Of a stretch of 64,000 bases of DNA, positions 1-64,000 are shown piece after piece. The notes under the pieces are model-generated. The model searched no databases, had not been told where the DNA came from, and saw only the letters and a program-made list of their open reading frames with translations. Location of the stretch: the NCBI RefSeq assembly GCF_003957295.1, contig NZ_RQPJ01000021.1, forward strand, positions 790,210 to 854,209. Reading direction: 5' to 3'. The translations under genes were made by a program, and so were the position numbers. Source of the stretch: Arenibacter aquaticus (lineage in GTDB: Bacteria; Bacteroidota; Bacteroidia; Flavobacteriales; Flavobacteriaceae). The number at the start of each line of letters is the position of its first letter. The first letter of the stretch is position 1.

Positions 1-2
1 CT

Positions 3-1493
3 GAAGAAAAAAGTATGTATTCCCATAATGAACGTAGTTATATTGACAAATTGCTTCCTGAAATTTCATCAGAGGAATTTTGCAGTCTCCCGGTATTATT
101 TGTTACCGAAAATGCCAATGTATTGTTTACCGAAACAGCTCTTCATGATTACCCGGCTATGTTTGTGCGGGGTAATGGGAACACTACCATGGATGCTATA
201 TTTCCAAAACTTGTTCTGGAAGCAGTTGATAACGAAAAAAATTCCCCTGACCGCAATCAGACTATTACCAAGGAAGCCGATTATATAGCGGAAACAACAG
301 GAAAAAGGTCCTATCCTTGGCGGGTCTTCATGATCAGTGATGACGATAGAACTTTTGTAGAGAGCAATTTAACCTATCAATTGGCAAAACCATCGGTTAT
401 TGAAAATACGGACTGGATAAAGCCTGGTAAGGTAGCCTGGGATTGGTATAATGCCAATAATATCTATGGGGTCGATTTTAAATCGGGACTAAACACCGCT
501 ACCTACAAATACTATATAGATTTTGCATCTTCCAACAACATAGAATATGTAATACTGGATGAAGGGTGGACCAAATCCACCACAGAAATCCTCGATTTCA
601 ATCCGGATATAGATGTACCGGAATTGATCAGGTATGGAAAAGAAAAAGGGGTGGATATTATTCTTTGGACCCTATGGAAACCCCTACAAGAAAACCTTGT
701 TGAAATCCTTGAAACCTATAAAAGCTGGGGAGCAAAAGGAATTAAGATCGATTTTATACAGCGTAGCGACCAATATGTGGTGAACTCCTATGAGGAAATA
801 GCAAAAGAATGCGCTAGGTTGGAATTGTTGGTAGATTTTCATGGTTCTTTTAAACCTTCTGGCTTAAGACGTATGTATCCCAATGTGATAAACTATGAAG
901 GTGTAAAGGGTAGCGAAAACAATAAATGGAGCAAGGATATTACTCCAGAGCACAATGTGACCATTCCCTTTATCCGAATGGCCGCAGGTCCCATGGATTA
1001 TACCCCAGGTGCCATGAGCAATAAACAAAGAGCAAATTTCGGCATTAGCGGCAAGCGACCTATGAGTATGGGCACCCGCGCACATCAGGTGGCCATGTAC
1101 GTGGTGTACGAAGCCCCCTTACAAATGCTATGCGAATCGCCGTCAAGGTATTACCAGGAACAGGAGACCGTGGATTTCATTACACAAATTCCAACAATAT
1201 GGGATGAAACCATTGTGCTACATGGGGCTGTAGGCGATTATATTGCGGTTGCCAGAAGAAAGGGAGATAGCTGGTATATTGGAGCCATGACCGATTGGAC
1301 TAAAAGAAGTTTGGAACTGGACCTCTCCTTTTTGGCAGAGGGGGATTTTAAAATGAATGTTTTCAGGGATGGCATCAATGCAAACCGATATGCCGAGGAT
1401 TATAAGGTAGAGAATTTGCAGGTTGACAAAAATTCGAAAATAACGGCACAGATGGCAGCTGGTGGAGGCTGGGTAGCAATTATTTCCAAATAA
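3..1493 (+). CDS. GH97 family glycosidase (alpha-galactosidase/alpha-glucosidase type), 5' end cut by window
   Basis: The frame is open to the left edge and the family is normally about 630-720 residues, so the N-terminal beta-sandwich is largely missing; the first ATG is at 15 but is probably internal. Numbering from that ATG, the catalytic barrel contains KPGKVAWDWYN (137-146), VILDEGW (179-185) and GIKIDF (242-247). The Asp at 246 sits where retaining GH97 enzymes place their nucleophile, and NYEGVKG (293-299) supplies the conserved Glu. This favours the retaining, alpha-galactosidase-like branch over the inverting SusB branch, by inference. The enzyme would act in the periplasm or on the cell surface on alpha-linked oligosaccharides. 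The sulfatase gene that follows on the same strand suggests a sulfated galactan or similar algal glycan as substrate. Confidence 0.85.
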   Translation, partial: EEKSMYSHNERSYIDKLLPEISSEEFCSLPVLFVTENANVLFTETALHDYPAMFVRGNGNTTMDAIFPKLVLEAVDNEKNSPDRNQTITKEADYIAETTGKRSYPWRVFMISDDDRTFVESNLTYQLAKPSVIENTDWIKPGKVAWDWYNANNIYGVDFKSGLNTATYKYYIDFASSNNIEYVILDEGWTKSTTEILDFNPDIDVPELIRYGKEKGVDIILWTLWKPLQENLVEILETYKSWGAKGIKIDFIQRSDQYVVNSYEEIAKECARLELLVDFHGSFKPSGLRRMYPNVINYEGVKGSENNKWSKDITPEHNVTIPFIRMAAGPMDYTPGAMSNKQRANFGISGKRPMSMGTRAHQVAMYVVYEAPLQMLCESPSRYYQEQETVDFITQIPTIWDETIVLHGAVGDYIAVARRKGDSWYIGAMTDWTKRSLELDLSFLAEGDFKMNVFRDGINANRYAEDYKVENLQVDKNSKITAQMAAGGGWVAIISK

Positions 1494-1657
1494 GAGCCAG
1501 ATGAATAAAAACGATATGGCTTCCTCTAAAGATTCTTTGAATAATAAACCAAACAAACGGCATCTGATTTTGAAAGATTTATGTTTTTAATCCAATGGCG
1601 CAGTAAAGCAAAAACCTTTGGCCAAAAAAACACTATTTAATAAAACGTACACCTCAA

Positions 1658-3229
1658 ATGAATAAAAGATATTCTACCTATTATCTTCTCTTTCTTGCTT
1701 TTATAAGCGTGGTTGCTTGTAAAAGTCCCAAGAAAGAAACAAAAAAACCAAATATACTTTTTGTATCCATAGATGACCTAAGGCCTACATTGGGAGCGTA
1801 TGGTGATACCATAGCCATTACACCAAATATGGACCAGTTTGCGGCAGAAGGAATGACCTTTAGACAGACTTTTACCCAGGTAGCCGTATGTGCCCCTTCA
1901 AGGGCTAGTTTAATGACAGGATTAAGACCAGATTCAACCCGTGTTTGGCACCTTGGTGACAAGTTCCGCGACATACACCCCAATACGGTTACCATGCCGC
2001 AATATTTCTCCGAATTTGGTTATCATACCGTAAATCTCGGTAAAATCTTTCACAACTATATGCCAGACTCCATTTCGTGGGACGAACCAGATCTACGACC
2101 CGCCCAATATTTGCGTCCGGAATGGTTAAACAGGGATGGGGAAACTTTTTACATCAGTAAGGAAATAAATGAATCACAGGTTAAAAAAAGGGATTCCCTA
2201 TTAAAATTAAGACCTGTACGCTACGCCGATGGCTGGAATACCGGACCCGCTTGGGAGGCTGCTGCCGTTCATGATACCATGTACTATGATGGGGCCCAAA
2301 CCGAACTCGCAAAAAGAACCCTTAGCCGATTGGCCAAGATGGATGCTCCCTTCTACATGGGCCTCGGCTATTTTAGACCCCACCTTCCGTTTGCAGTACC
2401 CAAGAAGTACTGGGATTTATACGATGCAGAGAAAATACCTTTGGCGCCAAATCCAAACGTACCCAAAAATGCACCTGGCCATACCATGAATTCTATGTAT
2501 GAACTTCGGCACTACGACGGCTTTAATAAAATTGGCCATCCTGAATCTGACTATAGAATGAGTGTTGATACCACCAGAATTTTAAAGCATGGTTATTATG
2601 CAAGTGTAAGCTATGTGGACGCCTTGCTGGGCGACCTCTTTTCCCATATGAAAAAGATTGGAATATATGAAAATACCATTATTATCCTGTGGGGAGATCA
2701 TGGTTGGAAATTGGGCGACCATAATAGTTGGGGCAAAATGACCAACTACAATATTGATCTAAAGGTTCCAATGATCATTCGCTATCCAAACCAGGAAAAT
2801 AGAGGGGCACAGACCTTTGAAATTACCGAACTGATAGATATGTTTCCTTCACTCTGCGAACTAGCTGGTATTGAAATTCCGGATTATATACAAGGAACCA
2901 GCTTTGTGCCATTGATTAAAGACCCCAAACGCCAATGGAAAAAAGCCGCCTTCAGTCAATTTCACCGTAGACCTAAAGTATCTGCCGATGGGAAGCGCTA
3001 TATGGGGTATTCCATTAACACAAAAAAATACCACTATATAGAATGGTACACTTGGGATCCAAAAACAGGGACCAAAGGCGAATTAAAAAGTACTGAGTTG
3101 TATGACAGCGAGAATGACCCCCACGAAACCGTCAATATCGCTAACGAAAAAATACATGCAACTGTCGTAAAAGAATTGTCCCAACAACTTGCCGAAGGTT
3201 GGCAAAAAGCAAGACCCAATAACCCATAA
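1658..3229 (+). CDS. Sulfatase lipoprotein, iduronate-2-sulfatase-like (S1 family)
   Basis: This is a type I formylglycine-dependent sulfatase. It has a lipoprotein signal with the lipobox cysteine at residue 21, so it is probably anchored to a membrane. The metal-binding SIDDLRP segment (residues 37-43) and the CAPSR motif (78-82) are intact; Cys78 would be converted to formylglycine. ILWGDHGWKLGDH later in the chain gives the second metal/substrate site typical of iduronate-2-sulfatase-like proteins. The length of 523 residues is normal. It lies 164 bp after the GH97 gene on the same strand, and the two probably act together to desulfate and cleave an algal oligosaccharide. The exact sulfate ester cannot be read from sequence. 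No sulfatase-maturating enzyme gene is in the window. Confidence 0.92.
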   Translation: MNKRYSTYYLLFLAFISVVACKSPKKETKKPNILFVSIDDLRPTLGAYGDTIAITPNMDQFAAEGMTFRQTFTQVAVCAPSRASLMTGLRPDSTRVWHLGDKFRDIHPNTVTMPQYFSEFGYHTVNLGKIFHNYMPDSISWDEPDLRPAQYLRPEWLNRDGETFYISKEINESQVKKRDSLLKLRPVRYADGWNTGPAWEAAAVHDTMYYDGAQTELAKRTLSRLAKMDAPFYMGLGYFRPHLPFAVPKKYWDLYDAEKIPLAPNPNVPKNAPGHTMNSMYELRHYDGFNKIGHPESDYRMSVDTTRILKHGYYASVSYVDALLGDLFSHMKKIGIYENTIIILWGDHGWKLGDHNSWGKMTNYNIDLKVPMIIRYPNQENRGAQTFEITELIDMFPSLCELAGIEIPDYIQGTSFVPLIKDPKRQWKKAAFSQFHRRPKVSADGKRYMGYSINTKKYHYIEWYTWDPKTGTKGELKSTELYDSENDPHETVNIANEKIHATVVKELSQQLAEGWQKARPNNP

Positions 3230-3645
3230 TAGAACCATTTTATTTCCTTTACACTGCAATCCATTATCCAATAAAAACAGGCTAAAAGCCACAATTGGCA
3301 ATAAAAAATAGGGCCCCAAGCGGAATGCGGATTGGGAAATAACAAGAATGCAATCTTTTGTGGTAAACCTGTTATCCAAAGCGTAAAAAACCATTATAGA
3401 TGTTGCAGATTACTAAAGAATAATACTCGCTAACAAGTGGTAACACTATAGTAGGGGCGTTTGGCTTGCTCCAATTTCTATCTATACATTTCCTCTTTAT
3501 GTTTACTTGTACAACAATTTCAATTTGCCAGACCAAAATCAGAACGCTAATATTGTAGAACCGTAACATTGGCGTAATTTCAACAATTACTTCAACTAAA
3601 TTGTAAAAATTTACTGGGATACAAATCCCAACACCCACTAAAAAT
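3230..3645. other. Intergenic region, 416 bp
   Basis: AT-rich DNA between the first sulfatase and the permease gene. A short reverse frame continues out of the sulfatase antisense but shows no recognisable protein. No clear hairpin terminator and no exact TAnnTTTG box were found. It probably holds the promoter of the permease-dehydrogenase pair. Confidence 0.5.
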
Positions 3646-5364
3646 ATGGAAACGACCAAAGATTTTGAACAATTTGAAAACCTAGAGGAAGAACAACTAC
3701 CTGTTGCCAAACACAAACTACATGATTGGACCCATTTTGCCGGATTGTATGCTGCAGAGCATGTTGCAGCCACCGAATTTGTTATTGGAGCAACATTTGT
3801 AGCCCTGGGCGCCAAAACACAGGACATACTATTGGGACTTTTAATTGGTAATATATTAGCTGTTCTAAGTTGGACATTTATTACCTCCCCAATTGCCGTG
3901 GATACGCGATTAAGTCTCTACACCTATTTAAATAAGATTGCCGGGGATTCCATGACCAAGTTATACAACTGGGCCAATGTGATTATTTTTTCGGTTATAT
4001 CTGCTGCCATGGTTACCGTATCGGCAACCGCGGTTCGCTTTGCCTTTGATATACCGGCCCAACTCAATTGGTACCCTACCAATCTGTGGTTTGTTTTAAT
4101 TGTCTTTGGGGTTGGTATTGTTGTGGTTTCCATAGCACTGTATGGATTTAATGCAGTTTCTGAATTTTCCGGGATTTGTGCTCCATGGTTATTTGTAATG
4201 TTCACTAGTGGGGCTATGATACTCATGCCGGCTTTGTCCCTGGATGTATTGGGTAAAACCTTACCATCTGGATTGACAGATTTTATGGCCATGGGCAACC
4301 AATCCATATGGACGGGAATTGATAGTAACGGGGAACCGGGTATTGGGTTGATAGAGGTAATAGGGTTTGCCTGGGCTGCCAATACCATCACCCACTTTGG
4401 GCTAATTGATATGGCCCTTTTACGTTTTGCCAAAAAGAAAGTATACGGACTGGCCACAAGTACGGGAATGATGTTCGGCCATTATGTTGCTTGGATTGCC
4501 GCTGGTATTATGGGAGCCGGAGCTGCTGTGATCCTAGGAAAGTCTATAGTAGAGCTCGACCCCGGGGATGTGGCCTACTACGCCTTGGGATGGTCCGGTT
4601 TTGTCATTGTTATTGTGGCCGGTTGGACCACTGCCATTACAAACCTGTATAGGGCCGGATTGGCAGCACAGGCCATTTTCTACAACCACTCCAGGAAAAA
4701 AACTACCATAGTGGTTGGCTTTATAACTATAGCCATCGCATGTTTCCCTTTTGTCTTTTCGCAGATACTGCCTCTATTAACCTATGCCGGTCTCTTAGTG
4801 GTACCCGTAGGGGCAATAGTATTCGCTGAACATCAAATTTTTCCAAGAATAGGCTTTACCCGTTATTGGTCTTCTTATCGAAATTTAACCTTTAGCACCC
4901 CGGCAGTTGCTTCATGGGCCTTGGGATTATTGTTCGGTTTTGGGCTAAACGCCCTAAACGTTATGTCTTTCTTTTACCTCTTTATTCCCACCTGGGCTTT
5001 TACCATTCTGGTGTATACTTTCCTAGCTGCCCGTTATGGCGCAAAGGACGCCTATCCACAGGAAGAGGAAGAAGAAAAAATACGCAACCAAAACATTGCC
5101 AAATACCAGGAACAAAAAGGAAAAATGGAAAAGAAGCATATAAAGGATACTTCCATTTTTTCGCGAATATTAAAATTGATTTCTGTTACTGCCCTTGTCA
5201 TTACCTTGATATTGGGAGGTATTGTACTCTTTGATAGTGCTGACGAAAATATTTATATAGCCAATCGCGCACAATTTTATCAATACGCCTTCATTTGTAC
5301 CATACTCTATTTTATTACTGCCTATTGGGCTTTTCAGCGTGCTAAACAAAAGCAAAAAATCTAA
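3646..5364 (+). CDS. NCS1-family (purine/cytosine permease-like) transporter
   Basis: A 572-residue integral membrane protein with about twelve hydrophobic segments starting near residue 40. It resembles the nucleobase:cation symporter-1 family (CodB/allantoin permease type), with the conserved small-residue-rich first helix around EHVAATEFVIGATFVALG. After the core there is a charged stretch rich in Glu and Lys (about residues 467-500) and two more hydrophobic segments, a tail longer than in CodB. The stop codon lies 5 bp before the start of a polyol dehydrogenase gene, so the two are almost surely co-transcribed. That context suggests it may import the dehydrogenase substrate, a polyol or related compound, rather than a nucleobase. 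The family call is fairly firm; the substrate is open. Confidence 0.75.
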   Translation: METTKDFEQFENLEEEQLPVAKHKLHDWTHFAGLYAAEHVAATEFVIGATFVALGAKTQDILLGLLIGNILAVLSWTFITSPIAVDTRLSLYTYLNKIAGDSMTKLYNWANVIIFSVISAAMVTVSATAVRFAFDIPAQLNWYPTNLWFVLIVFGVGIVVVSIALYGFNAVSEFSGICAPWLFVMFTSGAMILMPALSLDVLGKTLPSGLTDFMAMGNQSIWTGIDSNGEPGIGLIEVIGFAWAANTITHFGLIDMALLRFAKKKVYGLATSTGMMFGHYVAWIAAGIMGAGAAVILGKSIVELDPGDVAYYALGWSGFVIVIVAGWTTAITNLYRAGLAAQAIFYNHSRKKTTIVVGFITIAIACFPFVFSQILPLLTYAGLLVVPVGAIVFAEHQIFPRIGFTRYWSSYRNLTFSTPAVASWALGLLFGFGLNALNVMSFFYLFIPTWAFTILVYTFLAARYGAKDAYPQEEEEEKIRNQNIAKYQEQKGKMEKKHIKDTSIFSRILKLISVTALVITLILGGIVLFDSADENIYIANRAQFYQYAFICTILYFITAYWAFQRAKQKQKI

Positions 5365-5369
5365 TTGTA

Positions 5370-6857
5370 ATGGATACGACAACAATTATACTTAATCAAG
5401 AAAATTTAGATCAAATAACAGGTGGAATTTCCACGGTAGGTTATGACCGAAAAAATATTAAATCGGGAATAGTCCATATTGGTGTAGGTGGTTTTCACCG
5501 TTCACATCAGGCTTTTTATACCCATCTACTCCAGGAAAAATACAATGCCCAAGAATGGGGTATCTGTGGTGTAGGATTGCGTGAGGGCGATAGAAAAATA
5601 CACGATGTGCTTACAAAACAGGACGGCCTTTACACTTTAATAGTAAAACATCCAAATGGCAAGATAGAGCCCAGTATAATAGGCTCTATAGGCAATTTCA
5701 TACTGGGAGTGGACAACCCATTGCTTGTTATTGATCGTATGGCAGATGCTGCTACTAAAATAGTTTCCCTTACCATTACCGAAGGCGGTTATAATTTTAA
5801 CCCTGCAACAGGTGAATTTGATTTTGATAACCCAGCTATCCAACACGATCTAAAAAACCCTGATAGTCCAAAAACAGTATATGGCTATTTAACGGCTGCG
5901 CTTAAAAAGCGTCGTGATGCCAAACTTAAGGCCTTCAGTATAATGTCTTGTGATAATATTCTGCACAATGGGGATGTAGCCCGTAAAATGCTCTTATCAT
6001 TCGCCAAAAAACAAGATGCGGCATTGGCCGTTTGGATAGAAAAAGAGGTGTGCTTTCCCAATAGCATGGTTGATCGTATTACCCCGGTAACTACCCAATC
6101 TGATATAGATTACCTAGAAAAAAACTACGGAATAAAGGATGAATGGCCAGTAACCTGTGAGCCATTTATACAATGGGTTGTAGAGGACAATTTTTCCAAT
6201 GGCCGACCCGAATATGAAAAAGTTGGGGTTCAATTTGTTCCCGATGTGAAGCCTTATGAAAAAATGAAACTCCGTTTATTAAATGCAGGCCATTCCGTGC
6301 TTGGCTTACTGGGAGCAATCCACGGACATAACACCATTAATGCCTGCATGGAAGATAAGACCTTTGTTGATTATTTAAGGTCGTTTATGGACAAGGAAGC
6401 CACACCAATCTTGGATGAAGTAAAGGGGATAGATCTAGACCAATACAAAGACAGTTTGGAAGCACGCTTTGCCAACCCAAACATAAAAGACAGTGTAAGT
6501 CGAATTTGTTCGGAAAGTTCTGCCAAACTGCCTAAGTTTTTGATAGCCACTCTGGAAGAGAATTTAGCTGAGGGGAGAAGTATTGAATTCGCCACCTTGG
6601 TTATCGCAGCTTGGTGCTATTACAGCGATAAACAAGTTGATAAAAATGGACAGCCCATGGAAATTATTGATGCCATGGCCAAGGAGCTCCACACAGCAGC
6701 CGCAAAAACTGGAACAGACCCTTTAGCGTTTATTAAACAGGAATCGCTTTTTGGTGATCTTGCGAAGAATGAACGCTTTGCCGACTTATACTCGGTCATG
6801 GTTCAGAAAATATACAATGATCCCAATATCAAAAAGCACATGAAAGACATGCTCTAA
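5370..6857 (+). CDS. Mannitol 2-dehydrogenase-type polyol dehydrogenase
   Basis: A 495-residue member of the long-chain polyol dehydrogenase family, which oxidises mannitol to fructose (or a related alditol/aldonate to its keto form) with NAD. The nucleotide-binding segment HIGVGGFHRSHQA runs from residue 36 to 48. The catalytic signature K-x4-N-x2-H is present as Lys300, Asn305 and His308. Stretches such as GVGLREGDRK, SLTITEGGY and MSCDN resemble pseudomonad mannitol 2-dehydrogenase more than fructuronate reductase UxuB. Mannitol is a major storage compound of brown algae, which fits the neighbouring sulfatases. It follows the permease gene by 5 bp. Arabinitol or another polyol remains possible as substrate. 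Confidence 0.85.
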   Translation: MDTTTIILNQENLDQITGGISTVGYDRKNIKSGIVHIGVGGFHRSHQAFYTHLLQEKYNAQEWGICGVGLREGDRKIHDVLTKQDGLYTLIVKHPNGKIEPSIIGSIGNFILGVDNPLLVIDRMADAATKIVSLTITEGGYNFNPATGEFDFDNPAIQHDLKNPDSPKTVYGYLTAALKKRRDAKLKAFSIMSCDNILHNGDVARKMLLSFAKKQDAALAVWIEKEVCFPNSMVDRITPVTTQSDIDYLEKNYGIKDEWPVTCEPFIQWVVEDNFSNGRPEYEKVGVQFVPDVKPYEKMKLRLLNAGHSVLGLLGAIHGHNTINACMEDKTFVDYLRSFMDKEATPILDEVKGIDLDQYKDSLEARFANPNIKDSVSRICSESSAKLPKFLIATLEENLAEGRSIEFATLVIAAWCYYSDKQVDKNGQPMEIIDAMAKELHTAAAKTGTDPLAFIKQESLFGDLAKNERFADLYSVMVQKIYNDPNIKKHMKDML

Positions 6858-7335
6858 TTGATTAATCCAAGGGAAATTGTCAATTATTAAATACGCCTAA
6901 AATATGCTGGGTTTTAGTTTGAAATATTTACTACTACCTTGGCGACTGGCAGTTATACCTTAATTAATTATTATGCCAAAAACCAGTGGCTAAGACTACA
7001 CAACAATTATAATCCGTATTTATTTGCGTTAACAAATTAATGCCGCATATAAAGGGGGCGTAATGGACTATCCATGACCGATTTCAATGGCAAATGGTTG
7101 TTTGAAAACACTAAGAAAATTGATTACCACACCTTTATTTATTTCAGATGTATGTGATGTGGAACCATGGTGTTTTATAAATATCGCAGTTTACTGCCTA
7201 GGGTTACCGTATTACTAAAGGAAGTGGTTTCTATCCCAATTTAAATTTTAGTATTTTTAATCGGCATTCTTTTGAGCAGGGGGAGTTACCCTCTGTATGA
7301 ATTTAAAATAAAAAACCAACCTTTATACCTATACC
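6858..7335. other. Intergenic region, 478 bp
   Basis: AT-rich spacer between the dehydrogenase and second sulfatase genes. Short open frames occur on both strands but none has recognisable protein character. No obvious terminator hairpin or repeat was found. The length suggests that the second sulfatase has its own promoter. Confidence 0.5.
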
Positions 7336-8820
7336 ATGAAACTACCACAGCGGATACTAATTACCCTAGGACTTGTTCTGGCCTTTTACTTATTATCGGG
7401 ATCGGATTATCCCATCCCAAATGGGAAGACAACGGACAAAAGGCCCAATATACTATTCTGTATTGCTGATGATTGGGGTTGGCCGCATGCCGGTGTGTAT
7501 GGTGATGCCGTGGTACAGACCCCAGTATTTGATAAACTGGCCAAGGAGGGGGTGCTTTTTAACCATGCCTATGTATCCAGTCCTTCCTGTACCCCTAGCA
7601 GAAGTGCAATTTTAACGGGCCAGTATCACTGGCAATTGGGAGAGAGTGCCAACCTTTGGTCCACAATGGATGTAGATATACCTGTTTACCCATTATTATT
7701 GGAAGAATCCGGTTATCATGTGGGGCATTGGCGCAAATGTTGGGGTCCCGGCAATTTGAAGGCCGGGGGTTATGTAGACAAACATCCAGGGGGGCAGAAT
7801 TACCAAAAAGGTTTTGGGGAATTCCTAAAATCGAGACCAGAAGGGGAACCATTTTGTTTTTGGTTGGGTGCTTCGGATCCGCACAGGCCATACAAAAAAG
7901 GCGTTGGTAAGGAGTCGGGAATAGATATCGATAAAGTACAGCTTCCTGGTTTTTATCCTGATGTGGAAGAAATACGCTCCGATATAGCCGATTATTATTT
8001 TGAAGTACAGCGATTTGATAGGGATGTGGGCAATGCAATTAAAATGCTGGAAGAAATAGGGGAATTGGAAAATACGATTATTGTCATGACCGGCGACCAT
8101 GGAATGCCGTTCCCAAGGTGTAAAAGCAATTTATATGATATGGGGGTCCGTGTGCCCTTGGCCATCCGTTGGGGCGAAAAAGTTAAGGGCAACAGGCAAA
8201 TTGAAGATTTTGTTTCCCTGACCGATCTGGCCGTCACCTTTCTGGGAGCGGCAGGAGTAGATATTCCCGTTCAAATGTCGGGGAAATCACTGGAACCTAT
8301 TCTTCTATCGGACAAGGAAGGTTGGGTAGAAGCTGTACGCGATCATGTGATTTTTGGAAAAGAACGCCACACCCCTGCCCAGCTAGCACCTTCCACAAAA
8401 GGGTATCCTTCACGTGGAATTAGAACCAAAAAATACATTTATATCCGAAATATTTATCCTGAATTGTGGCCGGCCGGGGTTCCAGAAGGTGCTACCCATC
8501 CTATGAACAGCTTTGCAGATTCTGATAATGGCCCTACCAAAACATTTCTTATAGAAAACGCCAATGAACCGAAATATAAGCGCTTCTACCAATGGAGTTT
8601 TGGCAAACGCCCAGCCGAAGAATTGTACGACATTACAACAGACCCCGATCAACTAAATAATCTGGCAGAGAGCCCAATCTATGCTACCGTCAAAAAAGAT
8701 TTGTCCAACAAGCTTAATGGTCTTTTAAAAGCTACCAATGATCCTCGAATAATTGGTGGAGGGGAAAAATTTGACACCTACCCGTACAGGGCAGGATATA
8801 AGCTTAACACTGGCAAATAG
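7336..8820 (+). CDS. Secreted sulfatase (S1 family, heparan N-sulfatase-like subgroup)
   Basis: A second formylglycine sulfatase of 494 residues. An N-terminal hydrophobic segment (residues 6-22) acts as an export signal without a clear lipobox. The metal-binding IADDWGWP is at 43-50 and CTPSR at 85-89, with Cys85 as the residue to be oxidised. VMTGDHGMPFPRCKSNLYDMGVR in the middle of the chain supplies further active-site residues. The pattern is closer to the sulfamidase-like subgroup than to the iduronate-2-sulfatase type encoded at 1658, so the two enzymes should remove different sulfates from one glycan. It is preceded by a 478-bp spacer and followed at 143 bp by an SDR gene on the same strand. 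Confidence 0.9.
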   Translation: MKLPQRILITLGLVLAFYLLSGSDYPIPNGKTTDKRPNILFCIADDWGWPHAGVYGDAVVQTPVFDKLAKEGVLFNHAYVSSPSCTPSRSAILTGQYHWQLGESANLWSTMDVDIPVYPLLLEESGYHVGHWRKCWGPGNLKAGGYVDKHPGGQNYQKGFGEFLKSRPEGEPFCFWLGASDPHRPYKKGVGKESGIDIDKVQLPGFYPDVEEIRSDIADYYFEVQRFDRDVGNAIKMLEEIGELENTIIVMTGDHGMPFPRCKSNLYDMGVRVPLAIRWGEKVKGNRQIEDFVSLTDLAVTFLGAAGVDIPVQMSGKSLEPILLSDKEGWVEAVRDHVIFGKERHTPAQLAPSTKGYPSRGIRTKKYIYIRNIYPELWPAGVPEGATHPMNSFADSDNGPTKTFLIENANEPKYKRFYQWSFGKRPAEELYDITTDPDQLNNLAESPIYATVKKDLSNKLNGLLKATNDPRIIGGGEKFDTYPYRAGYKLNTGK

Positions 8821-8962
8821 GTATAAACAGGCAACAAACCATGCATCAAAGGCTTAAGAATATAAAATATGCCCTGGTAGATAAATAAAGCAACAACTTA
8901 ATTAAATTAGCACTGGTATTAACTAATTTTTGTGGAATTGCACAAGTACTAAAATCTAAAAA

Positions 8963-9724
8963 ATGTCCAAAAATAAAATTGCCCTCGTAACCGGAGGGAG
9001 TCGTGGTTTAGGTAGGGATATGGCCATAAACCTAGCTAAAAAAGGTATAAATGTAATCATCACCTACCACACCAATAAGTCGGCCGCAGATGAGGCAGTT
9101 GCCCAGATTTCCCAACTAGGGCCTTCTGCATATGCCTTACAATTGGATACCGTTAAAATTGCTTCCTTTGATCAGTTTTTTATGGATCTTTCCAATTATT
9201 TAAAATCGGAATTGGAAGAAGACAAATTTGATTTTTTAATTAATAATGCCGGTACCGGGATATATCAACCTTTTATTGAAACAACGGAGGAGCAATTTGA
9301 TGAAATGGTGAATGTACATTTCAAAGGAGTCTATTTCCTTACCCAAAAAGCATTGCCCTTTTTAAACGATGGAAGCAGGATCATAAATATATCATCTGGG
9401 CTAACCAGGTTTACCTTTCCCAATTCATCCGCATATGCTCCAACTAAGGCTGCGGTAGAGGTCTTTACAAAATATTTGGCCAAGGAACTGGCACATCGTA
9501 AAATTAGGGCCAATGTTGTGGCCCCAGGTGCTGTTGCTACAGATTTTGGCGGGGGTGAAAACAAAACCAACGAGCAAAAAAGAAAAGCGGTCACCGCAGC
9601 TACAGCATTAGGTCGCGTTGGCAAGCCCGAAGATATAGGAGGTGTAGTGGCCTTTTTATGTACCGAAGATGCACAATGGATTAACGGGCAGCGTATAGAA
9701 GCCTCAGGAGGGATACTACTTTGA
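8963..9724 (+). CDS. SDR family NAD(P)-dependent oxidoreductase
   Basis: A classical short-chain dehydrogenase/reductase of 253 residues. The cofactor motif TGGSRGLG is at 10-17, NNAG at 94-97, the catalytic Ser around 144-145 and YAPTK (Tyr158, Lys162) follow the family pattern. GRVGKPEDIGGVVAFLCTEDAQWINGQ near the C-terminus is typical of 3-oxoacyl-ACP reductase/glucose dehydrogenase-like members. No signal peptide, so it is cytoplasmic. Its place at the end of the sulfatase/polyol block suggests a role in oxidising a sugar or polyol released by the secreted enzymes, but the family is too broad to name a substrate. Confidence 0.88.
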   Translation: MSKNKIALVTGGSRGLGRDMAINLAKKGINVIITYHTNKSAADEAVAQISQLGPSAYALQLDTVKIASFDQFFMDLSNYLKSELEEDKFDFLINNAGTGIYQPFIETTEEQFDEMVNVHFKGVYFLTQKALPFLNDGSRIINISSGLTRFTFPNSSAYAPTKAAVEVFTKYLAKELAHRKIRANVVAPGAVATDFGGGENKTNEQKRKAVTAATALGRVGKPEDIGGVVAFLCTEDAQWINGQRIEASGGILL

Positions 9725-10194
9725 AAATGACTTAAAACCGGAAAAATTATACCTTTTATAATAATAGTTGGGACGCCAATCAAAAAGCCCGTTATGTATC
9801 CTTGGTAGATATTGATTGGGGAGGCGACTACCAGGTTGAAAATATCAGGAAAGTTTTTGGATGACCTATTTGAACGGTAATATTGCCGGTTAAGAATCTG
9901 GCACCTTAAAAGTTGGTTTGGCCAGCTCCCTACCCTAATAGGACCTACGAAATGGATCACTGATCACGGCCCTATAATATTTCCTGAAGATAATGAAACC
10001 CGATGCTTCAAAAACAAAATCATTTACAAAGGTCTGTTCTTTAGGGGGTGGTTCCCTAAAAGTGTTCAGATTTGCTATACTTGAGGCGTACCTACAGTCC
10101 ATAGTGATCTTCTCATAAGTTTTGCTCCCTATGCTAGGATAATTGCCATTTTTTTTGTCCTAATTATTTAGGGTTCATAACTTTGCCGGCCGAT
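9725..10194. other. Intergenic region with a possible decayed coding remnant
   Basis: No intact gene is present. On the plus strand, 9736-9864 is open without a start codon and reads like real protein (YNNSWDANQKARYVS, later DIDWGGDYQVENI) before a TGA. Further protein-like fragments interrupted by stops follow to about 9960. This may be the remains of a larger gene, perhaps from the adjacent carbohydrate block. I do not recognise the family. The rest of the spacer to 10194 shows nothing clear. Confidence 0.35.
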
Positions 10195-10812
10195 ATGAAA
10201 AAGCAATTAAAAAGGGGGTATAGAATTAGTAAATATGTGGTGTACAAGGAAACCCTTATTGATCCATCGGAATTATTTTGGTCCTTCCTAGGTTCATTTT
10301 GTGGTATAGCTACCATTGGGCTTATTCAAAGTTATTATCTGACCCCATCGGACAATATACTGCTAATAGGTTCCTTTGGTGCTACTAGTGTCCTTATCTA
10401 CGGAGCTATACAGAGTCCGTTGGCCCAACCTCGGAACCTAATAGCTGGTCACCTCATAAGTGCTTTTATAGGAGTAAGTATCTTTCATATCCTTGGTGAT
10501 ATTCTTTGGTTGGCCGCCGCTTTGGCCGTGTCTCTATCCATTATCGCCATGCAAATTAGTAAAACCCTACACCCTCCGGGAGGGGCCACGGCCTTAATAG
10601 CCGTAATGGGCTCGGAAAAAATAACCGACCTAAGCTATGGATATATATTTTTTCCCGTATTAAGCGGTTTAACCATAATGTTATTGCTGGCCTTGGTTTT
10701 TAACAATATTACACCCAACAGAAAATATCCTACGGACGACAAATTCTCCAGAACCTTTAAATGGATGGTGACCCCTGCGAAATCTAAAATCCAAAAAATA
10801 AGAAATAAGTAA
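10195..10812 (+). CDS. HPP family membrane protein
   Basis: A 205-residue inner-membrane protein with four to five hydrophobic helices and the diagnostic HPPGGATALIAVMGS segment near the middle (PF04982, HPP family). Some HPP proteins of cyanobacteria have been linked to nitrite transport; the role here is unknown. A TTG 12 bp upstream (10183) would add four residues, but the ATG at 10195 is preferred because TTG starts are uncommon in this phylum. It stands alone between the remnant region and the histidine kinase gene. Confidence 0.8.
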   Translation: MKKQLKRGYRISKYVVYKETLIDPSELFWSFLGSFCGIATIGLIQSYYLTPSDNILLIGSFGATSVLIYGAIQSPLAQPRNLIAGHLISAFIGVSIFHILGDILWLAAALAVSLSIIAMQISKTLHPPGGATALIAVMGSEKITDLSYGYIFFPVLSGLTIMLLLALVFNNITPNRKYPTDDKFSRTFKWMVTPAKSKIQKIRNK

Positions 10813-10994
10813 GAGGTGGCTAACATAACAGCTACACCATGGCTTATGCCCATACGTTTATAACTTTAACCTTATTTATAATCAATACGGCAATAAGGGT
10901 GCTCAAAAATTATTAAACACTAAAAAGTTAGCTATAATGTTATTATATCTGGTGTCTTTGGCGTAAATTTACAGGTATATCTACCTACAGTACT

Positions 10995-12665
10995 ATGTCA
11001 GAATTCTCTACCAGGCGTATCAAACTGGTCTTTTCCCTGTCCTTATTAACAACCCTTATCTCTATAATTTGGTTTTTTATTGCAAGAGGCTTGGATATGT
11101 CCCTATTAAGCAATTACATAGGCGCCACTGTGCCTTTTTTTATATTATCGGCCTTTATTTCCAAAAAGGGAAACCTTACCCTGGCCCGTTTTATCTATAT
11201 GATCGCTTTTAACCTGAGCGTAACCCTAACAGCATCCTTTATAGGAAAAGCAGGTAGTGTAGAATTTATTCTAATGTTTGCCTTGGCGCTGCCTTTTGTC
11301 ATGTTTTCTTTTAGACGGGAAAAATCTTTAATTGTCTTTTTTTCCGCACTCTCCATGTTGTTATGGTTTCTATTGTATTTCACCAATTTCGACCTCTTTA
11401 CATCTATCCATATGGATCAAGAAATGGCAAGTACCTACGTGTACCCCATCTCTGTAGTCACCACAATTGTGCTAGTTACCTATCAGCTTATATTTTTCTC
11501 CTATATAAATGCACAATACTATTCCAAAATCTATAATCAGCGCGAAGAAGCTATTGAAGCCTCTAATTCCAAGTCGCGTTTTTTAAGTATGATGAGTCAT
11601 GAAATACGTACACCATTAAATGCCGTTATTGGCCTTTCCCACATTCTGGGAGATACCAATCCTAGAAAGGACCAGGAACAAAATATAGAAGCATTGAACT
11701 ACTCTGGTAAAATACTGCTCAATCTTCTGAACAATGTATTGGATTTTAGCAAAATGGAATCAACAAAAATAGAGCTCGATCCTATTCCCACCAATATCAT
11801 GGCTGCAGTGAAGCAAATTAAAAAAATACACGAGCCCAGTTGTATTAGAAAAGGAATTACGCTTAAACTGGCTATTGATGAAGAAATTCCACTGGTGTGG
11901 TTAGACGTAGTACGCTTTAATCAGGTAATTAATAATCTGGTCTCCAATGCCATAAAGTTTACAGATGAAGGAACTGTAACCCTAAAAATAGCAAAAAGGT
12001 CCTTGGCAGATGAAACAATAATATTAAGTACAGAAATAATAGATACAGGAATTGGTATTCCAAAAGATCAACAAGAAAAAATATGGCAGGCCTTTACCCA
12101 AGCTTCAAGTAGTACCAACAGGCTTTATGGGGGAACTGGACTAGGGCTACCCATAGTAAAAAGTATTGTTGAAGCTATGGGATCTAAAATGGAAATTGAT
12201 AGTGAGAAAGGACTGGGCAGTCGTTTTTATTTTGATTTGAATCTAAAATTGGCCACTAATCAGGAGTTGGAACGAGCCTCATACAAAAAAGAGCACCAAC
12301 TTAATGGTAAGCGTATTTTATTGGTAGAAGACAATCAAATAAACGTAATGGTGGGCAAGCAAATATTGGAAAAGGCTAAATTGGAAGTTGATGTGGCCTA
12401 TGACGGACTTGAGGCTGTAGAAAAGGTCAGGGAGAAAGAATATGATGCTGTATTAATGGACATTCAAATGCCGCACATGGACGGTTATTCAGCCTCAAAG
12501 GAAATCAGAAAATTTAATACCACTATACCTATCTTGGCCCTATCTGCCTCCGTGTTTATGGAGGTGAAAAGCAAAATTCTTGAAAGTGGTATGAACGGAT
12601 TTATTTTTAAACCCTTTGATCCAAATGGCCTACTGGATAAGATAGAAGAAGCCGTTAGCACTTAG
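10995..12665 (+). CDS. Hybrid sensor histidine kinase/response regulator
   Basis: A 556-residue membrane-bound hybrid kinase. Residues 10-170 form about six transmembrane helices with almost no periplasmic domain, suggesting it senses a membrane or intracellular signal. A HisKA domain follows with SHEIRTPLNAVIG (phosphoacceptor His202), then the ATP-binding N box NNLVSNAIKF (313-322), G1 DTGIGI (350-355) and G2 GGTGLGL (379-385). The C-terminal receiver domain begins near 439 (ILLVEDNQIN) with Asp489 as phosphoacceptor and Lys in FKPFDP. There is no DNA-binding domain, so it must pass phosphate to a partner outside the window or signal by protein contact. It is flanked by unrelated genes and followed by a hairpin. 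Confidence 0.92.
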   Translation: MSEFSTRRIKLVFSLSLLTTLISIIWFFIARGLDMSLLSNYIGATVPFFILSAFISKKGNLTLARFIYMIAFNLSVTLTASFIGKAGSVEFILMFALALPFVMFSFRREKSLIVFFSALSMLLWFLLYFTNFDLFTSIHMDQEMASTYVYPISVVTTIVLVTYQLIFFSYINAQYYSKIYNQREEAIEASNSKSRFLSMMSHEIRTPLNAVIGLSHILGDTNPRKDQEQNIEALNYSGKILLNLLNNVLDFSKMESTKIELDPIPTNIMAAVKQIKKIHEPSCIRKGITLKLAIDEEIPLVWLDVVRFNQVINNLVSNAIKFTDEGTVTLKIAKRSLADETIILSTEIIDTGIGIPKDQQEKIWQAFTQASSSTNRLYGGTGLGLPIVKSIVEAMGSKMEIDSEKGLGSRFYFDLNLKLATNQELERASYKKEHQLNGKRILLVEDNQINVMVGKQILEKAKLEVDVAYDGLEAVEKVREKEYDAVLMDIQMPHMDGYSASKEIRKFNTTIPILALSASVFMEVKSKILESGMNGFIFKPFDPNGLLDKIEEAVST

Positions 12666-12714
12666 TACTGGAATTAACATGTTAAATCCTTACGACATTG
12701 ATTTATTATAAAAG

Positions 12715-12743
12715 CAACGGACCGTTTAATTAACGGCCCGTTG
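12715..12743. terminator. Terminator hairpin between convergent genes
   Basis: CAACGG-A-CCGTT pairs with AACGG-C-CCGTTG around a short TAATT-type loop. It lies between the stop codons of the histidine kinase (plus) and the His-rich protein (minus). Read on the minus strand it is followed by CTTTTATAA, which fits a rho-independent terminator for the minus-strand gene best. Confidence 0.6.
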
Positions 12744-12786
12744 TATACATTAACTGTCTATATTTACTCCTAATAAAATAGAAGTA

Positions 12787-13935
12787 TTATTCCATTTTAA
12801 GCACGGCAAACTTGCCTTTGTTCCAACCGTGCACCAATAAATATAATTGCTTTGTACCGTTCGCTTTTTCAACGAAATGGGGCCACACTTGATGAATATT
12901 CGTTAGAACAGGGATATCCAGATCTCCTGGAATTACTGTGGACACCAATTCCTCACCGCTGTGCACATAGACCGGGGCAGATTTTTGGTCCCCAATAGCA
13001 CTTAGTGCATTCAGGAAAAAATGCTCTGTTTTATAGGATACATTACATACCAAACTACCCTCTGGAATATCCTTAAAGGTTTCTACAAACTTACCTTTTT
13101 TAGTGAATTTAACTACCTGCCCAGCTGCGCGGTTAGCTACCAAGATATGCTTATTGTGGGCATAGATACCATGAGCGGTCTGGAATTGTCCTGGTTTATC
13201 ACCCTTTCCACCCCAAGCCAGCTTGCCCCACTGCCAATTACCGCCTTTTTCCTTTATGGTCATTACAAAATCTCCTTTGGAGTAACCATGCGCAACATAC
13301 AAGGTTCCTTTTAAATAGGTAACATCGGTTACCCCAAAATTACTGTCTTCCCTAGAAAAGAAATCATTGGCCTCTTTAAAGTTGAATTCGGTTCCCACCG
13401 GTTTTAGAATTTCACTTACCACGGTCCCGTCCAGTGTCAATACCAAAACTCTTTTGCCTTCCTGTGCAAGGGCGAGGTATTTCTTGCCTTTATGAACAAA
13501 AAAGACTATTCCATGTATGTTATCCTTTAAGCGCTCATCTGTACCAATAACCGTCCACTTGCTAAGATCTGGGCTAATGGAACATAGTCCATATCCCGGT
13601 ATACCCGTGTATACAATTCCCGTTTCCGGGTCTTCATTAAAGCCTCCGTGCATTCCTGGTTCAAATTCTTGGGCTTCCTTAGGAAATGCTGCTGTAAGTT
13701 CCTGGTCATAGGAAAAAACAAATGCCCCTTGCCCGGTTACCAACTGTGCCTTTTCGGGGTTGTGGTGATCTTGTAAATGGGTATGTTTATGATGGTGATC
13801 CAAAACCGCATAATCATGAGCGTGATGTGTGTGGTCATGTGGGTGATTGTGTTGGGGCTCTTGTGCCCTTACATTTTCTAAAAATCCTAAAAGCGATACC
13901 ATTAGTACGCCTGCTACTGTTGTTCTTTTTACCAT
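12787..13935 (-). CDS. Secreted beta-propeller-like protein with a histidine-rich N-terminal segment
   Basis: A 382-residue exported protein of unknown function. After a signal peptide (about residues 1-24, ending in VRAQ) there is a segment at 29-58 holding 14 histidines mixed with Asp and Asn, which should bind transition metals such as Zn, Cu or Ni. The remainder has repeated motifs of an NHL/six-bladed propeller kind, for example GKGDKPGQFQTAHGIYAHN followed by ILVANRAAGQVVKF. Such domains often bind ligands, and His-rich linkers are common in Zn-uptake proteins. It is convergent with the histidine kinase gene and has the same orientation as the hydrolase gene upstream on the minus strand, 114 bp away. 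The fold call is moderate; the function is open. Confidence 0.6.
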   Translation of the reverse strand: MVKRTTVAGVLMVSLLGFLENVRAQEPQHNHPHDHTHHAHDYAVLDHHHKHTHLQDHHNPEKAQLVTGQGAFVFSYDQELTAAFPKEAQEFEPGMHGGFNEDPETGIVYTGIPGYGLCSISPDLSKWTVIGTDERLKDNIHGIVFFVHKGKKYLALAQEGKRVLVLTLDGTVVSEILKPVGTEFNFKEANDFFSREDSNFGVTDVTYLKGTLYVAHGYSKGDFVMTIKEKGGNWQWGKLAWGGKGDKPGQFQTAHGIYAHNKHILVANRAAGQVVKFTKKGKFVETFKDIPEGSLVCNVSYKTEHFFLNALSAIGDQKSAPVYVHSGEELVSTVIPGDLDIPVLTNIHQVWPHFVEKANGTKQLYLLVHGWNKGKFAVLKME

Positions 13936-14049
13936 GGTTGGTCTGTGATTATTTTTTGTGAAAGTTAATTATTCCTGCTCTAACATTAAAGTCTAAAAGG
14001 CATTTTAATATCACTTCCAGAAAAAGCCTGTTGTACTACCCCAAGATTA

Positions 14050-16230
14050 TCAATCCGCAATAAATTGGTTTATAAGGGTCATACCATCAAAATCTGGATC
14101 CCTATAATCCACAGAAAAGTTCTCTACTTTATCCATGGCTTTAAGGTTCTCCCTTACAAAATCCCAGGCTCTTAAGGATCTAGTAGCTACTGCCCCATCA
14201 TCATTACCAAGGACAAGGATTATTTTTTTATCGGCCATGAGGGTTGCCAAATCCGGCAGGTCATAATGAGGCAAAGCCCCTGCAACGCTAAAAGGAATAT
14301 GAGCCGGGTCATAGTCCTTGTTGGCTACAATAGACTCAAAGGACAGCAACGGATCTATACATAAGATACCAGTCACCTCCAATCCCAAAACTGAAGCATG
14401 CAATAAACTGGAGTTAAAACCGCCTTTACTAACCCCTATAATTTTTTTATCGCCCATATTCAGTTCTTCACTGCAGAGCTGAACAGCGGCTTGTATTGCT
14501 TTCGTATGTACCGCCACTGTACTCCTGCCGTTCAATATACCGGCAAACCACTGATTGTAGGAGGTATTGTTAAAATAGGCGTCCCCTTTTAGATAGCCCG
14601 GCCCCAATTCTCCATATCCCGGAAGATCGGGCACCAAAACAGTTAGTCCGTTTTGGGCCAATTTAATGGGCATGGCATACGCCTCATCCGATTTCTTATC
14701 CTCCATATTATCTAGGTAAAGTACCAACTTTCCCTTGGGTTGTTTGGGCAGGAAGATTACAAGTGGAATTATTTTATCCCCTTCTTGGGCTATGAGGTAT
14801 TTATTAAGGAAATAGGTTTCAAATTCGGTCTGACCGGAAAAAATCAACTTTCCATTAATTTCATTTTCAGAATAGCCCGTGATTGTTGCCACCTTTTCCT
14901 TTAGACCCAACAGATGCTGTTCCAATTGTACTCGTTTTTCTTTTAAGATCTCTATATTTTTTTGGGTCAGTGAAGCGTTTAAATCATACAGAAATTTACT
15001 CCCTAGCGATGTTGAAAGCTGGCCTGTTTTGGTTACATACAATTCTTCTACGGGAAAAATAACTACTTCCTCATCCTGGGCGTTTCCGGGATTATCCAAA
15101 TGCTTTTGAAAAAATGCATACATGGATTCCCTATTTTTCTGGGTAGACATATGCCCAGCATTGTCCTCTACCTTTTGTAAGTTCTCTTCCTTTCCAAATG
15201 CCCTATACGCCATTCTTGCTTCTTTATAGGTGTTCCTAGCCCCTTGTATGCTAAAAATATCCCTGGTAGTGGTGATCATCAAGGTCGGTTTTGGTGCCCT
15301 CACTTCCAAAAGATCTGCGTGATCCAGACCAAGTTGTATGCCATAGGGAAAATTCTGCTCGGCATCCTGTGGTCCACCTGATTTTAATTGATACTCCAAA
15401 GTAGTAAGATAACATTCCGGAGCAGCTGCCTTAATACGAGGGTCGAAGGCTGCAATATAGGCCGACTGTGTCCCCCCACCAGACCTACCCGTTATCCCGA
15501 TGCGCTCCTTGTCTACCTCTTTCCTACTTAATAAATAATCTACTGCCCGTATACCATCCCAAATCATATATTTAGCTGCAGATTCCCCATTAATAAACAA
15601 CTGTGCCCCTGGATAGGAGTGTTCCCTAGTAGGTCCAAATGGAGACTTTCCTGCCTTTGGGTCAAAATACTGGGCTCTTTCACCCTGTCCATAAGGATCA
15701 AAAGCCAAAACGGCAAAACCCTTTTTAACCAGGTTTAATATTACATGCTGATAGCCTTCACTCCTAAAGGCCAAATCACTGTGTCCGCTACAATAAATTA
15801 TAGTGGGCAGTTTCTTTCTTTTGCTATTGGGGATAAAAAAAGCAGCCGTTACCTTTACCCCGGGAAGGGACTCAAAATATAGTTTCTCTACACTATACCC
15901 CTCTTTTTTTATCTTTTGGGTCACAACAGGGTTTAAGGGAGTTTTATCTGGAAAATTTCCCAATGAAGTTAAGAACTTCTCTTTTACCAATTCCTGTCTT
16001 GCCATCCAATCTTGTTTCGTCTTTAGTTTACCAATAGATTCCTTTCTATTGGCCAGGCTGTGAAAAGATAGTTCGCTTTGTTGCTTATACAGTGTATTCT
16101 CGGCATCCGAATAATACTTCCAGAAATCGAGCACAGAATAATTTGTTTGGGAATAGATTACAATGGAATTAAAGAAGCAGACTAGAGATAATCCAAATAA
16201 AAGGAAGGGCAATTTAACCGTTTTGGGCAT
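14050..16230 (-). CDS. Secreted two-domain alpha/beta-hydrolase (acetyl xylan esterase/dienelactone hydrolase-like)
   Basis: A 726-residue exported protein with a hydrophobic signal at 7-28. The first half is an alpha/beta-hydrolase with an oxyanion-region motif IIYCSGH (144-150), FDPYGQGER (177-185) and the nucleophile elbow GITGRSGGG (245-253, Ser250); a catalytic His is likely in NAGHMS. The second half is another hydrolase-like domain with GVSKGG as a second elbow and DLPGYGELG before it. This arrangement is seen in Bacteroidota enzymes annotated as acetyl xylan esterase or prolyl-oligopeptidase-like proteins. It probably removes acyl or methyl ester groups from a polysaccharide in the periplasm. 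It is divergent from the propeller-lyase pair at 16407-19490, with a shared regulatory region. Confidence 0.75.
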   Translation of the reverse strand: MPKTVKLPFLLFGLSLVCFFNSIVIYSQTNYSVLDFWKYYSDAENTLYKQQSELSFHSLANRKESIGKLKTKQDWMARQELVKEKFLTSLGNFPDKTPLNPVVTQKIKKEGYSVEKLYFESLPGVKVTAAFFIPNSKRKKLPTIIYCSGHSDLAFRSEGYQHVILNLVKKGFAVLAFDPYGQGERAQYFDPKAGKSPFGPTREHSYPGAQLFINGESAAKYMIWDGIRAVDYLLSRKEVDKERIGITGRSGGGTQSAYIAAFDPRIKAAAPECYLTTLEYQLKSGGPQDAEQNFPYGIQLGLDHADLLEVRAPKPTLMITTTRDIFSIQGARNTYKEARMAYRAFGKEENLQKVEDNAGHMSTQKNRESMYAFFQKHLDNPGNAQDEEVVIFPVEELYVTKTGQLSTSLGSKFLYDLNASLTQKNIEILKEKRVQLEQHLLGLKEKVATITGYSENEINGKLIFSGQTEFETYFLNKYLIAQEGDKIIPLVIFLPKQPKGKLVLYLDNMEDKKSDEAYAMPIKLAQNGLTVLVPDLPGYGELGPGYLKGDAYFNNTSYNQWFAGILNGRSTVAVHTKAIQAAVQLCSEELNMGDKKIIGVSKGGFNSSLLHASVLGLEVTGILCIDPLLSFESIVANKDYDPAHIPFSVAGALPHYDLPDLATLMADKKIILVLGNDDGAVATRSLRAWDFVRENLKAMDKVENFSVDYRDPDFDGMTLINQFIAD

Positions 16231-16278
16231 AGCATAGATATTGGTGAAAAACCTAAAAAATTAGCCTGAATATAATTA

Positions 16279-16292
16279 TTTAATCGTTTAAA
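16279..16292. promoter_or_regulatory. LacI-type operator candidate in divergent promoter region
   Basis: TTTAATCGTTTAAA is a near-perfect palindrome with the AAnCGnTT core used by LacI-family regulators. It lies 48 bp upstream of the minus-strand hydrolase start and 115 bp upstream of the plus-strand propeller gene, so one repressor could control both directions. The regulator gene is not in the window. Confidence 0.45.
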
Positions 16293-16310
16293 CCATAAAA
16301 TAGTGCTATT

Positions 16311-16318
16311 TACATTTG
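16311..16318 (+). promoter_or_regulatory. Bacteroidota -7 promoter box (TACATTTG)
   Basis: TACATTTG matches the TAnnTTTG consensus and would drive the propeller and lyase genes with a leader of about 80 nt. No clear TTG -33 element is seen at the expected spacing; the LacI-type palindrome occupies that area. Confidence 0.4.
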
Positions 16319-16406
16319 AAAATAGTAGTTTTAAGCATACGCATGGGAATCACATAAAACTTAATTCCTAACCGCCCATGCCTAAAAAAGTAGCACGTTA
16401 TTCTCT

Positions 16407-17333
16407 ATGGGACTAAAACAATCATGGCTCATTTTTTTTATAATGCTAAACCTTGGGCTATATCCCGTGGTGAGTGTTGGTCAGAGCGTAAGAAATATAA
16501 TGACTGCTTTTGAGGGATTGAGTTCCAACCCTGAGCTTATCAGCATAAAAAATAAAATTGATATCCCTGCAGAAAACGGACATTTTCAAGGAGTACAGTT
16601 AATAGAGAGGGATGGGAAAGAAAAACTTATTGTATCTGGAAGTTCTAAAACGGAGGCCTATTTATTGCAAATAGACCTGACCAAAAAAAAAACAGATACC
16701 CTAATACGTTTAATGGGCGATCCCTACCGGCATGCTGGTGGGATACAAATAAGTGACCCCTATTTGATAGTGGGTATTGAGGATAATATATTAAAAACCA
16801 CCTCCAAAGTCTGTTTATATCCTTACCGGGACAAAAGCTTCTACAAAGCCCATCCAAGCATCACGATTGAGCGTAAAGGGAAGCCCAAGCAAAAAACGGC
16901 CGGAGCCACTGGATTATTAAAAATGGACGACCACTATTTAGCTATAGTGGCAAATTGGGATTCACGGAATTGGGACTTTTACCAAATAGATCCTGAAAAA
17001 AGGACACAGCAGTTACTCACTAGTTTTGCCGTACCAGAAGATTGGGGCAGCTATCAATCCGTTAATCTCATAAAAGATAAAAATGCTATTTATGCTTTAG
17101 GTTTTTACTCCAAAAAAAAGTTGGGACATACAGATTTAATCCTGGTCCGAAACCTGTCTTCACAGGAACTTATAATGGAGAAAATGGGCACAAAAACCTT
17201 TAAATCCAAGAACAAAGTGGATTTTAATGCCGCTGTTGGCCTACATGTAAATCCTCAGGGGCGACTGTATATATGGGCCACCCAAACCAATCCAGGGAAA
17301 AAGATCCAGATCAATAAATACACCTCACACTAA
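16407..17333 (+). CDS. Secreted protein of unknown function, propeller-like
   Basis: A 308-residue exported protein with a signal peptide ending near residue 26 (VSVGQ). It is rich in short beta-strand patterns (GVQLIERDGKEKLIVSGSS, YLLQIDL, GGIQISDPYLIVGIED) that suggest a beta-propeller, but I do not recognise the family. It ends 54 bp before the heparinase-type lyase gene on the same strand, so the two are probably one transcript. By context it may bind oligosaccharides or assist the lyase; this is inference. The start is the first ATG, followed at once by a hydrophobic stretch. Confidence 0.6.
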   Translation: MGLKQSWLIFFIMLNLGLYPVVSVGQSVRNIMTAFEGLSSNPELISIKNKIDIPAENGHFQGVQLIERDGKEKLIVSGSSKTEAYLLQIDLTKKKTDTLIRLMGDPYRHAGGIQISDPYLIVGIEDNILKTTSKVCLYPYRDKSFYKAHPSITIERKGKPKQKTAGATGLLKMDDHYLAIVANWDSRNWDFYQIDPEKRTQQLLTSFAVPEDWGSYQSVNLIKDKNAIYALGFYSKKKLGHTDLILVRNLSSQELIMEKMGTKTFKSKNKVDFNAAVGLHVNPQGRLYIWATQTNPGKKIQINKYTSH

Positions 17334-17387
17334 AAACCGAAATAAACACCTAAAAACGACCATAGACCATATAAATTTTGTAATGCC

Positions 17388-19490
17388 ATGTTAAAACTAA
17401 CTTATACAAAAACACCAATTCTTTTTTCTAATCAGACTCAGCCTATCAAAATCTTTAAACTTCTGTGCCTAACAGCATTAATCTTTGTACTACCCCAATC
17501 TACAATTGCACAAAAAAAATGGAAGGAGATAATTACTGTTGAAGACCTTTATAACAGTTATCCACAGACCGTTATAGACATGTTAAGCCAATATAATTTG
17601 GATTATCCAGGTTTGGAAAAAGTAAAAATGGCACACGATAACGAGGATATGGTAAAGGCCAGTTACGAATTGTTGGCCTATTATAAAAATGAGGGCATGG
17701 CTGCCGATTTAAGAAAAGAACTACCAGATATTTCCCAACGCAGTCTTGCCACTACCGATACTATTTTAAACAACGTTTTTATAGTGCAGAATGTGAGGGG
17801 CAAAGTTCCTTTTGGGGCAGACGGGCATCGCAATTGGTATTACAAAGGCCCCAATAACGATAAGGAATGGGCTTGGTTATCCAATAGACATAGTCAGTTA
17901 TACCAAGTTTTTAATAGCTATTTGGAAACTGGAAACCCCAAATATGCAAAATACGTTGATCAATTTCTACGCGATTTTATCATTAAGAGCATGCCTTATC
18001 CCAAGGTAAAAAGCAGTACCTCTGTATGGCGCGGCCTAGAGGTGTCGTTTAGGGCAAAGGTATGGCCCAAGATTTTTTACGGACTAATTGGAAGTGAATA
18101 CCTCTCTCCTGCCACCCAACTGTTGATCTTGGCCAGTTTACCGGACCATGCCCACTACAATAGAAACTTTCACAGTGAAAATAACTGGCTTACCATGGAA
18201 ATCTCTGCCTTGGCCACCGTAGCCGCCTATTTCCCGGAATACAAAGCTTCCTCAGAATGGATGGACTATGCCATAAAGACCATGATAAAAAGTATGAAGA
18301 AGCAGGTGTACCCAGATGGTGTACAAACAGAACTCAGCTCTCATTACCACAATGTAGCCCTGAGAAATTTTGAACTCTTCAAGGACATATGTGATAAGGC
18401 AAATCGCAAACTTCCTGATTTTTATAACCAAACCATAGAAGATATGTATCGTTATATTTCCCATATGGTCCGCCCCAGTGGACATCGGTTGCTTAACAAT
18501 GATGGGGACCGGGGAAGTGATCGAAACTACATACTGGAGGGAGCCAAAAAATTTGATCATCCGGATTGGGAATATATAGCTACCAATGGACAATCTGGTC
18601 AGGAACCTACAGATGGTCCTTCATACTTTTATCCTTGGGCAGGACATTTTGTTTCCAGAAGTGGATTTGACGATAATGCACACTGGTCCTTTTTTGATAT
18701 GGGACCATGGGGAAGTAGCCATCAAAATAACGATAAATTACACCTATCCGTTTCCGCTTTCGGAAAGGACTTTTTAGTGGATGCAGGCCGATTTGCCTAT
18801 ACTGGAGAAGTAGCAGAAAAATTTAGACCCTATGCCCAGTCGAGCGCCGGACATAATTTAATCTCAATCGATGGAAAAGGACAGGAAAAGGGACCAAAAA
18901 TGGCAGAAAAACCTATTGAAGGCACCCAATATAAACTGGATAGGGATTTTGATTACGCCTCCAGTTCCTTTGATAAATTTATAGATATTGAAGGTACAGC
19001 TAATCACAATAGAACAGTATTTTATGTACGCAACAAGTTTTGGGTTATTGTGGATAGAATCACTACCGATAGACCCCGCAAAATTGATGCGCTTTGGCAC
19101 TGGCACCCTGATAATATAGTAGAAAAAGATAAGAACATTGTTAAAACCAACAATAGTCAAGGGAATCTAGCACTCATACCTGTTGGCAAGCAAAAGTTTG
19201 ATCTAAAATTCATAAAAGGCCAGGAATCCCCTAAAATACAAGGTTGGTACAGTCCGGAATACAATATATATGAACCCAATGTAACCAGTAAATACAGCTG
19301 CCGGATAACGGGAAATAGCACTTTTGTCTGGTTGCTTCTACCTTCAGATAAGGAAATGCCTAAAGTTAAGGCCAAAATTTTATCCGAAAATGATAAAGAA
19401 ATTAAGCTGATGGTAAAATCAAAGGACAAAAAATGGCAATTGAACATTCCGTTCAATAACAGTACCGGGGCCAAATTAAAAAGCTATTGA
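17388..19490 (+). CDS. Heparinase II/III family polysaccharide lyase
   Basis: A 700-residue exported enzyme. A hydrophobic segment at about 23-41 follows a rather long polar N-terminus, so the true start could be slightly downstream. The alpha/alpha-toroid domain contains SENNWL (263-268, Asn265/266), ELSSHYHNVAL (315-325, His319, Tyr320, His321), and the beta-sandwich starts with the family signature SSHQNNDKL (443-451, His445) and FLVDAGRFAY. These are the positions of the catalytic Asn, Tyr and His in heparinase/alginate lyase families (PL12, PL15, PL17, PL21 and relatives), so beta-elimination of a uronate-containing glycan is expected. The subfamily cannot be assigned by eye. The reductase at 20422 could process the unsaturated uronate products. 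Confidence 0.82.
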   Translation: MLKLTYTKTPILFSNQTQPIKIFKLLCLTALIFVLPQSTIAQKKWKEIITVEDLYNSYPQTVIDMLSQYNLDYPGLEKVKMAHDNEDMVKASYELLAYYKNEGMAADLRKELPDISQRSLATTDTILNNVFIVQNVRGKVPFGADGHRNWYYKGPNNDKEWAWLSNRHSQLYQVFNSYLETGNPKYAKYVDQFLRDFIIKSMPYPKVKSSTSVWRGLEVSFRAKVWPKIFYGLIGSEYLSPATQLLILASLPDHAHYNRNFHSENNWLTMEISALATVAAYFPEYKASSEWMDYAIKTMIKSMKKQVYPDGVQTELSSHYHNVALRNFELFKDICDKANRKLPDFYNQTIEDMYRYISHMVRPSGHRLLNNDGDRGSDRNYILEGAKKFDHPDWEYIATNGQSGQEPTDGPSYFYPWAGHFVSRSGFDDNAHWSFFDMGPWGSSHQNNDKLHLSVSAFGKDFLVDAGRFAYTGEVAEKFRPYAQSSAGHNLISIDGKGQEKGPKMAEKPIEGTQYKLDRDFDYASSSFDKFIDIEGTANHNRTVFYVRNKFWVIVDRITTDRPRKIDALWHWHPDNIVEKDKNIVKTNNSQGNLALIPVGKQKFDLKFIKGQESPKIQGWYSPEYNIYEPNVTSKYSCRITGNSTFVWLLLPSDKEMPKVKAKILSENDKEIKLMVKSKDKKWQLNIPFNNSTGAKLKSY

Positions 19491-19865
19491 ACTTTGAATA
19501 CATGAATAAATAGTCAGCTTACAACGGTAGATAACCGCTGTATTTTAAGATTATTATACAATCGCCAAGCACATCGTTTTTATAAATTTATTATTGGGAG
19601 CATTCTAAAATCCAGCTAGTTAGGCATATCAAATATTTATCATGTGCTCATAAACCCATAGGATTATGAGATAGGTAATATTGAGTATTCAAAATAAAAT
19701 TCAATAAAGCCGTAGTTGCATATCAGTTAAGGTAATTGCCCAAATAAGGAACAGTAGTTTTGTTATGAGAACCATTGGTGCATGATTCAAGGTTTTAGAA
19801 ATATTTTTAATTTTTAAACCTGAGGTATTTGCCAAAAGAGACATTTAGTAGCATCTTTGCCTGCT
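19491..19865. other. Intergenic region, about 375 bp
   Basis: AT-rich spacer after the lyase gene with no recognisable open frame. GCATCTTTG near 19851 resembles a -7 box but lies too close to the next start to be convincing. No clear terminator was found. Confidence 0.4.
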
Positions 19866-20294
19866 ATGAAAAAATCGATTTCCATTATCTTAGCTTTATT
19901 CGGCATATTGGCAAACGGACAGGAGCTGGATTGCACAGCCTTTGCCAACGGAACCTTTTTGGTACATACCAAAGGCCCTTCTCCCGTGACCTGGCGATTG
20001 GTTAGGGAAGGAAATTCACAAACAGGGTATAAGGAAGAAATACCTGGGACGGAACAAGGATCCACAGCGCCTAAAATTGAATATTCAAAACTTGAATGGA
20101 TAAACAACTGCACTTTTCGTATAACCTACGACGAATCAAAATCCGAGCTCACCCCTGTCCAAAAATTCATAAATGAGATAAATGGTATTCTCATTGAAGT
20201 GACAAAAATTGAGGGCAACTGCTTCTACTATAAGTCTCTAATGATAGTTAATGGAAGGGAAGTTATAGACAGCGGAAAAATGTACAAACAATAG
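19866..20294 (+). CDS. Small secreted protein with two-cysteine pattern, unknown function
   Basis: A 142-residue exported protein; the ATG at 19866 is preferred over a TTG at 19857. The signal peptide ends at about residue 20 (NGQ) and the mature protein begins with LDCTAFANGTF, followed by TWRLVREGNSQTGY and KLEWINNCTFRITY. This C-x2-F-x2-G-x-F ... W-x2-(N/D)C-x(F/Y)-x(I/L)-x-Y layout recurs in small flavobacterial exported proteins that are sometimes mislabelled as DNA topoisomerase IV. The two cysteines probably form a disulphide. It stands between the lyase and the reductase genes with no obvious operon link. Confidence 0.65.
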   Translation: MKKSISIILALFGILANGQELDCTAFANGTFLVHTKGPSPVTWRLVREGNSQTGYKEEIPGTEQGSTAPKIEYSKLEWINNCTFRITYDESKSELTPVQKFINEINGILIEVTKIEGNCFYYKSLMIVNGREVIDSGKMYKQ

Positions 20295-20421
20295 TCCCCA
20301 TAATAGTACCGGATATTTTGTACATTTAGTCGGAAAGGGCATCATCATGGCTATGATAAAGGCACACAGTCAACAATGCACTACATATAAAACCTATAAC
20401 CAATTACAAATGACCAAAACT

Positions 20422-21426
20422 ATGCGAATTTCCTCCCAAGAAATGCAAGACGTATTATACAAACTATTCTTAAAATATAAGTTTAGTGAAGAAAAGGCCA
20501 GACTACTGGCCACAACCTACACGGAGAGTACTCTTTCCGGGGTTAATTCCCATGGAATTAATCGGGTGCCCCTCTTCTTGGAATACATAGAAAATGGTTC
20601 TGTTAAAGTTGATTCCGAAGCACAAAAAGCAGAAACTTTTGGGAGTATAGAGCGCTGGGACGGCCATTTTGGACCTGGCATTATCAACGCCACCAAGTGT
20701 ACCAATAGGGCCATTGAATTGGCAAAACAGCACGGTCTGGGACTGGTAGCGCTTCGCAACACCAACCATTGGATGCGGGGTGGTACCTATGGCCAAATGG
20801 CTGCCGATGCAGGCTGTATATCCATACTTTTTACCAATACCCAGCCCAATATGCCGCCATGGGGCGGAAAGGACAGCCGTATTGGAAATAACCCTTTTAT
20901 TGTATCCATTCCAAGGGAAGAGGGCCATATAGTTTTGGATATGGCAATTTCACAATTTGCCTTTGGAAAAATCAATGATTATAAACTAAGGGGCAAAAAA
21001 CTACCCTTCCCTGGGGGGTGGGATGCCGATGACGAACTTTCCAATGACCCTGAAAAAATAACCGTAAAAGAACGTGGACTCCCAATTGGCTACTGGAAAG
21101 GTTCTGCCCTGTCTATAGTTTTGGACATGCTGGCAACCTTATTGGCCGCTGGCGATTCTACTTACAAAATAGGTCTTAAGGACTATGAAACCGGGATTTC
21201 CCAGGTTTTTCTATGCATTGACCCGACTGTATTTGGGGATAAGGAATTACAGCATAGACTGATCAATGAAATTATTGCTTATACCCATGATGTGGAGCCA
21301 ATGAAACCAGGCGATAAAATCTATTACCCCGGAGAAAGAAGTGCCCATACCAAGGAGGAAAATATGAAGCACGGAATGCCTGTTAGTGATAGTGTTTGGA
21401 AAAAAATACTGGCATTGTCATCTTAG
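20422..21426 (+). CDS. 2,3-diketo-L-gulonate reductase-like (YiaK/DlgD, Ldh_2 family)
   Basis: A malate/L-lactate dehydrogenase-type (Ldh_2) NAD(P)H oxidoreductase close to E. coli YiaK/DlgD. Shared stretches include SHGINR, IERWDG, GLGLVALRNTNHWMRGG, PPWGGKDSRIGNNP and LPIGYWKGSALSIVLDMLATLL. The frame is open upstream to 20347, but starting at the ATG at 20422 gives 334 residues and puts the catalytic His at residue 44, as in E. coli; the ATG at 20410 is the alternative. It is cytoplasmic and would reduce a keto sugar acid. Because it follows a uronate lyase, reduction of a diketo or deoxyketo uronate derivative in that pathway is a reasonable inference. Confidence 0.85.
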   Translation: MRISSQEMQDVLYKLFLKYKFSEEKARLLATTYTESTLSGVNSHGINRVPLFLEYIENGSVKVDSEAQKAETFGSIERWDGHFGPGIINATKCTNRAIELAKQHGLGLVALRNTNHWMRGGTYGQMAADAGCISILFTNTQPNMPPWGGKDSRIGNNPFIVSIPREEGHIVLDMAISQFAFGKINDYKLRGKKLPFPGGWDADDELSNDPEKITVKERGLPIGYWKGSALSIVLDMLATLLAAGDSTYKIGLKDYETGISQVFLCIDPTVFGDKELQHRLINEIIAYTHDVEPMKPGDKIYYPGERSAHTKEENMKHGMPVSDSVWKKILALSS

Positions 21427-21536
21427 TCTCTTGTATATTAAATTAGCCGTGACTACCTAAAAAGTTATATGATGCACGTAGGTGAAATATATCCTACAAG
21501 TTGGTTCTTAGTTGGAAAATAACTTAAATTCTAGAC

Positions 21537-22142
21537 ATGAAAAGAATACTTATTTTGTTCGCTCATCCAAAATTTGAGCAATCAAAGACTAATAAAGCCT
21601 TGGTGTGTAAGGTAATAAATAGGGAGGGCGTAACCTTTCATGATCTATATGAACATTATCCCGATTTTAACATAGATGTTCTCCGTGAGAAAAAACTGCT
21701 GCAGCAGCACGATATTGTTATATGGCACCATCCTTTTTATTGGTACAATTGCCCACCACTCATGAAACAGTGGATTGATGTGGTCTTGGAATTTGGTTGG
21801 GCATACGGCCCCGATGGAAATGCCCTGAAAAACAAAAAGTGTCTAAACGTCATTACTACAGGAGGGTCTAGGGAGCTATATTGTTCCGAGGGAAACAATC
21901 ATTATTCTGTCAATGAATTCCTAAGGCCTTTTGAACAGACCGCTAGGCTTTGCGGAATGGAATACCTACCTCCCTTTGCCGTGATGGGCACCCATGGGAT
22001 CAGTCAGCCCCAACTACAAAGACATGCGGAACAATACGACCTATTGATTTGGTCCTTAAAGACCGATGCGGGTTTTGGAGCCTTGTCGGACTGTAGTTTT
22101 CTAAACGATACCCCTCTGCTCAATAAAAAGAATAAATTATGA
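21537..22142 (+). CDS. kefG: KefF/KefG-like NAD(P)H oxidoreductase, antiporter ancillary protein
   Basis: A flavodoxin-fold quinone oxidoreductase of 201 residues. LFAHPKFEQSKTNKAL near the start binds the FMN phosphate, and WHHPFYWYNCPPLMKQWIDVV plus EFGWAYG follow the KefF/KefG (MdaB-type) pattern. Family members bind and stimulate the glutathione-gated K+/H+ antiporters KefC and KefB. Its TGA stop overlaps the ATG of the antiporter gene (ATGA, 4 bp), which indicates translational coupling and stoichiometric production. The KefG rather than KefF name is by similarity of length and pairing and is not certain. Confidence 0.85.
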   Translation: MKRILILFAHPKFEQSKTNKALVCKVINREGVTFHDLYEHYPDFNIDVLREKKLLQQHDIVIWHHPFYWYNCPPLMKQWIDVVLEFGWAYGPDGNALKNKKCLNVITTGGSRELYCSEGNNHYSVNEFLRPFEQTARLCGMEYLPPFAVMGTHGISQPQLQRHAEQYDLLIWSLKTDAGFGALSDCSFLNDTPLLNKKNKL

Positions 22143-24037
22143 AAGGCAGTATTTTATTTGAAGCCATCGTCTTTCTCAGTGGCGCCGTAATTTGTGTCCC
22201 TTTGGCCAAAAGACTGGGACTTAGTTCTGTATTGGGTTATTTGTTGGCCGGAATACTCATAGGGCCCTATGTACTAGGTTTTGTTGGTGAGGAAGGTGAA
22301 GATATTCTACATTTTGCGGAGTTTGGAGTAGTAATGATGCTATTTTTAATAGGTCTTGAAATTGAGCCCAAGAATTTTTGGGGCATGAGAAAGACCATCT
22401 TGGGAATGGGCGGAACCCAGGTGATTGGGACCATGCTATTGTCCTATTTGGGCTTTTCTTTCTTTGGTTATGGATGGAAAGTTGCCTTGACCATTTCTAT
22501 GGCCGTTGCCCTATCATCCACTGCCATTACCTTGCAGACCATAAAAGAAAAGAGGCTGTTGAACACTACCTATGGTGCATCCTCCTTTTCAATCCTTCTT
22601 TTTCAGGATATTATTGTTATACTCATGTTGGCGGTTATCCCATTATTGGCCACTAGTGACCCTACAGCTTCCGCTGCGGCCCATTCCAATGCGGACCACA
22701 GTGCGTTGATAGATAATTTACCGATAGGACTTCAAACACTGGCAGTTATACTTTCAGTGGTTACCGTAGTAGTGACAGGCCGTTATTTAATTGTGCCCTT
22801 GCTCAGGGTGGTGGCCATGGCCCGTGTCCGGGAATTGTTAACGGCCTCTGCCCTACTAATCGTATTGGGCATCACCTTCCTTATGCAATTGGTTGGCTTA
22901 AGTCCCGCATTAGGAGCATTTTTAGGAGGCGTCGTATTGGCTACCAGTGAATTTAAACACGAACTGGAAAGCACTCTAGAGCCTTTCAAGGGGCTGCTCC
23001 TAGGACTTTTCTTTATGGCCGTTGGTGCCTCTATCAACTTCATCGTAATTGGCGAATACCCCTTACTGATCAGTGGGTTGGTTATTGGAGTAATACTTAT
23101 AAAGGGCATCGTTCTTTTCGCTGTTGGCAGCCTATTTAAAATGAAAATAGATCAAAAATTACTCCTAACCGTTGGTTTAGCCCAAATTGGGGAATTTGCC
23201 TTTGTTCTGCTTTCTTTTGCCTATCAATTGAATATCCTGGACACTGGGCAACTAGATATGATGTTGGTAGTTACAGCCTTGACCATGACCTTGGCCCCCA
23301 TTCTTGGATTATTGAATGAGCGGTTTGTGCTAGCACGTATTGGGACCAAAAAAACCGAACACGGACCTATAGACCATATTGCAAAAAGCCACAAAGTTAT
23401 TCTTGTAGGTTTTGGACATTTTGGAAGTACGGTCGGGAGGTTTTTACGGGCATCCGGAGTGGAGGCCACTATCTTGGACCAGGATTCCAACAGGGTTGAA
23501 CTATTAAGGAAAATGGGGTTTGATGTGTACTATGGCGATGCAACAAGATTAGAGCTATTGGAGTCTGCTGGCATTTCCGATGCCCATATTTTGGTTTGTG
23601 CCATTGATGACCCTGATATTTCTATCCCCTTGGCGAAATCTCTAAAAGAGAAATTTCCTGATCTAAAACTGATGTTCCGTGCCAAGAATCGCTATGACGC
23701 TTATGAGTTATTACAATTGGGAATAGAAAATGTATACCGGGAGTCCTTGGAAACATCGGTAAAACTGGCCGCAGATGTGCTACACCATATGGGACACAGA
23801 AAATATACCGTTCATAGACAGTCCCAAAAGTTTATACAGTACGACGAGGAAAGTCTTAGACGCTTGTCCGATAGACCCAAGAGCCGTAAGGAGTACATTT
23901 TTAAGGTAAGGGAAGAAATTCAACAGCAAGAAAAACAATTGGAGGAAGATTTGAAACGCGGAATAATTAGTGACGACAGACAGTGGGATACCCATGAGAT
24001 GCAAATGTCGGCCAGAAAGAAATCGCCACCCAATTAA
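22139..24037 (+). CDS. kefB: KefB/KefC-type monovalent cation:proton antiporter (CPA2)
   Basis: A 632-residue CPA2 antiporter. The first ~390 residues form 12-13 transmembrane helices, starting AIVFLSGAVICVPLAKRLG and including GLSPALGAFLGGVVLATSEF. A cytosolic RCK/TrkA-N domain begins around 417 with HKVILVGFGHFG and continues through ILDQD and YGDATRLELLESAG, forming a Rossmann fold for nucleotide or glutathione adduct sensing. The last ~60 residues are charged. In E. coli the system exports K+ and acidifies the cytoplasm to protect against electrophiles. Production is coupled to the oxidoreductase by the ATGA overlap. A His/Asp-rich loop (HSNADHS, about residues 182-188) is a minor oddity. 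Confidence 0.9.
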   Translation: MKGSILFEAIVFLSGAVICVPLAKRLGLSSVLGYLLAGILIGPYVLGFVGEEGEDILHFAEFGVVMMLFLIGLEIEPKNFWGMRKTILGMGGTQVIGTMLLSYLGFSFFGYGWKVALTISMAVALSSTAITLQTIKEKRLLNTTYGASSFSILLFQDIIVILMLAVIPLLATSDPTASAAAHSNADHSALIDNLPIGLQTLAVILSVVTVVVTGRYLIVPLLRVVAMARVRELLTASALLIVLGITFLMQLVGLSPALGAFLGGVVLATSEFKHELESTLEPFKGLLLGLFFMAVGASINFIVIGEYPLLISGLVIGVILIKGIVLFAVGSLFKMKIDQKLLLTVGLAQIGEFAFVLLSFAYQLNILDTGQLDMMLVVTALTMTLAPILGLLNERFVLARIGTKKTEHGPIDHIAKSHKVILVGFGHFGSTVGRFLRASGVEATILDQDSNRVELLRKMGFDVYYGDATRLELLESAGISDAHILVCAIDDPDISIPLAKSLKEKFPDLKLMFRAKNRYDAYELLQLGIENVYRESLETSVKLAADVLHHMGHRKYTVHRQSQKFIQYDEESLRRLSDRPKSRKEYIFKVREEIQQQEKQLEEDLKRGIISDDRQWDTHEMQMSARKKSPPN

Positions 24038-24098
24038 TCCATTAACCAATATGATTAAGCAAATAGATTATTTTCAAACTTACTTAGACCCATAAAAA

Positions 24099-24476
24099 AT
24101 GGATTTGGAAACGAACAAAAAGAATGCCATAGCCTTCTATAGAACAGCTTATAATGGCAACCCCAAAAAGGCGATTGAAAAATATGTTGGTAAAGAATAT
24201 ATTCAACATAACCCGGCCGTAGCTGATGGCCTCAAGGGGTTTGTGGACTATTTTGAGCGAATGCAAGAAGAATACCCGGAAAAGTCCATTGAATTTGTAC
24301 GTTGCATTGCAGAAGGGGATTTAGTAGCCTTGCATACCCATCAGATTTGGCCTGGAAATGACCAATATGTAACCATGGATTTCTTTCGGTTTGACGAGGA
24401 CGGAAAGATATGCGAACATTGGGATGCTATACAGCAGATTCCCAAAGAGTCTGCCAATCCCAATACAATGTATTGA
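24099..24476 (+). CDS. SnoaL-like/NTF2-fold protein (COG4922 type)
   Basis: A 125-residue cytoplasmic protein of the SnoaL-like superfamily. Typical parts are NKKNAIAFYRTAYNGNPKKAIEKYVGKEYIQHNP at the N-terminus and the core FFRFDEDGKICEHWDAIQQIP. These are small cone-shaped NTF2 folds; COG4922 members are annotated as putative aldol-condensation or isomerase-like enzymes, with few tested. It follows the antiporter by 61 bp and could be the last gene of that transcript, but no link in function is evident. Confidence 0.8.
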   Translation: MDLETNKKNAIAFYRTAYNGNPKKAIEKYVGKEYIQHNPAVADGLKGFVDYFERMQEEYPEKSIEFVRCIAEGDLVALHTHQIWPGNDQYVTMDFFRFDEDGKICEHWDAIQQIPKESANPNTMY

Positions 24477-24688
24477 GGTTTTGATAATTTATGACCTTCT
24501 AGATTGCAAGGAGTAAAGCCGTAAAATATAAAGGCTAATGGCAACTATGGCTTAGTGTCGAAAACTTTTAAAATGGGAATAGGTCCAATTGTTTTACTAA
24601 TCTTTAAACGCCACGGTCCCAAGAAATTTAAACATCTACCGTATAAAGGCCATTTAGTTGTATATTTAAGTAGGAAATACCAACTAGG

Positions 24689-25801
24689 ATGAAACTGCCA
24701 AGGAAGTACCCATTATTTTCTATTTTATTTGTTATTGGTCTGGCCAATCTATCCCTTACCTCTTGTGAACGGAGTCCTGAAAAGGGCATTGAGATTAGGG
24801 GGATATATGGAGACCCTAAACCACTATGGGATAAAGGGTTTAAACTAAAGCAGCTTGGGGTGAATGCCATATTTGTCCACAGCGGGGCAATTAACAAAGA
24901 CATGATTGTCCGGGCAAGGGCCGAAGGGGCTCAAGTATTTGCCGAATTCGCTACCTTAAATGGTAAAAATTATGTGGATACCCATCCGGAAGCTTGGGCC
25001 ATAAATGAGCATGGAGAAAGAGTGGAGGCCGCAAGTTGGTTTATGGGCGTATGCCCTACAGAACCCGGTTTTAAAAAATATCGTACAGACCAACTTAGGA
25101 ACCTACTTTTGGAATACGATATTGATGGCGTTTGGATGGATTATGTGCATTGGCATGCCCAGTTTGAAGACCCTGAGCCTATATTACCCGAAACCTGCTT
25201 CTGTGATCATTGTCTTGATGATTGCTCAAAATATTCCAATCTAGAAATCCCAAAGGGTATTACCGCCCAAAAGGCTGAGTGGATACTGAACAGCCAAAAT
25301 ACTGCTTGGCGTACATGGCGCTGTAAGGTGATTTACGATTGGACCTTGGATTTTAAGGGTATCATGACCCAAGTAAAGCCCAATGCCCTTCTTGGACTCT
25401 ATCACTGTCCATGGGATGATCTTGAATTTAATGGGGCAAGGATACGAATTTTAGGATTGGATTACGAGCTGCTAAAGAAAACCATAGACGTATTTTCACC
25501 TATGGTATACCATCAAAGAATGGGAAGAGATCCCCTTTGGGTACAGGAAAACATAGAATGGTTCAGTGAAAAACTAAGTGAAGGAAGTAGCAATCCTCCT
25601 AAAATATGGCCTATTGTCCAGGCCCATAACGAGCCTGGTATTATTAGCGCCCAGGAATTTGAAACAGCCCTCAAGGGTGGTCTTTCAGGAAAGTCAACCG
25701 GAGTAATGATGTTCACCACCCGCTCCATAGCCGAGGATGTAGATAAAAGGGAGGTGATGATAAAGCTCTACAACCAGCTTAAGGAGCAATCAGGCCAGTA
25801 A
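24689..25801 (+). CDS. Lipoprotein with glycoside-hydrolase-like TIM barrel
   Basis: A 370-residue lipoprotein (lipobox LTSC, Cys26). The chain reads like a TIM barrel: GIYGDPKPLWDKGFKLKQLGVNAIFVHSG, FAEFATLNG, DIDGVWMDYVHWH and VFSPMVYHQRMGRDP correspond to successive beta-strand ends. Asp in DGVWMDY is a candidate catalytic residue. A CFCDHC segment, as in uncharacterised glycosyl-hydrolase-like families, may bind a metal or form disulphides. It probably acts on a carbohydrate at the cell surface or in the periplasm, but no activity can be named. Single-gene unit with hairpin-forming sequence downstream (AAGGCT/AGCCTT at 25859-25874). Confidence 0.7.
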   Translation: MKLPRKYPLFSILFVIGLANLSLTSCERSPEKGIEIRGIYGDPKPLWDKGFKLKQLGVNAIFVHSGAINKDMIVRARAEGAQVFAEFATLNGKNYVDTHPEAWAINEHGERVEAASWFMGVCPTEPGFKKYRTDQLRNLLLEYDIDGVWMDYVHWHAQFEDPEPILPETCFCDHCLDDCSKYSNLEIPKGITAQKAEWILNSQNTAWRTWRCKVIYDWTLDFKGIMTQVKPNALLGLYHCPWDDLEFNGARIRILGLDYELLKKTIDVFSPMVYHQRMGRDPLWVQENIEWFSEKLSEGSSNPPKIWPIVQAHNEPGIISAQEFETALKGGLSGKSTGVMMFTTRSIAEDVDKREVMIKLYNQLKEQSGQ

Positions 25802-26062
25802 ATATTGGATAGAATGGAGTGTAGATAATTAGTAGAGTGAATAAGTATTACGCAAAAAAAGGCTTTATAGCCTTCAAAAAATTGGCTTAACAGCCTTATA
25901 CCGATTTGCAAGTAGTAGGATTCTGGTAACTAGAATCAATGCGATGTTTTGTATTTTTAGAAGATAGACCTTATTATAAAAATATTACGGGAGCGAAACG
26001 TGAGTAAATGTTGAATTAATCCCTTACACTTCAATGTTTGTGGAATAAAGACATGAAACTAA

Positions 26063-27496
26063 ATGAAATTCTTTAGACGGTTTGTGAAATTGGCTGTTAT
26101 AATTGTGGGCATAGCCATGGTTGCCATCCTTGTAATTTTGGGTATAGATGTATTAAAGACCAACTACCTTAAAATTGGTCATAACCAGCTTGGTGCCAAC
26201 GATTCATTCCTTATTAAGAATGTAAATATTGTCCCAATGTACCATGACACCGTTCTTTATAATAAAACAGTGTACATCAAAGAGGGTGTAATTAAAGATA
26301 TAAACGATAAAATTGATATTGAGGGAATAGAAACCATTGATGCACAAAACAAGTTCATGACCCCAGGACTTATAGATATGCACGTGCATGTATGGGACAA
26401 GTATGAGCTTGGGCTCTATTTGTCGCACGGAGTTACCACCATTCGTAATGTTTGGGGCATGCCGATGCATCTTCGTTTAAAAAAAGAGATTAACAACGGG
26501 ACCTTGCTGGCCCCAATATTCCTTACCACTGGTCCCAAGCTTACAGGACCCGAATTTATAGGGGACGACAATCTGCAACTAAAAAGTCCCGAAGAAGCCA
26601 GGAACAAGGTTATTTCCTATAAAAAAAGTGGATATGATTTTATTAAGACGTACTACGGTTTACCAGAAGATATATTTAATGCCATCATAGAGCAAGCCCG
26701 AATATCGGAAATGGATATAGTGGCCCATCCCTCCCAAAAGGTTCCGTATTCCTTTCATTATAATCCGCAGATCGTAACCATAGAACACGCAGAAGACATT
26801 GTGCAACAACCCTTACAATACAAATTGGATTCTGTTAAATTAAATCAAGTAATAGAGGAGTTTTCCACTTCACAACATACTTCCTTCTGCCCTACTCTAA
26901 TTGTTTATTACAATATTTTTAATATGCTTCAAAATGATGACATTTTATCGAACAGCTTGGTTGATTATATAAATCCTGCTATTAAGATGTTAGATAGCAA
27001 ATCCCAATTTGAGCGTTGGAATACCATCAAAAAAGAGGATGCATCAATAGTAGAACGTATTGGGGAGCAGCATGAATTTCATCTATACATAATCAAGAAA
27101 ATGAACGATGCTGGAATAAACCTGGTTTGTGGCACAGATGCGGGAATAGGGATTACTGCTCCCGGGTTTTCGGTTTACCAAGAATTGGAATTGTATAAAA
27201 AAGCAGGACTGTCCAATTTTGAAATCCTCCAAACAGCTACTGTTAATGCTTCAAAAACCCATCAAATAATGAACAATTTGGGTACTATAGAAAATGGAAA
27301 GATGGCAAACCTCATTATATTGGAAAAAAACCCATTGAAGGATTTAAGTACAATGAAGGAGCCTGAAATGGTATTCATAAAAGGTAGGAGGTTAAATAAA
27401 ACAACTTTGGAGGAGTTTAAAAACAAAGCTTATAATAGAAAGAATCTAATTCCAACCATTCTGCGCTATGTTGAGAATATGGTACGTGAGAAGTAA
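26063..27496 (+). CDS. Membrane-anchored amidohydrolase (imidazolonepropionase-like)
   Basis: A 477-residue amidohydrolase with one N-terminal transmembrane segment (about 10-30), so the catalytic domain faces the periplasm. Metal ligands of the superfamily are visible: DMHVH (His107, His109), a candidate carboxylated Lys195 in YDFIKTYYG, His222 in VAHPS, His242 in IEHAED and Asp359 in CGTDAG. ENGKMANLIILEKNPLKDLSTM at the end is the usual small-domain closure. Related exported enzymes are prolidase- or Xaa-His-type dipeptidases or lactonases; no substrate can be chosen. It stands alone and converges on the cyclase gene. Confidence 0.85.
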   Translation: MKFFRRFVKLAVIIVGIAMVAILVILGIDVLKTNYLKIGHNQLGANDSFLIKNVNIVPMYHDTVLYNKTVYIKEGVIKDINDKIDIEGIETIDAQNKFMTPGLIDMHVHVWDKYELGLYLSHGVTTIRNVWGMPMHLRLKKEINNGTLLAPIFLTTGPKLTGPEFIGDDNLQLKSPEEARNKVISYKKSGYDFIKTYYGLPEDIFNAIIEQARISEMDIVAHPSQKVPYSFHYNPQIVTIEHAEDIVQQPLQYKLDSVKLNQVIEEFSTSQHTSFCPTLIVYYNIFNMLQNDDILSNSLVDYINPAIKMLDSKSQFERWNTIKKEDASIVERIGEQHEFHLYIIKKMNDAGINLVCGTDAGIGITAPGFSVYQELELYKKAGLSNFEILQTATVNASKTHQIMNNLGTIENGKMANLIILEKNPLKDLSTMKEPEMVFIKGRRLNKTTLEEFKNKAYNRKNLIPTILRYVENMVREK

Positions 27497-27579
27497 ACTA
27501 ACCATAGTACCTCTCTACAAAAAAGTAAAATACTACGATATTGGGGTAAAAAAGGAAGGCGATAAGCGGTGTAGAAAAA

Positions 27580-28392
27580 TTACCATTGAATAAGTTCCAG
27601 ATCAATTGGCTCATCAAAGCCTTTTAAGGTTTGTGGACCAAGGGACTTAAAAGAAATATCTTTACCTATACAGAGATCTTTTACAACCTTGGCCGTAACA
27701 ATTTGCCCTGAATTCCCATAGCTACAGATACGCGCAACGAGATTAATTGTGGAGCCAAAAAGTGCATCACCGTCCTGCACCGGTTCTCCCGCACCGATAC
27801 CTATTCTGGCCTGCAGCAAAATTCCGTCCTCACGGGATTCATTGTATAGTGCTAATTGCCGTTGTATTTCTACCGCACATAATGCAGCCATATAAGCGGA
27901 TCGGAAACTAGTCAGGAATCCGTCTCCCGCCCTATCCACTTCCCGTCCACCATGATCTACGAGTGCCTTACGTACCACATCCCGATATCTGTGCACCAAT
28001 ACCAGTGCCTTGGAATCTCCCAAGGCCTTCGTAATATCTGTAGAACTAACCATATCAATAAACATAATCGCTCTAAAAGGATTATCGGTCATTGGTTTGC
28101 CATCCTCATTTTCCGGATCTATAACACGGTCAAGGAATTGGGCCACAGCCTGACCGTCTACTTCTATTATCTGGTTGGGAATAAGACCGTGCGCTTCTTT
28201 ATGCATACAACGTACCGCAGAAGCAGAAGGAGCCTCTATAAGACAAAAAGCGACACCCTTAACTTCATCATGCCAATAAGTCAATGCCTTGCAATGATAT
28301 TTGGACTGGATTTTCATATCCTCATGATGAGCCTTTGCCACCTCTTCCGAAGTGGCCCCCTTAATATAATGTCTATCCATGAAAAGTGGCAT
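27580..28392 (-). CDS. DUF4242 (SCO4226-like nickel-binding) domain fused to class III nucleotide cyclase
   Basis: A 270-residue two-domain protein. Residues 1-90 match DUF4242: PLFMDRHYIKGATSEEVAKAHHEDM, LTYWHDE, CLIEAPSA and HKEAHGLIPNQIIEV, with several His and Cys residues suited to metal binding. Residues 105-270 form a class III adenylate/guanylate cyclase domain with metal ligands Asp113 (FIDMV) and Asp157 (GDGF) and the transition-state pair Asn217 and Arg221 (NLVAR). The base-selecting Lys of bacterial adenylate cyclases is replaced by Asp153, so nucleotide choice is uncertain. No membrane segment. A metal-responsive cyclase is a reasonable inference. Confidence 0.85.
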   Translation of the reverse strand: MPLFMDRHYIKGATSEEVAKAHHEDMKIQSKYHCKALTYWHDEVKGVAFCLIEAPSASAVRCMHKEAHGLIPNQIIEVDGQAVAQFLDRVIDPENEDGKPMTDNPFRAIMFIDMVSSTDITKALGDSKALVLVHRYRDVVRKALVDHGGREVDRAGDGFLTSFRSAYMAALCAVEIQRQLALYNESREDGILLQARIGIGAGEPVQDGDALFGSTINLVARICSYGNSGQIVTAKVVKDLCIGKDISFKSLGPQTLKGFDEPIDLELIQW

Positions 28393-28708
28393 ACTGTCTT
28401 TATTAAATGACGGGGGGTAATTGGAAATGCTGGCTATTGGCGCTTTAATACAACTCTTAATACAGGTCCTATAAACATGATTAACAGCCTACTAAATATA
28501 CCATTTATTTTTCATTAAAACTGGAATAACCAATTAAACCTTGGACAAGGTATTAGGCAGCCGTTTCATTAATACCCTAAGGAAAGGAACCTCATCCTAT
28601 GTCATTGGATGCTGCTATACCAAGCTAGCCTATTCTTGGTCTCATATCTACATATAAAACTAATTAGCTGATAAACACAACTTCATGGCAGACATTTCTT
28701 AGGCGGTT
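28393..28708. other. Intergenic region, 316 bp
   Basis: Spacer between the cyclase gene and the LpxR-like gene, both on the minus strand. No open frame, repeat or clear terminator was recognised. It must hold the cyclase promoter, but no exact CAAAnnTA (minus-strand -7) match was found near the start. Confidence 0.4.
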
Positions 28709-29734
28709 TTAAAAGTTCCTAGTATAGGACAGTATAACATATTTATGGGCTTTGGCCTTATCACTTTCTGCCGTATTATAACGCACTCCTACCCAATACT
28801 CATTTTGTTTATGGCGATGTTGAAAATCGCAACCTGCAAAAAGCACGGTTTTTTTGGGGGGCATCAAGAGAACGGAATCATCGCCCAATGCATTTCCTTG
28901 CAACAGTCCGTTATACCCCACCAAACGATATCCGGTTCGCAGGGCAAAGAAAATCTCCTCCTGTCTTGAACCTAATTGGTGGTGGGCTATACTAGAGGAC
29001 AAAGGGCTACGACTGCCTAAGTACAGCACCATTTCGGGATGTATGTAAATATCCCTGGTACCAAAGGCTATTTGGGGCTTTAGCGCCATATAAATACTAA
29101 ATGGGTTGGGTGCCAATTGCCATTCATATAGGTAATTGGCATACAGATTATAATGTACACTGTTCTCCATTTCCCCTACCCAAGTTGGGGACTGCGAAAA
29201 CAGGACCGTATCATGGTACCATCTCTGAAAAGCACCCGCACCTGAAGCCTCTCCGGCAATGCCCAAAAGAAAATCTGTTTCCACTAAGCTATTGTCCCTA
29301 ACGCGCGACCATCCCGCCTTTAGTGCCATAAATCCCACATAGGCCCTGTCCAATTGTTCAATGATATGGGTTTTAAGATACCTTGGGGTAATTATTTCCT
29401 GTCTGAGGGAAAAGGACAACTGTTCATTGTCCGAATTTAAAAAGCCATTTTGCAACCGATGTCTATAAGTTAAAAATAAACCAGAAGTATAATACCTATC
29501 CGTGAGCAGTATTAGGTCATTGTCGTGTCGCAAGCCAATTTGATGCCTAATGGGTTTTGTCGCTTTTTTATTGTCTCCTTGCTGTGCCTTGGTTTTTAGG
29601 TTCCCTCCAAGAAAAAGAAAACAGACAAGCAAAACTTGGGGTACCACCCCAATAGACAAGGGCAATAGTACAAAAGTTGGTTTACTAAATAACTTCAAAT
29701 TGATTGTGGTTTGGTGGCTGACAAAGGGTATCAT
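28709..29734 (-). CDS. LpxR-like lipid A deacylase/DUF2219 outer-membrane protein
   Basis: An outer-membrane beta-barrel of about 341 residues resembling LpxR (PF09982), which removes the 3'-acyloxyacyl chain of lipid A in Salmonella. Family features include LRHDNDLILLTDRYYTSGL, a TYR-like strand, RAYVGFMALKAGW, and GIAGEASGAGAFQRWYHD in place of the usual GxxGxxAxGxxxQxxxH. The protein ends in an aromatic residue (TRNF), as barrel proteins do. The N-terminal signal is unusual: the frame extends to a TTG at 29749 inside a terminator stem, the ATG at 29734 follows the T-run directly, and a GTG further in would leave a compact signal peptide ending at KAQQ. The start is therefore uncertain. Confidence 0.72.
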   Translation of the reverse strand: MIPFVSHQTTINLKLFSKPTFVLLPLSIGVVPQVLLVCFLFLGGNLKTKAQQGDNKKATKPIRHQIGLRHDNDLILLTDRYYTSGLFLTYRHRLQNGFLNSDNEQLSFSLRQEIITPRYLKTHIIEQLDRAYVGFMALKAGWSRVRDNSLVETDFLLGIAGEASGAGAFQRWYHDTVLFSQSPTWVGEMENSVHYNLYANYLYEWQLAPNPFSIYMALKPQIAFGTRDIYIHPEMVLYLGSRSPLSSSIAHHQLGSRQEEIFFALRTGYRLVGYNGLLQGNALGDDSVLLMPPKKTVLFAGCDFQHRHKQNEYWVGVRYNTAESDKAKAHKYVILSYTRNF

Positions 29735-29770
29735 AAAAAAAGGGAACAAGCTATTTCACCCCTTCCCTTT
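29735..29770 (-). terminator. Rho-independent terminator of the Gfo/Idh/MocA gene
   Basis: On the minus strand AAAGGGAA pairs with TTCCCTTT across a 16-nt loop and is followed by a run of T residues. It ends directly before the ATG of the LpxR-like gene, so it could also act as an attenuator for that gene. Confidence 0.7.
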
Positions 29771-29803
29771 CATTACAATAAATTTAACTATACTTTTTCT
29801 TAT

Positions 29804-31318
29804 TTATGCTGGCATGTCGGGTAATTTCCATCCATCCCTATAGGTGTGTTTCACCAATTCTTCGGCAAACTCGGCAGCAGAATAGGGTTCTGTCCATTCC
29901 TTTTGAAATTTTGGACGGCCGTCTTTCATCACAAAATTATCCCGAATCACTGTTTTTATGGTTTCGTCCTGTCCTATATTGGTAAAGCGCATATTCTCTC
30001 CATCCCAATTCAGAATTTTATTAAGCCCTTGGAGTCTAACCGCCAATACTCCCATGACCACCATTTCGTTAAAGGGTCCCGCTTCGGCAAAATCGGACGT
30101 ACATGGTTTGCGGCTTTCCGGGTTTTCCTTACAGGCCCTTACCCAGTCCATTTCATGGGCCCCTTTGCCCCAACTGAGTCCCATCTCCTTTTCTACACGG
30201 CGCTCGGTCTCTTTAACTTTGGGCATTTCCCTACCCAATATTTCCGGTTCCAGTCCGTAACACCCGGCATGTATAACACCTTTGGTACCGTAAAAGAAGG
30301 TACCACCGCCAGACTTATTGGGGTTTTTTCCGCTAGGCCAGTTGGCAGGTAGATCTGGTTTTATACCTCCGTCATACCAGTTCACCTCTACTTCCGGCAA
30401 TTTAATCCTGCCCTTCCTGCCCCGTTCAGGGAAGGTCATTTGTACGGATTGTGCTGTTGGGGCACTATCCTTCAAGAGCAGTGAGGAACTTCCCTGAACC
30501 TTGGTAGGATAGCCTAATTTTAGGGCCTCAAAAACGGGATGTAGGATATGACAGGCCATATCCCCTAAAGCTCCGGTTCCGTAATTCCACCATCCCCGCC
30601 AGTTCCATGGGTGATATACTTGATTGTAAGGTATTAGTTTTGCTGGTCCGGTAAACAGATCCCAATCCAAGGTGTCGGGGACCCAATGCCCTTGTGTAGG
30701 AGGATTTACTCCCTGTGGCCAAATAGGCCTATCCGTAAAGGATTCAACCTTGGTTATATCTCCTATAGCCCCACTCCATATTAACTCACAGGTCTTGGCC
30801 ACTCCCTCTCCGGAAGCCCCTTGGTTCCCCATCTGGGTGGCCACCTTATGTTTCTTGGCCAATTTAGTCAGTAATCTTGATTCATAAACAGAATGTGTAA
30901 GCGGTTTTTGTACGTAAACGTGTTTTCCGCGTACCATAGCGTCCGCAGCTACTATGGCATGGGTATGATCGGCAGTAGCCACCATAACAGCATCAAAATC
31001 GTCTCCCATCTCATCATACATTACCCTAAAATCCTTGTATTTTTTTGCCTTGGGAAAATGATCAAAACACTTCTTGGCGTATTTCCAATCTACATCACAG
31101 AGTCCAACAATATTTTCGCTCTGTAAGTTTTTTAGGTTGGCAAACCCCATACTCCCTACTCCTACTCCCACAATATTTAATTTATCGCTGGGTGCCTTAT
31201 GTCCTAGACCTGCTATAACATTACTTGGAAGAATACTAATCCCGGCAGCTGCCACTCCTGTTTTACCAATAAAGGACCGTCGTGTAATGGCTTGGGGATG
31301 GTTTGGTTGTTTTTTCAT
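29804..31318 (-). CDS. Tat-exported Gfo/Idh/MocA family oxidoreductase
   Basis: A 504-residue NAD(P)-dependent sugar oxidoreductase family member. A twin-arginine signal is clear (TRRSFIGKTGVAAAGISILP, about residues 12-31). The Rossmann motif GVGVGSMG and CDVDW follow, then VATADHTHA and the EKP-type motif appears as VQKPLTH. Exported members such as glucose-fructose oxidoreductase and GH109-like enzymes keep their NAD tightly bound and work as periplasmic hydrolases or redox enzymes; which applies here is unknown. It is monocistronic, with a terminator behind it. The length is typical of planctomycete/Bacteroidota secreted members. Confidence 0.9.
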   Translation of the reverse strand: MKKQPNHPQAITRRSFIGKTGVAAAGISILPSNVIAGLGHKAPSDKLNIVGVGVGSMGFANLKNLQSENIVGLCDVDWKYAKKCFDHFPKAKKYKDFRVMYDEMGDDFDAVMVATADHTHAIVAADAMVRGKHVYVQKPLTHSVYESRLLTKLAKKHKVATQMGNQGASGEGVAKTCELIWSGAIGDITKVESFTDRPIWPQGVNPPTQGHWVPDTLDWDLFTGPAKLIPYNQVYHPWNWRGWWNYGTGALGDMACHILHPVFEALKLGYPTKVQGSSSLLLKDSAPTAQSVQMTFPERGRKGRIKLPEVEVNWYDGGIKPDLPANWPSGKNPNKSGGGTFFYGTKGVIHAGCYGLEPEILGREMPKVKETERRVEKEMGLSWGKGAHEMDWVRACKENPESRKPCTSDFAEAGPFNEMVVMGVLAVRLQGLNKILNWDGENMRFTNIGQDETIKTVIRDNFVMKDGRPKFQKEWTEPYSAAEFAEELVKHTYRDGWKLPDMPA

Positions 31319-31476
31319 TGTAAAAATTGATTTTTATAGTTTTTTCTAACTACGTCAGTTACTTTTTGTGTTCTCTAAATTCGGAAAAAAAATGGTTTTA
31401 CAGGTTTAAAACGAATAATTTATTGTTAAAGTAATATGAATTTTGCTTAGTTTACAGCCCTTTATTCAGAATTACG

Positions 31477-31827
31477 ATGCCTAAAGTCCTGTACCGAATA
31501 TATGTGGTAGAATTATCCAAAAGGGTATTTACCGAAAATGCCAAATTTAGGGCTGCCAATCCCCAGTTTAATGGAGTTCTGCAATGCCTATATGTAGGTA
31601 TGACCTCCAAGCCCCCCAAAGAACGTTTTGAACAGCACAAGACTGGTTATAGAAATAAGAAAGGCTATAAATTGTCGTCCAATATAGTTGAGAAATACGG
31701 ACTCTACCTAAGGCCCAGCCTTTACGCCCATATTGATCCTGTATTGACAAGGGCCGAGGCCTTGGAAATAGAGGAAGGATTAGCCATGGAATTAAGACGG
31801 GAGGGCTATGCGGTTTGGTATAATTAA
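31477..31827 (+). CDS. GIY-YIG nuclease-like small protein
   Basis: A 116-residue cytoplasmic protein. IYVVEL near the start and CLYVGMTSKPPKERFEQHKTG resemble the GIY and YIG strands and the following Arg helix of GIY-YIG endonucleases, and EALEIEEGLAMELRREGY fits the helix carrying the catalytic Glu. The match is loose: the canonical GIY is replaced by YVV and YIG by YVG. It may be a standalone repair-type nuclease or an inactive relative. It lies 53 bp before the deacetylase gene on the same strand. Confidence 0.6.
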   Translation: MPKVLYRIYVVELSKRVFTENAKFRAANPQFNGVLQCLYVGMTSKPPKERFEQHKTGYRNKKGYKLSSNIVEKYGLYLRPSLYAHIDPVLTRAEALEIEEGLAMELRREGYAVWYN

Positions 31828-31880
31828 GCTTGAATAGTTCCGAACAAAATTTCCTAATTTTAACCAAGACATAATTATTT

Positions 31881-32669
31881 ATGATTAAAATCCTCCTTAC
31901 CATAATAGCCCTTAATCTTTATTTGCACGGGCATGCACAAATACTAAAGAAAAACATACCCGATAAGCTTATTGTACTTACTTTTGATGATGCTCCCGCC
32001 AGTCATTATTCCGTTGTGGCCCCATTGTTAAAGGAATTTGGTTTTGGCGCTACTTTTTTTGTCTGTGAATTTCCGCCCAACTATAAGGACAGTTCCCTAT
32101 ATATGAATTGGCGACAGATCAAAGCCCTGGATAGTATGGGTTTTGAAGTGGCCAATCATACCCGCACCCATGCCAATGTTAGCAAAATCTCCCAAACAGC
32201 ATTTAATGCAGAATTGGAATATATAGAACATAAATGTGACTCCTTGGGAATAGCCAAGCCTATAAACTTTGCTTATCCCGGCTACGGGCTAAGTGCCAAA
32301 AGTCTGGAGTTTCTGCAGGACAAAGAATATGTTTTTGCGAGAGCTGGTGGTAGCCGGGCATATGACCCTTTGGTAGACCATCCCTACCTTATTCCCAGTT
32401 GGGCTACCCATGCCGATAATAAAAGTGAAATATTGGCTGCACTAAATCAAGCACAAGAAGGAAATATTGTGGTTCTAACCCTTCACGGTGTTCCTGATAT
32501 TGAGCATCCATGGGTTACTACCCCTCCAGAGCTATTTAGGGAATATCTACAGTTCTTGTCCGACAACAAATTTAAAGTAGTTGCTCTTAAGGACTTACAA
32601 ACCTTCATCAATGTAGACGAGGCCAAGAGAACTATTGGTGCAGACTTAAGTAAATCACTTAAGAATTAA
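31881..32669 (+). CDS. Secreted polysaccharide deacetylase (NodB homology, CE4)
   Basis: A 262-residue exported NodB-fold enzyme with a signal peptide ending near residue 20 (GHAQ). The metal and catalytic residues of CE4 are present: TFDDAP (Asp36, Asp37), and HTRTH (His93, His97); PGYG replaces the usual motif 3 and VVLTLHG supplies motif 5. It should remove N- or O-acetyl groups from peptidoglycan, chitin-like or other polysaccharides in the periplasm. It is close behind the GIY-YIG-like gene and followed by a 560-bp gene-free region. Confidence 0.85.
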   Translation: MIKILLTIIALNLYLHGHAQILKKNIPDKLIVLTFDDAPASHYSVVAPLLKEFGFGATFFVCEFPPNYKDSSLYMNWRQIKALDSMGFEVANHTRTHANVSKISQTAFNAELEYIEHKCDSLGIAKPINFAYPGYGLSAKSLEFLQDKEYVFARAGGSRAYDPLVDHPYLIPSWATHADNKSEILAALNQAQEGNIVVLTLHGVPDIEHPWVTTPPELFREYLQFLSDNKFKVVALKDLQTFINVDEAKRTIGADLSKSLKN

Positions 32670-33229
32670 TGGAAAATCTTCGCATTATTTCCAATTGGTA
32701 CCAATAAAAGAATTACTGTATTATAACAACTTCTACCCAGTAGCTCTTGTTTAGCCTTAAGCGCGTTAGTGACCGCGGCGGCATCCCCGCAGCAAGGACA
32801 GGGATATAGCCAAGGGCACGACCGACAGAGGAGGGAACGCCCACATAAGAGTTTAAAATCCTTTAAAAGGTGGTGTATTCCTAAAAGGGAACTTACAGAT
32901 TTGGGGCGTTCATAAAACGTCTTTTGCCCATATGTAAATCCGGCTATGGAGAATAGCCAATTCCAATTTGATACTTGCCTATAAAGCAAAAAAGGTACCA
33001 TGCGTATCTAGCTAAATCATTAGGTTTTAATCCCAGCCATTGTGGTTTGGCTGTACGTATACCCAAAGGATGTCTATTTTCACTTATAGACGGTGTAAAA
33101 TTATATTAAATAGAAATGGTAAAAGGGATTTTATTATCTTCAATATGGCGTAGCACTATTACAACTGTAGGCCACCACCACTATAGGAAATTTATTTGGT
33201 GAGGTATTGGCAAGCACAAATAATTTAAT
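32670..33229. other. Gene-free region with a GC-rich structured element (32770-32845)
   Basis: No protein gene is supported here. In AT-rich surroundings, about 32770-32845 is strikingly GC-rich and can fold into two adjacent hairpins: GGCATCCC (32780-32787) with GGGATATAGCC (32801-32811), and GGGCACGACC (32814-32823) with GGGAACGCCC (32833-32842). The second stem contains an internal loop with possible tandem G-A pairs. From memory, similar GC-rich intergenic pieces occur in other Flavobacteriaceae genomes; this was not checked. It may be a small RNA, a dispersed repeat or a 3' end element of the deacetylase transcript. Confidence 0.45.
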
Positions 33230-34054
33230 ATGGAGACATTGGGTAAAATATTGGACTTTAACCTTATTAGTATTGGGGACTATAATATAAAAGTGTATAC
33301 CCTGGCGATAATTCTATTAATTTTCCTAGTCACAAGGATCATATTAAAACTAATAAAAACTGCCCTATATCGGCGTTATAAAGGGTTGCACCTGGACAAG
33401 GGAAGTACCTATGCCCTCTATCAAATCATTAAATACATAATCTGGATAATTGCCATTGCATTTATTTTGGAGACAATTGGTATTCAGGTTACCCTATTAA
33501 TTGCTGGTTCTGCCGCACTACTGGTCGGGATTGGGTTGGGGTTACAGCAAACATTTAATGATATTATTTCGGGTATAATCCTTCTTTCTGAAAAGTCGAT
33601 TAAAATAAACGACATCTTGGAAATAGACGGGGATATTGTGGAAATTCAGGAAATTGGTCTACGGACATCCAAGGGGCTTAATAGAAGTGATATTGCTATA
33701 ATAATCCCCAATTCCTTGATTACTACCAACAAGGTAATTAATTGGAGCCATCAGAAGAAAAAGACCCGATTTAGAATTAATGTTGGGGTTGCCTATGGTA
33801 GTGATGTTGAATTGGTTATAAAAATACTGGAGGAAAGTGTTTTGGAACACCCAGATTTTGAGGATACCAAAATGATAGAGGGTCGTTTTGTAAACTTTGG
33901 CAATTCTTCGTTAGATTTTGAGGTGTTATTTTTTAGTGAAAATGTATTTAGGATAGAAAAAGTAAAAAGTGATATCAGAAAAATCATCAATCGCAAGTTC
34001 AGGGAAAATAAAATTGTAATACCCTTTCCACAGATGGACGTACATTTTAAATAG
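33230..34054 (+). CDS. mscS: MscS-type small-conductance mechanosensitive channel
   Basis: A 274-residue membrane protein with three predicted helices. The pore helix is recognisable as LLIAGSAALLVGIGLGLQQTFNDIISGI (about residues 88-115), rich in Gly and Ala. It is followed by the beta domain starting at KSIKINDILEIDGDIVEIQEIGLRTSKG and INVGVAYGSD, and a C-terminal alpha-beta part ending at IPFPQMDVHF. It protects cells against hypo-osmotic shock by opening at high membrane tension. It stands alone. Confidence 0.93.
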   Translation: METLGKILDFNLISIGDYNIKVYTLAIILLIFLVTRIILKLIKTALYRRYKGLHLDKGSTYALYQIIKYIIWIIAIAFILETIGIQVTLLIAGSAALLVGIGLGLQQTFNDIISGIILLSEKSIKINDILEIDGDIVEIQEIGLRTSKGLNRSDIAIIIPNSLITTNKVINWSHQKKKTRFRINVGVAYGSDVELVIKILEESVLEHPDFEDTKMIEGRFVNFGNSSLDFEVLFFSENVFRIEKVKSDIRKIINRKFRENKIVIPFPQMDVHFK

Positions 34055-34561
34055 TGTTATGCCCGCCAATGTATACCCCTAATCTACCATACTGCCATAA
34101 AAGCAAGTATTTGTGCTAAAAAACAGTTGGTACATAAAGTCATTTTTATCATTATACCCCACCAATGTTACATATGTTGCACGTATGGTTACATATGGAG
34201 CATCAAAATTATTTACCCTTCTTTAATTTAGATAAGTCTAGAATAAAATCTGAAAACCAAAAATTGCTGTTCAGACTTTATGGATGCCCCCCTTACCCCC
34301 TAAAGAAAATAGTATAGGATGAAAACATGGCCGTAAGGAGCCAATGAATCCTAAAAAAAAATGCCCAATTGGCTATAACATCACTCCATTGATAAAACTT
34401 AAAGAAAATGAAATAAGAACAACTGGAATGGCTTTGCTGCTCTAAAAATATGATTTAAAGATATCTTCAATACGCCCTAAAGAAAGGGTAAAAGAATGGA
34501 GAAATTGATTCAATATGAACAACGGATTACTTTGAATATGAAACGATATAAGACAATTGAT
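34055..34561. other. Intergenic region with a 10-bp direct repeat at 21-bp spacing
   Basis: About 500 bp without a supported gene, between MscS and a small secreted protein. GTTACATATG occurs at 34167-34176 and again at 34188-34197, exactly 21 bp apart, so both copies face the same side of the helix. This looks like a tandem binding site for a regulator. No promoter box was identified near it. Confidence 0.4.
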
Positions 34562-35287
34562 ATGAAAATAATAACAACAGCAATTACTTCAATGCTCCTC
34601 CTGCTGACATGTTCCTTGGCCCAGGGCCAAGATGACGGTATTTTTGGGGCAATTATGGAAGCGGCCGCGGCACATGATAATGCTAGGCACCAGGCCCAAT
34701 CGGAAGCTAATGACGAAGCCGAATCGGAGGCCGCCGCCGAATGGAAGGAAGCATGGGAGAAAGAAATGAATGAAAATGGAGAGGTTATGGATGCCTTGGA
34801 CACCAAATACCTAAAATGTACAGCAATGATGGTTTTATATGTACATACCTACTTACAACTTGTAAATGAGCACCAGCTTGCTGATATTAGAATGTCCGCA
34901 TGTGACGCGTACGGCATGCAAGCATTGGCCATGGCCAGCTCCACCACTATCATGTATTGTCCGGAAGAGATGGCACAACTTAGCGACGAGGAATTAAAAT
35001 CAATCGGAGATGATTTTTGGGCTGCCCTCGACCAGTTTACCGTAGAACACGGTCCATGGCTTGATAACGAATACCATCCAATTATGACAAAGTTACAATA
35101 CATTATAAATAATTTTTTTAATGGGGTTCAAGAACAAGATGCTGGAGACCTGTCCGTTTTTAGTGGCTCACCTGATACACCCGTGCATGTTATAAAATAT
35201 ATGATCGAGTTTTTTAGACCACGTTATATCATACCCCAAACCCTAAAAATTGCCGAGGAAATGGAAGCTCTTGGCTGTAGTGGCTAA
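34562..35287 (+). CDS. Secreted Ala/Glu-rich protein of unknown function
   Basis: The frame is open from an ATG at 34496, but the ATG at 34562 gives a clean signal peptide (MKIITTAITSMLLLLTCSLAQGQ) and is preferred; the product is 241 residues. After the signal there is a helical, charged stretch (AEWKEAWEKEMNENGEVMD) and then a mostly helical domain with four cysteines (KYLKCTAMM, RMSACDAY, MYCPEE, ALGCSG). No family was recognised. It is followed 20 bp later by the DUF4174 gene, likely in one transcript. Confidence 0.6.
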   Translation: MKIITTAITSMLLLLTCSLAQGQDDGIFGAIMEAAAAHDNARHQAQSEANDEAESEAAAEWKEAWEKEMNENGEVMDALDTKYLKCTAMMVLYVHTYLQLVNEHQLADIRMSACDAYGMQALAMASSTTIMYCPEEMAQLSDEELKSIGDDFWAALDQFTVEHGPWLDNEYHPIMTKLQYIINNFFNGVQEQDAGDLSVFSGSPDTPVHVIKYMIEFFRPRYIIPQTLKIAEEMEALGCSG

Positions 35288-35307
35288 GTTTTATTAATAG
35301 TACGGCT

Positions 35308-35748
35308 ATGCAAATTCTTTATATATTGATTATAGCATTAATCGCGAATAATGCGATTTCACAGGACCTCAAAAAACATCAGTGGGAAAACCGTCTTGTA
35401 CTTATACTGTCTCAACAAGAGGATTCCAAGGCATATCAACAACAAATTGCCCATCTTATTAGCCTTCCTAAGGAACTCAAGGAAAGAAAAATACTTATAT
35501 ATGAAATTTTGCCTGGGCGGTATAGAATATTTAATTACCTGAATAAAGATAAAAAGAGCAAGTGGATTTCTTCTTCCCTCCTTTATGATCAATATGGAAA
35601 TAAGGAGGGCGGGTTCCAAGTAGTCTTAATTGGGTTGGATGGCGGTGTAAAGTTAAATACTTCCAATTTGCTTAGGGCATCCGAGTTGTTTGCAACCATA
35701 GATTCCATGCCAATGAGACGTGCGGAATTGGAAAATAAAAGAGATTAA
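35308..35748 (+). CDS. Secreted DUF4174 family protein
   Basis: A 146-residue exported protein. A signal peptide (residues 1-18) precedes KHQWENRLVLILSQQED and, near the end, FQVVLIGLDGGVKLNTS and IDSMPMRRAEL, which is the recurrent layout of DUF4174 (PF13778), a thioredoxin-like domain without catalytic cysteines. Function is unknown. It lies 20 bp after the secreted Ala/Glu-rich protein gene. Confidence 0.8.
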   Translation: MQILYILIIALIANNAISQDLKKHQWENRLVLILSQQEDSKAYQQQIAHLISLPKELKERKILIYEILPGRYRIFNYLNKDKKSKWISSSLLYDQYGNKEGGFQVVLIGLDGGVKLNTSNLLRASELFATIDSMPMRRAELENKRD

Positions 35749-36116
35749 CCACTACACTTATACAATTACCCGCAAAAAAAGGGGAAATCAGGAAAAAAAC
35801 TTCGAACTAGCTGATTAAAAGTGTTTTGAATAAAAAGTAGACCGTCATTGGTAACGAAAAATTTATTAAATTTATTGGTGAGCGAGGGAAAATAAAATTA
35901 TCCCTTTGCAAGGAACCAACCTAACAACCTAAAAAAACAACCAATGATAAAATTCTTTCACAAGACCAAACCCCATTTACTTTAACATAATTACTCCCTG
36001 TTCTACTAAAAGAATAAGGCTGTAATTACTATTGCATAGGCTATGCCTATCATTTGTTTTAACCAATAAAGCGCCCCATATAATCCTACATTTTTGTTTA
36101 ATTAAAAATAACCAAG
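35749..36116. other. Intergenic region, 368 bp
   Basis: Contains a 13-codon open frame at 35944 (MIKFFHKTKPHLL, then TAA) preceded by CCAACCTAACAACC-type sequence. This is reminiscent of leaders and first residues of SusC-like receptor genes, so it may be a scar of such a gene. TACATTTTTG near 36087 is a loose -7 box for the cytochrome gene. Confidence 0.3.
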
Positions 36117-37073
36117 ATGAAAAGAGCATTAAAACTTATTGGCGTTGGAATAGGAGTTTTAGCACTTATAATTGCCATTGCTTTAATCTCTATTAGTGCC
36201 AGTGATATTCCTTCCTATGAGGTTACGAAAATTGATTTCAAGCTCAGCAGTAGCCCGGAGTCGGTTGCAAGGGGTGAGAAATTGGCCCTTATGTTGTGTG
36301 CCAATTGTCATATGAACCCTAAAACAAATAAGCTTAGCGGTAAAAGAATGATGGATGCCCCGCCTGAATTTGGAGAGATTTATTCCCAGAATATCACTCA
36401 GGACAAAACCTATGGTATTGGAAACTGGACCGATGGAGAATTGGTGTTTCTACTTAGAACGGGAATTAAAAGGGACGGACAATACAGTCCGCCTTATATG
36501 GCAAAAATGCCCAATTTAGCCGACAAAGACATCAATGCCATCATCTCCTTTTTAAGATCGGACAACCCTTTGGTGACTGCCGACCCCACACCAGATACGC
36601 CAACTAAGCCCTCATTGCTGACCAAATTACTTTGCAGGGTAGCTTTTAAGCCCTTTCCCATGCCCGCAGAGGAGATTCCCTTGCCAACTACGGACAATAC
36701 ACTTGAATTGGGGAAATACTTGGCACATAACCTGGATTGCTTTGCCTGTCATTCCGCCGATTTTAAGACCAATGACTACCTAAACCCTGAATTGAGCCCC
36801 GGATATTTTGGGGGCGGCAATAAGCCTTTGGATTTACAGGGAAGGGTAATGCTTACCTCTAACTTAACACCTGATAAGGAAACAGGAATAGGGAACTGGA
36901 CCAAGGAAGAATTTATCAACGCAGTAAAGTATGGGCAGAAAAAGGGGGAAAAGGCCCTTACCTACCCTATGATGCCTTACCCGCAATTAACGGATTTGGA
37001 AGCTGGAGCCATATTTGAATACCTGCAAACCATTCCGCCAATAAAGAATAAAGTGGAGCGATCCGTTTATTAA
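36117..37073 (+). CDS. Membrane-anchored di-haem cytochrome c
   Basis: A 318-residue periplasmic cytochrome tethered by one N-terminal helix (about residues 5-28). Two class I haem c motifs are seen: CANCH (61-65) and CFACH (208-212), each opening a domain of about 110 residues. MPNLADKDINAIISFLRS and MPYPQLTDLEAGAIFEYLQ give the terminal helices and candidate axial Met residues. It would carry electrons between a periplasmic dehydrogenase or quinol oxidase and a terminal acceptor. No oxidase or dehydrogenase gene lies next to it. Confidence 0.9.
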   Translation: MKRALKLIGVGIGVLALIIAIALISISASDIPSYEVTKIDFKLSSSPESVARGEKLALMLCANCHMNPKTNKLSGKRMMDAPPEFGEIYSQNITQDKTYGIGNWTDGELVFLLRTGIKRDGQYSPPYMAKMPNLADKDINAIISFLRSDNPLVTADPTPDTPTKPSLLTKLLCRVAFKPFPMPAEEIPLPTTDNTLELGKYLAHNLDCFACHSADFKTNDYLNPELSPGYFGGGNKPLDLQGRVMLTSNLTPDKETGIGNWTKEEFINAVKYGQKKGEKALTYPMMPYPQLTDLEAGAIFEYLQTIPPIKNKVERSVY

Positions 37074-37431
37074 AGTTCTATGTAAAACTGCGCTTACAAC
37101 CAATGAACAAGTAGGCAACTAGGCGCAAAGTGGTACATGAGGTTCCCTACTAATTTAATAGAGCGTACATGGCCGTTGGTCATGAAGCTCTTATTGAGCT
37201 CATTTATTGTATCAGGTATTTACCAACAATAAAATAAGTAGATGCATGCCTATATAATGTATATTAAAACCGTGATCCTAGCGTCCTGCCGCTTTTCTTT
37301 GTCCATTCTAACTATAATAAGGTTTATATCATTCTAGGGAATAATGTTTTTCTACTTCTAAATAAACACATCCGTATGGAAACTGTATCCATATTGGTCC
37401 AAGTTGTTGTAACTTACACTAAAGTCATATC
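37074..37431. other. Intergenic region, 358 bp
   Basis: AT-rich spacer between the cytochrome c and CIA30 genes. No open frame, inverted repeat of note or exact promoter box was recognised. Confidence 0.4.
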
Positions 37432-37968
37432 ATGAAGTTCCTTTTTGGTACCATCATTTTTTTTATGCTCATAAACCCACTTACAATTTTCGATTTTAAT
37501 AAAGAGTCCAACATCCGGGATTGGCAAATTGTAAATGATGGTGTCATGGGCGGCTTGTCGGTCGGAAACTTCAGCTTGAGTCCTGAAGGACATGGATTAT
37601 TTACAGGAGAAATCTCCTTGGAAAACAATGGTGGTTTTTCTTCCGTACGGCACCGATTTGATAAGATCCGCGTAACCAAAGAAAGTTATATTATTATTCG
37701 TCTCAAGGGCGACGGCAAGAACTACCAATTTAGGGTAAAAGACAATTCCAGCAATTATTATTCCTATATCACTAACTTTAAAACTACTGGGGAATGGGAA
37801 GAAATAAAAATTTTACTCATGGATATGTATCCCTCTTTTCGCGGTAGGAAATTGGACCTACCCAATTTTTCAAGAGATTACATTGAGGAAATAGTATTTT
37901 TAATAGGGAATAAAAAAACTGAAAAGTTTAAATTAATTCTAGACAAAATTGTCCTGTACCAAAAATAG
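37432..37968 (+). CDS. CIA30 family protein
   Basis: A 178-residue protein matching the CIA30 domain (complex I intermediate-associated protein 30, PF08547), a galactose-binding-like beta-sandwich. Characteristic pieces are WQIVNDGVMGGLS, GLFTGEISLENNGGFSSVR, IIIRLKGDGKNYQFRVKD and IEEIVFLIGNK. An N-terminal hydrophobic segment (3-18) suggests export or membrane attachment. In mitochondria CIA30 assists complex I assembly; bacterial members are untested. Single gene. Confidence 0.85.
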   Translation: MKFLFGTIIFFMLINPLTIFDFNKESNIRDWQIVNDGVMGGLSVGNFSLSPEGHGLFTGEISLENNGGFSSVRHRFDKIRVTKESYIIIRLKGDGKNYQFRVKDNSSNYYSYITNFKTTGEWEEIKILLMDMYPSFRGRKLDLPNFSRDYIEEIVFLIGNKKTEKFKLILDKIVLYQK

Positions 37969-38175
37969 TCCATGGTTGCGAATAGGAAGTATCCTGAAAT
38001 ATGACCTAATGATTCCCACTTTGGCCCTACGCTTTTATTAGCACCAATAAGCTGTAATCAAACCATATTAATTTGCTATTTTTAACCGGAATACATATTC
38101 TTTAGGAAAATTTATGTGGATTTTTCAGCTAAAACTTTAAACCGAAACATATTAATCAATACCTATAATACACTT

Positions 38176-39579
38176 ATGAAACCATTAAAAACCATTTTAT
38201 TGGCCTTGCTCTTGTGCTCTGCAACGGTCACTTTTGCCCAATTACAATTACCCGCATTTTTTGGCGATCACATGGTATTACAACAGACTGACAATGTCTC
38301 TATCTGGGGAACCGATGACCCAAACAGTAAGATTACCATAAATGGTAGTTGGGGCGAGGAATCTACCACAGTTGCCGATAAGAATGGTCGTTGGAAATTA
38401 AAGATCAACACCCCCTCCTACGGTGGTCCCTATACCCTTAACATAAAGGGCAGCAATGAACTTACCTTCAAAAATGTAATGATTGGAGAAGTTTGGTTAT
38501 GTTCCGGCCAATCCAACATGGAAATGCCGGTAAAAGGTTTTAAAAACCAGCCTATAAACAATAGCGGCAAAGCCATTTTACACTCAAAGAATAGCCAGAT
38601 CCGATTATTTACCGTAAAAAGAGCGGCCAGCTTGGAACCAATGGAAAATGTAGAAGGGCAATGGGCAGAGGCCACACCTGCAACTGTTAGGGACTTTAGT
38701 GCCACTGCTTACTTTTTTGGAAAAAAATTACACACCCTTTTAAACATTCCAATTGGTTTGATCCACACCTCATGGGGAGGCTCCAGCGTGGAGGCTTGGA
38801 TGGATAAGGAGACTCTTTCCGAATACAGAAGTATAGAGCTGCCCCAAAAGCTACCCAACGGAGCCCCACAGCGTACCCCTACCCTATTGTACAATGCCAT
38901 GATAAATCCCTTGGTAGGTTATGGTATTAAAGGCGCTATTTGGTACCAGGGCGAATCTAACAGAAATAGGGCCAAGGAATACCGCCAATTGTTCCCCACC
39001 ATGATCAATACCTGGCGAAAAAAATGGGAACAAGACGCATTTCCGTTTTACTTTGTACAAATTGCCCCTTATGGTTATAGCGATGGCAATGCCGGATTTG
39101 TCAGGGAGGCGCAGTTATATACCATGCAAACTGTGGAAAATACAGGAATGGCGGTTACCATGGACATCGGGGACTGCGATTTTATACACCCCAGGGAGAA
39201 GGAATTGGTGGGCGATAGATTGGCACTGTGGGCCCTATCCAAGGATTATGGCATAGAAGGAATTGCCTATAGCGGTCCGGTATACCAGAAAATTGAAGAA
39301 ATAAAGGATGGGAAAGTAAAACTTTCTTTCAACTATACGGACAATGGGCTCTCTAGCTACGGTAAGCCATTGACAGGTTTTGAGGTAGCGGGAGCCGACA
39401 AAGTTTTTCATCCCGCCAAAGCTAAAATCAATGGTGACAAGAGCCTAAGCGTTTGGTCTAGCCAAGTGTCCCAACCCGTAGCGGTTAGATATGCATTTAA
39501 GAATTGTGAAGCAGGTAGTTTGTATAATACAGAAGGCCTACCTGCCTCATCCTTTAGAACGGATACTTGGGAAGAATAA
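38176..39579 (+). CDS. Secreted sialate O-acetylesterase family enzyme
   Basis: A 467-residue SGNH-type esterase (PF03629). The frame extends to a GTG at 38116, but the ATG at 38176 is followed at once by a good signal peptide ending AQLQL, so it is preferred. The nucleophile motif is CSGQSNMEMP (Ser113), with GAIWYQGESN as block III and a His near GDCDFIHP as catalytic partner. The family removes O-acetyl groups from sialic acids or, in algal degraders, from other acetylated sugars. A strong hairpin terminator follows, so it is transcribed alone or last. Confidence 0.9.
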   Translation: MKPLKTILLALLLCSATVTFAQLQLPAFFGDHMVLQQTDNVSIWGTDDPNSKITINGSWGEESTTVADKNGRWKLKINTPSYGGPYTLNIKGSNELTFKNVMIGEVWLCSGQSNMEMPVKGFKNQPINNSGKAILHSKNSQIRLFTVKRAASLEPMENVEGQWAEATPATVRDFSATAYFFGKKLHTLLNIPIGLIHTSWGGSSVEAWMDKETLSEYRSIELPQKLPNGAPQRTPTLLYNAMINPLVGYGIKGAIWYQGESNRNRAKEYRQLFPTMINTWRKKWEQDAFPFYFVQIAPYGYSDGNAGFVREAQLYTMQTVENTGMAVTMDIGDCDFIHPREKELVGDRLALWALSKDYGIEGIAYSGPVYQKIEEIKDGKVKLSFNYTDNGLSSYGKPLTGFEVAGADKVFHPAKAKINGDKSLSVWSSQVSQPVAVRYAFKNCEAGSLYNTEGLPASSFRTDTWEE

Positions 39580-39595
39580 TTCCCAGAAGAAATAT

Positions 39596-39634
39596 AATTA
39601 GGGTACCAAATAATTGAGTATTTGTACCCTAATT
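39596..39634 (+). terminator. Hairpin terminator after the acetylesterase gene
   Basis: AATTAGGGTAC pairs with GTACCCTAATT and, after one bulged C, AAATA with TATTT, giving a 16-bp stem around a six-base loop. It lies 16 bp after the stop codon. The T-run behind it is short. Confidence 0.7.
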
Positions 39635-39862
39635 ATCTATTTGTTCATTCCCTACCTAGTACCCTACCCCTTGGCCGTCCGGGCCAAACAACACTCTAAA
39701 TGATGAAGCCAATAATGCATCATGTTCCAACGCCTTACCTTTTTAAACAACTATTCCCCTACCAATAGTATTTCTTAGGCTATATGCTTTAAGCCTATAA
39801 ACATTCGGAAAAGAATTAGTTTTAAACAAACCTTAGAGGGTAGATGAAACATAAAGTGGGAA

Positions 39863-40213
39863 TCAGCGTTTTTTATAAAACAAGTACATCCATATGGTCC
39901 TGGACAATCTAAAATTAAATGCACTACTAAGCAGGGCTATACTCACAACACTTAAAAATATATAAACAATCGGAATTTTAAGAATAGCCCAGGTAATCAC
40001 AAAACAGGCTATCATTTGCGCACAGGCCAAAGCATAGCTAACAAACATAGCCCCGTAAAAAAATCCGGGTTCAACTTCAAATTTGTAATTACAATTTTTG
40101 CATATTTTTCGCATTTCGGGCATCCTAAAAAGGATAGAATTACCATTTGAACTGAAAATATTTCCCGTTTTGCAATTGGGACATTTACCCTTAAAAATAT
40201 TAATAGCTGTCAT
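39863..40213 (-). CDS. DUF983 family membrane protein with zinc-ribbon cysteines
   Basis: A 116-residue protein with two CxxC pairs near the N-terminus (CPNCKTG and CKNCNYKF), forming a likely zinc ribbon, followed by GFFYGAMFVSYALA and two transmembrane helices. This is the DUF983 layout (PF06170). Function is unknown; in alphaproteobacteria members lie near cytochrome oxidase genes. Upstream, CAAAATTA at 40235-40242 reads TAATTTTG on the minus strand, an exact -7 box. Confidence 0.88.
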   Translation of the reverse strand: MTAINIFKGKCPNCKTGNIFSSNGNSILFRMPEMRKICKNCNYKFEVEPGFFYGAMFVSYALACAQMIACFVITWAILKIPIVYIFLSVVSIALLSSAFNFRLSRTIWMYLFYKKR

Positions 40214-40234
40214 TTTTTACTTTATTTCACAGCT

Positions 40235-40242
40235 CAAAATTA
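40235..40242 (-). promoter_or_regulatory. Bacteroidota -7 promoter box for the DUF983 gene
   Basis: The minus strand reads TAATTTTG, fitting TAnnTTTG, 22 bp before the ATG. A CAA (minus-strand TTG) occurs 27 bp further out, somewhat beyond the usual 17-23 bp spacing. Confidence 0.45.
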
Positions 40243-40316
40243 AGATCTTTATCTAGTAATCCTATTATTCAATTATCGCCATTTTTTGTACTTTTCGGAC
40301 ATTTATAGCCCTCAGC

Positions 40317-41192
40317 ATGAAGAAAATCCCAACGCTAAGTATAACACAATTTGAAAAACAGGAGCAATTAGACGATTTTTATAGCAATAACCTGGAAACC
40401 CATTTAAATAAGAACAGGGAATACTTTCACAAACCCCACCGTCATAACTTTTTCCTTTGTGCATTGTTTACCAAGGGATCAGGTATACATGAGATAGATT
40501 TTGAAACCTATAATGTTAAGCCAGGGAGTATTTTCTTTCTTAGACCTGGGCAAACCCATTTTTGGAAATTTACCAGTGCTCCGGATGGCTATATCTTCTT
40601 TCACACCCAAGAATTTTTTGAGTTGCATTTTACACATGCTACACTAAATCAATTTCCTTTTTACTATTCCCTAAAAAACCCTCCAAGGGTACAAATAGCA
40701 ATGGATAAGCTTAAGGAGATAGAATTAAAGTTTAGGGAAATAAACCAGGAATATTATGTTAGTCTCCCCTTTAAAAGGCAGAAAATCGCCAGTCTGCTAA
40801 ATACTGTTTATATAGATTTATCCAGACCTTATATAGATATAGACCAGAAAAAAGAGGTGGTCTCCATAAGATATCTCGACACCATAAGGGCTTTGGAAAA
40901 ATTAATAAGCCTCCATTATAAAACTCAAAAATCGGCAAAATTTTATGCGGATTCTCTACATATTAGCAGCAAACACTTAAACAGGATTGTAAGAACCACC
41001 TTAAATAAAACCACCACCCAATTAATCACCGAACATATAATCCTTGAAGCAAAAAGACTATTGGTCCATTCCAATAATACCCTATCCGAAATTGCCCGAA
41101 TTATGGGATATGAGGATTACGCCCACTTTTCAAAAGTATTTAAAACAACGACACGTATCTCTCCCAAAGGGTTTAAAAAAAATTACACCTAA
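40317..41192 (+). CDS. AraC family transcriptional regulator (cupin N-terminus)
   Basis: A 291-residue regulator. The N-terminal half is a cupin ligand-binding domain with HKPHRHNFFLCAL and KPGSIFFLRPGQTHFW. The C-terminal ~100 residues carry two helix-turn-helix motifs: FYADSLHISSKHLNRIVRTTL and LSEIARIMGYEDYAHFSKVFKTTTRISPKGFKK, the AraC/XylS signature. It stands divergent from DUF983 and convergent with an SRPBCC gene, so its target is not obvious. Confidence 0.9.
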   Translation: MKKIPTLSITQFEKQEQLDDFYSNNLETHLNKNREYFHKPHRHNFFLCALFTKGSGIHEIDFETYNVKPGSIFFLRPGQTHFWKFTSAPDGYIFFHTQEFFELHFTHATLNQFPFYYSLKNPPRVQIAMDKLKEIELKFREINQEYYVSLPFKRQKIASLLNTVYIDLSRPYIDIDQKKEVVSIRYLDTIRALEKLISLHYKTQKSAKFYADSLHISSKHLNRIVRTTLNKTTTQLITEHIILEAKRLLVHSNNTLSEIARIMGYEDYAHFSKVFKTTTRISPKGFKKNYT

Positions 41193-41236
41193 ATGGACTA
41201 AGTGCAACCATTTCAATGATCCTTTATACCATCTTT

Positions 41237-41620
41237 TCAATATTCAAAATAAGACTTCATGGGATCAAAATAATGTACCTGCCATCCTTGAATATAGTGT
41301 TCCCCATCCTCCGGGACATTACTATGAATTAAAGTGAGTTCGGTAGTACCTTCTTTTTCCAATAAGGTAACTTCAATTTGTGAGTCTTCCTCATTTTCTT
41401 TAAAATTACTGCTTCTCCAAGACTGAACAATTCTATGGTATGGTTCTAAAATTAAATTCTCTCCCTTGATATAGCCGTCCCAAGCGCTAAAAGAGTCTCC
41501 CACCTTATCCGACACAAAAGCTTCTCCCCCGGTCATTTTAGTATGACCCTGGGTACTGAGCCAAGCCTTATATATTTGTTTTGCTGTGGTATTAAAAGTC
41601 GCTTTTAAAGTGAATTCCAT
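41237..41620 (-). CDS. SRPBCC/AHSA1 family protein
   Basis: A 127-residue START-like (SRPBCC) protein of the activator-of-Hsp90-ATPase type. FTLKATFNTTAKQIYKAWLSTQGHTKMTGG at the start, SAWDGYIKGENLILEPYHRIVQSWRSSNF in the middle, and QGWQVHYFDPMKSYF at the end are characteristic. These bind hydrophobic ligands or act on small molecules; the role here is unknown. It converges on the AraC gene with a 44-bp gap. Confidence 0.88.
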   Translation of the reverse strand: MEFTLKATFNTTAKQIYKAWLSTQGHTKMTGGEAFVSDKVGDSFSAWDGYIKGENLILEPYHRIVQSWRSSNFKENEEDSQIEVTLLEKEGTTELTLIHSNVPEDGEHYIQGWQVHYFDPMKSYFEY

Positions 41621-41838
41621 AAGTTTGGTTTTTTTGGTGGAATAAAAATGGGTGCCTACTTCATAAATTTACTAATAATTATTCCTGATTTTCAATCTTT
41701 TAAAGCCTTTATTTTGTTTTATTGAAGTAGCAGTTGAAACAGTTCCAAATAATGTGTACTAGTTTAATTACTGGCATAGTAAATGTCCCACAGCCCTATA
41801 TGCCGTAATAAAGCCCTTATTCTTAAAACTGCATTCAT

Positions 41839-41846
41839 TAACTTTG
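41839..41846 (+). promoter_or_regulatory. Bacteroidota -7 promoter box for rlmF
   Basis: TAACTTTG fits TAnnTTTG exactly and lies 20 bp before the GTG start of rlmF, predicting a very short leader of roughly 12 nt. Confidence 0.5.
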
Positions 41847-41865
41847 TGTTATAATTTATAAGTCC

Positions 41866-42714
41866 GTGCACCCAAACAATCCCTTTGTAAAAGACTACGA
41901 TTTTGATAGGCTAATAGACCATTACCCTGCTTTGAAAGAATACGTTTTTAAAAACGATTATGGCAATAAGACCATCAAATTTGGAGACCAGCAAGCGGTA
42001 AAAGCCTTGAATATAGCCTTGCTGAAGTTGCACTACGGACTTGATTACTGGGATATACCCCCAAACAACCTCTGTCCGCCAATCCCGGGACGGTTAGATT
42101 ATTTGTTGCACATACAAGACCTCATTCCCAAAAAGAAATTAAGACTGCTGGATATTGGCACTGGTGCCAATCTTATCTATCCTATTTTGGCCACTTGTCA
42201 TTTTGGTTGGCAATGTACGGGCAGTGAGGTGGCTTTGGACTCCCTTGACAACGCACAACAAATAATTGATAGAAACATTTTGTTGAAGTCAATTGAGCTT
42301 AGGCAACAACGCTTTAAGAACAGCATCTTGGAACATGTAGTTAGTCCCGAAGACCGATTTGATGTGGTAGTTTGTAATCCTCCATTTTTTAAAAATAGAT
42401 CTGATGCCCAATTAAGGAACCAACGCAAGGTTCGCAACCTACAATTGAAGGAAGGTAGTGCGAATAATTTTGGCGGACTGTCCAATGAACTGTGGTACAA
42501 AGGAGGAGAAGAGGCATTTATAAAAAAAATGGTGTCCGAAAGTGTTCTTTTCAAAACGCAAGTACAATGGTTTACCTCCTTGGTATCCCAAAAAGAACAC
42601 CTAAAGAATATAAAAAGGACCATTAACAAAACCGACCCCATAGAAGTTCAAGTTATTGATATGGAGCAGGGCAATAAAAAAAGTAGGTTTGTTGCCTGGA
42701 CGTATCGCCAATAA
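41866..42714 (+). CDS. rlmF: 23S rRNA (adenine(1618)-N(6))-methyltransferase
   Basis: A 282-residue SAM-dependent methyltransferase close to E. coli RlmF, which methylates A1618 of 23S rRNA. Shared blocks are HPNN (start), ALNIALLKLHYGLDYWDIPPNNLCPPIPGR, LDIGTGAN (SAM site) and VVCNPPFF (catalytic NPPF). The start is GTG at 41866: a stop codon lies 27 bp upstream and no ATG intervenes. The protein therefore begins directly at the conserved HPxN motif, whereas enterobacterial forms carry a short extension. Confidence 0.93.
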   Translation: MHPNNPFVKDYDFDRLIDHYPALKEYVFKNDYGNKTIKFGDQQAVKALNIALLKLHYGLDYWDIPPNNLCPPIPGRLDYLLHIQDLIPKKKLRLLDIGTGANLIYPILATCHFGWQCTGSEVALDSLDNAQQIIDRNILLKSIELRQQRFKNSILEHVVSPEDRFDVVVCNPPFFKNRSDAQLRNQRKVRNLQLKEGSANNFGGLSNELWYKGGEEAFIKKMVSESVLFKTQVQWFTSLVSQKEHLKNIKRTINKTDPIEVQVIDMEQGNKKSRFVAWTYRQ

Positions 42715-43158
42715 AGCCCTACTACACAATAGTAGGAGTTTTGATAGGTCTCTATTTAGGGCATGGCTTGTGTACCATTATTTTTTTAGTCCCAGAAAGG
42801 ACTGCTGGCCAGTCCGGCGAAAACCTCTGATAGACATATCAGCTTTGGGTAAGAGATGAGTATTAAGCTTAGATGTCTTTTAAGGGATGTTTACTAGACA
42901 AAACCCCTTCCAGCTAAACTCCATTTGCAATCTTAAGTAAATACGCACAACCATTTCAAGTCACACGCCTTAATGTCTAGCGGTTTTTGAAAAAACCCAT
43001 TCCAAGGCTAAAATTGGAAATTATCTTCCAGGCAACTCAAAGTAGGCCAATTAACTGTGTCGCTTTTTTACAATTATACCTACGTTACAAGTTCTATCTT
43101 TGGGAGACCCCAGTATCATAGGAGAGCAGCATAAGTTTAATCGCCAAAATAAAAAGCC
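42715..43158. other. Intergenic region, 444 bp
   Basis: No gene is supported. A small perfect hairpin GGACTG-CTGGC-CAGTCC lies at 42799-42815 without a T-run. A -7 box for the following gene is at 43095-43102. Confidence 0.4.
43095..43102 (+). promoter_or_regulatory. Bacteroidota -7 promoter box
   Basis: TATCTTTG fits TAnnTTTG and lies 57 bp upstream of the ODP-like gene start. No clear TTG was seen at -33. Confidence 0.45.
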
Positions 43159-43896
43159 ATGATCAATGTTTCAGAAATAGCACCGGACGTATACCGAATA
43201 TCAATATTTGTAAAGGATTTTAATTTGCAATTCAACCATTTTTTAATCATAGATGATGAACCCATGCTATATCATGCGGGAATGAAAAATATGTTTCCTT
43301 TGTTAAAACTGGAAGTAAGCAAGATTATACCTCCTTCCCAGTTGAAGTGGATTGGCTTTAGTCATTTTGAGGTGGATGAGTGCGGGGCTCTTAACGAGTG
43401 GCTTCAGGTGGCGCCTAACGCCAAAGCTGTATGCAGTGAAGTAGGGGCAATCGTCAATATGGGCGACTATGCTATAAGACCTGTACATGCCATGGCTACA
43501 AACGAAACGCTAAAAACCGGTAAACACAACTATCGCTTTATAAGGACACCTCATTTGCCCCATGGTTGGGATGCTGGAGTACTGTACGAAGAAACCAACG
43601 GGACGCTATTGTGTTCCGACCTATTCCATCAAAATGGCAATGTAACCGCTTTAACGGACAAGGATATTTTGGGTTCCCATAAAAGCTCTATGCTGGAATA
43701 TAATCAAGGACCCTTAATGGAGTATACTCCCTATACACAACAAACTTCCAAACTACTGTATTCCCTGGCCGATCTTAACCCTAAGACCTTGGCAACCATG
43801 CATGGTTCTTCCTTTTCAGGAGATTGTAGTAAAGCCCTAAGGGATCTAGATGTTGTAATGAACGATTTATGGAGTAATAAAATTAAAATGGTATAA
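43159..43896 (+). CDS. ODP-like metallo-beta-lactamase-fold di-iron protein
   Basis: A 245-residue cytoplasmic protein resembling the di-iron domain of flavodiiron proteins and the ODP oxygen-binding proteins. The H-x-E-x-D motif is present (SHFEVDECG; His69, Glu71, Asp73), but the next residue, normally His, is Glu74. Further ligands are likely in RTPHLPHGWDAG, LLCSDLF and TMHGSSF. There is no flavodoxin domain, so it is not a complete flavodiiron NO/O2 reductase. A role in sensing or binding O2 or NO is inferred. Confidence 0.82.
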   Translation: MINVSEIAPDVYRISIFVKDFNLQFNHFLIIDDEPMLYHAGMKNMFPLLKLEVSKIIPPSQLKWIGFSHFEVDECGALNEWLQVAPNAKAVCSEVGAIVNMGDYAIRPVHAMATNETLKTGKHNYRFIRTPHLPHGWDAGVLYEETNGTLLCSDLFHQNGNVTALTDKDILGSHKSSMLEYNQGPLMEYTPYTQQTSKLLYSLADLNPKTLATMHGSSFSGDCSKALRDLDVVMNDLWSNKIKMV

Positions 43897-43960
43897 ACGG
43901 ATGTGCCACCACTCAATTGTAAACCATACAATATCAACCTATTGACACATCCTTTATACC
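43890..43960 (+). terminator. Long nested inverted repeat at the 3' end of the ODP-like gene
   Basis: GGTATAAA-C-GGATGTG pairs with CACATCC-TTTATACC, a 15-bp stem with one bulge, enclosing 40 nt. Inside the loop ATTGTA pairs with TACAAT. The left arm includes the stop codon of the gene. It may work as a terminator or mRNA-stabilising structure. Confidence 0.55.
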
Positions 43961-44024
43961 AACCAAATTTTCCTGATAATTATAAAAAACCTACCTTTAA
44001 GTCTAAGTCTCTTGTAATCTTCAA

Positions 44025-44855
44025 ATGGGTATACAAATAAAAGAATATATGCCTCGCGAAAGTTTAAAACCCTTCGTAGAGCTATTTTGGGAAGGTAGTT
44101 TTAATATTAATGCTACCACTCCAATGTCCATGCAAATGATTCCCAACGGCTGCGTAGAATTGATTATTCATCTGAACGATTTACATTGCGATCTAGAAAA
44201 CAGCAACAGTTGGTCACAAACTCCTGACTATATGATTATTGGTTTAATTACCCAACCTCGGGAAGTACGCTTCCAAAATTTCGTTAGGGTATTTGCTATC
44301 CGGTTTAAGCCCGAAGGTATCTACAACATATTTGGCATTCCTTCCGCCTTGCTTTTGGAGCACTACCATGACATGTCCATGGTACTGGGCAGTGGCTTCC
44401 AAGAATTCTGCCATAGGTTAAAGGAGCATATAAATGTTGTTTCAATGATCCAACAAACAGAAAATTATTTATTAAAAAATCTACAAGATCGAAAGATTGA
44501 ATTGAATTATGTGAATCGTGCCGCCCAACTTATTCGCAACACCAAAGGGGTCAAGATAAAAGACCTTTCCAACAAATTACTTATCAGTCAGCGTAAATTA
44601 CAAAGGGAATTTAAGGACATACTGGGGATTAGTCCAAAACATTATCTCCGTCTTGTCCGCATAAACGAAGTACTTCGTTTAATAAATGACAATCATTTTA
44701 TAAACCTTACGCATATAGCCTATCATTGCGGATATTTTGATCAGGCACATTTTATTAAGGACTTTAAAAATATCACAGGCCAAAAGCCTTCAATTTTTAT
44801 GAAAGATAGTGAGCATTTTATATCTAGGCCAGGACTTACACACTATGGGGATTGA
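44025..44855 (+). CDS. AraC family transcriptional regulator
   Basis: A 276-residue regulator. The N-terminal part, EYMPRESLKPFVELFWEGSFN and MQMIPNGCVELIIHLND, matches the sensing domain common in AraC proteins of the DUF6597 kind. The C-terminus has KIKDLSNKLLISQRKLQREFKDILGISPKHYLRLVRINE and LTHIAYHCGYFDQAHFIKDFKNITGQKPS, the two AraC helix-turn-helix units. Its target is unknown. It follows the ODP-like gene by 128 bp but across the long hairpin. Confidence 0.9.
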   Translation: MGIQIKEYMPRESLKPFVELFWEGSFNINATTPMSMQMIPNGCVELIIHLNDLHCDLENSNSWSQTPDYMIIGLITQPREVRFQNFVRVFAIRFKPEGIYNIFGIPSALLLEHYHDMSMVLGSGFQEFCHRLKEHINVVSMIQQTENYLLKNLQDRKIELNYVNRAAQLIRNTKGVKIKDLSNKLLISQRKLQREFKDILGISPKHYLRLVRINEVLRLINDNHFINLTHIAYHCGYFDQAHFIKDFKNITGQKPSIFMKDSEHFISRPGLTHYGD

Positions 44856-45178
44856 AGAAACAAAAATTGAATATCGATAGAGGTATAGTTGCCCCGCCTT
44901 CCAATGGGCAATCCCAATAATTACCACAGATAAGCGAGGATGGAAAACTGAAAAGAATTCCCTTAAATCCCTGGACATAGATGATAATGGGCTATAAGTC
45001 TCCAATGCATCACAACAGGCTACACCTTCCAGCACCATTGTTCCCTATCTTGCCTCTACCAATTGAACAGAAATAGCCATCCCGTTGCCCAAATGCCTTA
45101 AAATGCCTCTACATTTTTCTTTTATCTTGCTTATCATATGTTTAACTTTAGTTTTCCTAAAACCTAAAAACCAACCTA
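44856..45178. other. Intergenic region, 323 bp
   Basis: Spacer between the AraC gene and the Gfo/Idh/MocA gene. Weak open frames exist on the minus strand, but nothing recognisable. No strong hairpin or exact promoter box was found. Confidence 0.4.
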
Positions 45179-46348
45179 ATGGACTATAATAGACGCAAAT
45201 TTATTAGTAGATCTTTTGCTTCGGCTGCTGGAATGGCCTCTGCTGCTATGATACCAACACAAGTATTTGGCAATAACCTACACAGCACTGCAAGGCCGGA
45301 AGAGATAATATTGAAGCCCAATGCACCTTCAGAGAATAAAGAAAGTATTAAGTTTTCTGTAATAGGACTTAATCATGGTCATATTTACGGAATGGTAAAC
45401 TCCTTGATCAAAGGTGGAGGAAAAATGGTGGCAGTATATGCCGAAGAGCCAGAGTTATTACAGGAGTTCCTAAAACGTTATCCTAACACCACGGTTGCCA
45501 AAAATCAGAAAGAAATACTGGAAGACAATTCCATTCAGCTAGTGGCCAGTGCTTCCATCCCAATAGAAAGGGCACCGCTTGGAATTCGCGTAATGAAAAC
45601 TGGTAAGGATTTTATGACAGACAAGCCAGGCATTCTTACCATGGATCAGTTTAAGGAAGTAAAAAGGGTACAGAAAGAAACCAAGCGCATTTATTCTATA
45701 GTCTATAGTGAGCGCCTGGGAAATCCGGCTTCTGTAAAGGCGGGTGAATTGGTAAGAGCTGGGGCAATAGGGAAAGTAGTACAAACTATTGGCCTAGGTC
45801 CACATAGAATGCGTCCGGAATCACGACCGGAATGGTTCTTTGACCCCAACAAGGCAGGAGGAATATTGTGTGACATAGGCTCCCATCAATGTGATCAATT
45901 TCTTTACTATACCAACTCCCAACAAGCGGAAGTTAATTACTCACAAATAGGGAATTTTAAAAATTCCCACAATCCAATATATCAAGATTTTGGAGACATG
46001 AGCCTGAGAAGTCAACACGCCACAGGTTACATTAGAGTTGACTGGTTTACTCCTGAAGGTTTAGGTACTTGGGGAGATGGCCGTACCTTTATTCTAGGAA
46101 CGGAAGGCTATATAGAAATGCGCAAATATATTGATATTGCGGGTAGAGAGGGAGGCAACCATCTGTTTTTGGTAAACCAGAAAGAAACTAAATATTACGA
46201 TTGCTCCCACATTAATATGCCCTATGGACAACAACTTGTTTACGATGTGGTGCACCGTACCCAAACCGCCATGTCTCAGGACCATTGCTTCTTGGCAACG
46301 AAATTGGCACTGATCGCTCAGGAAAGGGCCCATAAAATCAATGTATGA
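45179..46348 (+). CDS. Exported Gfo/Idh/MocA family oxidoreductase
   Basis: A 389-residue NAD(P)-dependent oxidoreductase family member with a twin-arginine-like leader (NRRKFISRSFASAAG, residues 4-18). SVIGLNHGHIYGMVNSL replaces the usual GxGxxG with a variant nucleotide loop, and MTDKPGI takes the EKP position. CDIGSHQCDQFLYYT includes the substrate-side Asp-x-Gly-x-His. It is shorter and clearly different from the 504-residue paralogue at 29804. It precedes a small ACT-domain gene by 36 bp. The GH105 gene downstream suggests a sugar-related role, by inference. Confidence 0.87.
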   Translation: MDYNRRKFISRSFASAAGMASAAMIPTQVFGNNLHSTARPEEIILKPNAPSENKESIKFSVIGLNHGHIYGMVNSLIKGGGKMVAVYAEEPELLQEFLKRYPNTTVAKNQKEILEDNSIQLVASASIPIERAPLGIRVMKTGKDFMTDKPGILTMDQFKEVKRVQKETKRIYSIVYSERLGNPASVKAGELVRAGAIGKVVQTIGLGPHRMRPESRPEWFFDPNKAGGILCDIGSHQCDQFLYYTNSQQAEVNYSQIGNFKNSHNPIYQDFGDMSLRSQHATGYIRVDWFTPEGLGTWGDGRTFILGTEGYIEMRKYIDIAGREGGNHLFLVNQKETKYYDCSHINMPYGQQLVYDVVHRTQTAMSQDHCFLATKLALIAQERAHKINV

Positions 46349-46384
46349 TCCTCTTGTAACGATGACAGAGCTAAAACAGACTAT

Positions 46385-46786
46385 ATGAGTGGTGAAACCA
46401 ATATATCCAAATTAATTAGAGGTATGTCTCCCAAACTTAACGAAGGAGAACACGTATTTTGTACTATTCAAGATATAGAAACAATAGATAGAAAGGACAC
46501 CATTTGTGAGTTTAAGGAAAAGGAAGGGATAACCATTGTGATTAAAAAAGATATGGCTGATGAATTAGGATTGTCCTATGGGTATGTAGCCTCTTGGATT
46601 ACCTTAATGGTACATTCCTCACTGGAAGCAGTAGGTCTTACTGCAATATTTTCGACTGAATTGACAAAAAACAAAATCAGTTGTAATGTGATAGCCGGTT
46701 ACTATCACGACCATATTTTTGTAGATTCGAAAGATTCCGAAAAGGCTATGTTGGTTTTAAATGCACTAGCTAAAACTGAAAATTAA
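46385..46786 (+). CDS. ACT domain-containing protein (COG3602-like)
   Basis: A 133-residue cytoplasmic protein with the layout of COG3602/DUF2241 ACT-domain proteins: ISKLIRGMSPKLNEGEHVFCTI at the start, then SYGYVASWITLMVHSSLEAVGLTAIFSTEL and ISCNVIAGYYHDHIFV. Such proteins probably bind amino acids or other small ligands to regulate enzymes, but none has been firmly assigned. It is 36 bp behind the oxidoreductase gene and may share its transcript. Confidence 0.88.
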   Translation: MSGETNISKLIRGMSPKLNEGEHVFCTIQDIETIDRKDTICEFKEKEGITIVIKKDMADELGLSYGYVASWITLMVHSSLEAVGLTAIFSTELTKNKISCNVIAGYYHDHIFVDSKDSEKAMLVLNALAKTEN

Positions 46787-46949
46787 CAGATCTGCCTTAG
46801 GCAGTAATTAGGGGATTTTTCTCATTCTTGTGCCCAATTATCGGATCCTAAATTGACCTTGTTAATACACATCCTATATTTTATTGCATTCTAAATATTA
46901 GCTCAATATTCATCAAATTAAAAAGAATTTAACCAAATATTTATTATTA

Positions 46950-46981
46950 TTGTAATCGATTGAACAAATATTATAATTTTA
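46950..46981 (+). promoter_or_regulatory. LacI-type operator and promoter of the GH105 gene
   Basis: TTGTAATCGATTGAACAA (46950-46967) holds the perfect core AATCGATT with outer TTGT/ACAA arms, matching LacI-family operators. Its first TTG, 21 bp and TAATTTTA (46974-46981) make a near-consensus Bacteroidota promoter, so a bound repressor would sit between the -33 and -7 elements. Confidence 0.5.
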
Positions 46982-47073
46982 CAAAAAATGAGTACCAAAA
47001 CCCGTAAATAAATCATTTACACCTTTGGACCATTATTTAAACACATTCATAATAACTATAAAATAATCAATCA

Positions 47074-48186
47074 ATGAACAGATCAACTATTTTTAAAACG
47101 TTAACATGTTTTGCCTTCGCAGCCTTTTCCCAGGCCCAAGACATTGAACCAAAAGAAGTTCTAGAAGTTATGGAAGAAGTTGCCGATTGGCAAATAGAAA
47201 ATTATGAAGGCCTATATAGCGGACATTCAAAACCCCACCATCCATTGGATTGGACCAATGGAGCCCTTTACGTAGGAATGGTAAAATGGGCCGCAATGGC
47301 AGAAGATGATAAATATTATGAATGGCTTAAGGGAATTGGAGAAAAACACGATTGGCAATTACATCGTAGAAAATACCATGCAGATGATCACACGGTGGGA
47401 CAGTTATATGTAGAACTATATCGCAAGTATAATGACCCTGATATGATTGAACCTACCAAAGAGCAATTTAATTATATCATGTACCACCCTGCCCAAACCT
47501 CCCTACAATGGAAGACCCCCTATCACCAGAGCAGATGGAATTGGTGTGATGCCCTATTTATGTCACCTCCAGTTTGGGCAAAACTATACAACATTACAGG
47601 GGAAAAGAAATATCTGGACTTTATGATGGACGAATTTAAAGCAACCACCGATTTCTTGTTCGATAAAATGGAAAATCTCTATTATAGGGACGAAAGTTAT
47701 ATGGGTAAACTAGATAACGGAACAAAAATATTCTGGTCTCGGGGCAACGGATGGGTATTTGCCGGGCTGGTTAACGTAATGAACGAACTTGATCCCAATA
47801 GCAAAGAGTATAAATACTTCTTGAAAATATATAAAAAAATGGCAGCCAAACTTCTAAAGATCCAAACTCCCGCAGGACATTGGGCAATGAGTTTATTAGG
47901 TCAGGACTACTACCCTACTCCAGAGACCAGTGGTACCTCGTTTTATATTTATGGGTTGGCATGGGGAATAAACCAAGGAATATTGGACAAAGCCACCTAT
48001 GCCCCTGCAGTAAAAAAGGGTTGGAACGCCTTGGTTGGACATGTAACCGATGACGGAATGTTGGGTTATGTACAACCCATTGGAGCGGCTCCAGGAAAAG
48101 CTTGGCCAAACAAGACGGAAGTTTATGGTACTGGGGCGTTTTTAAGTGCCGGTTCAGAAGTATACAAATTGTACGGAGGAAAATAA
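47074..48186 (+). CDS. GH105 unsaturated (rhamno)galacturonyl/glucuronyl hydrolase
   Basis: A 370-residue exported alpha/alpha-barrel enzyme with a signal peptide ending near residue 22 (SQAQ). GH105 enzymes hydrate the 4,5-unsaturated uronic acid left by polysaccharide lyases. Visible features are DWTNGALYVGMVKWAA, YHADDHTVGQ (second active-site Asp around 104-105), RWNWCDALFMSPPVW with the candidate catalytic Asp159, and WSRGNGWVFAGL. It should act after a lyase, perhaps on ulvan, rhamnogalacturonan or a similar polymer, and could process products of the heparinase-type lyase encoded at 17388. A LacI-type operator lies upstream. Confidence 0.9.
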   Translation: MNRSTIFKTLTCFAFAAFSQAQDIEPKEVLEVMEEVADWQIENYEGLYSGHSKPHHPLDWTNGALYVGMVKWAAMAEDDKYYEWLKGIGEKHDWQLHRRKYHADDHTVGQLYVELYRKYNDPDMIEPTKEQFNYIMYHPAQTSLQWKTPYHQSRWNWCDALFMSPPVWAKLYNITGEKKYLDFMMDEFKATTDFLFDKMENLYYRDESYMGKLDNGTKIFWSRGNGWVFAGLVNVMNELDPNSKEYKYFLKIYKKMAAKLLKIQTPAGHWAMSLLGQDYYPTPETSGTSFYIYGLAWGINQGILDKATYAPAVKKGWNALVGHVTDDGMLGYVQPIGAAPGKAWPNKTEVYGTGAFLSAGSEVYKLYGGK

Positions 48187-48267
48187 GAACTTACTTTTCT
48201 GACTACGATATACAGTTCTATTACACAGTAGCAATATTTCACCTTTAAAGAAATTAATTAAAATATA

Positions 48268-48297
48268 TTGTAGATTTAAAAAAGTTCTAAATTTTTG
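48268..48297 (+). promoter_or_regulatory. Promoter of the metallothionein-like gene
   Basis: TTG (48268-48270), a 17-bp spacer and TAAATTTTTG (48288-48297) approximate the Bacteroidota -33/-7 pattern, with two extra T residues in the -7 box. The predicted transcript would start about 45 nt before the ATG. Confidence 0.4.
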
Positions 48298-48349
48298 TAT
48301 CCTTTTAGGCATTATTCAGTCTCCTTATTGAATCTAAAATTTAATAGAC

Positions 48350-48463
48350 ATGAATAATTGTAAATGCACAAACTGTGAATGCACAAAATGCAATTGTGTT
48401 GACTGTTCAAAAAAGGACTGCTCTTGTACAAAATGTGAATGTACCAAGTGCGATTGTTGCTAA
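48350..48463 (+). CDS. Metallothionein-like cysteine-rich small protein (37 residues, 14 Cys)
   Basis: A very short gene whose product has Cys at 4, 6, 9, 11, 14, 16, 19, 24, 26, 29, 31, 34, 36 and 37. It is built from five-residue units: CKCTN, CECTK, CNCVD, CSKKD, CSCTK, CECTK and CDCC. The only other residues are mostly Lys, Asn, Asp, Glu, Thr and Ser, with no aromatic or His residue. This is a metal-thiolate cluster peptide in appearance, able to bind several Cu(I), Zn(II) or Cd(II) ions. It does not resemble the longer SmtA/BmtA bacterial metallothioneins. It is followed directly by a strong hairpin and, 42 bp after its stop, by a SigZ-type sigma factor gene. There is no close similarity I can name. 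Confidence 0.85.
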   Translation: MNNCKCTNCECTKCNCVDCSKKDCSCTKCECTKCDCC

Positions 48464-48492
48464 AAAGGTTGGTCTATAAGGACCAACCTTTT
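48463..48492 (+). terminator. Terminator or attenuator hairpin between the Cys-rich gene and sigZ
   Basis: AAAAGGTTGGTC pairs perfectly with GACCAACCTTTT around TATAAG, a 12-bp stem ending in four T. It starts at the stop codon of the metallothionein-like gene and ends 13 bp before the sigma factor ATG, so most transcripts should stop here, leaving sigZ to read-through or a separate promoter. Confidence 0.8.
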
Positions 48493-48505
48493 ATATTAGT
48501 ATACT

Positions 48506-49033
48506 ATGAAAATGGAAACGGCGGACATTTGGAAACAATTTAATGGAGAGATATATTTTTTTATTCTTAAAAAAGTGAAGGATGCAGATGCTTCAATGGA
48601 TATATTACAAAATTCCTTCCTAAAGATCCATCAAAATCTAAAAACCATAAAAGACCCAGGGAAGGTCAAAGCTTGGGTTTTTCAAATTGTAAGAAATGAA
48701 ATTGCCAATTATTTTAATTCAAAGTCAAAAACCCCATACCCCAATGATAAGCTGCTCCCTGTGTCGCAAGAGAACTATGAGGATTTCTGTTGCTTTGATC
48801 AATTTATAGACAATTTGCCAGATACCTACCAAGAGGTAATTAAATTGGTCTATTTAAAAGGAAAAACACAAACTGAAGTTGCCGAAATAGCGGGTATAAG
48901 CTTGGCCAATGTAAAAGCCAGAATTAGAAGGGCCAAATTGATCCTGATACATAATTTTAATGATTGTTGTAGGTTTTCCATAAACAAGGAAGGTAAACTT
49001 GTAGGCGAATCCAATTGCCCTAAATGCCACTAA
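48506..49033 (+). CDS. sigZ: RNA polymerase ECF sigma factor, SigZ type, with cysteine-rich tail
   Basis: A 175-residue ECF sigma factor. Region 2 spans about 10-75 (ILQNSFLKIHQNLKTIKDPGKVKAWVFQIVRNEI) and region 4 about 100-150 (LPDTYQEVIKLVYLKGKTQTEVAEIAGISLANVKARIRRAK). The linker has Cys95-Cys96, and the tail has Cys154-Cys155 and a final Cys171-x2-Cys174-His175, the layout seen in SigZ proteins. No anti-sigma gene is adjacent, so the cysteines themselves may sense metal or redox state. Its partner upstream is the 14-Cys peptide gene, which suggests, without proof, a metal/thiol stress circuit. Confidence 0.88.
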   Translation: MKMETADIWKQFNGEIYFFILKKVKDADASMDILQNSFLKIHQNLKTIKDPGKVKAWVFQIVRNEIANYFNSKSKTPYPNDKLLPVSQENYEDFCCFDQFIDNLPDTYQEVIKLVYLKGKTQTEVAEIAGISLANVKARIRRAKLILIHNFNDCCRFSINKEGKLVGESNCPKCH

Positions 49034-49157
49034 AGACCATACAGTACTATGCCAAGATAACCGTTAAGCATTCCTTTAACAACCAATATTTACTATCTTA
49101 GTGCTATTGGTTCTTAGGTATAACTCTACCTATTTCCAAATAGATCAGTATGCTATC

Positions 49158-49850
49158 ATGATAATAAAGGAGTTAAAATTATTCTCTTCCCAAATTAAGG
49201 CCCAAACCGAATTTTATTCGGAAGTTTTGGGGCTGAAGAAGCTTTATGGGTCTATAAATAAGGTGTCCTTTCAAGTGGGGAATTCCATTTTACATTTGGA
49301 ATACAAAGAGGACGCAACTCCTTACCATTTCGCTATTAATATCCCTGCCAACAAAGAACAAGAAGCATTTCACTGGTTAAAATCCAGACTGAGGATACTT
49401 AAGGACGGTCAAGATGAGATCATAGATTTCAAAGCTTGGAACGCCAAGGCCATATACTTCTATGATCACGACAAAAACATTGTGGAGCTCATTGCCCGTA
49501 AAAATCTTAAAAACCATTCGGAACTAGAATTTAGTGCTGACCAATTTTTGGAAATTTCTGAAATTGGTGTGCCAACGAACGATATTGAGAGAGAGTACGG
49601 AACGTTGAGAGATGTAATGGATATTGGGATTTACGATGGTGGATTGGGGAACTTTTGTGCCATTGGTGATGAAAATGGCTTGTTTATCTGCATCAACAAA
49701 AACAGGAAAAACTGGTACCCTACACAGGATAAGGCCTATTTTTCAGATTTTGAAGTCATAGTACTGCAGGAAGGAAAATCTTATTGTGCAAACTATAGGG
49801 ACGGGGCAATAAAAGTGCAACACTTCCACCAAGGTATGGGAAGCAATTAG
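49158..49850 (+). CDS. VOC superfamily (glyoxalase/dioxygenase-like) protein
   Basis: A 230-residue cytoplasmic protein with two beta-alpha-beta-beta-beta modules. A GTG at 49101 is in frame, but the ATG at 49158 begins the conserved part (IIKELKLFSSQIKAQTEFYSEVLGLKKLYG). IYFYDHDKNIVELIARKN closes the first module, with His and Glu as likely metal ligands, and the second resembles SEIGVPTNDIEREYGTLRDVMDIGIYDG. It could be a glyoxalase, a ring-cleaving dioxygenase or a resistance-type VOC protein; none is certain. Confidence 0.85.
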   Translation: MIIKELKLFSSQIKAQTEFYSEVLGLKKLYGSINKVSFQVGNSILHLEYKEDATPYHFAINIPANKEQEAFHWLKSRLRILKDGQDEIIDFKAWNAKAIYFYDHDKNIVELIARKNLKNHSELEFSADQFLEISEIGVPTNDIEREYGTLRDVMDIGIYDGGLGNFCAIGDENGLFICINKNRKNWYPTQDKAYFSDFEVIVLQEGKSYCANYRDGAIKVQHFHQGMGSN

Positions 49851-49965
49851 CTCCTCACAACTTCGTTTATAAATGGTATTCCTAGACGAAACACCCACTG
49901 TTTTTCCTTTTACATATCACTAAAAATGAGTATATTAGAGTACAACAACTTTTAAATACTCTATT

Positions 49966-50388
49966 ATGGCCACAATAAAATCATTAAACAAATGGGCCAA
50001 TGCCCATACTTATTATCCCTTGGACCTTTTAAGAGTTGCATTGGGAGTTTTTCTATTTATGAAGGGAGTGGACTTCATGTCCAACCATCAACAAATGGCA
50101 GAAATCATCAAACCTTTTCAAAATATGCCCGGAGGCATGTTGATCATTCATTACGTAGCACCGGCACATTTTGTAGGTGGATTTTTAATTGTAATAGGCT
50201 TGCTAACGCGATGGGCCGTGATAGCACAGTTACCTATTCTAATTGGTGCCGTATTGGTGAATTTCATTGGGGAAATGAATACCTCTAACTTAATATTGGC
50301 TTTTGCTACCCTATTAGTATGTATTTTCTTTATGTTTTATGGTTCTGGTAAGCACTCTGCTGATTACTATTTAAAAATGCAGAAATAG
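49966..50388 (+). CDS. DoxX family membrane protein
   Basis: A 140-residue four-helix membrane protein of the DoxX/SURF4-like superfamily. PLDLLRVALGVFLFMKGVDFM opens helix one, with FVGGFLIVIGLLTRWAVIAQLPILIGAVLVNF as the centre and a C-terminal helix LILAFATLLVCIFFMFYGSGKHS. Members in other bacteria associate with thiol/redox enzymes in membrane oxidoreductase complexes. It is followed closely by a phosphoesterase lipoprotein gene. Confidence 0.88.
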   Translation: MATIKSLNKWANAHTYYPLDLLRVALGVFLFMKGVDFMSNHQQMAEIIKPFQNMPGGMLIIHYVAPAHFVGGFLIVIGLLTRWAVIAQLPILIGAVLVNFIGEMNTSNLILAFATLLVCIFFMFYGSGKHSADYYLKMQK

Positions 50389-50447
50389 GACATTTGCCCA
50401 TATTTAGTTTATATTTAAAACCATTATTATTAATGGTTTATCGTACT

Positions 50448-51353
50448 ATGTCCAATTCCACTTGCACCTCCTCCCCTAGTATTTCCAAAACAATACATGT
50501 TTTTCTTATCTTAATTGTTTTCATTTTATACTCATGTGGTGATAACAAAAACTCCAGGCCAAAAGGCAAATCGGTACAAGAAATAACTCCTGTCTCATTT
50601 ACTGCCATTGGTGACGTTCCTTATAATGAAGAACAGCGAGATAGTTTAATAAAAATGATTTCCAAACATAATGCCACCAAGGCGTCCCAATTTGTAGTTC
50701 ATCTTGGCGATATTAAACCGGGAGCCGGCACTTGTGACGAAGCTGTTTACCAGGATGTTCATGGAATTTTAAGAGAATTTAATGTCCCCACTTTTATCGT
50801 ATTGGGAGACAATGAATACAACGACTGTGAAGACCCGGAACAAGGTTTGGCGTATTGGAATGAATATTTTCTTCATTTTAATGAAAATTGGGCTTTTGAA
50901 CCCGTTGTATCTTACCAAGCGGAACGTACAGAAAATTTTAGTTGGATAAAGAACAGAGTCTTGTTTATAGGCACCAACCTTGTAGGAAGCCAGGTTCATG
51001 ACTCCATAGAATGGCAAAACAGGTTGACCCAAAATGGACAGTGGGTAAAAAAACTCTTGGAAGAACAAAAGAATAAGGTTAATGCCATGGTCCTTTTTGG
51101 CCATGCCAATATGGTTGAAGCCGGACCAGAGAAGTTTAAGCCCTTTACAGATTTATTTGTATCCGCTGCCCGTTCCTTTGGAAAACCCGTACTTATGGTC
51201 CAAGGCGATGGTCATTTTTGGATTAAGGATAAGCCATGGTCCGCACAAAATATTACCCGATTACAAATAGATGGGCGTGATACTGCCGTTAAAATTACGG
51301 TAGATACTAATCTTGAATATCCCTTCTTATTCGATAGGGAATTTTTAAATTGA
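50448..51353 (+). CDS. Calcineurin-like metallophosphoesterase lipoprotein
   Basis: A lipoprotein of 302 residues. The frame extends to a TTG at 50394, but the ATG at 50448 gives a compact signal with lipobox LYSC. Metallophosphoesterase motifs are present: FTAIGDVPYN (first Asp), VVHLGDIKPG (second Asp), VLGDNEYND (GDN), LFGHANM (His) and QGDGHFW (GDGH). It should hydrolyse a phosphoester in the periplasm or at the surface; the substrate is unknown. The DoxX stop lies 59 bp upstream, so a short operon is possible. Confidence 0.85.
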   Translation: MSNSTCTSSPSISKTIHVFLILIVFILYSCGDNKNSRPKGKSVQEITPVSFTAIGDVPYNEEQRDSLIKMISKHNATKASQFVVHLGDIKPGAGTCDEAVYQDVHGILREFNVPTFIVLGDNEYNDCEDPEQGLAYWNEYFLHFNENWAFEPVVSYQAERTENFSWIKNRVLFIGTNLVGSQVHDSIEWQNRLTQNGQWVKKLLEEQKNKVNAMVLFGHANMVEAGPEKFKPFTDLFVSAARSFGKPVLMVQGDGHFWIKDKPWSAQNITRLQIDGRDTAVKITVDTNLEYPFLFDREFLN

Positions 51354-51497
51354 AGTGTCTATAACAGAATCATCCCTAACCATGATGGTAAAGGTTAACT
51401 AGTACCTTATCTACCCATCAAAATTAGAGATGATTATATTTTTCATCCATGAACCTCTATTATACATAGTGCCCATGAAAGACCGTGATAAGTATGA

Positions 51498-51977
51498 TTA
51501 AATTTCTTCGGCCAACCAAGCCTTCATCATCCAAACAGTTTTTTCCTGCTCGGTAATAAATTCGCTCATCATGGCATTTGTTCCTTCATCGGAAGCTTCA
51601 TCGGATGCATCCAAAATAGCCCTTTCTATCACCAATAACTCCGTTAAGGAATCAACTATCAACCTAATTGCGTCTTCATCTTTGGTAATATTCTTACCTA
51701 CCGGTACTTTGGCATTCTTACTATAGTCCTCAAAGGTATGTAAAGGTACTCCACCTAAAGTAAGAATACGTTCTGCTATTTCATCTACTTTTAAATTGGC
51801 ATCCGTATATAACTCCTCAAATTTCACATGAAGATCAAAAAACCTTTTCCCTTTTATATTCCAATGAATCCCACGAAGATTTTGGTAATAGGTCTGGAAA
51901 TTGGCCAACAATTTATTTAAATCATTGCTCAAGGATTTTGACTTGGCCACATCTAGGCCTATACTGTTAAGTTGCAT
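51498..51977 (-). CDS. dps: Dps family ferritin-like DNA-protection protein
   Basis: A 159-residue Dps mini-ferritin. Ferroxidase ligands follow the family pattern GIHWNIKGKRFFDLHVKFEELY: His38, His50, and Asp65 and Glu69 in KVDEIAER. Dps oxidises Fe(II) with H2O2 and stores it in a 12-mer, protecting DNA. The N-terminus is short and carries Lys12/Lys14 that could contact DNA. A -7 box (TACTTTTG on the minus strand, 52009-52016) lies upstream. An OxyR gene is 4.6 kb away and may control it. Confidence 0.93.
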   Translation of the reverse strand: MQLNSIGLDVAKSKSLSNDLNKLLANFQTYYQNLRGIHWNIKGKRFFDLHVKFEELYTDANLKVDEIAERILTLGGVPLHTFEDYSKNAKVPVGKNITKDEDAIRLIVDSLTELLVIERAILDASDEASDEGTNAMMSEFITEQEKTVWMMKAWLAEEI

Positions 51978-52292
51978 AATTATATTCTTTTTAAATTATT
52001 TATTACCTCAAAAGTAATGCAATTGCCACATTTAATGAAGTCAGGGCTATTGATAGTATTTATAACCGAATAATATTATATAATTATGAAATGTTGGTAG
52101 TTTACAATTGGAACAATTCTTGATATGATATTTAAAGTTTTGAGAAAAAATACAAATAAGTGAACATTATTTTATGCTTATAACATAGTATTTCTTAAAA
52201 AATTATGAAAAGAATAACATATTTTCTTACAGATAATTATAGGACTAAACTAAATTTAACCTAATTCTAGACCATTAACTAAACCACCTATC
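51978..52292. other. Intergenic region, 315 bp, divergent promoters
   Basis: Very AT-rich spacer between dps (minus) and the adaptor gene (plus). It contains an exact minus-strand -7 box for dps and TAAATTTA near 52250 as a loose match for the plus-strand gene. No open frame is evident. Confidence 0.5.
52009..52016 (-). promoter_or_regulatory. Bacteroidota -7 promoter box for dps
   Basis: The minus strand reads TACTTTTG, an exact TAnnTTTG match, 32 bp before the dps ATG. No TTG is found at the standard -33 spacing, which suggests a promoter dependent on an activator such as OxyR. Confidence 0.5.
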
Positions 52293-53537
52293 ATGAGTAA
52301 AAAGAAGCTATTGCTCTCTGGTATTCCTATTGTACTTATTCTTCTTGGATATACCTTGTTCGGAAACAATTCCGATGAAGATGTGGCCATTACCACTAAG
52401 GTAGTCAAAGGCCAATTTACCAGTGAGGTAATTATCTCTGGGGAGGCCCAATCCACAAGCTTAAAAAAAATAAACGGTCCCAATGACATTCGCAAGTTTA
52501 AGCTAAGGGACGTAAAGATCCAGGATTTAATACCAGAGGGATCGGTTGTAAAGAAAGGGGACTATGTAGGTAGATTGGACCCTTCAGAAGTAAATGAACA
52601 AATCATTGATGCCCAATTAAATTTGGAAACAGCACAATCCAAATACACCCAAGAACAACTGGATACCACCCTAACCTTGAAACAGGAGCGGACTGCTATT
52701 AAAGATTTGTTATTCGACATTGAGGAGAACAAATTGGAACTAAAACAATCTATTTATGAGCCACCGGCCACCATAAAGAAATTGGAAATAAATATTGAGC
52801 GTTTGGAGCGCGACTTAAAGGAGAAAAAGGAGGATTACAAGATAAAGGAACAGAAAGCCATGGCCAAAATGGTTGAGGTAGGCACGGAAGTCTCCAAAAT
52901 AAAGAAAACACTTGAAGAACTTCAAAATCTACAGAAATCCTTCACTATTCATTCCGATGCCAATGGTATGGTAACCTACGCCAAAAACTGGGACGGTTCC
53001 AAAAGAAAAGTCGGTTCTTCAATAAGTATGTGGGATCCGGCCATTGCTACCCTACCCGATCTTAATAAAATGGAATCCAAGACCTATGCCAATGAAGTGG
53101 ATATTAGAAAAATAAAAAAAGACCTTCCTGTAATTATTGGGTTTGATGCCTTTCCGGATATAACCCTAAAAGGTACGGTAACCAATGTGGCCAATGTAGG
53201 AGAAGTGAAACGAGGTTCGGATATTAAACTTTTTCAGGTACTGGTAAACATGGACGAAAACAATCCCAATGTTAGGCCCGGAATGACCACCTCTAATCGG
53301 ATTATTATACACCAGGAAGAAAATGTCCTAATGGTTCCCCTAGAGGCTATTTTTTCACAAGATTCCATTAGCTATGTTTACGCAAAATCGGGACTTTCCA
53401 TTTCCAAAAAAGAAGTGGAAATGGGCGATTCCAATGTAGACGTGGTTATCATTAAAAAGGGGGTAGATGAAAATGAAGTGGTGTATCTAAGCAAGCCAGA
53501 AGGGCTGGAGGAAAAAAGCATTCTTTCCTTAAACTAA
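52293..53537 (+). CDS. HlyD/MacA-like periplasmic adaptor protein
   Basis: A 414-residue membrane-fusion protein. One N-terminal helix (about 4-24) anchors it. The lipoyl/barrel segments surround a long coiled-coil (about residues 100-215, ETAQSKYTQEQLDTTLTLKQE to KTLEELQNLQ). IIISGEAQSTSLKKI and VRPGMTTSNRIIIHQEENVLMVPLEAI are typical MacA/RND adaptor parts. It links an inner-membrane ABC permease to a TolC-like channel. The permease gene begins 4 bp after its stop, so the two are co-expressed. Confidence 0.9.
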   Translation: MSKKKLLLSGIPIVLILLGYTLFGNNSDEDVAITTKVVKGQFTSEVIISGEAQSTSLKKINGPNDIRKFKLRDVKIQDLIPEGSVVKKGDYVGRLDPSEVNEQIIDAQLNLETAQSKYTQEQLDTTLTLKQERTAIKDLLFDIEENKLELKQSIYEPPATIKKLEINIERLERDLKEKKEDYKIKEQKAMAKMVEVGTEVSKIKKTLEELQNLQKSFTIHSDANGMVTYAKNWDGSKRKVGSSISMWDPAIATLPDLNKMESKTYANEVDIRKIKKDLPVIIGFDAFPDITLKGTVTNVANVGEVKRGSDIKLFQVLVNMDENNPNVRPGMTTSNRIIIHQEENVLMVPLEAIFSQDSISYVYAKSGLSISKKEVEMGDSNVDVVIIKKGVDENEVVYLSKPEGLEEKSILSLN

Positions 53538-53541
53538 GCCC

Positions 53542-54912
53542 ATGATAGACAAAATACTATTAGAAAAGATCATATCCAATATCCAAGAGGCCATACGGGT
53601 AGTGATAATCAATAAGGTCAGGACCTTTTTAACGGCATTGGGAATAATATTTGGAGTAGCTGCTGTTATCACCATGCTATCTATTGGCAATGGTGCCGAG
53701 AAAGAGATTCTCTCCCAACTGGAATTGGTAGGGGTAAACAACATTGTGGTAACCCCCATACCGGATGAAGAGGATGAAAACGGTAGCGAGGAGGACGAAG
53801 GGGTCCAAGAGACCACAAGGTTTTCCAAAGGACTGGATCTATTGGATGTAAATAGCATAGCTCAAAACATTCCAACGGTAAGGGCTATTAGTCCAGAAAT
53901 AATTTTGGAAACCTATGTCATAAAAAAAGGCAGGCAAAATTCGGTAAAACTTATTGGGGTCACCAATTCCTTTTTCAAGACCTCGAACATTCACATTGGC
54001 AAAGGCAATCTCTTTTCCAAAGAACACACAAAAAACGCTGCTGCAGTCTGTATTATTGGTGAAAAAGTAGAAAAGAAATTATTCCCTGGCGAGAGTGCCG
54101 TAGGGAAACAGATCAAGGTAAAGGATGTTTGGCTAAAAGTAATAGGTATAATAGAAGAAAAACTTATTTCTGATAAGGCCCAGGAAAATTTAGGTATTAG
54201 GGATTTAAATCAGGATATCTATATCCCGGTAAAAACCTTCCTGACACGATATAAGGATAGAAAAATTATTTCAGATGTGCCGATAGATTACAGTGGAGGC
54301 GGCGTAATCATCGTAAGTGGTGCCAACAACGGACCAAAAAAAAGAATTCCCAGGGGCAACTACCATCAATTGGACCGCTTAACCGTTCAGGTTAACAATT
54401 CCAATGAACTAAAGGCTACGGCAGAAGTACTGAGCAAACTTCTTAAACGAAAACACAATGACGTCTTGGATTTTGAAATTACCATACCCATTCATTTGTT
54501 GAAACAACAACAAAAGACCAAACAGATTTTTAATATAGTGCTTAGTGTCATAGCCGGGATATCACTTTTAATAGGAGGTATTGGTATTATGAACATAATG
54601 CTGGCATCGGTTTTGGAGCGTACCAAAGAGATAGGGATCATGAGGGCCATAGGAGCTACCAAACAAGATGTTATTCTTCAGTTTTTATCTGAGTCGGTCC
54701 TAATTAGTCTAGCAGGAGGAATAATTGGAATTATACTGGGAATCATAGCGTCCTATGCCCTGGAGTTCACCACAGGGATAGAGACTATCCTTTCCTTAAA
54801 TTCAATTATACTGTCCTTTTTTGTGGCCACCCTAATAGGGCTACTATTTGGAGTACTGCCAGCTAAATCCGCTGCTAACAAAAACCCAATTGAGGCCATT
54901 AGACGCGAATAA
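53542..54912 (+). CDS. MacB-like ABC transporter permease (FtsX domain), no ATPase domain
   Basis: A 456-residue protein with one N-terminal transmembrane helix (VRTFLTALGIIFGVAAVITMLSIGNGAEKEI), a large periplasmic MacB-type domain (about 60-330) and three C-terminal helices ending in GLLFGVLPAKSAANKNPIEAIRRE. This is the membrane half of MacB; the ABC ATPase is neither fused nor encoded beside it. An acidic insert (DEEDENGSEEDEG, about residues 75-87) follows the first domain strand. Such permeases act as mechanotransmission devices that expel peptides or toxins through TolC rather than as classical importers. Confidence 0.9.
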   Translation: MIDKILLEKIISNIQEAIRVVIINKVRTFLTALGIIFGVAAVITMLSIGNGAEKEILSQLELVGVNNIVVTPIPDEEDENGSEEDEGVQETTRFSKGLDLLDVNSIAQNIPTVRAISPEIILETYVIKKGRQNSVKLIGVTNSFFKTSNIHIGKGNLFSKEHTKNAAAVCIIGEKVEKKLFPGESAVGKQIKVKDVWLKVIGIIEEKLISDKAQENLGIRDLNQDIYIPVKTFLTRYKDRKIISDVPIDYSGGGVIIVSGANNGPKKRIPRGNYHQLDRLTVQVNNSNELKATAEVLSKLLKRKHNDVLDFEITIPIHLLKQQQKTKQIFNIVLSVIAGISLLIGGIGIMNIMLASVLERTKEIGIMRAIGATKQDVILQFLSESVLISLAGGIIGIILGIIASYALEFTTGIETILSLNSIILSFFVATLIGLLFGVLPAKSAANKNPIEAIRRE

Positions 54913-54969
54913 AAAATAAATAAACAACGTATTTGTATTCCCCCACTATACCAATTAAAATAGTAGAGA

Positions 54970-56430
54970 ATGAAAAAATGCATTTTGCTCATATTTCTTA
55001 GTGCCCCACTCCTTATTTTGGGTCAATCCAAAAAACTAAAACTTTCAGAAGCCATAAAAATGGCAAAAAAAAATTCTCCGGAATACAAAGCTGTACTTAA
55101 CCTTTCGCAGGGAAGCTATTGGAGATACAGGACCTATATGGCCGAGTTTCTACCTCAGTTTAGGTTAACGGCCACCTTGCCCAATTATTCAAATTCCATC
55201 ACGAGAATAACCAATGATGAAGGCCAGGACATTTTTGTAAACCAAAACCAATCCAGAATAGATGGCCAACTATCCGTTGACCAGCGAGTAGGTTTCACAG
55301 GGGGCATACTTTCCCTTAATTCGGAGATTCAAAGGATTGATCGTTACGGCAGTGTGGAAACCAGCAATTATTCCTTGACCCCACTATCCCTAAACTATTA
55401 TCAAAACTCCTTGTTTTATAATCCTTATAAATGGGACAAAAAGATAGAGCCCTTAAAATACGAGGAGTCCAAGCGGGAATATATAGAAAGAATGGAAGAA
55501 ATAGCTCTTAGTAGTTGCCGACTCTATTTTGGGCTTTTAACTGCACAAATGCGGTTGAAAAATGCGGTAAACAACCTATCTACCCAAGATACACTATTAC
55601 AAATTGCAAAGGGAAGGTTTGAAATTGGAAAAATAGCGGAAAACGAGTTGCTACAGATGGAACTTGGACATTTAAATTCCCAAAACCAAGTAACTACCAA
55701 TACAATCTTGCTTAAAAAAACTTCACAAGATCTAGCCCGTTATCTAGAATTGCCAACGGAAGATATTGAACTGGAAATTCCAGAAAAACTAGTGGAATTT
55801 GAAGTAAGCCTGGAAACGGCATTGGACGAGGCCGCCACCAATAGAAAATCTGTTATCGAATTCAGACGAAGGCGTCTGGAAGCAGAAAAGAATCTGGCAC
55901 AGATAAAGGGTAGCAATAGACTGGAAATAAGCGTAAGTGCCAATTTTGGCCTAAACAAACGAGCAGAAGATTATGATTCCCTTTTTCAAGATTATGATAG
56001 ACAGCAAAATGTTTCTGTGAGATTGGGCATTCCAATTTTTGACTGGGGGGTCTCCAAATCCAAAGTAAAAATGGGCGAGGCCGATCTAGGTCTGGTAGAA
56101 ACCAATATAGAACAGGAACAACAGGCATTTGAACAGGAGATCTTCCTGCACATCCTTAATTGGTCCAGTAAGCGCGATTTCCTTGCAACTTCAGAAAAGG
56201 CAAAAGAGATAGCCGTAAAGCGATATGAGATTACCAAAGAACGTTATATTCTGGGCAAAATAACGATAACCGATTTAAATCTGGCCCAACAAGAAAAAGA
56301 CAAGGCAGAAATTGAATATTTAAACAGCCTGGAAGATTTTTGGATAGATTATTATACGCTCCGAAAATTAACCCTATATGATTTTATAAATGACGAAAAA
56401 ATTGAAGCCGAAAACCTTATATTTGATTAA
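54970..56430 (+). CDS. TolC-family outer-membrane efflux protein
   Basis: A 486-residue outer-membrane factor with a signal peptide ending in LILGQ. Features are the N-terminal LKLSEAIKMAKKNSPEYKAV, two long helical repeat stretches (about 165-275 and 385-470) and short barrel strands near RIDGQLSVDQRVGFTGGILS and VSVRLGIPIFDWG. The C-terminal KERYILGKITITDLNLAQQEKDKA is the usual TolC repeat end. It follows the permease by 57 bp and completes a tripartite exporter except for the ATPase. Confidence 0.9.
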   Translation: MKKCILLIFLSAPLLILGQSKKLKLSEAIKMAKKNSPEYKAVLNLSQGSYWRYRTYMAEFLPQFRLTATLPNYSNSITRITNDEGQDIFVNQNQSRIDGQLSVDQRVGFTGGILSLNSEIQRIDRYGSVETSNYSLTPLSLNYYQNSLFYNPYKWDKKIEPLKYEESKREYIERMEEIALSSCRLYFGLLTAQMRLKNAVNNLSTQDTLLQIAKGRFEIGKIAENELLQMELGHLNSQNQVTTNTILLKKTSQDLARYLELPTEDIELEIPEKLVEFEVSLETALDEAATNRKSVIEFRRRRLEAEKNLAQIKGSNRLEISVSANFGLNKRAEDYDSLFQDYDRQQNVSVRLGIPIFDWGVSKSKVKMGEADLGLVETNIEQEQQAFEQEIFLHILNWSSKRDFLATSEKAKEIAVKRYEITKERYILGKITITDLNLAQQEKDKAEIEYLNSLEDFWIDYYTLRKLTLYDFINDEKIEAENLIFD

Positions 56431-56566
56431 GTTTCTATTAGCTAAGGTTTTCCATAAAACTTTATTTCCACGCTTATAAAATTTTGGACGGTTTTAATAA
56501 GTATGGCCAATAGAAAGCTATTTTTGTTCTTAGTTTTTATAATTTTATCGCCTTAAAGGATACCTC

Positions 56567-57505
56567 ATGACCATTACACAATTGCAATATGTGCTTGCCG
56601 TAGCAGAATACCAAAATTTCACCTTGGCGGCCGAAAAAAGTTTTGTTACACAACCTACCTTAAGTATGCAGGTACAAAAATTGGAGGATGAATTGGACAT
56701 ATTGATCTTTGATAGAAGTAAAAAGCCCATTAGTATAACCGAAGTAGGTTCCAAGATAGTATCACAAGCCAAAAATATTGTAAATGAGGCCAACCGAATA
56801 AAAGATATTGTTGACCAGGAGAAGGGTTTTATAGGAGGGGAATATACCTTGGGCATTATACCCACTATAATGCCTACCCTATTACCTATGTTCCTAAGGA
56901 CCTTTATAAAAAGATACCCAAAGGTAAATCTGATCATAAAGGAACAGAATACCGAAAGTCTTATCCGCAACCTGCAGGACGGCCATATAGACGCTGCAAT
57001 TGCTGCTACCCCCTTAGAAATAGAATTTATAAAAGAACGTCCACTGTACTACGAACCCTTTGTTGGATATGTACCGCAGAACCACAGATTGGGGCAGTTA
57101 TCAGAATTAACACCCGCAGATATGGACATCACAGATGTGTTACTTCTAAAGGACGGTCATTGTTTTAGGGAGGGGGTCATAAATTTATGCAACGCTTCAA
57201 AAGAGTATTCAGAAGAACATTTTCAATTGCAGAGTGGTAGTTTTGAAACGCTGATCAACCTATCCAATGAGGGCTTGGGCATGACCCTTCTTCCTTTCTT
57301 GAATACATTGGAATTGGATGAAAAGAAGAAACAAAACTTAAAGTTTTTTAAGAAACCGTCCCCCGCCAGAGAAGTAAGCCTTATACACCATAAGAGCGAG
57401 CTTAAAATCCAAATTACGGAAGCCCTTCACGATGTAATAGCAGGGGTAGTTAGAGGGGCTATAGCCTTTCAGGATGTAAAGATTATTAGTCCTCTAAATA
57501 AGTAA
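56567..57505 (+). CDS. oxyR: Hydrogen-peroxide sensing LysR-type regulator OxyR
   Basis: A 312-residue LysR-type regulator. The N-terminal helix-turn-helix is TLAAEKSFVTQPTLSMQVQKLEDEL. The sensing domain keeps both redox cysteines: DGHCFREGVINLC places Cys199 and Cys208 at exactly the spacing and numbering of E. coli OxyR, so disulphide formation with H2O2 is expected. It should activate antioxidant genes; dps at 51498-51977 is the nearest candidate. It is convergent with a small lipoprotein gene, with only 3 bp between stop codons. Confidence 0.94.
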   Translation: MTITQLQYVLAVAEYQNFTLAAEKSFVTQPTLSMQVQKLEDELDILIFDRSKKPISITEVGSKIVSQAKNIVNEANRIKDIVDQEKGFIGGEYTLGIIPTIMPTLLPMFLRTFIKRYPKVNLIIKEQNTESLIRNLQDGHIDAAIAATPLEIEFIKERPLYYEPFVGYVPQNHRLGQLSELTPADMDITDVLLLKDGHCFREGVINLCNASKEYSEEHFQLQSGSFETLINLSNEGLGMTLLPFLNTLELDEKKKQNLKFFKKPSPAREVSLIHHKSELKIQITEALHDVIAGVVRGAIAFQDVKIISPLNK

Positions 57506-57508
57506 AGG

Positions 57509-57904
57509 TTATTCTAATTTTCGGTATCTATAGGAGCACTCTTCAATGCACCCTACATTGGCAAGGATGAGTCGGTCATCGGAAAAATTCATACGGAAAT
57601 TGGCTTCCATAGAATTTCCGTTACAAACATACCTCAAAGATAGGATGCCTTCATCGGTACTGTATATACCATTAACACTGCCTCCGCATGCCTTCGCTGT
57701 ATCCGAGTAAGATCCGTTGCTCCTAAATTCAATAATGGCACCATTGCTTACCAAGGTCCAGTCCTCAACAATACCACCTGGGCTAATCTTGGTTGCTTCC
57801 AACTGCCATTTTCCATGAAGGTTATTGTCAACAGCCGGTAAGGTTTCATCATCCTTTCCACAGCCAAAGAAGAAAAAGACAAACGCGTAGGTTAAATATT
57901 TCAT
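57509..57904 (-). CDS. Small lipocalin-like lipoprotein
   Basis: A 131-residue lipoprotein with lipobox FFGC (Cys15). The mature part starts LHGKWQLEATKISPGGIVEDW and continues with IIEFRSNGSYSDTAKACGG, DEGILSLRYVCNGN and FSDDRLILANVGCIEECSYRYRKLE. The GKWQL start and the strand pattern match short lipocalin-like domains common in Bacteroidota lipoproteins. Five further cysteines probably form disulphides. Function unknown; convergent with oxyR. Confidence 0.75.
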   Translation of the reverse strand: MKYLTYAFVFFFFGCGKDDETLPAVDNNLHGKWQLEATKISPGGIVEDWTLVSNGAIIEFRSNGSYSDTAKACGGSVNGIYSTDEGILSLRYVCNGNSMEANFRMNFSDDRLILANVGCIEECSYRYRKLE

Positions 57905-58023
57905 TATTTGTAGTAATTATTATACCTCTATATACGATTCAAATTAGCAAAATGGTTGCTTTTTAAGTATAACAATTATCAAAAACATAGTTCCTACCCC
58001 AATAAAAAAAACATAAATATATA

Positions 58024-58050
58024 AAAAGCCACCTTTTAAAAGGCGGCTTA
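58024..58050 (-). terminator. Terminator hairpin after the 65-residue gene
   Basis: AAGCC-A-CCTT and AAGG-C-GGCTT form a stem with one mismatch around TTAA-type sequence. It lies 8 bp beyond the stop of the small minus-strand gene and reads into a T-rich stretch on that strand. Confidence 0.6.
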
Positions 58051-58057
58051 TCTATAA

Positions 58058-58255
58058 TTATGCTTTAAGGTAAAGTAAACTTTGTTTTAATTCTGGCTTG
58101 TCAAAAATAAACTGTTGTAACCAGAGTTTTAATTCTTCTATTTCGAATGGTAATAGTCTTGTTACTGCTTTTTCTAGTTCCTTGCAAAATAACTTTGTAT
58201 CAAAACTAACCTTTTGCAGTACGGTTTTGGTGTACTCTAACATAGCTCTTGCCAT
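58058..58255 (-). CDS. Small conserved-looking protein of 65 residues, unknown function
   Basis: MARAMLEYTKTVLQKVSF begins a short, helical, cytoplasmic protein with LFCKELEKAVTRLLPFEIEEL and a final LKLWLQQF. From memory, very similar short proteins are widespread in Flavobacteriia; this is unverified. A terminator follows it directly and no other gene shares its unit, which supports a real gene. There is no hint of function. Confidence 0.75.
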   Translation of the reverse strand: MARAMLEYTKTVLQKVSFDTKLFCKELEKAVTRLLPFEIEELKLWLQQFIFDKPELKQSLLYLKA

Positions 58256-58345
58256 ATTTCAAAATATTTTTAGGTTGCTTGGACTAAGATAACCAATAAA
58301 AGGTATATATTATTGTCGATTATCCGTTAAATAATAGATAAAAGG

Positions 58346-59680
58346 ATGTTAAAGTCGATGAACGCAGTCTTTCCTATAGTTTCCAGTACCCTTAAAACGC
58401 TAATACACAGTCTAATAATTCTTGGGATTATACTGAGTTTTATAAACTGTAGCAGCATAAAGAACAAACATTTACAAAAAACGTTACACAAACAGCTGCA
58501 TTCCGGGACAACCAATGATTATTTTCAGGGTATTATGATATATGATCCACAAAACAAGGACACCGTTTACCATGTTAACTCCAATAAATATTTTACCCCT
58601 GCCAGTAATACCAAGATAATTACCTTATACTCATCCCTAAAAACCTTACCGAAAAATATCCCAGCCCTTAAATATCTCGTTAGAAATGACACTTTATTTA
58701 TGGAAGGAACAGGGGATCCTAGCCTTTTACATCCCTATTTTAGGGATAGTACCGTTTTAAAATTTGCCAAAGATTACCCCAATATTTCCCTTCATTTGAA
58801 CAATTTTAAGGAAAAAAGGTTTGGACCAGGTTGGGCTTGGGAAGATTACCACCTTTATTTTAGTCCGGAAAGAAGCGGTTTTCCCATTTATGGTAATGTA
58901 GTATCAATTTTTAAATCGGAAGAGCGGGAACAGCTCGTAATAAGTCCCCCATTATTTAAAGAAAAGGTGGTTCCCATACCCTATACTGTAAATAGGGAAC
59001 AATACAACAACACCTTTTATTTTAATACAGAACGAAAAGACACCCTAGAGAGTCCGTTTATCCTGGATAGCACCCTTATCAGGAATCTTTTGGAAAAAGC
59101 ATTGCAAAAAAAAGTGAGTCTTACCCAGCACATGCCGAAAATGGAAAAAAAATTATTGTACAGTGTACCATCTGATTCCCTATACAAAAGGATGATGTAC
59201 GAAAGCGATAATTTTTTGGCAGAGCAATTATTGATATTGGCTTCTTCCACCCTCTCAGATACTTTAAATAGTGGCAGGGCCCGGGAATATATTTTGGAAA
59301 ATTATTTATATGATTTAAAGCAACCACCACGTTGGGTAGATGGTTCCGGACTTTCACGCTATAATTTATTCACCCCGGAAACTTTTGTGTATGTACTAAA
59401 TAGGATGTACGAAGAAGTACCTAGGGAAAGATTGTTTAATCTTTTCCCAATTGGTGGTCAAACGGGTACCCTAAAAAACGGATTTAAAGGAACCGAAAAA
59501 CCTTATATCTATGCCAAAACGGGATCCTTGGGCAATAACTACTGCCTCAGCGGGTACCTGTTGACCAAGTCGGGCAAGACATTGATTTTTAGCTTTATGA
59601 ACAATCATTTTAGAATAAGTAATGAGGAGGTAAAACAACATATGCAAACTTTTCTGGAAATGGTCAGGGATAATTATTAA
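58346..59680 (+). CDS. dacB: D-alanyl-D-alanine carboxypeptidase/endopeptidase (PBP4, peptidase S13)
   Basis: A 444-residue penicillin-binding protein of class C type 4. The three active-site motifs are present: SxxK as PASNTK (Ser87, Lys90), SxN as DGSGLSRYN, and KTG as YAKTGSLGN. A lipoprotein-like signal with IINC-type box (Cys35) may anchor it in a membrane. It trims peptidoglycan stem peptides or cuts cross-links in the periplasm. It begins at an ATG preceded by AAAGG. It is convergent with the MsrA gene, with one base between stops. Confidence 0.9.
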   Translation: MLKSMNAVFPIVSSTLKTLIHSLIILGIILSFINCSSIKNKHLQKTLHKQLHSGTTNDYFQGIMIYDPQNKDTVYHVNSNKYFTPASNTKIITLYSSLKTLPKNIPALKYLVRNDTLFMEGTGDPSLLHPYFRDSTVLKFAKDYPNISLHLNNFKEKRFGPGWAWEDYHLYFSPERSGFPIYGNVVSIFKSEEREQLVISPPLFKEKVVPIPYTVNREQYNNTFYFNTERKDTLESPFILDSTLIRNLLEKALQKKVSLTQHMPKMEKKLLYSVPSDSLYKRMMYESDNFLAEQLLILASSTLSDTLNSGRAREYILENYLYDLKQPPRWVDGSGLSRYNLFTPETFVYVLNRMYEEVPRERLFNLFPIGGQTGTLKNGFKGTEKPYIYAKTGSLGNNYCLSGYLLTKSGKTLIFSFMNNHFRISNEEVKQHMQTFLEMVRDNY

Positions 59681-59681
59681 A

Positions 59682-60185
59682 CTAAAGCTTTTCCTTATCT
59701 ACCAAAGCTTCAAATTTATGAACTAGCAACTGCAGCTTAGGTGATATATAAGCCTCACAAAAAGGCTTCTTGGGGTTGGAATAATAATAGTTCTGAAATT
59801 GTGCTTCCGAAGGTTTGAATGCAACAAACGGTAAGACTTGTGTTACCAATTTATTATTAAATTCTCCTTGGTAGTTTTCCAAGGCTTTTGTACTTATTTC
59901 TTTATCTCTCTGATTGTATACATATATGGCGGAACGGTATTTACGTCTCATTGAATGAGCCGAAGTAGCCCTATGGCTATGGAGGTGGATCAAAATCAAA
60001 TCTTCCAGTGTTACCTTATGGTTCTGGTAATGCACAACAACCGCTTCGGAAAAGTAGGATGCCTTGTCTGTAGAAGCTACAAATCCCTGCTCCACCCTTA
60101 CAACCCCTTTTATAGATTGGAATACCGCCTCGGTACACCAGTGGCATCCACCCCCGAAGGCTATTTTATTGGTTGATTCCATCAT
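59682..60185 (-). CDS. Divergent MsrA-like peptide methionine sulfoxide reductase
   Basis: A 167-residue protein with the MsrA fold. The active site GGGCFWCxE is changed to GGGCHWCTE (Cys14, His15), and other family motifs have drifted: the GxTGG segment is GFVAS, the HDPTxxxxQGxDxGxxYRS stretch is HSHRATSAHSMRRKYRS, and the EDYHQ motif is absent. The catalytic Cys is kept, but substrate handling is probably altered. A Cys near the C-terminus (KKPFCEAY) might resolve a disulphide. Either of two adjacent ATG codons may start it. It precedes (on the minus strand, follows) the nudK gene by 16 bp, suggesting one transcript. Confidence 0.8.
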   Translation of the reverse strand: MMESTNKIAFGGGCHWCTEAVFQSIKGVVRVEQGFVASTDKASYFSEAVVVHYQNHKVTLEDLILIHLHSHRATSAHSMRRKYRSAIYVYNQRDKEISTKALENYQGEFNNKLVTQVLPFVAFKPSEAQFQNYYYSNPKKPFCEAYISPKLQLLVHKFEALVDKEKL

Positions 60186-60200
60186 TTATTGGTTGTTTCA

Positions 60201-60788
60201 CTACTTAGAAAACAAGGCATTTATTTTGGCATATTGCAGCAACATAATGGTTTTGGCATCCTTAATATCCCCTTTGGCTATCATATCCAAAGCTGTTTGA
60301 AAATTTAGCTCCAATACTTCAATATTTTCGGTCTCTTCATCGGCCCCTCCCCCTTCGCCCACCTTCATCCTTTCCTCGTAACACCCAATGAAAAAGTGAA
60401 GGATTTCGGTCACCGAACCGGGCGACATATAGGACTCAAATACCTTTTCTACCTTATCCAATTTATAGCCTGTTTCTTCTTCTGCCTCCTTTCTAATACA
60501 ATCCTCCGGATGGTCTCCATCCAAAAGGCCGGCACATACTTCTATCATCATACCACTTGGGTTGCCGTTGATGTAAGTGGGCATTCTAAATTGTCTGGTT
60601 AGGATTACCGTTCCCTTCTTGGCATTGTACAATAATATAGCAGCACCATTACCCCTGTCATAGGCCTCGCGAGACTGCGATTCCCATTTACCATCCTCAC
60701 GTTGATATTCAAAAGTAATCTTTTGAAGGGTATACCAATTATCCGACAGCAGTTCCTTTTTTATATTTCTTACTTGGCCGTTCTTCAC
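60201..60788 (-). CDS. nudK: GDP-mannose pyrophosphatase NudK-like Nudix hydrolase
   Basis: A Nudix hydrolase close to E. coli NudK, which splits GDP-mannose. Shared parts are [56 protein letters not shown] and the Nudix box [22 protein letters not shown] followed by [18 protein letters not shown]. The frame is open to an ATG at 60881, but a perfect -7 box (TAAATTTG, minus strand, 60809-60816) lies inside that extension. The GTG at 60788 gives 195 residues, close to the 191 of E. coli NudK, and is preferred. The MsrA-like gene follows 16 bp later. Confidence 0.9.
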
Positions 60789-60808
60789 GTATTTATAATT
60801 TAATAGTA

Positions 60809-60816
60809 CAAATTTA
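60809..60816 (-). promoter_or_regulatory. Bacteroidota -7 promoter box for nudK
   Basis: The minus strand reads TAAATTTG, exact to TAnnTTTG, 20 bp before the GTG at 60788. Its place inside the longer frame argues for the short start. Confidence 0.5.
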
Positions 60817-60973
60817 AGGATTCTAGTTCCACTCTTTACTATAGCGGAACAAGGATAAAACAAACCCAAACTATTTTGCATAGGAGAAAATGGTTGTTGA
60901 ATTATGTATCTCCCTCCCTTGGTGAAAAATAATTTTCAACCTTTTAATTTTAAGGAAACATAAACATCAGTTT

Positions 60974-61627
60974 TTAGACTGTAACTGCCCTATTCAGATA
61001 TCTTCTAAAGGGTAACATTTCCTGATATACAGCTATTACATTATCCTTAAAATTATTCTGTAAAATATCCGCTTTAGCAAGAGGATGCATCACTGCAAAG
61101 GTTTTGTTCCGTAGCAGATCTAGATGGGGATGACCTTGCGAAAAACCTTTAGGGGCCCTTATTAGGGAATCATCAACCACCAAATTACCAAAAGTATCTT
61201 TGAACGATTTTTTGTTCAAAATTCTTTTAAGTTCCTCTCCGTCATAATCAATTGCCTCGCGAATACTGCGGAGGGTCTTGGAATCTGGCCTCCAAAATCC
61301 GCCTGCCAACATGGACTGCCCCAACCCAATTTCAATATAAAAATCCCCAGTATTGGGAGCTTTATCCAGGCCCGCACCAAAATGATCCTTATATACCGGT
61401 TTGTTTGGATGGAACATAAGATTATTATTTATACGGTTAATTCCCTTATTCCCGGGGGTACTATAATAGTTCTCGTCTACCTCTGCCAATGTCAGATCCA
61501 ACTCATTTAACCAATCAATAAAGTCCAGCCGCAGCGTCTTGTACCATTTTCGGTTTTGATCCATCCATTCCTTGGAGTTATTCTGGTTGAGTTGGGTAAG
61601 AAAATCAAAAAGATCTTTAAAATTCAT
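60974..61627 (-). CDS. DUF2461 family protein (TIGR02453)
   Basis: A 217-residue cytoplasmic protein with typical DUF2461 parts: FLTQLNQNNSKEWMDQNRKWYKTL near the start, RINNNLMFHPNKPVYKDHFGAGL, then FYIEIGLGQSMLAGGFWRPDSKTLRSIREAIDYDGEEL. The family is widespread in Bacteroidota and fungi and has no proven role. It stands between nudK and the TIGR00266 gene on the same strand, with gaps of 92 and 47 bp. Confidence 0.92.
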   Translation of the reverse strand: MNFKDLFDFLTQLNQNNSKEWMDQNRKWYKTLRLDFIDWLNELDLTLAEVDENYYSTPGNKGINRINNNLMFHPNKPVYKDHFGAGLDKAPNTGDFYIEIGLGQSMLAGGFWRPDSKTLRSIREAIDYDGEELKRILNKKSFKDTFGNLVVDDSLIRAPKGFSQGHPHLDLLRNKTFAVMHPLAKADILQNNFKDNVIAVYQEMLPFRRYLNRAVTV

Positions 61628-61674
61628 CCGCTAAGTAATATCTAAAAAAATTAAAAGGGAAAAACAAAGTATTA

Positions 61675-62472
61675 TTAAAATCGGTTATCTCCGTCAAGAA
61701 TATTTCCCAGACCACCTAAGAGACTACCTTCTCCCTTATCTTTTCCGCCCCGTGGAATGGATGCCAATACCCTACCCGCCAGTCTACTAAAGGGCAAAGA
61801 TTGTATATAGACCGTTCCAGGTCCCCGTAAGGTGGCATAGAACAGGCCTTCTCCTCCAAAGATGGTATTTTTAATACCTCCTACAAATTCAATATCGTAA
61901 TCAACATTCTGGGTAAAACCTATAATACAGCCAGTGTCTACCCTTAAGGTCTCCCCAGGGGCCAATACTTTCTTGGCTGTTGTGCCACCTGCATGAACAA
62001 AAGCCATACCGTCGCCTTCCAATTTTTGCATAATAAATCCCTCGCCACCAAATAATCCACGTCCCAATCTTTTGGAAAATTCAATTCCAACCGAAACCCC
62101 CTTGGCCGCACACAAAAAAGCATCTTTTTGGCAAATAAATTTTCCCTGAAATTCACTGAGATCAATGGGTATGATCTTTCCTGGGTAAGGTGATGCAAAA
62201 CTAACCTGTTTTTTACCATGACCAATGTTTAGAAAAGCAGTCATAAAAAGACTTTCTCCCGTCAACAATCGTTTCCCCGCAGAAAATAACTTGCCCAATA
62301 CCCCGGTATCCTGATTGGAACCATCACCAAAAATAGTATCCATTTTAATATCCGAATCCATCATCATAAAACTGCCAGCTTCCGCTACAACAGCCTCTTG
62401 TGGGTCCAGTTCTATTTCTACATATTGCATTTCCTCCCCAAAAATTTGATAGTCTATTTCTTGTGCGTTCAT
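61675..62472 (-). CDS. TIGR00266/AIM24 family protein
   Basis: A 265-residue soluble protein of repeated beta-sandwich type. [36 protein letters not shown] is the standard opening of TIGR00266 proteins, and [36 protein letters not shown] plus [38 protein letters not shown] complete the pattern. Relatives include yeast AIM24 and the collagen-binding-like tryptophan RNA-binding-attenuator fold; function in bacteria is not established. Confidence 0.93.
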
Positions 62473-62752
62473 TGTAACTTTATTGTTTAAAAATTTATTA
62501 ACGCCATATAGGTCGTTTAAAATACTTTTATGTTACACGGTACAAGGCAAAATTCTTAATGCAAATCCTGCCACGTATAGCATATTTTAACTAACTCCTT
62601 CTCCTAAAGAAGCATGCATTAATTTTCAATAGGGCAGAGCTTGTCAAGTCTCAAACTTATCTCATTGTACCACCAGCGCATGAAATCATGACTACAATAG
62701 AAAAGCGGCACATTGATACATGAATACAGTGCTACATTTGTACGTTGATACA

Positions 62753-63208
62753 TTAATCCCGAAGTTTTAGGGTCCATTCAAAATTAAAGGTAGATACAAC
62801 CACCCCTTCTTGGTTTACCCCTACCGATTTCATCCATAAGGTTTGCCCCTCCCCTGTTGCAATGGTATTGGTTATGGCTTCTTCTACAAGATGACCATCC
62901 AAACAACTAAAAGTGATTAAACCAGTGGCCTTTTTAGAAAAATTGGCATTATTGTTGGCCACCAACATAGAAATATTCTTACCACTTTCCTTAATTCCGT
63001 TCATGACCATGGCAGCGGTAGCGAGTTCTGCAGCCATTCCCTGAACCGCCCAGAAAAGGGATTTAAAGGGATTTTGATTTACCCATCTGTGCTTCACCGT
63101 AACTACTGCCTTACTTTCATCCATATATTGCACACGTACGCCTGTCCACCATGCAGCAGGAAGTTTAAAGAAGCAGAAAGTATTAATTTTTCTAGGGTTT
63201 AAGACCAT
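62753..63208 (-). CDS. DUF4442 family hotdog-fold protein
   Basis: A 151-residue protein with the DUF4442 layout, a relative of acyl-CoA thioesterases. PAAWWTGVRVQYMDESKAVVTVKHRWVNQNPFKSLFWAVQGMAAELATAAMVMN is the characteristic block, with NPFKS and the long central helix. The second half has VANNNANFSKKATGLITFSC and GVNQEGVVVSTFNFEWTLK. It might hydrolyse acyl-thioesters; no catalytic residue can be pointed out with confidence. A -7 box (TATTTTTG, minus strand) is at 63228-63235. Confidence 0.88.
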   Translation of the reverse strand: MVLNPRKINTFCFFKLPAAWWTGVRVQYMDESKAVVTVKHRWVNQNPFKSLFWAVQGMAAELATAAMVMNGIKESGKNISMLVANNNANFSKKATGLITFSCLDGHLVEEAITNTIATGEGQTLWMKSVGVNQEGVVVSTFNFEWTLKLRD

Positions 63209-63227
63209 AACGTTCTGGTTTATAATT

Positions 63228-63235
63228 CAAAAATA
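63228..63235 (-). promoter_or_regulatory. Bacteroidota -7 promoter box for the DUF4442 gene
   Basis: The minus strand reads TATTTTTG, an exact TAnnTTTG match, 19 bp before the ATG. A minus-strand TTG is 15 bp further upstream. Confidence 0.5.
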
Positions 63236-63282
63236 TGCAAAATACACGAACAATCTGAATGTTAATATAATGTTAAATTATA

Positions 63283-63303
63283 GTACTATGTTTTGCATAG
63301 TAC
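63283..63303. promoter_or_regulatory. Perfect inverted repeat, probable repressor operator
   Basis: GTACTATG-TTTTG-CATAGTAC is an 8-bp perfect inverted repeat with a 5-base spacer. It covers the TTG (63293-63295) of the promoter of the DUF4870 gene, so a dimer bound here would block RNA polymerase. A PadR-family regulator is a plausible ligand, because such genes often accompany DUF4870 genes in this family; none is visible in the window. Confidence 0.6.
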
Positions 63304-63324
63304 CATCTTTTAGATATATATTTG
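63293..63324 (+). promoter_or_regulatory. Promoter of the DUF4870 gene
   Basis: TTG (63293-63295), a 21-bp spacer and TATATTTG (63317-63324) match the Bacteroidota -33/-7 consensus fully. The leader to the ATG would be about 140 nt, long for this phylum. Confidence 0.6.
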
Positions 63325-63471
63325 CATTGTAAGTTATTATGTATACCCTATTTAAAGTAAAAAGGAGGAGTCCCAATTGTACAAATGGACTATATAGTAA
63401 TAATACAGAACCTAGTCCTAATGTTTTTAAGAACACCAGCGTAGCAAAAAGCACCTATTATCTATAGACTC

Positions 63472-63954
63472 ATGACACCAGCACTTAGTAAACACGAAAG
63501 AAACCTATCGGCTCTAATCCATGCCTCCACCTTTTCAAAGTATTTCATACCCTTTGGGAATTTAATTCTGCCTTTAGTTTTTTGGACTGCTAACAAAAAA
63601 AATAACCCATTCGTAGATCTGAATGGTAAACGAGCCTTAAATTTTCAAATAAGTCTATTATTATACTCCCTTCTAATTGGTGTTTTTACATTGCCCTTTG
63701 TCCTGGGATTTATTCCGGAACTATTTTATCATAGTTCTATAAACCTATTAAATCTCAACGAATACAATGGCCTTAATTTAAATTTGGATTTTAAAAACAT
63801 AGGGTTTGGAAGGGTAATATGGCCTTTGGGTATTGCTGCCCTAATACAGTCTGGGCTATTTATTGTAAACATAGTCTATACTATTTTGGCAACAATTAAG
63901 ACTGGTGAAGGCCAAGAATTTAAATACCCTATAAGCATACCATTTATTAAGTAA
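63472..63954 (+). CDS. DUF4870 family membrane protein
   Basis: A 160-residue membrane protein with three to four helices. KHERNLSALIHASTFSKYFIPFGNLILPLVFWTANKKNNPFVDLNGKRALNFQISLLLY is the usual DUF4870 opening (His-Leu-x-ALxxxP...PLxxW...HxxxAxNFQ pattern), and the C-terminus carries IVNIVYTILATIKTGEGQEFKYPISI. Function is unknown; members are often near PadR-type regulators and DUF2807 proteins. The end of the window lies 46 bp downstream, so its operon partners cannot be seen. Confidence 0.88.
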   Translation: MTPALSKHERNLSALIHASTFSKYFIPFGNLILPLVFWTANKKNNPFVDLNGKRALNFQISLLLYSLLIGVFTLPFVLGFIPELFYHSSINLLNLNEYNGLNLNLDFKNIGFGRVIWPLGIAALIQSGLFIVNIVYTILATIKTGEGQEFKYPISIPFIK

Positions 63955-64000
63955 TTAAAATTAGTACTCATCACACTAATTACAGAGTTTATTCATCAAA

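Follow-up and report, generated by a model that had tools for sequence, protein, structure and literature searches.

A conserved pairing of a metallothionein-like peptide gene and a SigZ-like sigma factor gene in Bacteroidota, with a predicted role in metal(loid) sensing

Background

Bacterial metallothioneins such as SmtA/BmtA and MymT are short, cysteine-rich proteins with CxC and CxxC motifs. Attenuation by polycysteine leader peptides is known from mycobacteria.

Among ECF sigma factors, the family closest to the one described here is SigZ (models TIGR02959 and NF007215; Bacillus subtilis SigZ). The nearest working parallel is CorE, which, with CorE2, is found in Myxococcus xanthus (former ECF44 and ECF238). 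According to the excerpts of PMC8999054 and PMC3107203 on which we draw, these factors have a Cys-rich C-terminal tail, linker cysteines, and no linked anti-sigma factor. In CorE, the response to metal is determined by the tail together with a linker CXC, so a Cys tail that senses metal with no known anti-sigma factor has been described before. The same excerpts list CorE-type factors in four phyla, Bacteroidota not among them, and PMC3107203 makes no mention of metallothionein.

No link between SigZ and metallothioneins was found in the open-access literature, a scope that lies outside most subscription journals. Judged by titles and the beginnings of abstracts, that literature also held no link between SigZ and arsenic. 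Nor was a link of SigZ with either found among its listed papers on arsM or metallothionein with ECF sigma factors.

Here we examine a two-gene locus of Arenibacter aquaticus, within a 64,000-nucleotide stretch of DNA that we call the window. Its features are collected in Table 1.

Table 1. Features of the peptide–sigma factor locus (positions within the window)
Feature	Position	Strand	Basis
ECF-type promoter TGTATCCTTTTAGGCATTATTCAGTCTC; -35-like TGTATCCTTTT, -10-like GTCT; predicted use by the SigZ-like factor	48296..48323	+	conservation
TGAA box, 18–21 bases before the start codon in most long-pattern loci	48329..48332	+	conservation
Metallothionein-like peptide gene, type A, two 7-Cys halves	48350..48463	+	sequence and comparison
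12-bp hairpin between the peptide gene and sigZ, U-poor at its end; probably a partial terminator	48463..48492	+	sequence; folding
SigZ-like ECF sigma factor, 175 aa	48506..49033	+	profile search, alignment, tree
Linker Cys95-Cys96 codons, between regions 2 and 4	48788..48793	+	alignment
Tail with Cys154, Cys155, Cys171, Cys174	48965..49027	+	alignment

Results and discussion

A sequence-only reading had described a 37-codon gene with 14 Cys in near-regular five-residue units, 42 bp upstream of an ECF sigma gene. Both the gene and the spacing (48463 to 48506) were confirmed by the reading frame and its translation, in which the cysteines follow CxCxxCxCxxCxCxxC-x4-CxCxxCxCxxCxCC. Like SmtA/BmtA and MymT, the 37-aa peptide is short and very Cys-rich (14 residues, 38%), with CxC and CxxC motifs, and its pattern is kept throughout type A (defined below). 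It differs from them in having no His or aromatic residue, in its two equal 7-Cys halves, and in the tie of its gene to a sigma factor. The earlier view that it is unlike SmtA/BmtA also agrees with the model searches, in which no Pfam or NCBIfam family matched at E<=1. The best PDB match reached only E 0.25, and a plasmid search, in which the BLAST low-complexity filter may mask such a peptide, returned nothing. The peptide is probably a metal buffer.

Conservation of the short gene beside sigZ in relatives, proposed earlier as a check, was evaluated in a family sample of 299 genomes. The sigma factor was found at E<=1e-20 in 65 of these and the peptide in 16, with 15 of the 16 peptides lying, by position, directly upstream of a sigma gene found at that threshold. 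When the best 30 of 66 sigma-gene places were taken as loci, 29 had a Cys-rich mini-gene directly upstream, which is of type A (37–41 aa with 14 Cys) at 16 loci and of type B (11 Cys in 32–34 aa, counted from the nearest Met) at 13. In genome G226, L011 has the sigma factor and no Cys-rich peptide. Across the phylum sample, 13 of 30 fetched loci carry a Cys-rich mini-gene by the script's threshold, two of them family repeats (L064, L074); the gene lies downstream of sigZ in L055–L057 and L063. A further scan gave 80 loci, of which 27 (L144–L170) were treated as SigZ and 52 as other ECFs, while L173 was left out of the controls because its SigZ exceeds the cut-off. Such a mini-gene was present in 16 of these 27 SigZ loci (a seventeenth picked by the script, L164, is an antisense ORF and was not counted) and in none of the 52 others. 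Named carriers include Aequorivita, Psychroflexus, Salegentibacter, Pontibacter, Oceanihabitans, Polaribacter, Winogradskyella, and Gelidibacter.

At non-Cys codons, pN/pS was 0.48 for 20 type A genes and 0.54 for 24 type B genes, and the Cys codons of both sets vary only synonymously. This constancy is partly by construction, since the pN/pS sets were chosen by Cys pattern; the loci themselves were first found via the sigma gene and Cys content alone. A chance reading frame was rejected, since many genera have the peptide immediately before a related sigma gene and its Cys codons show purely synonymous changes. A larger conserved operon was also rejected, as type A neighbourhoods differ except among near relatives; the sole recurring neighbour set, which looks by eye like an ars operon, lies near 4 of 40 loci (L111, L113, L116, L134). 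The peptide gene and the sigma gene are a conserved unit. Separately, genome G223 has a type A-like peptide (L033:1468-1611, reverse strand) and no SigZ-like gene at E<=1e-20; by eye, antitoxin and PIN-type toxin genes follow this peptide.

The promoter is an addition to the sequence-only reading. The pattern preceding the peptide gene is TGyrTCyTTT-N12-GTCT, and the upstream consensus is TGTATCyTTTT-N12-GTCTmC for type A and TGCATCTTTTT-N11-CGTCTA for type B, each clearest in Flavobacteriaceae loci. Over 87 locus entries, some of them repeats, the common promoter pattern had 72 matches versus 3 when reversed. The long pattern had 25 matches in 48 related genomes versus none for its reversed control, and its one match in the window's own genome is the promoter of Table 1. 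Twenty-three of the 25 precede type A or B peptides (22 by script, L324 by reading the sequence), and the long pattern therefore marks this peptide family. The remaining two lie before another Cys-rich peptide (L329) and before arsM beside a second sigZ (L337). As 23 of the 48 genomes have no match, the long pattern is specific, not complete. The strict promoter was observed at 21 of 46 newly sampled SigZ loci versus 1 of 52 other ECF loci, and that sole control, L172, may be a distant SigZ.

Matches beyond the peptide genes were also evaluated, and a larger regulon was rejected. The type A pattern had 27 matches in 18 genomes versus 8 reversed, 12 of them at the peptide gene; the other 15 comprise 13 inside ORFs and 2 intergenic. 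Three extra matches in the window's own genome are all inside ORFs. With the looser type B pattern, 49 matches in 65 genomes compared with 7 reversed. Sixteen of the 49 are away from, or extra to, sigZ genes: 9 in ORFs, 3 intergenic with no gene start found, and 4 before a gene (arsM, two CDF exporters, and a 716-aa protein). The CDF exporters behind a SigZ-type promoter are in two type B genomes (L308, L309), and both sites come from these 16 extra matches of a pattern with 7 reversed-control matches overall. A SigZ-type promoter also precedes an unlinked arsM (L307), an arsM beside the second sigZ of a Flavobacteriaceae genome (L311), and one beside sigZ in G515 (L317).

Three other sites were recorded in passing. 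The 716-aa protein of G317 (L310:594-2741) is encoded a few kb from sigZ and has no NCBIfam match at E<=1e-15. In G525 (L316:3693-5054), the promoter precedes a MATE exporter beside sigZ (TIGR00797 over cut-off). In G226 (L104:9277-11448, L082), where sigZ has no peptide, one of the two intergenic type A matches lies before a gene that resembles TonB receptors, with all TonB models below cut-off, and that converges with sigZ.

The perfect 12-bp hairpin seen earlier between the genes is present, with arms at 48463–48474 and 48481–48492 around a 6-nt loop, and it begins on the final base of the peptide stop codon. A hairpin folds in all 14 type A gaps tested, a set that omits L017 as a near copy of L018 and whose control shuffles preserve single-base content only; by eye, pair changes occur on both sides. 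Four further type A loci (L014, L015, L072, L075) have gaps of 4 or -19 bp and no room for a hairpin, which therefore is not essential.

The SigZ models are the best matches of the window's sigma factor, and its scores of 128.4 bits for TIGR02959 (cut-off 168.65) and 149.3 bits for NF007215 (cut-off 212) lie under both cut-offs. We therefore call it SigZ-like; the earlier assignment to SigZ type is right about the nearest models and too strong by their cut-offs. Linker and tail cysteines and the promoter type are common to this factor and the SigZ family, from which it is set apart by those scores and by its place in a Bacteroidota clade marked by a Cys-rich peptide gene. The window factor nests among the 118 SigZ and SigZ-like rows of a tree that was built from these rows alone and has weak deep forks. 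This tree skipped repeats (L064, L074, L148, L225, L227) and 14 loci lacking a script-picked ORF (L009, L012, L014, L060, L073, L076, L170, L267, L268, L270, L272–L275). The sigma factors of type A (20) and type B (24) and that of L011 form one clade with support of 99/96, and the type B factors are also one clade. Other Cys-rich partners are on other branches, which makes it probable that such peptides were recruited on more than one occasion.

The tail residues reported previously (Cys154, Cys155, Cys171, Cys174, and His175) were verified in the translation and alignment, and the linker Cys95-Cys96 is added here. Cys96 is invariant in a 24-row alignment and present in 106 of 118 SigZ rows versus 1 of 52 other ECFs. 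The corresponding counts are 98 and 0 for Cys154, 113 and 1 for Cys155, 93 and 1 for Cys171, and 93 and 0 for Cys174. Type A factors have CC in the linker, while type B factors have a single C. An AlphaFold model of the window factor had a mean pLDDT of 79, with values below 50 in the linker (75–93) and of 61–72 in the tail. The PDB matches for the SigZ-like factor were ordinary ECF factors. No anti-sigma family was found among the six other window genes scanned (five around the pair and one at 45179–46348), in keeping with the earlier remark that no such gene is nearby. The locus resembles CorE in having no linked anti-sigma gene among those neighbours, Cys in the linker, and a C-terminal extension with conserved cysteines, for which a metal response is predicted. 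CorE, as described in the excerpts, has 6 Cys in its tail and a CXC in its linker, whereas the tail here has 4 and the linker carries CC or one C; for want of the CXC, we do not file the factor as CorE-like by descent.

Neighbouring genes hint at what the SigZ family senses. At SigZ loci without a peptide, the promoter precedes arsM in L152, L163, and L167 (NF008823 over cut-off) and arsI/cadI in L053 (NF041414 over cut-off), and arsI/cadI follows sigZ in L050. Two further phyla were then sampled at 299 genomes each; 27 genomes of the first gave 27 loci, and 20 of the second gave 21. L227 and L225 were kept out, as they come from the same genomes as the loci that raised the arsenic idea, leaving 46. 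Here the promoter was observed before arsI (L231, L232), arsM (L233, L262), ArsP-type permease genes (L238, L251), and DUF2703 genes. An ArsM, ArsI, ACR3, or ArsP-type gene lies within ~1.5 kb of 18 of the 46 SigZ loci (13/26 and 5/20 in the two phylum samples) versus 0 of 52 other ECF loci, which would be 1 of 53 with L173 included. Fisher's p of 1.4e-7 for this comparison is too small because the 46 loci include close relatives, and the ars reference proteins were taken from SigZ loci themselves. Ten of the 18 have ArsM, ArsI, or ACR3, and eight have only an ArsP-type permease, a group that scores below the cut-offs of named NCBIfam exporters. None of the four gene types occurs within ~1.5 kb of the other 28 SigZ loci. 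Models confirmed ArsI (L231), ACR3 (L241), an ArsR-type regulator (L250), a PF03773 permease (L238, L275), and DUF2703 (L260, L265, L273, L276); the further ars-type assignments come from BLAST with these or related queries.

DUF2703 (PF10865), a domain of unknown function, occurs at 17 of 21 Bacillota SigZ loci (L257–L261, L263–L266, L268–L274, L276), often behind a SigZ-type promoter and with Cys-rich ends. It was spotted on reading the Bacillota loci and stands outside the Fisher test; it may belong to metal(loid) defence.

Peptide-bearing loci are seldom found by ars genes, with 1 of 30 in the family set within 1.5 kb and 4 of 40 within ~8 kb, the latter a count with no control set. The window's own genome has an ACR3 gene elsewhere, with no promoter match at it. 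According to the gene tables of two Priestia plasmids and one Vibrio plasmid, no ars gene lies within 4 kb of their sigZ. A Hymenobacter plasmid has the SigZ-type promoter both upstream of sigZ and upstream of a Cys-rich ORF of 22 aa, and its annotation places ArsC and ACR3 ~2 kb beyond sigZ.

Other genes of the window were noted as well. The gene after sigZ (49161–49850) is VOC/glyoxalase-like, with PF12681 below cut-off and no match to the ArsI/CadI NCBIfam model at E<=1; locus L105, from the same genus, has a similar gene after its sigZ. By eye, 51498–56430 encodes Dps, a MacA-like adaptor, an ABC permease, and a TolC-like protein, one on the minus and three on the plus strand.

We consider it reasonably probable that the sigma factor of the pair regulates its own expression, senses soft metal(loid)s through its own thiols, and has a metallothionein as its main target. 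The SigZ-like factor would work without an anti-sigma factor. Soft, thiol-seeking metal(loid) ions would bind linker Cys 95/96 and tail Cys 154/155 and 171/174, bringing the factor into a form that uses the 48296 promoter. The peptide gene would then be transcribed strongly, and sigZ weakly through partial read-through of the hairpin, which would amount to autoregulation. With its two 7-Cys halves, the peptide would sequester the ion and thereby switch the sigma factor off again. We infer metal binding by both proteins, direct sensing, promoter use by the SigZ-like factor, read-through, and feedback. The metal or thiol stress circuit suggested by the sequence-only reading gains from the conserved pair, the promoter, the near family-wide cysteines, and the detoxification genes beside SigZ relatives, and is weakened by how rarely the peptide-bearing loci themselves adjoin ars genes.

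As for the inducer under this metal(loid)-sensing model, the wider SigZ family points to arsenic, and the two type B CDF sites point to divalent metals such as Zn. As(III)/Sb(III) is the leading possibility and Cd/Zn/Hg the next, with copper unlikely and any other inducer less likely still. As(III) or Cd/Zn is thus likelier than the Cu(I)/Zn(II) proposed earlier, of which Zn is in line with the CDF sites, while the family-wide evidence suggests arsenic.

An alternative is a redox or electrophile circuit, in which the sigma factor cysteines sense disulfide stress or electrophiles and the peptide is a thiol scavenger. The paired cysteines of linker and tail would suit this, and some SigZ loci adjoin glutathione S-transferase-like genes (L239). 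We regard it as unlikely, as the recurring partners identified by family models are arsenic or metal genes, and the even spacing of the CxCxx units, which is the same across types A and B, suits metal clusters better than free scavenging.

The peptide might instead mainly regulate SigZ, binding it or stripping its metal in the manner of an anti-sigma factor, with storage secondary. One peptide gene per sigma gene, a common promoter, and co-inheritance in one clade are consistent with such a role. Residues outside the cysteines vary freely, however, quite different Cys-rich peptides lie before or after the sigma gene on other SigZ branches, and L011 retains the sigma factor without a peptide, which together make this improbable.

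Cys-only peptides suit Cu(I), and in a copper-specific circuit this ion would be sensed as well as stored by the peptide. Among the loci read, where models were run on some neighbours only, no copper gene stood out as a repeated partner or as a target of the promoter, and the ArsP-type permeases match the SO_0444 Cu/Zn efflux model below its cut-off only. Although CorE responds to copper (PMC3107203, from excerpts), we judge this reading just as improbable as the preceding one.

Lastly, a polycysteine leader, at which ribosomes stalling on Cys codons under cysteine shortage would let transcription pass the hairpin into sigZ, matches the window's layout of a short Cys-rich ORF ending at a hairpin ahead of a gene, but it was rejected as very improbable, as Cys positions and length are fixed where only Cys density would matter, the four loci with short or negative gaps have no room for the hairpin, and the gene order is reversed in L055–L057 and L063, with a promoter site of the Cys-rich gene's own in L055–L057.

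Conclusions

The evidence is evenly balanced, in our judgement, on a wider proposal for the SigZ family. It may be a widespread sensor that works without an anti-sigma factor, responds to arsenite and other soft metal(loid)s, and uses a single conserved promoter type to drive arsM, arsI, DUF2703, or permease genes in several phyla, and one Bacteroidota clade may have rewired it so that an undescribed metallothionein family is its main, often only, target. One testable model would then join what SigZ-type factors sense to what they transcribe, and would also address the presence in many Bacteroidota of a metallothionein-like mini-gene overlooked by curated models. If true, the locus would be a natural metal sensor of small size, with regulator and buffer in ~0.7 kb.
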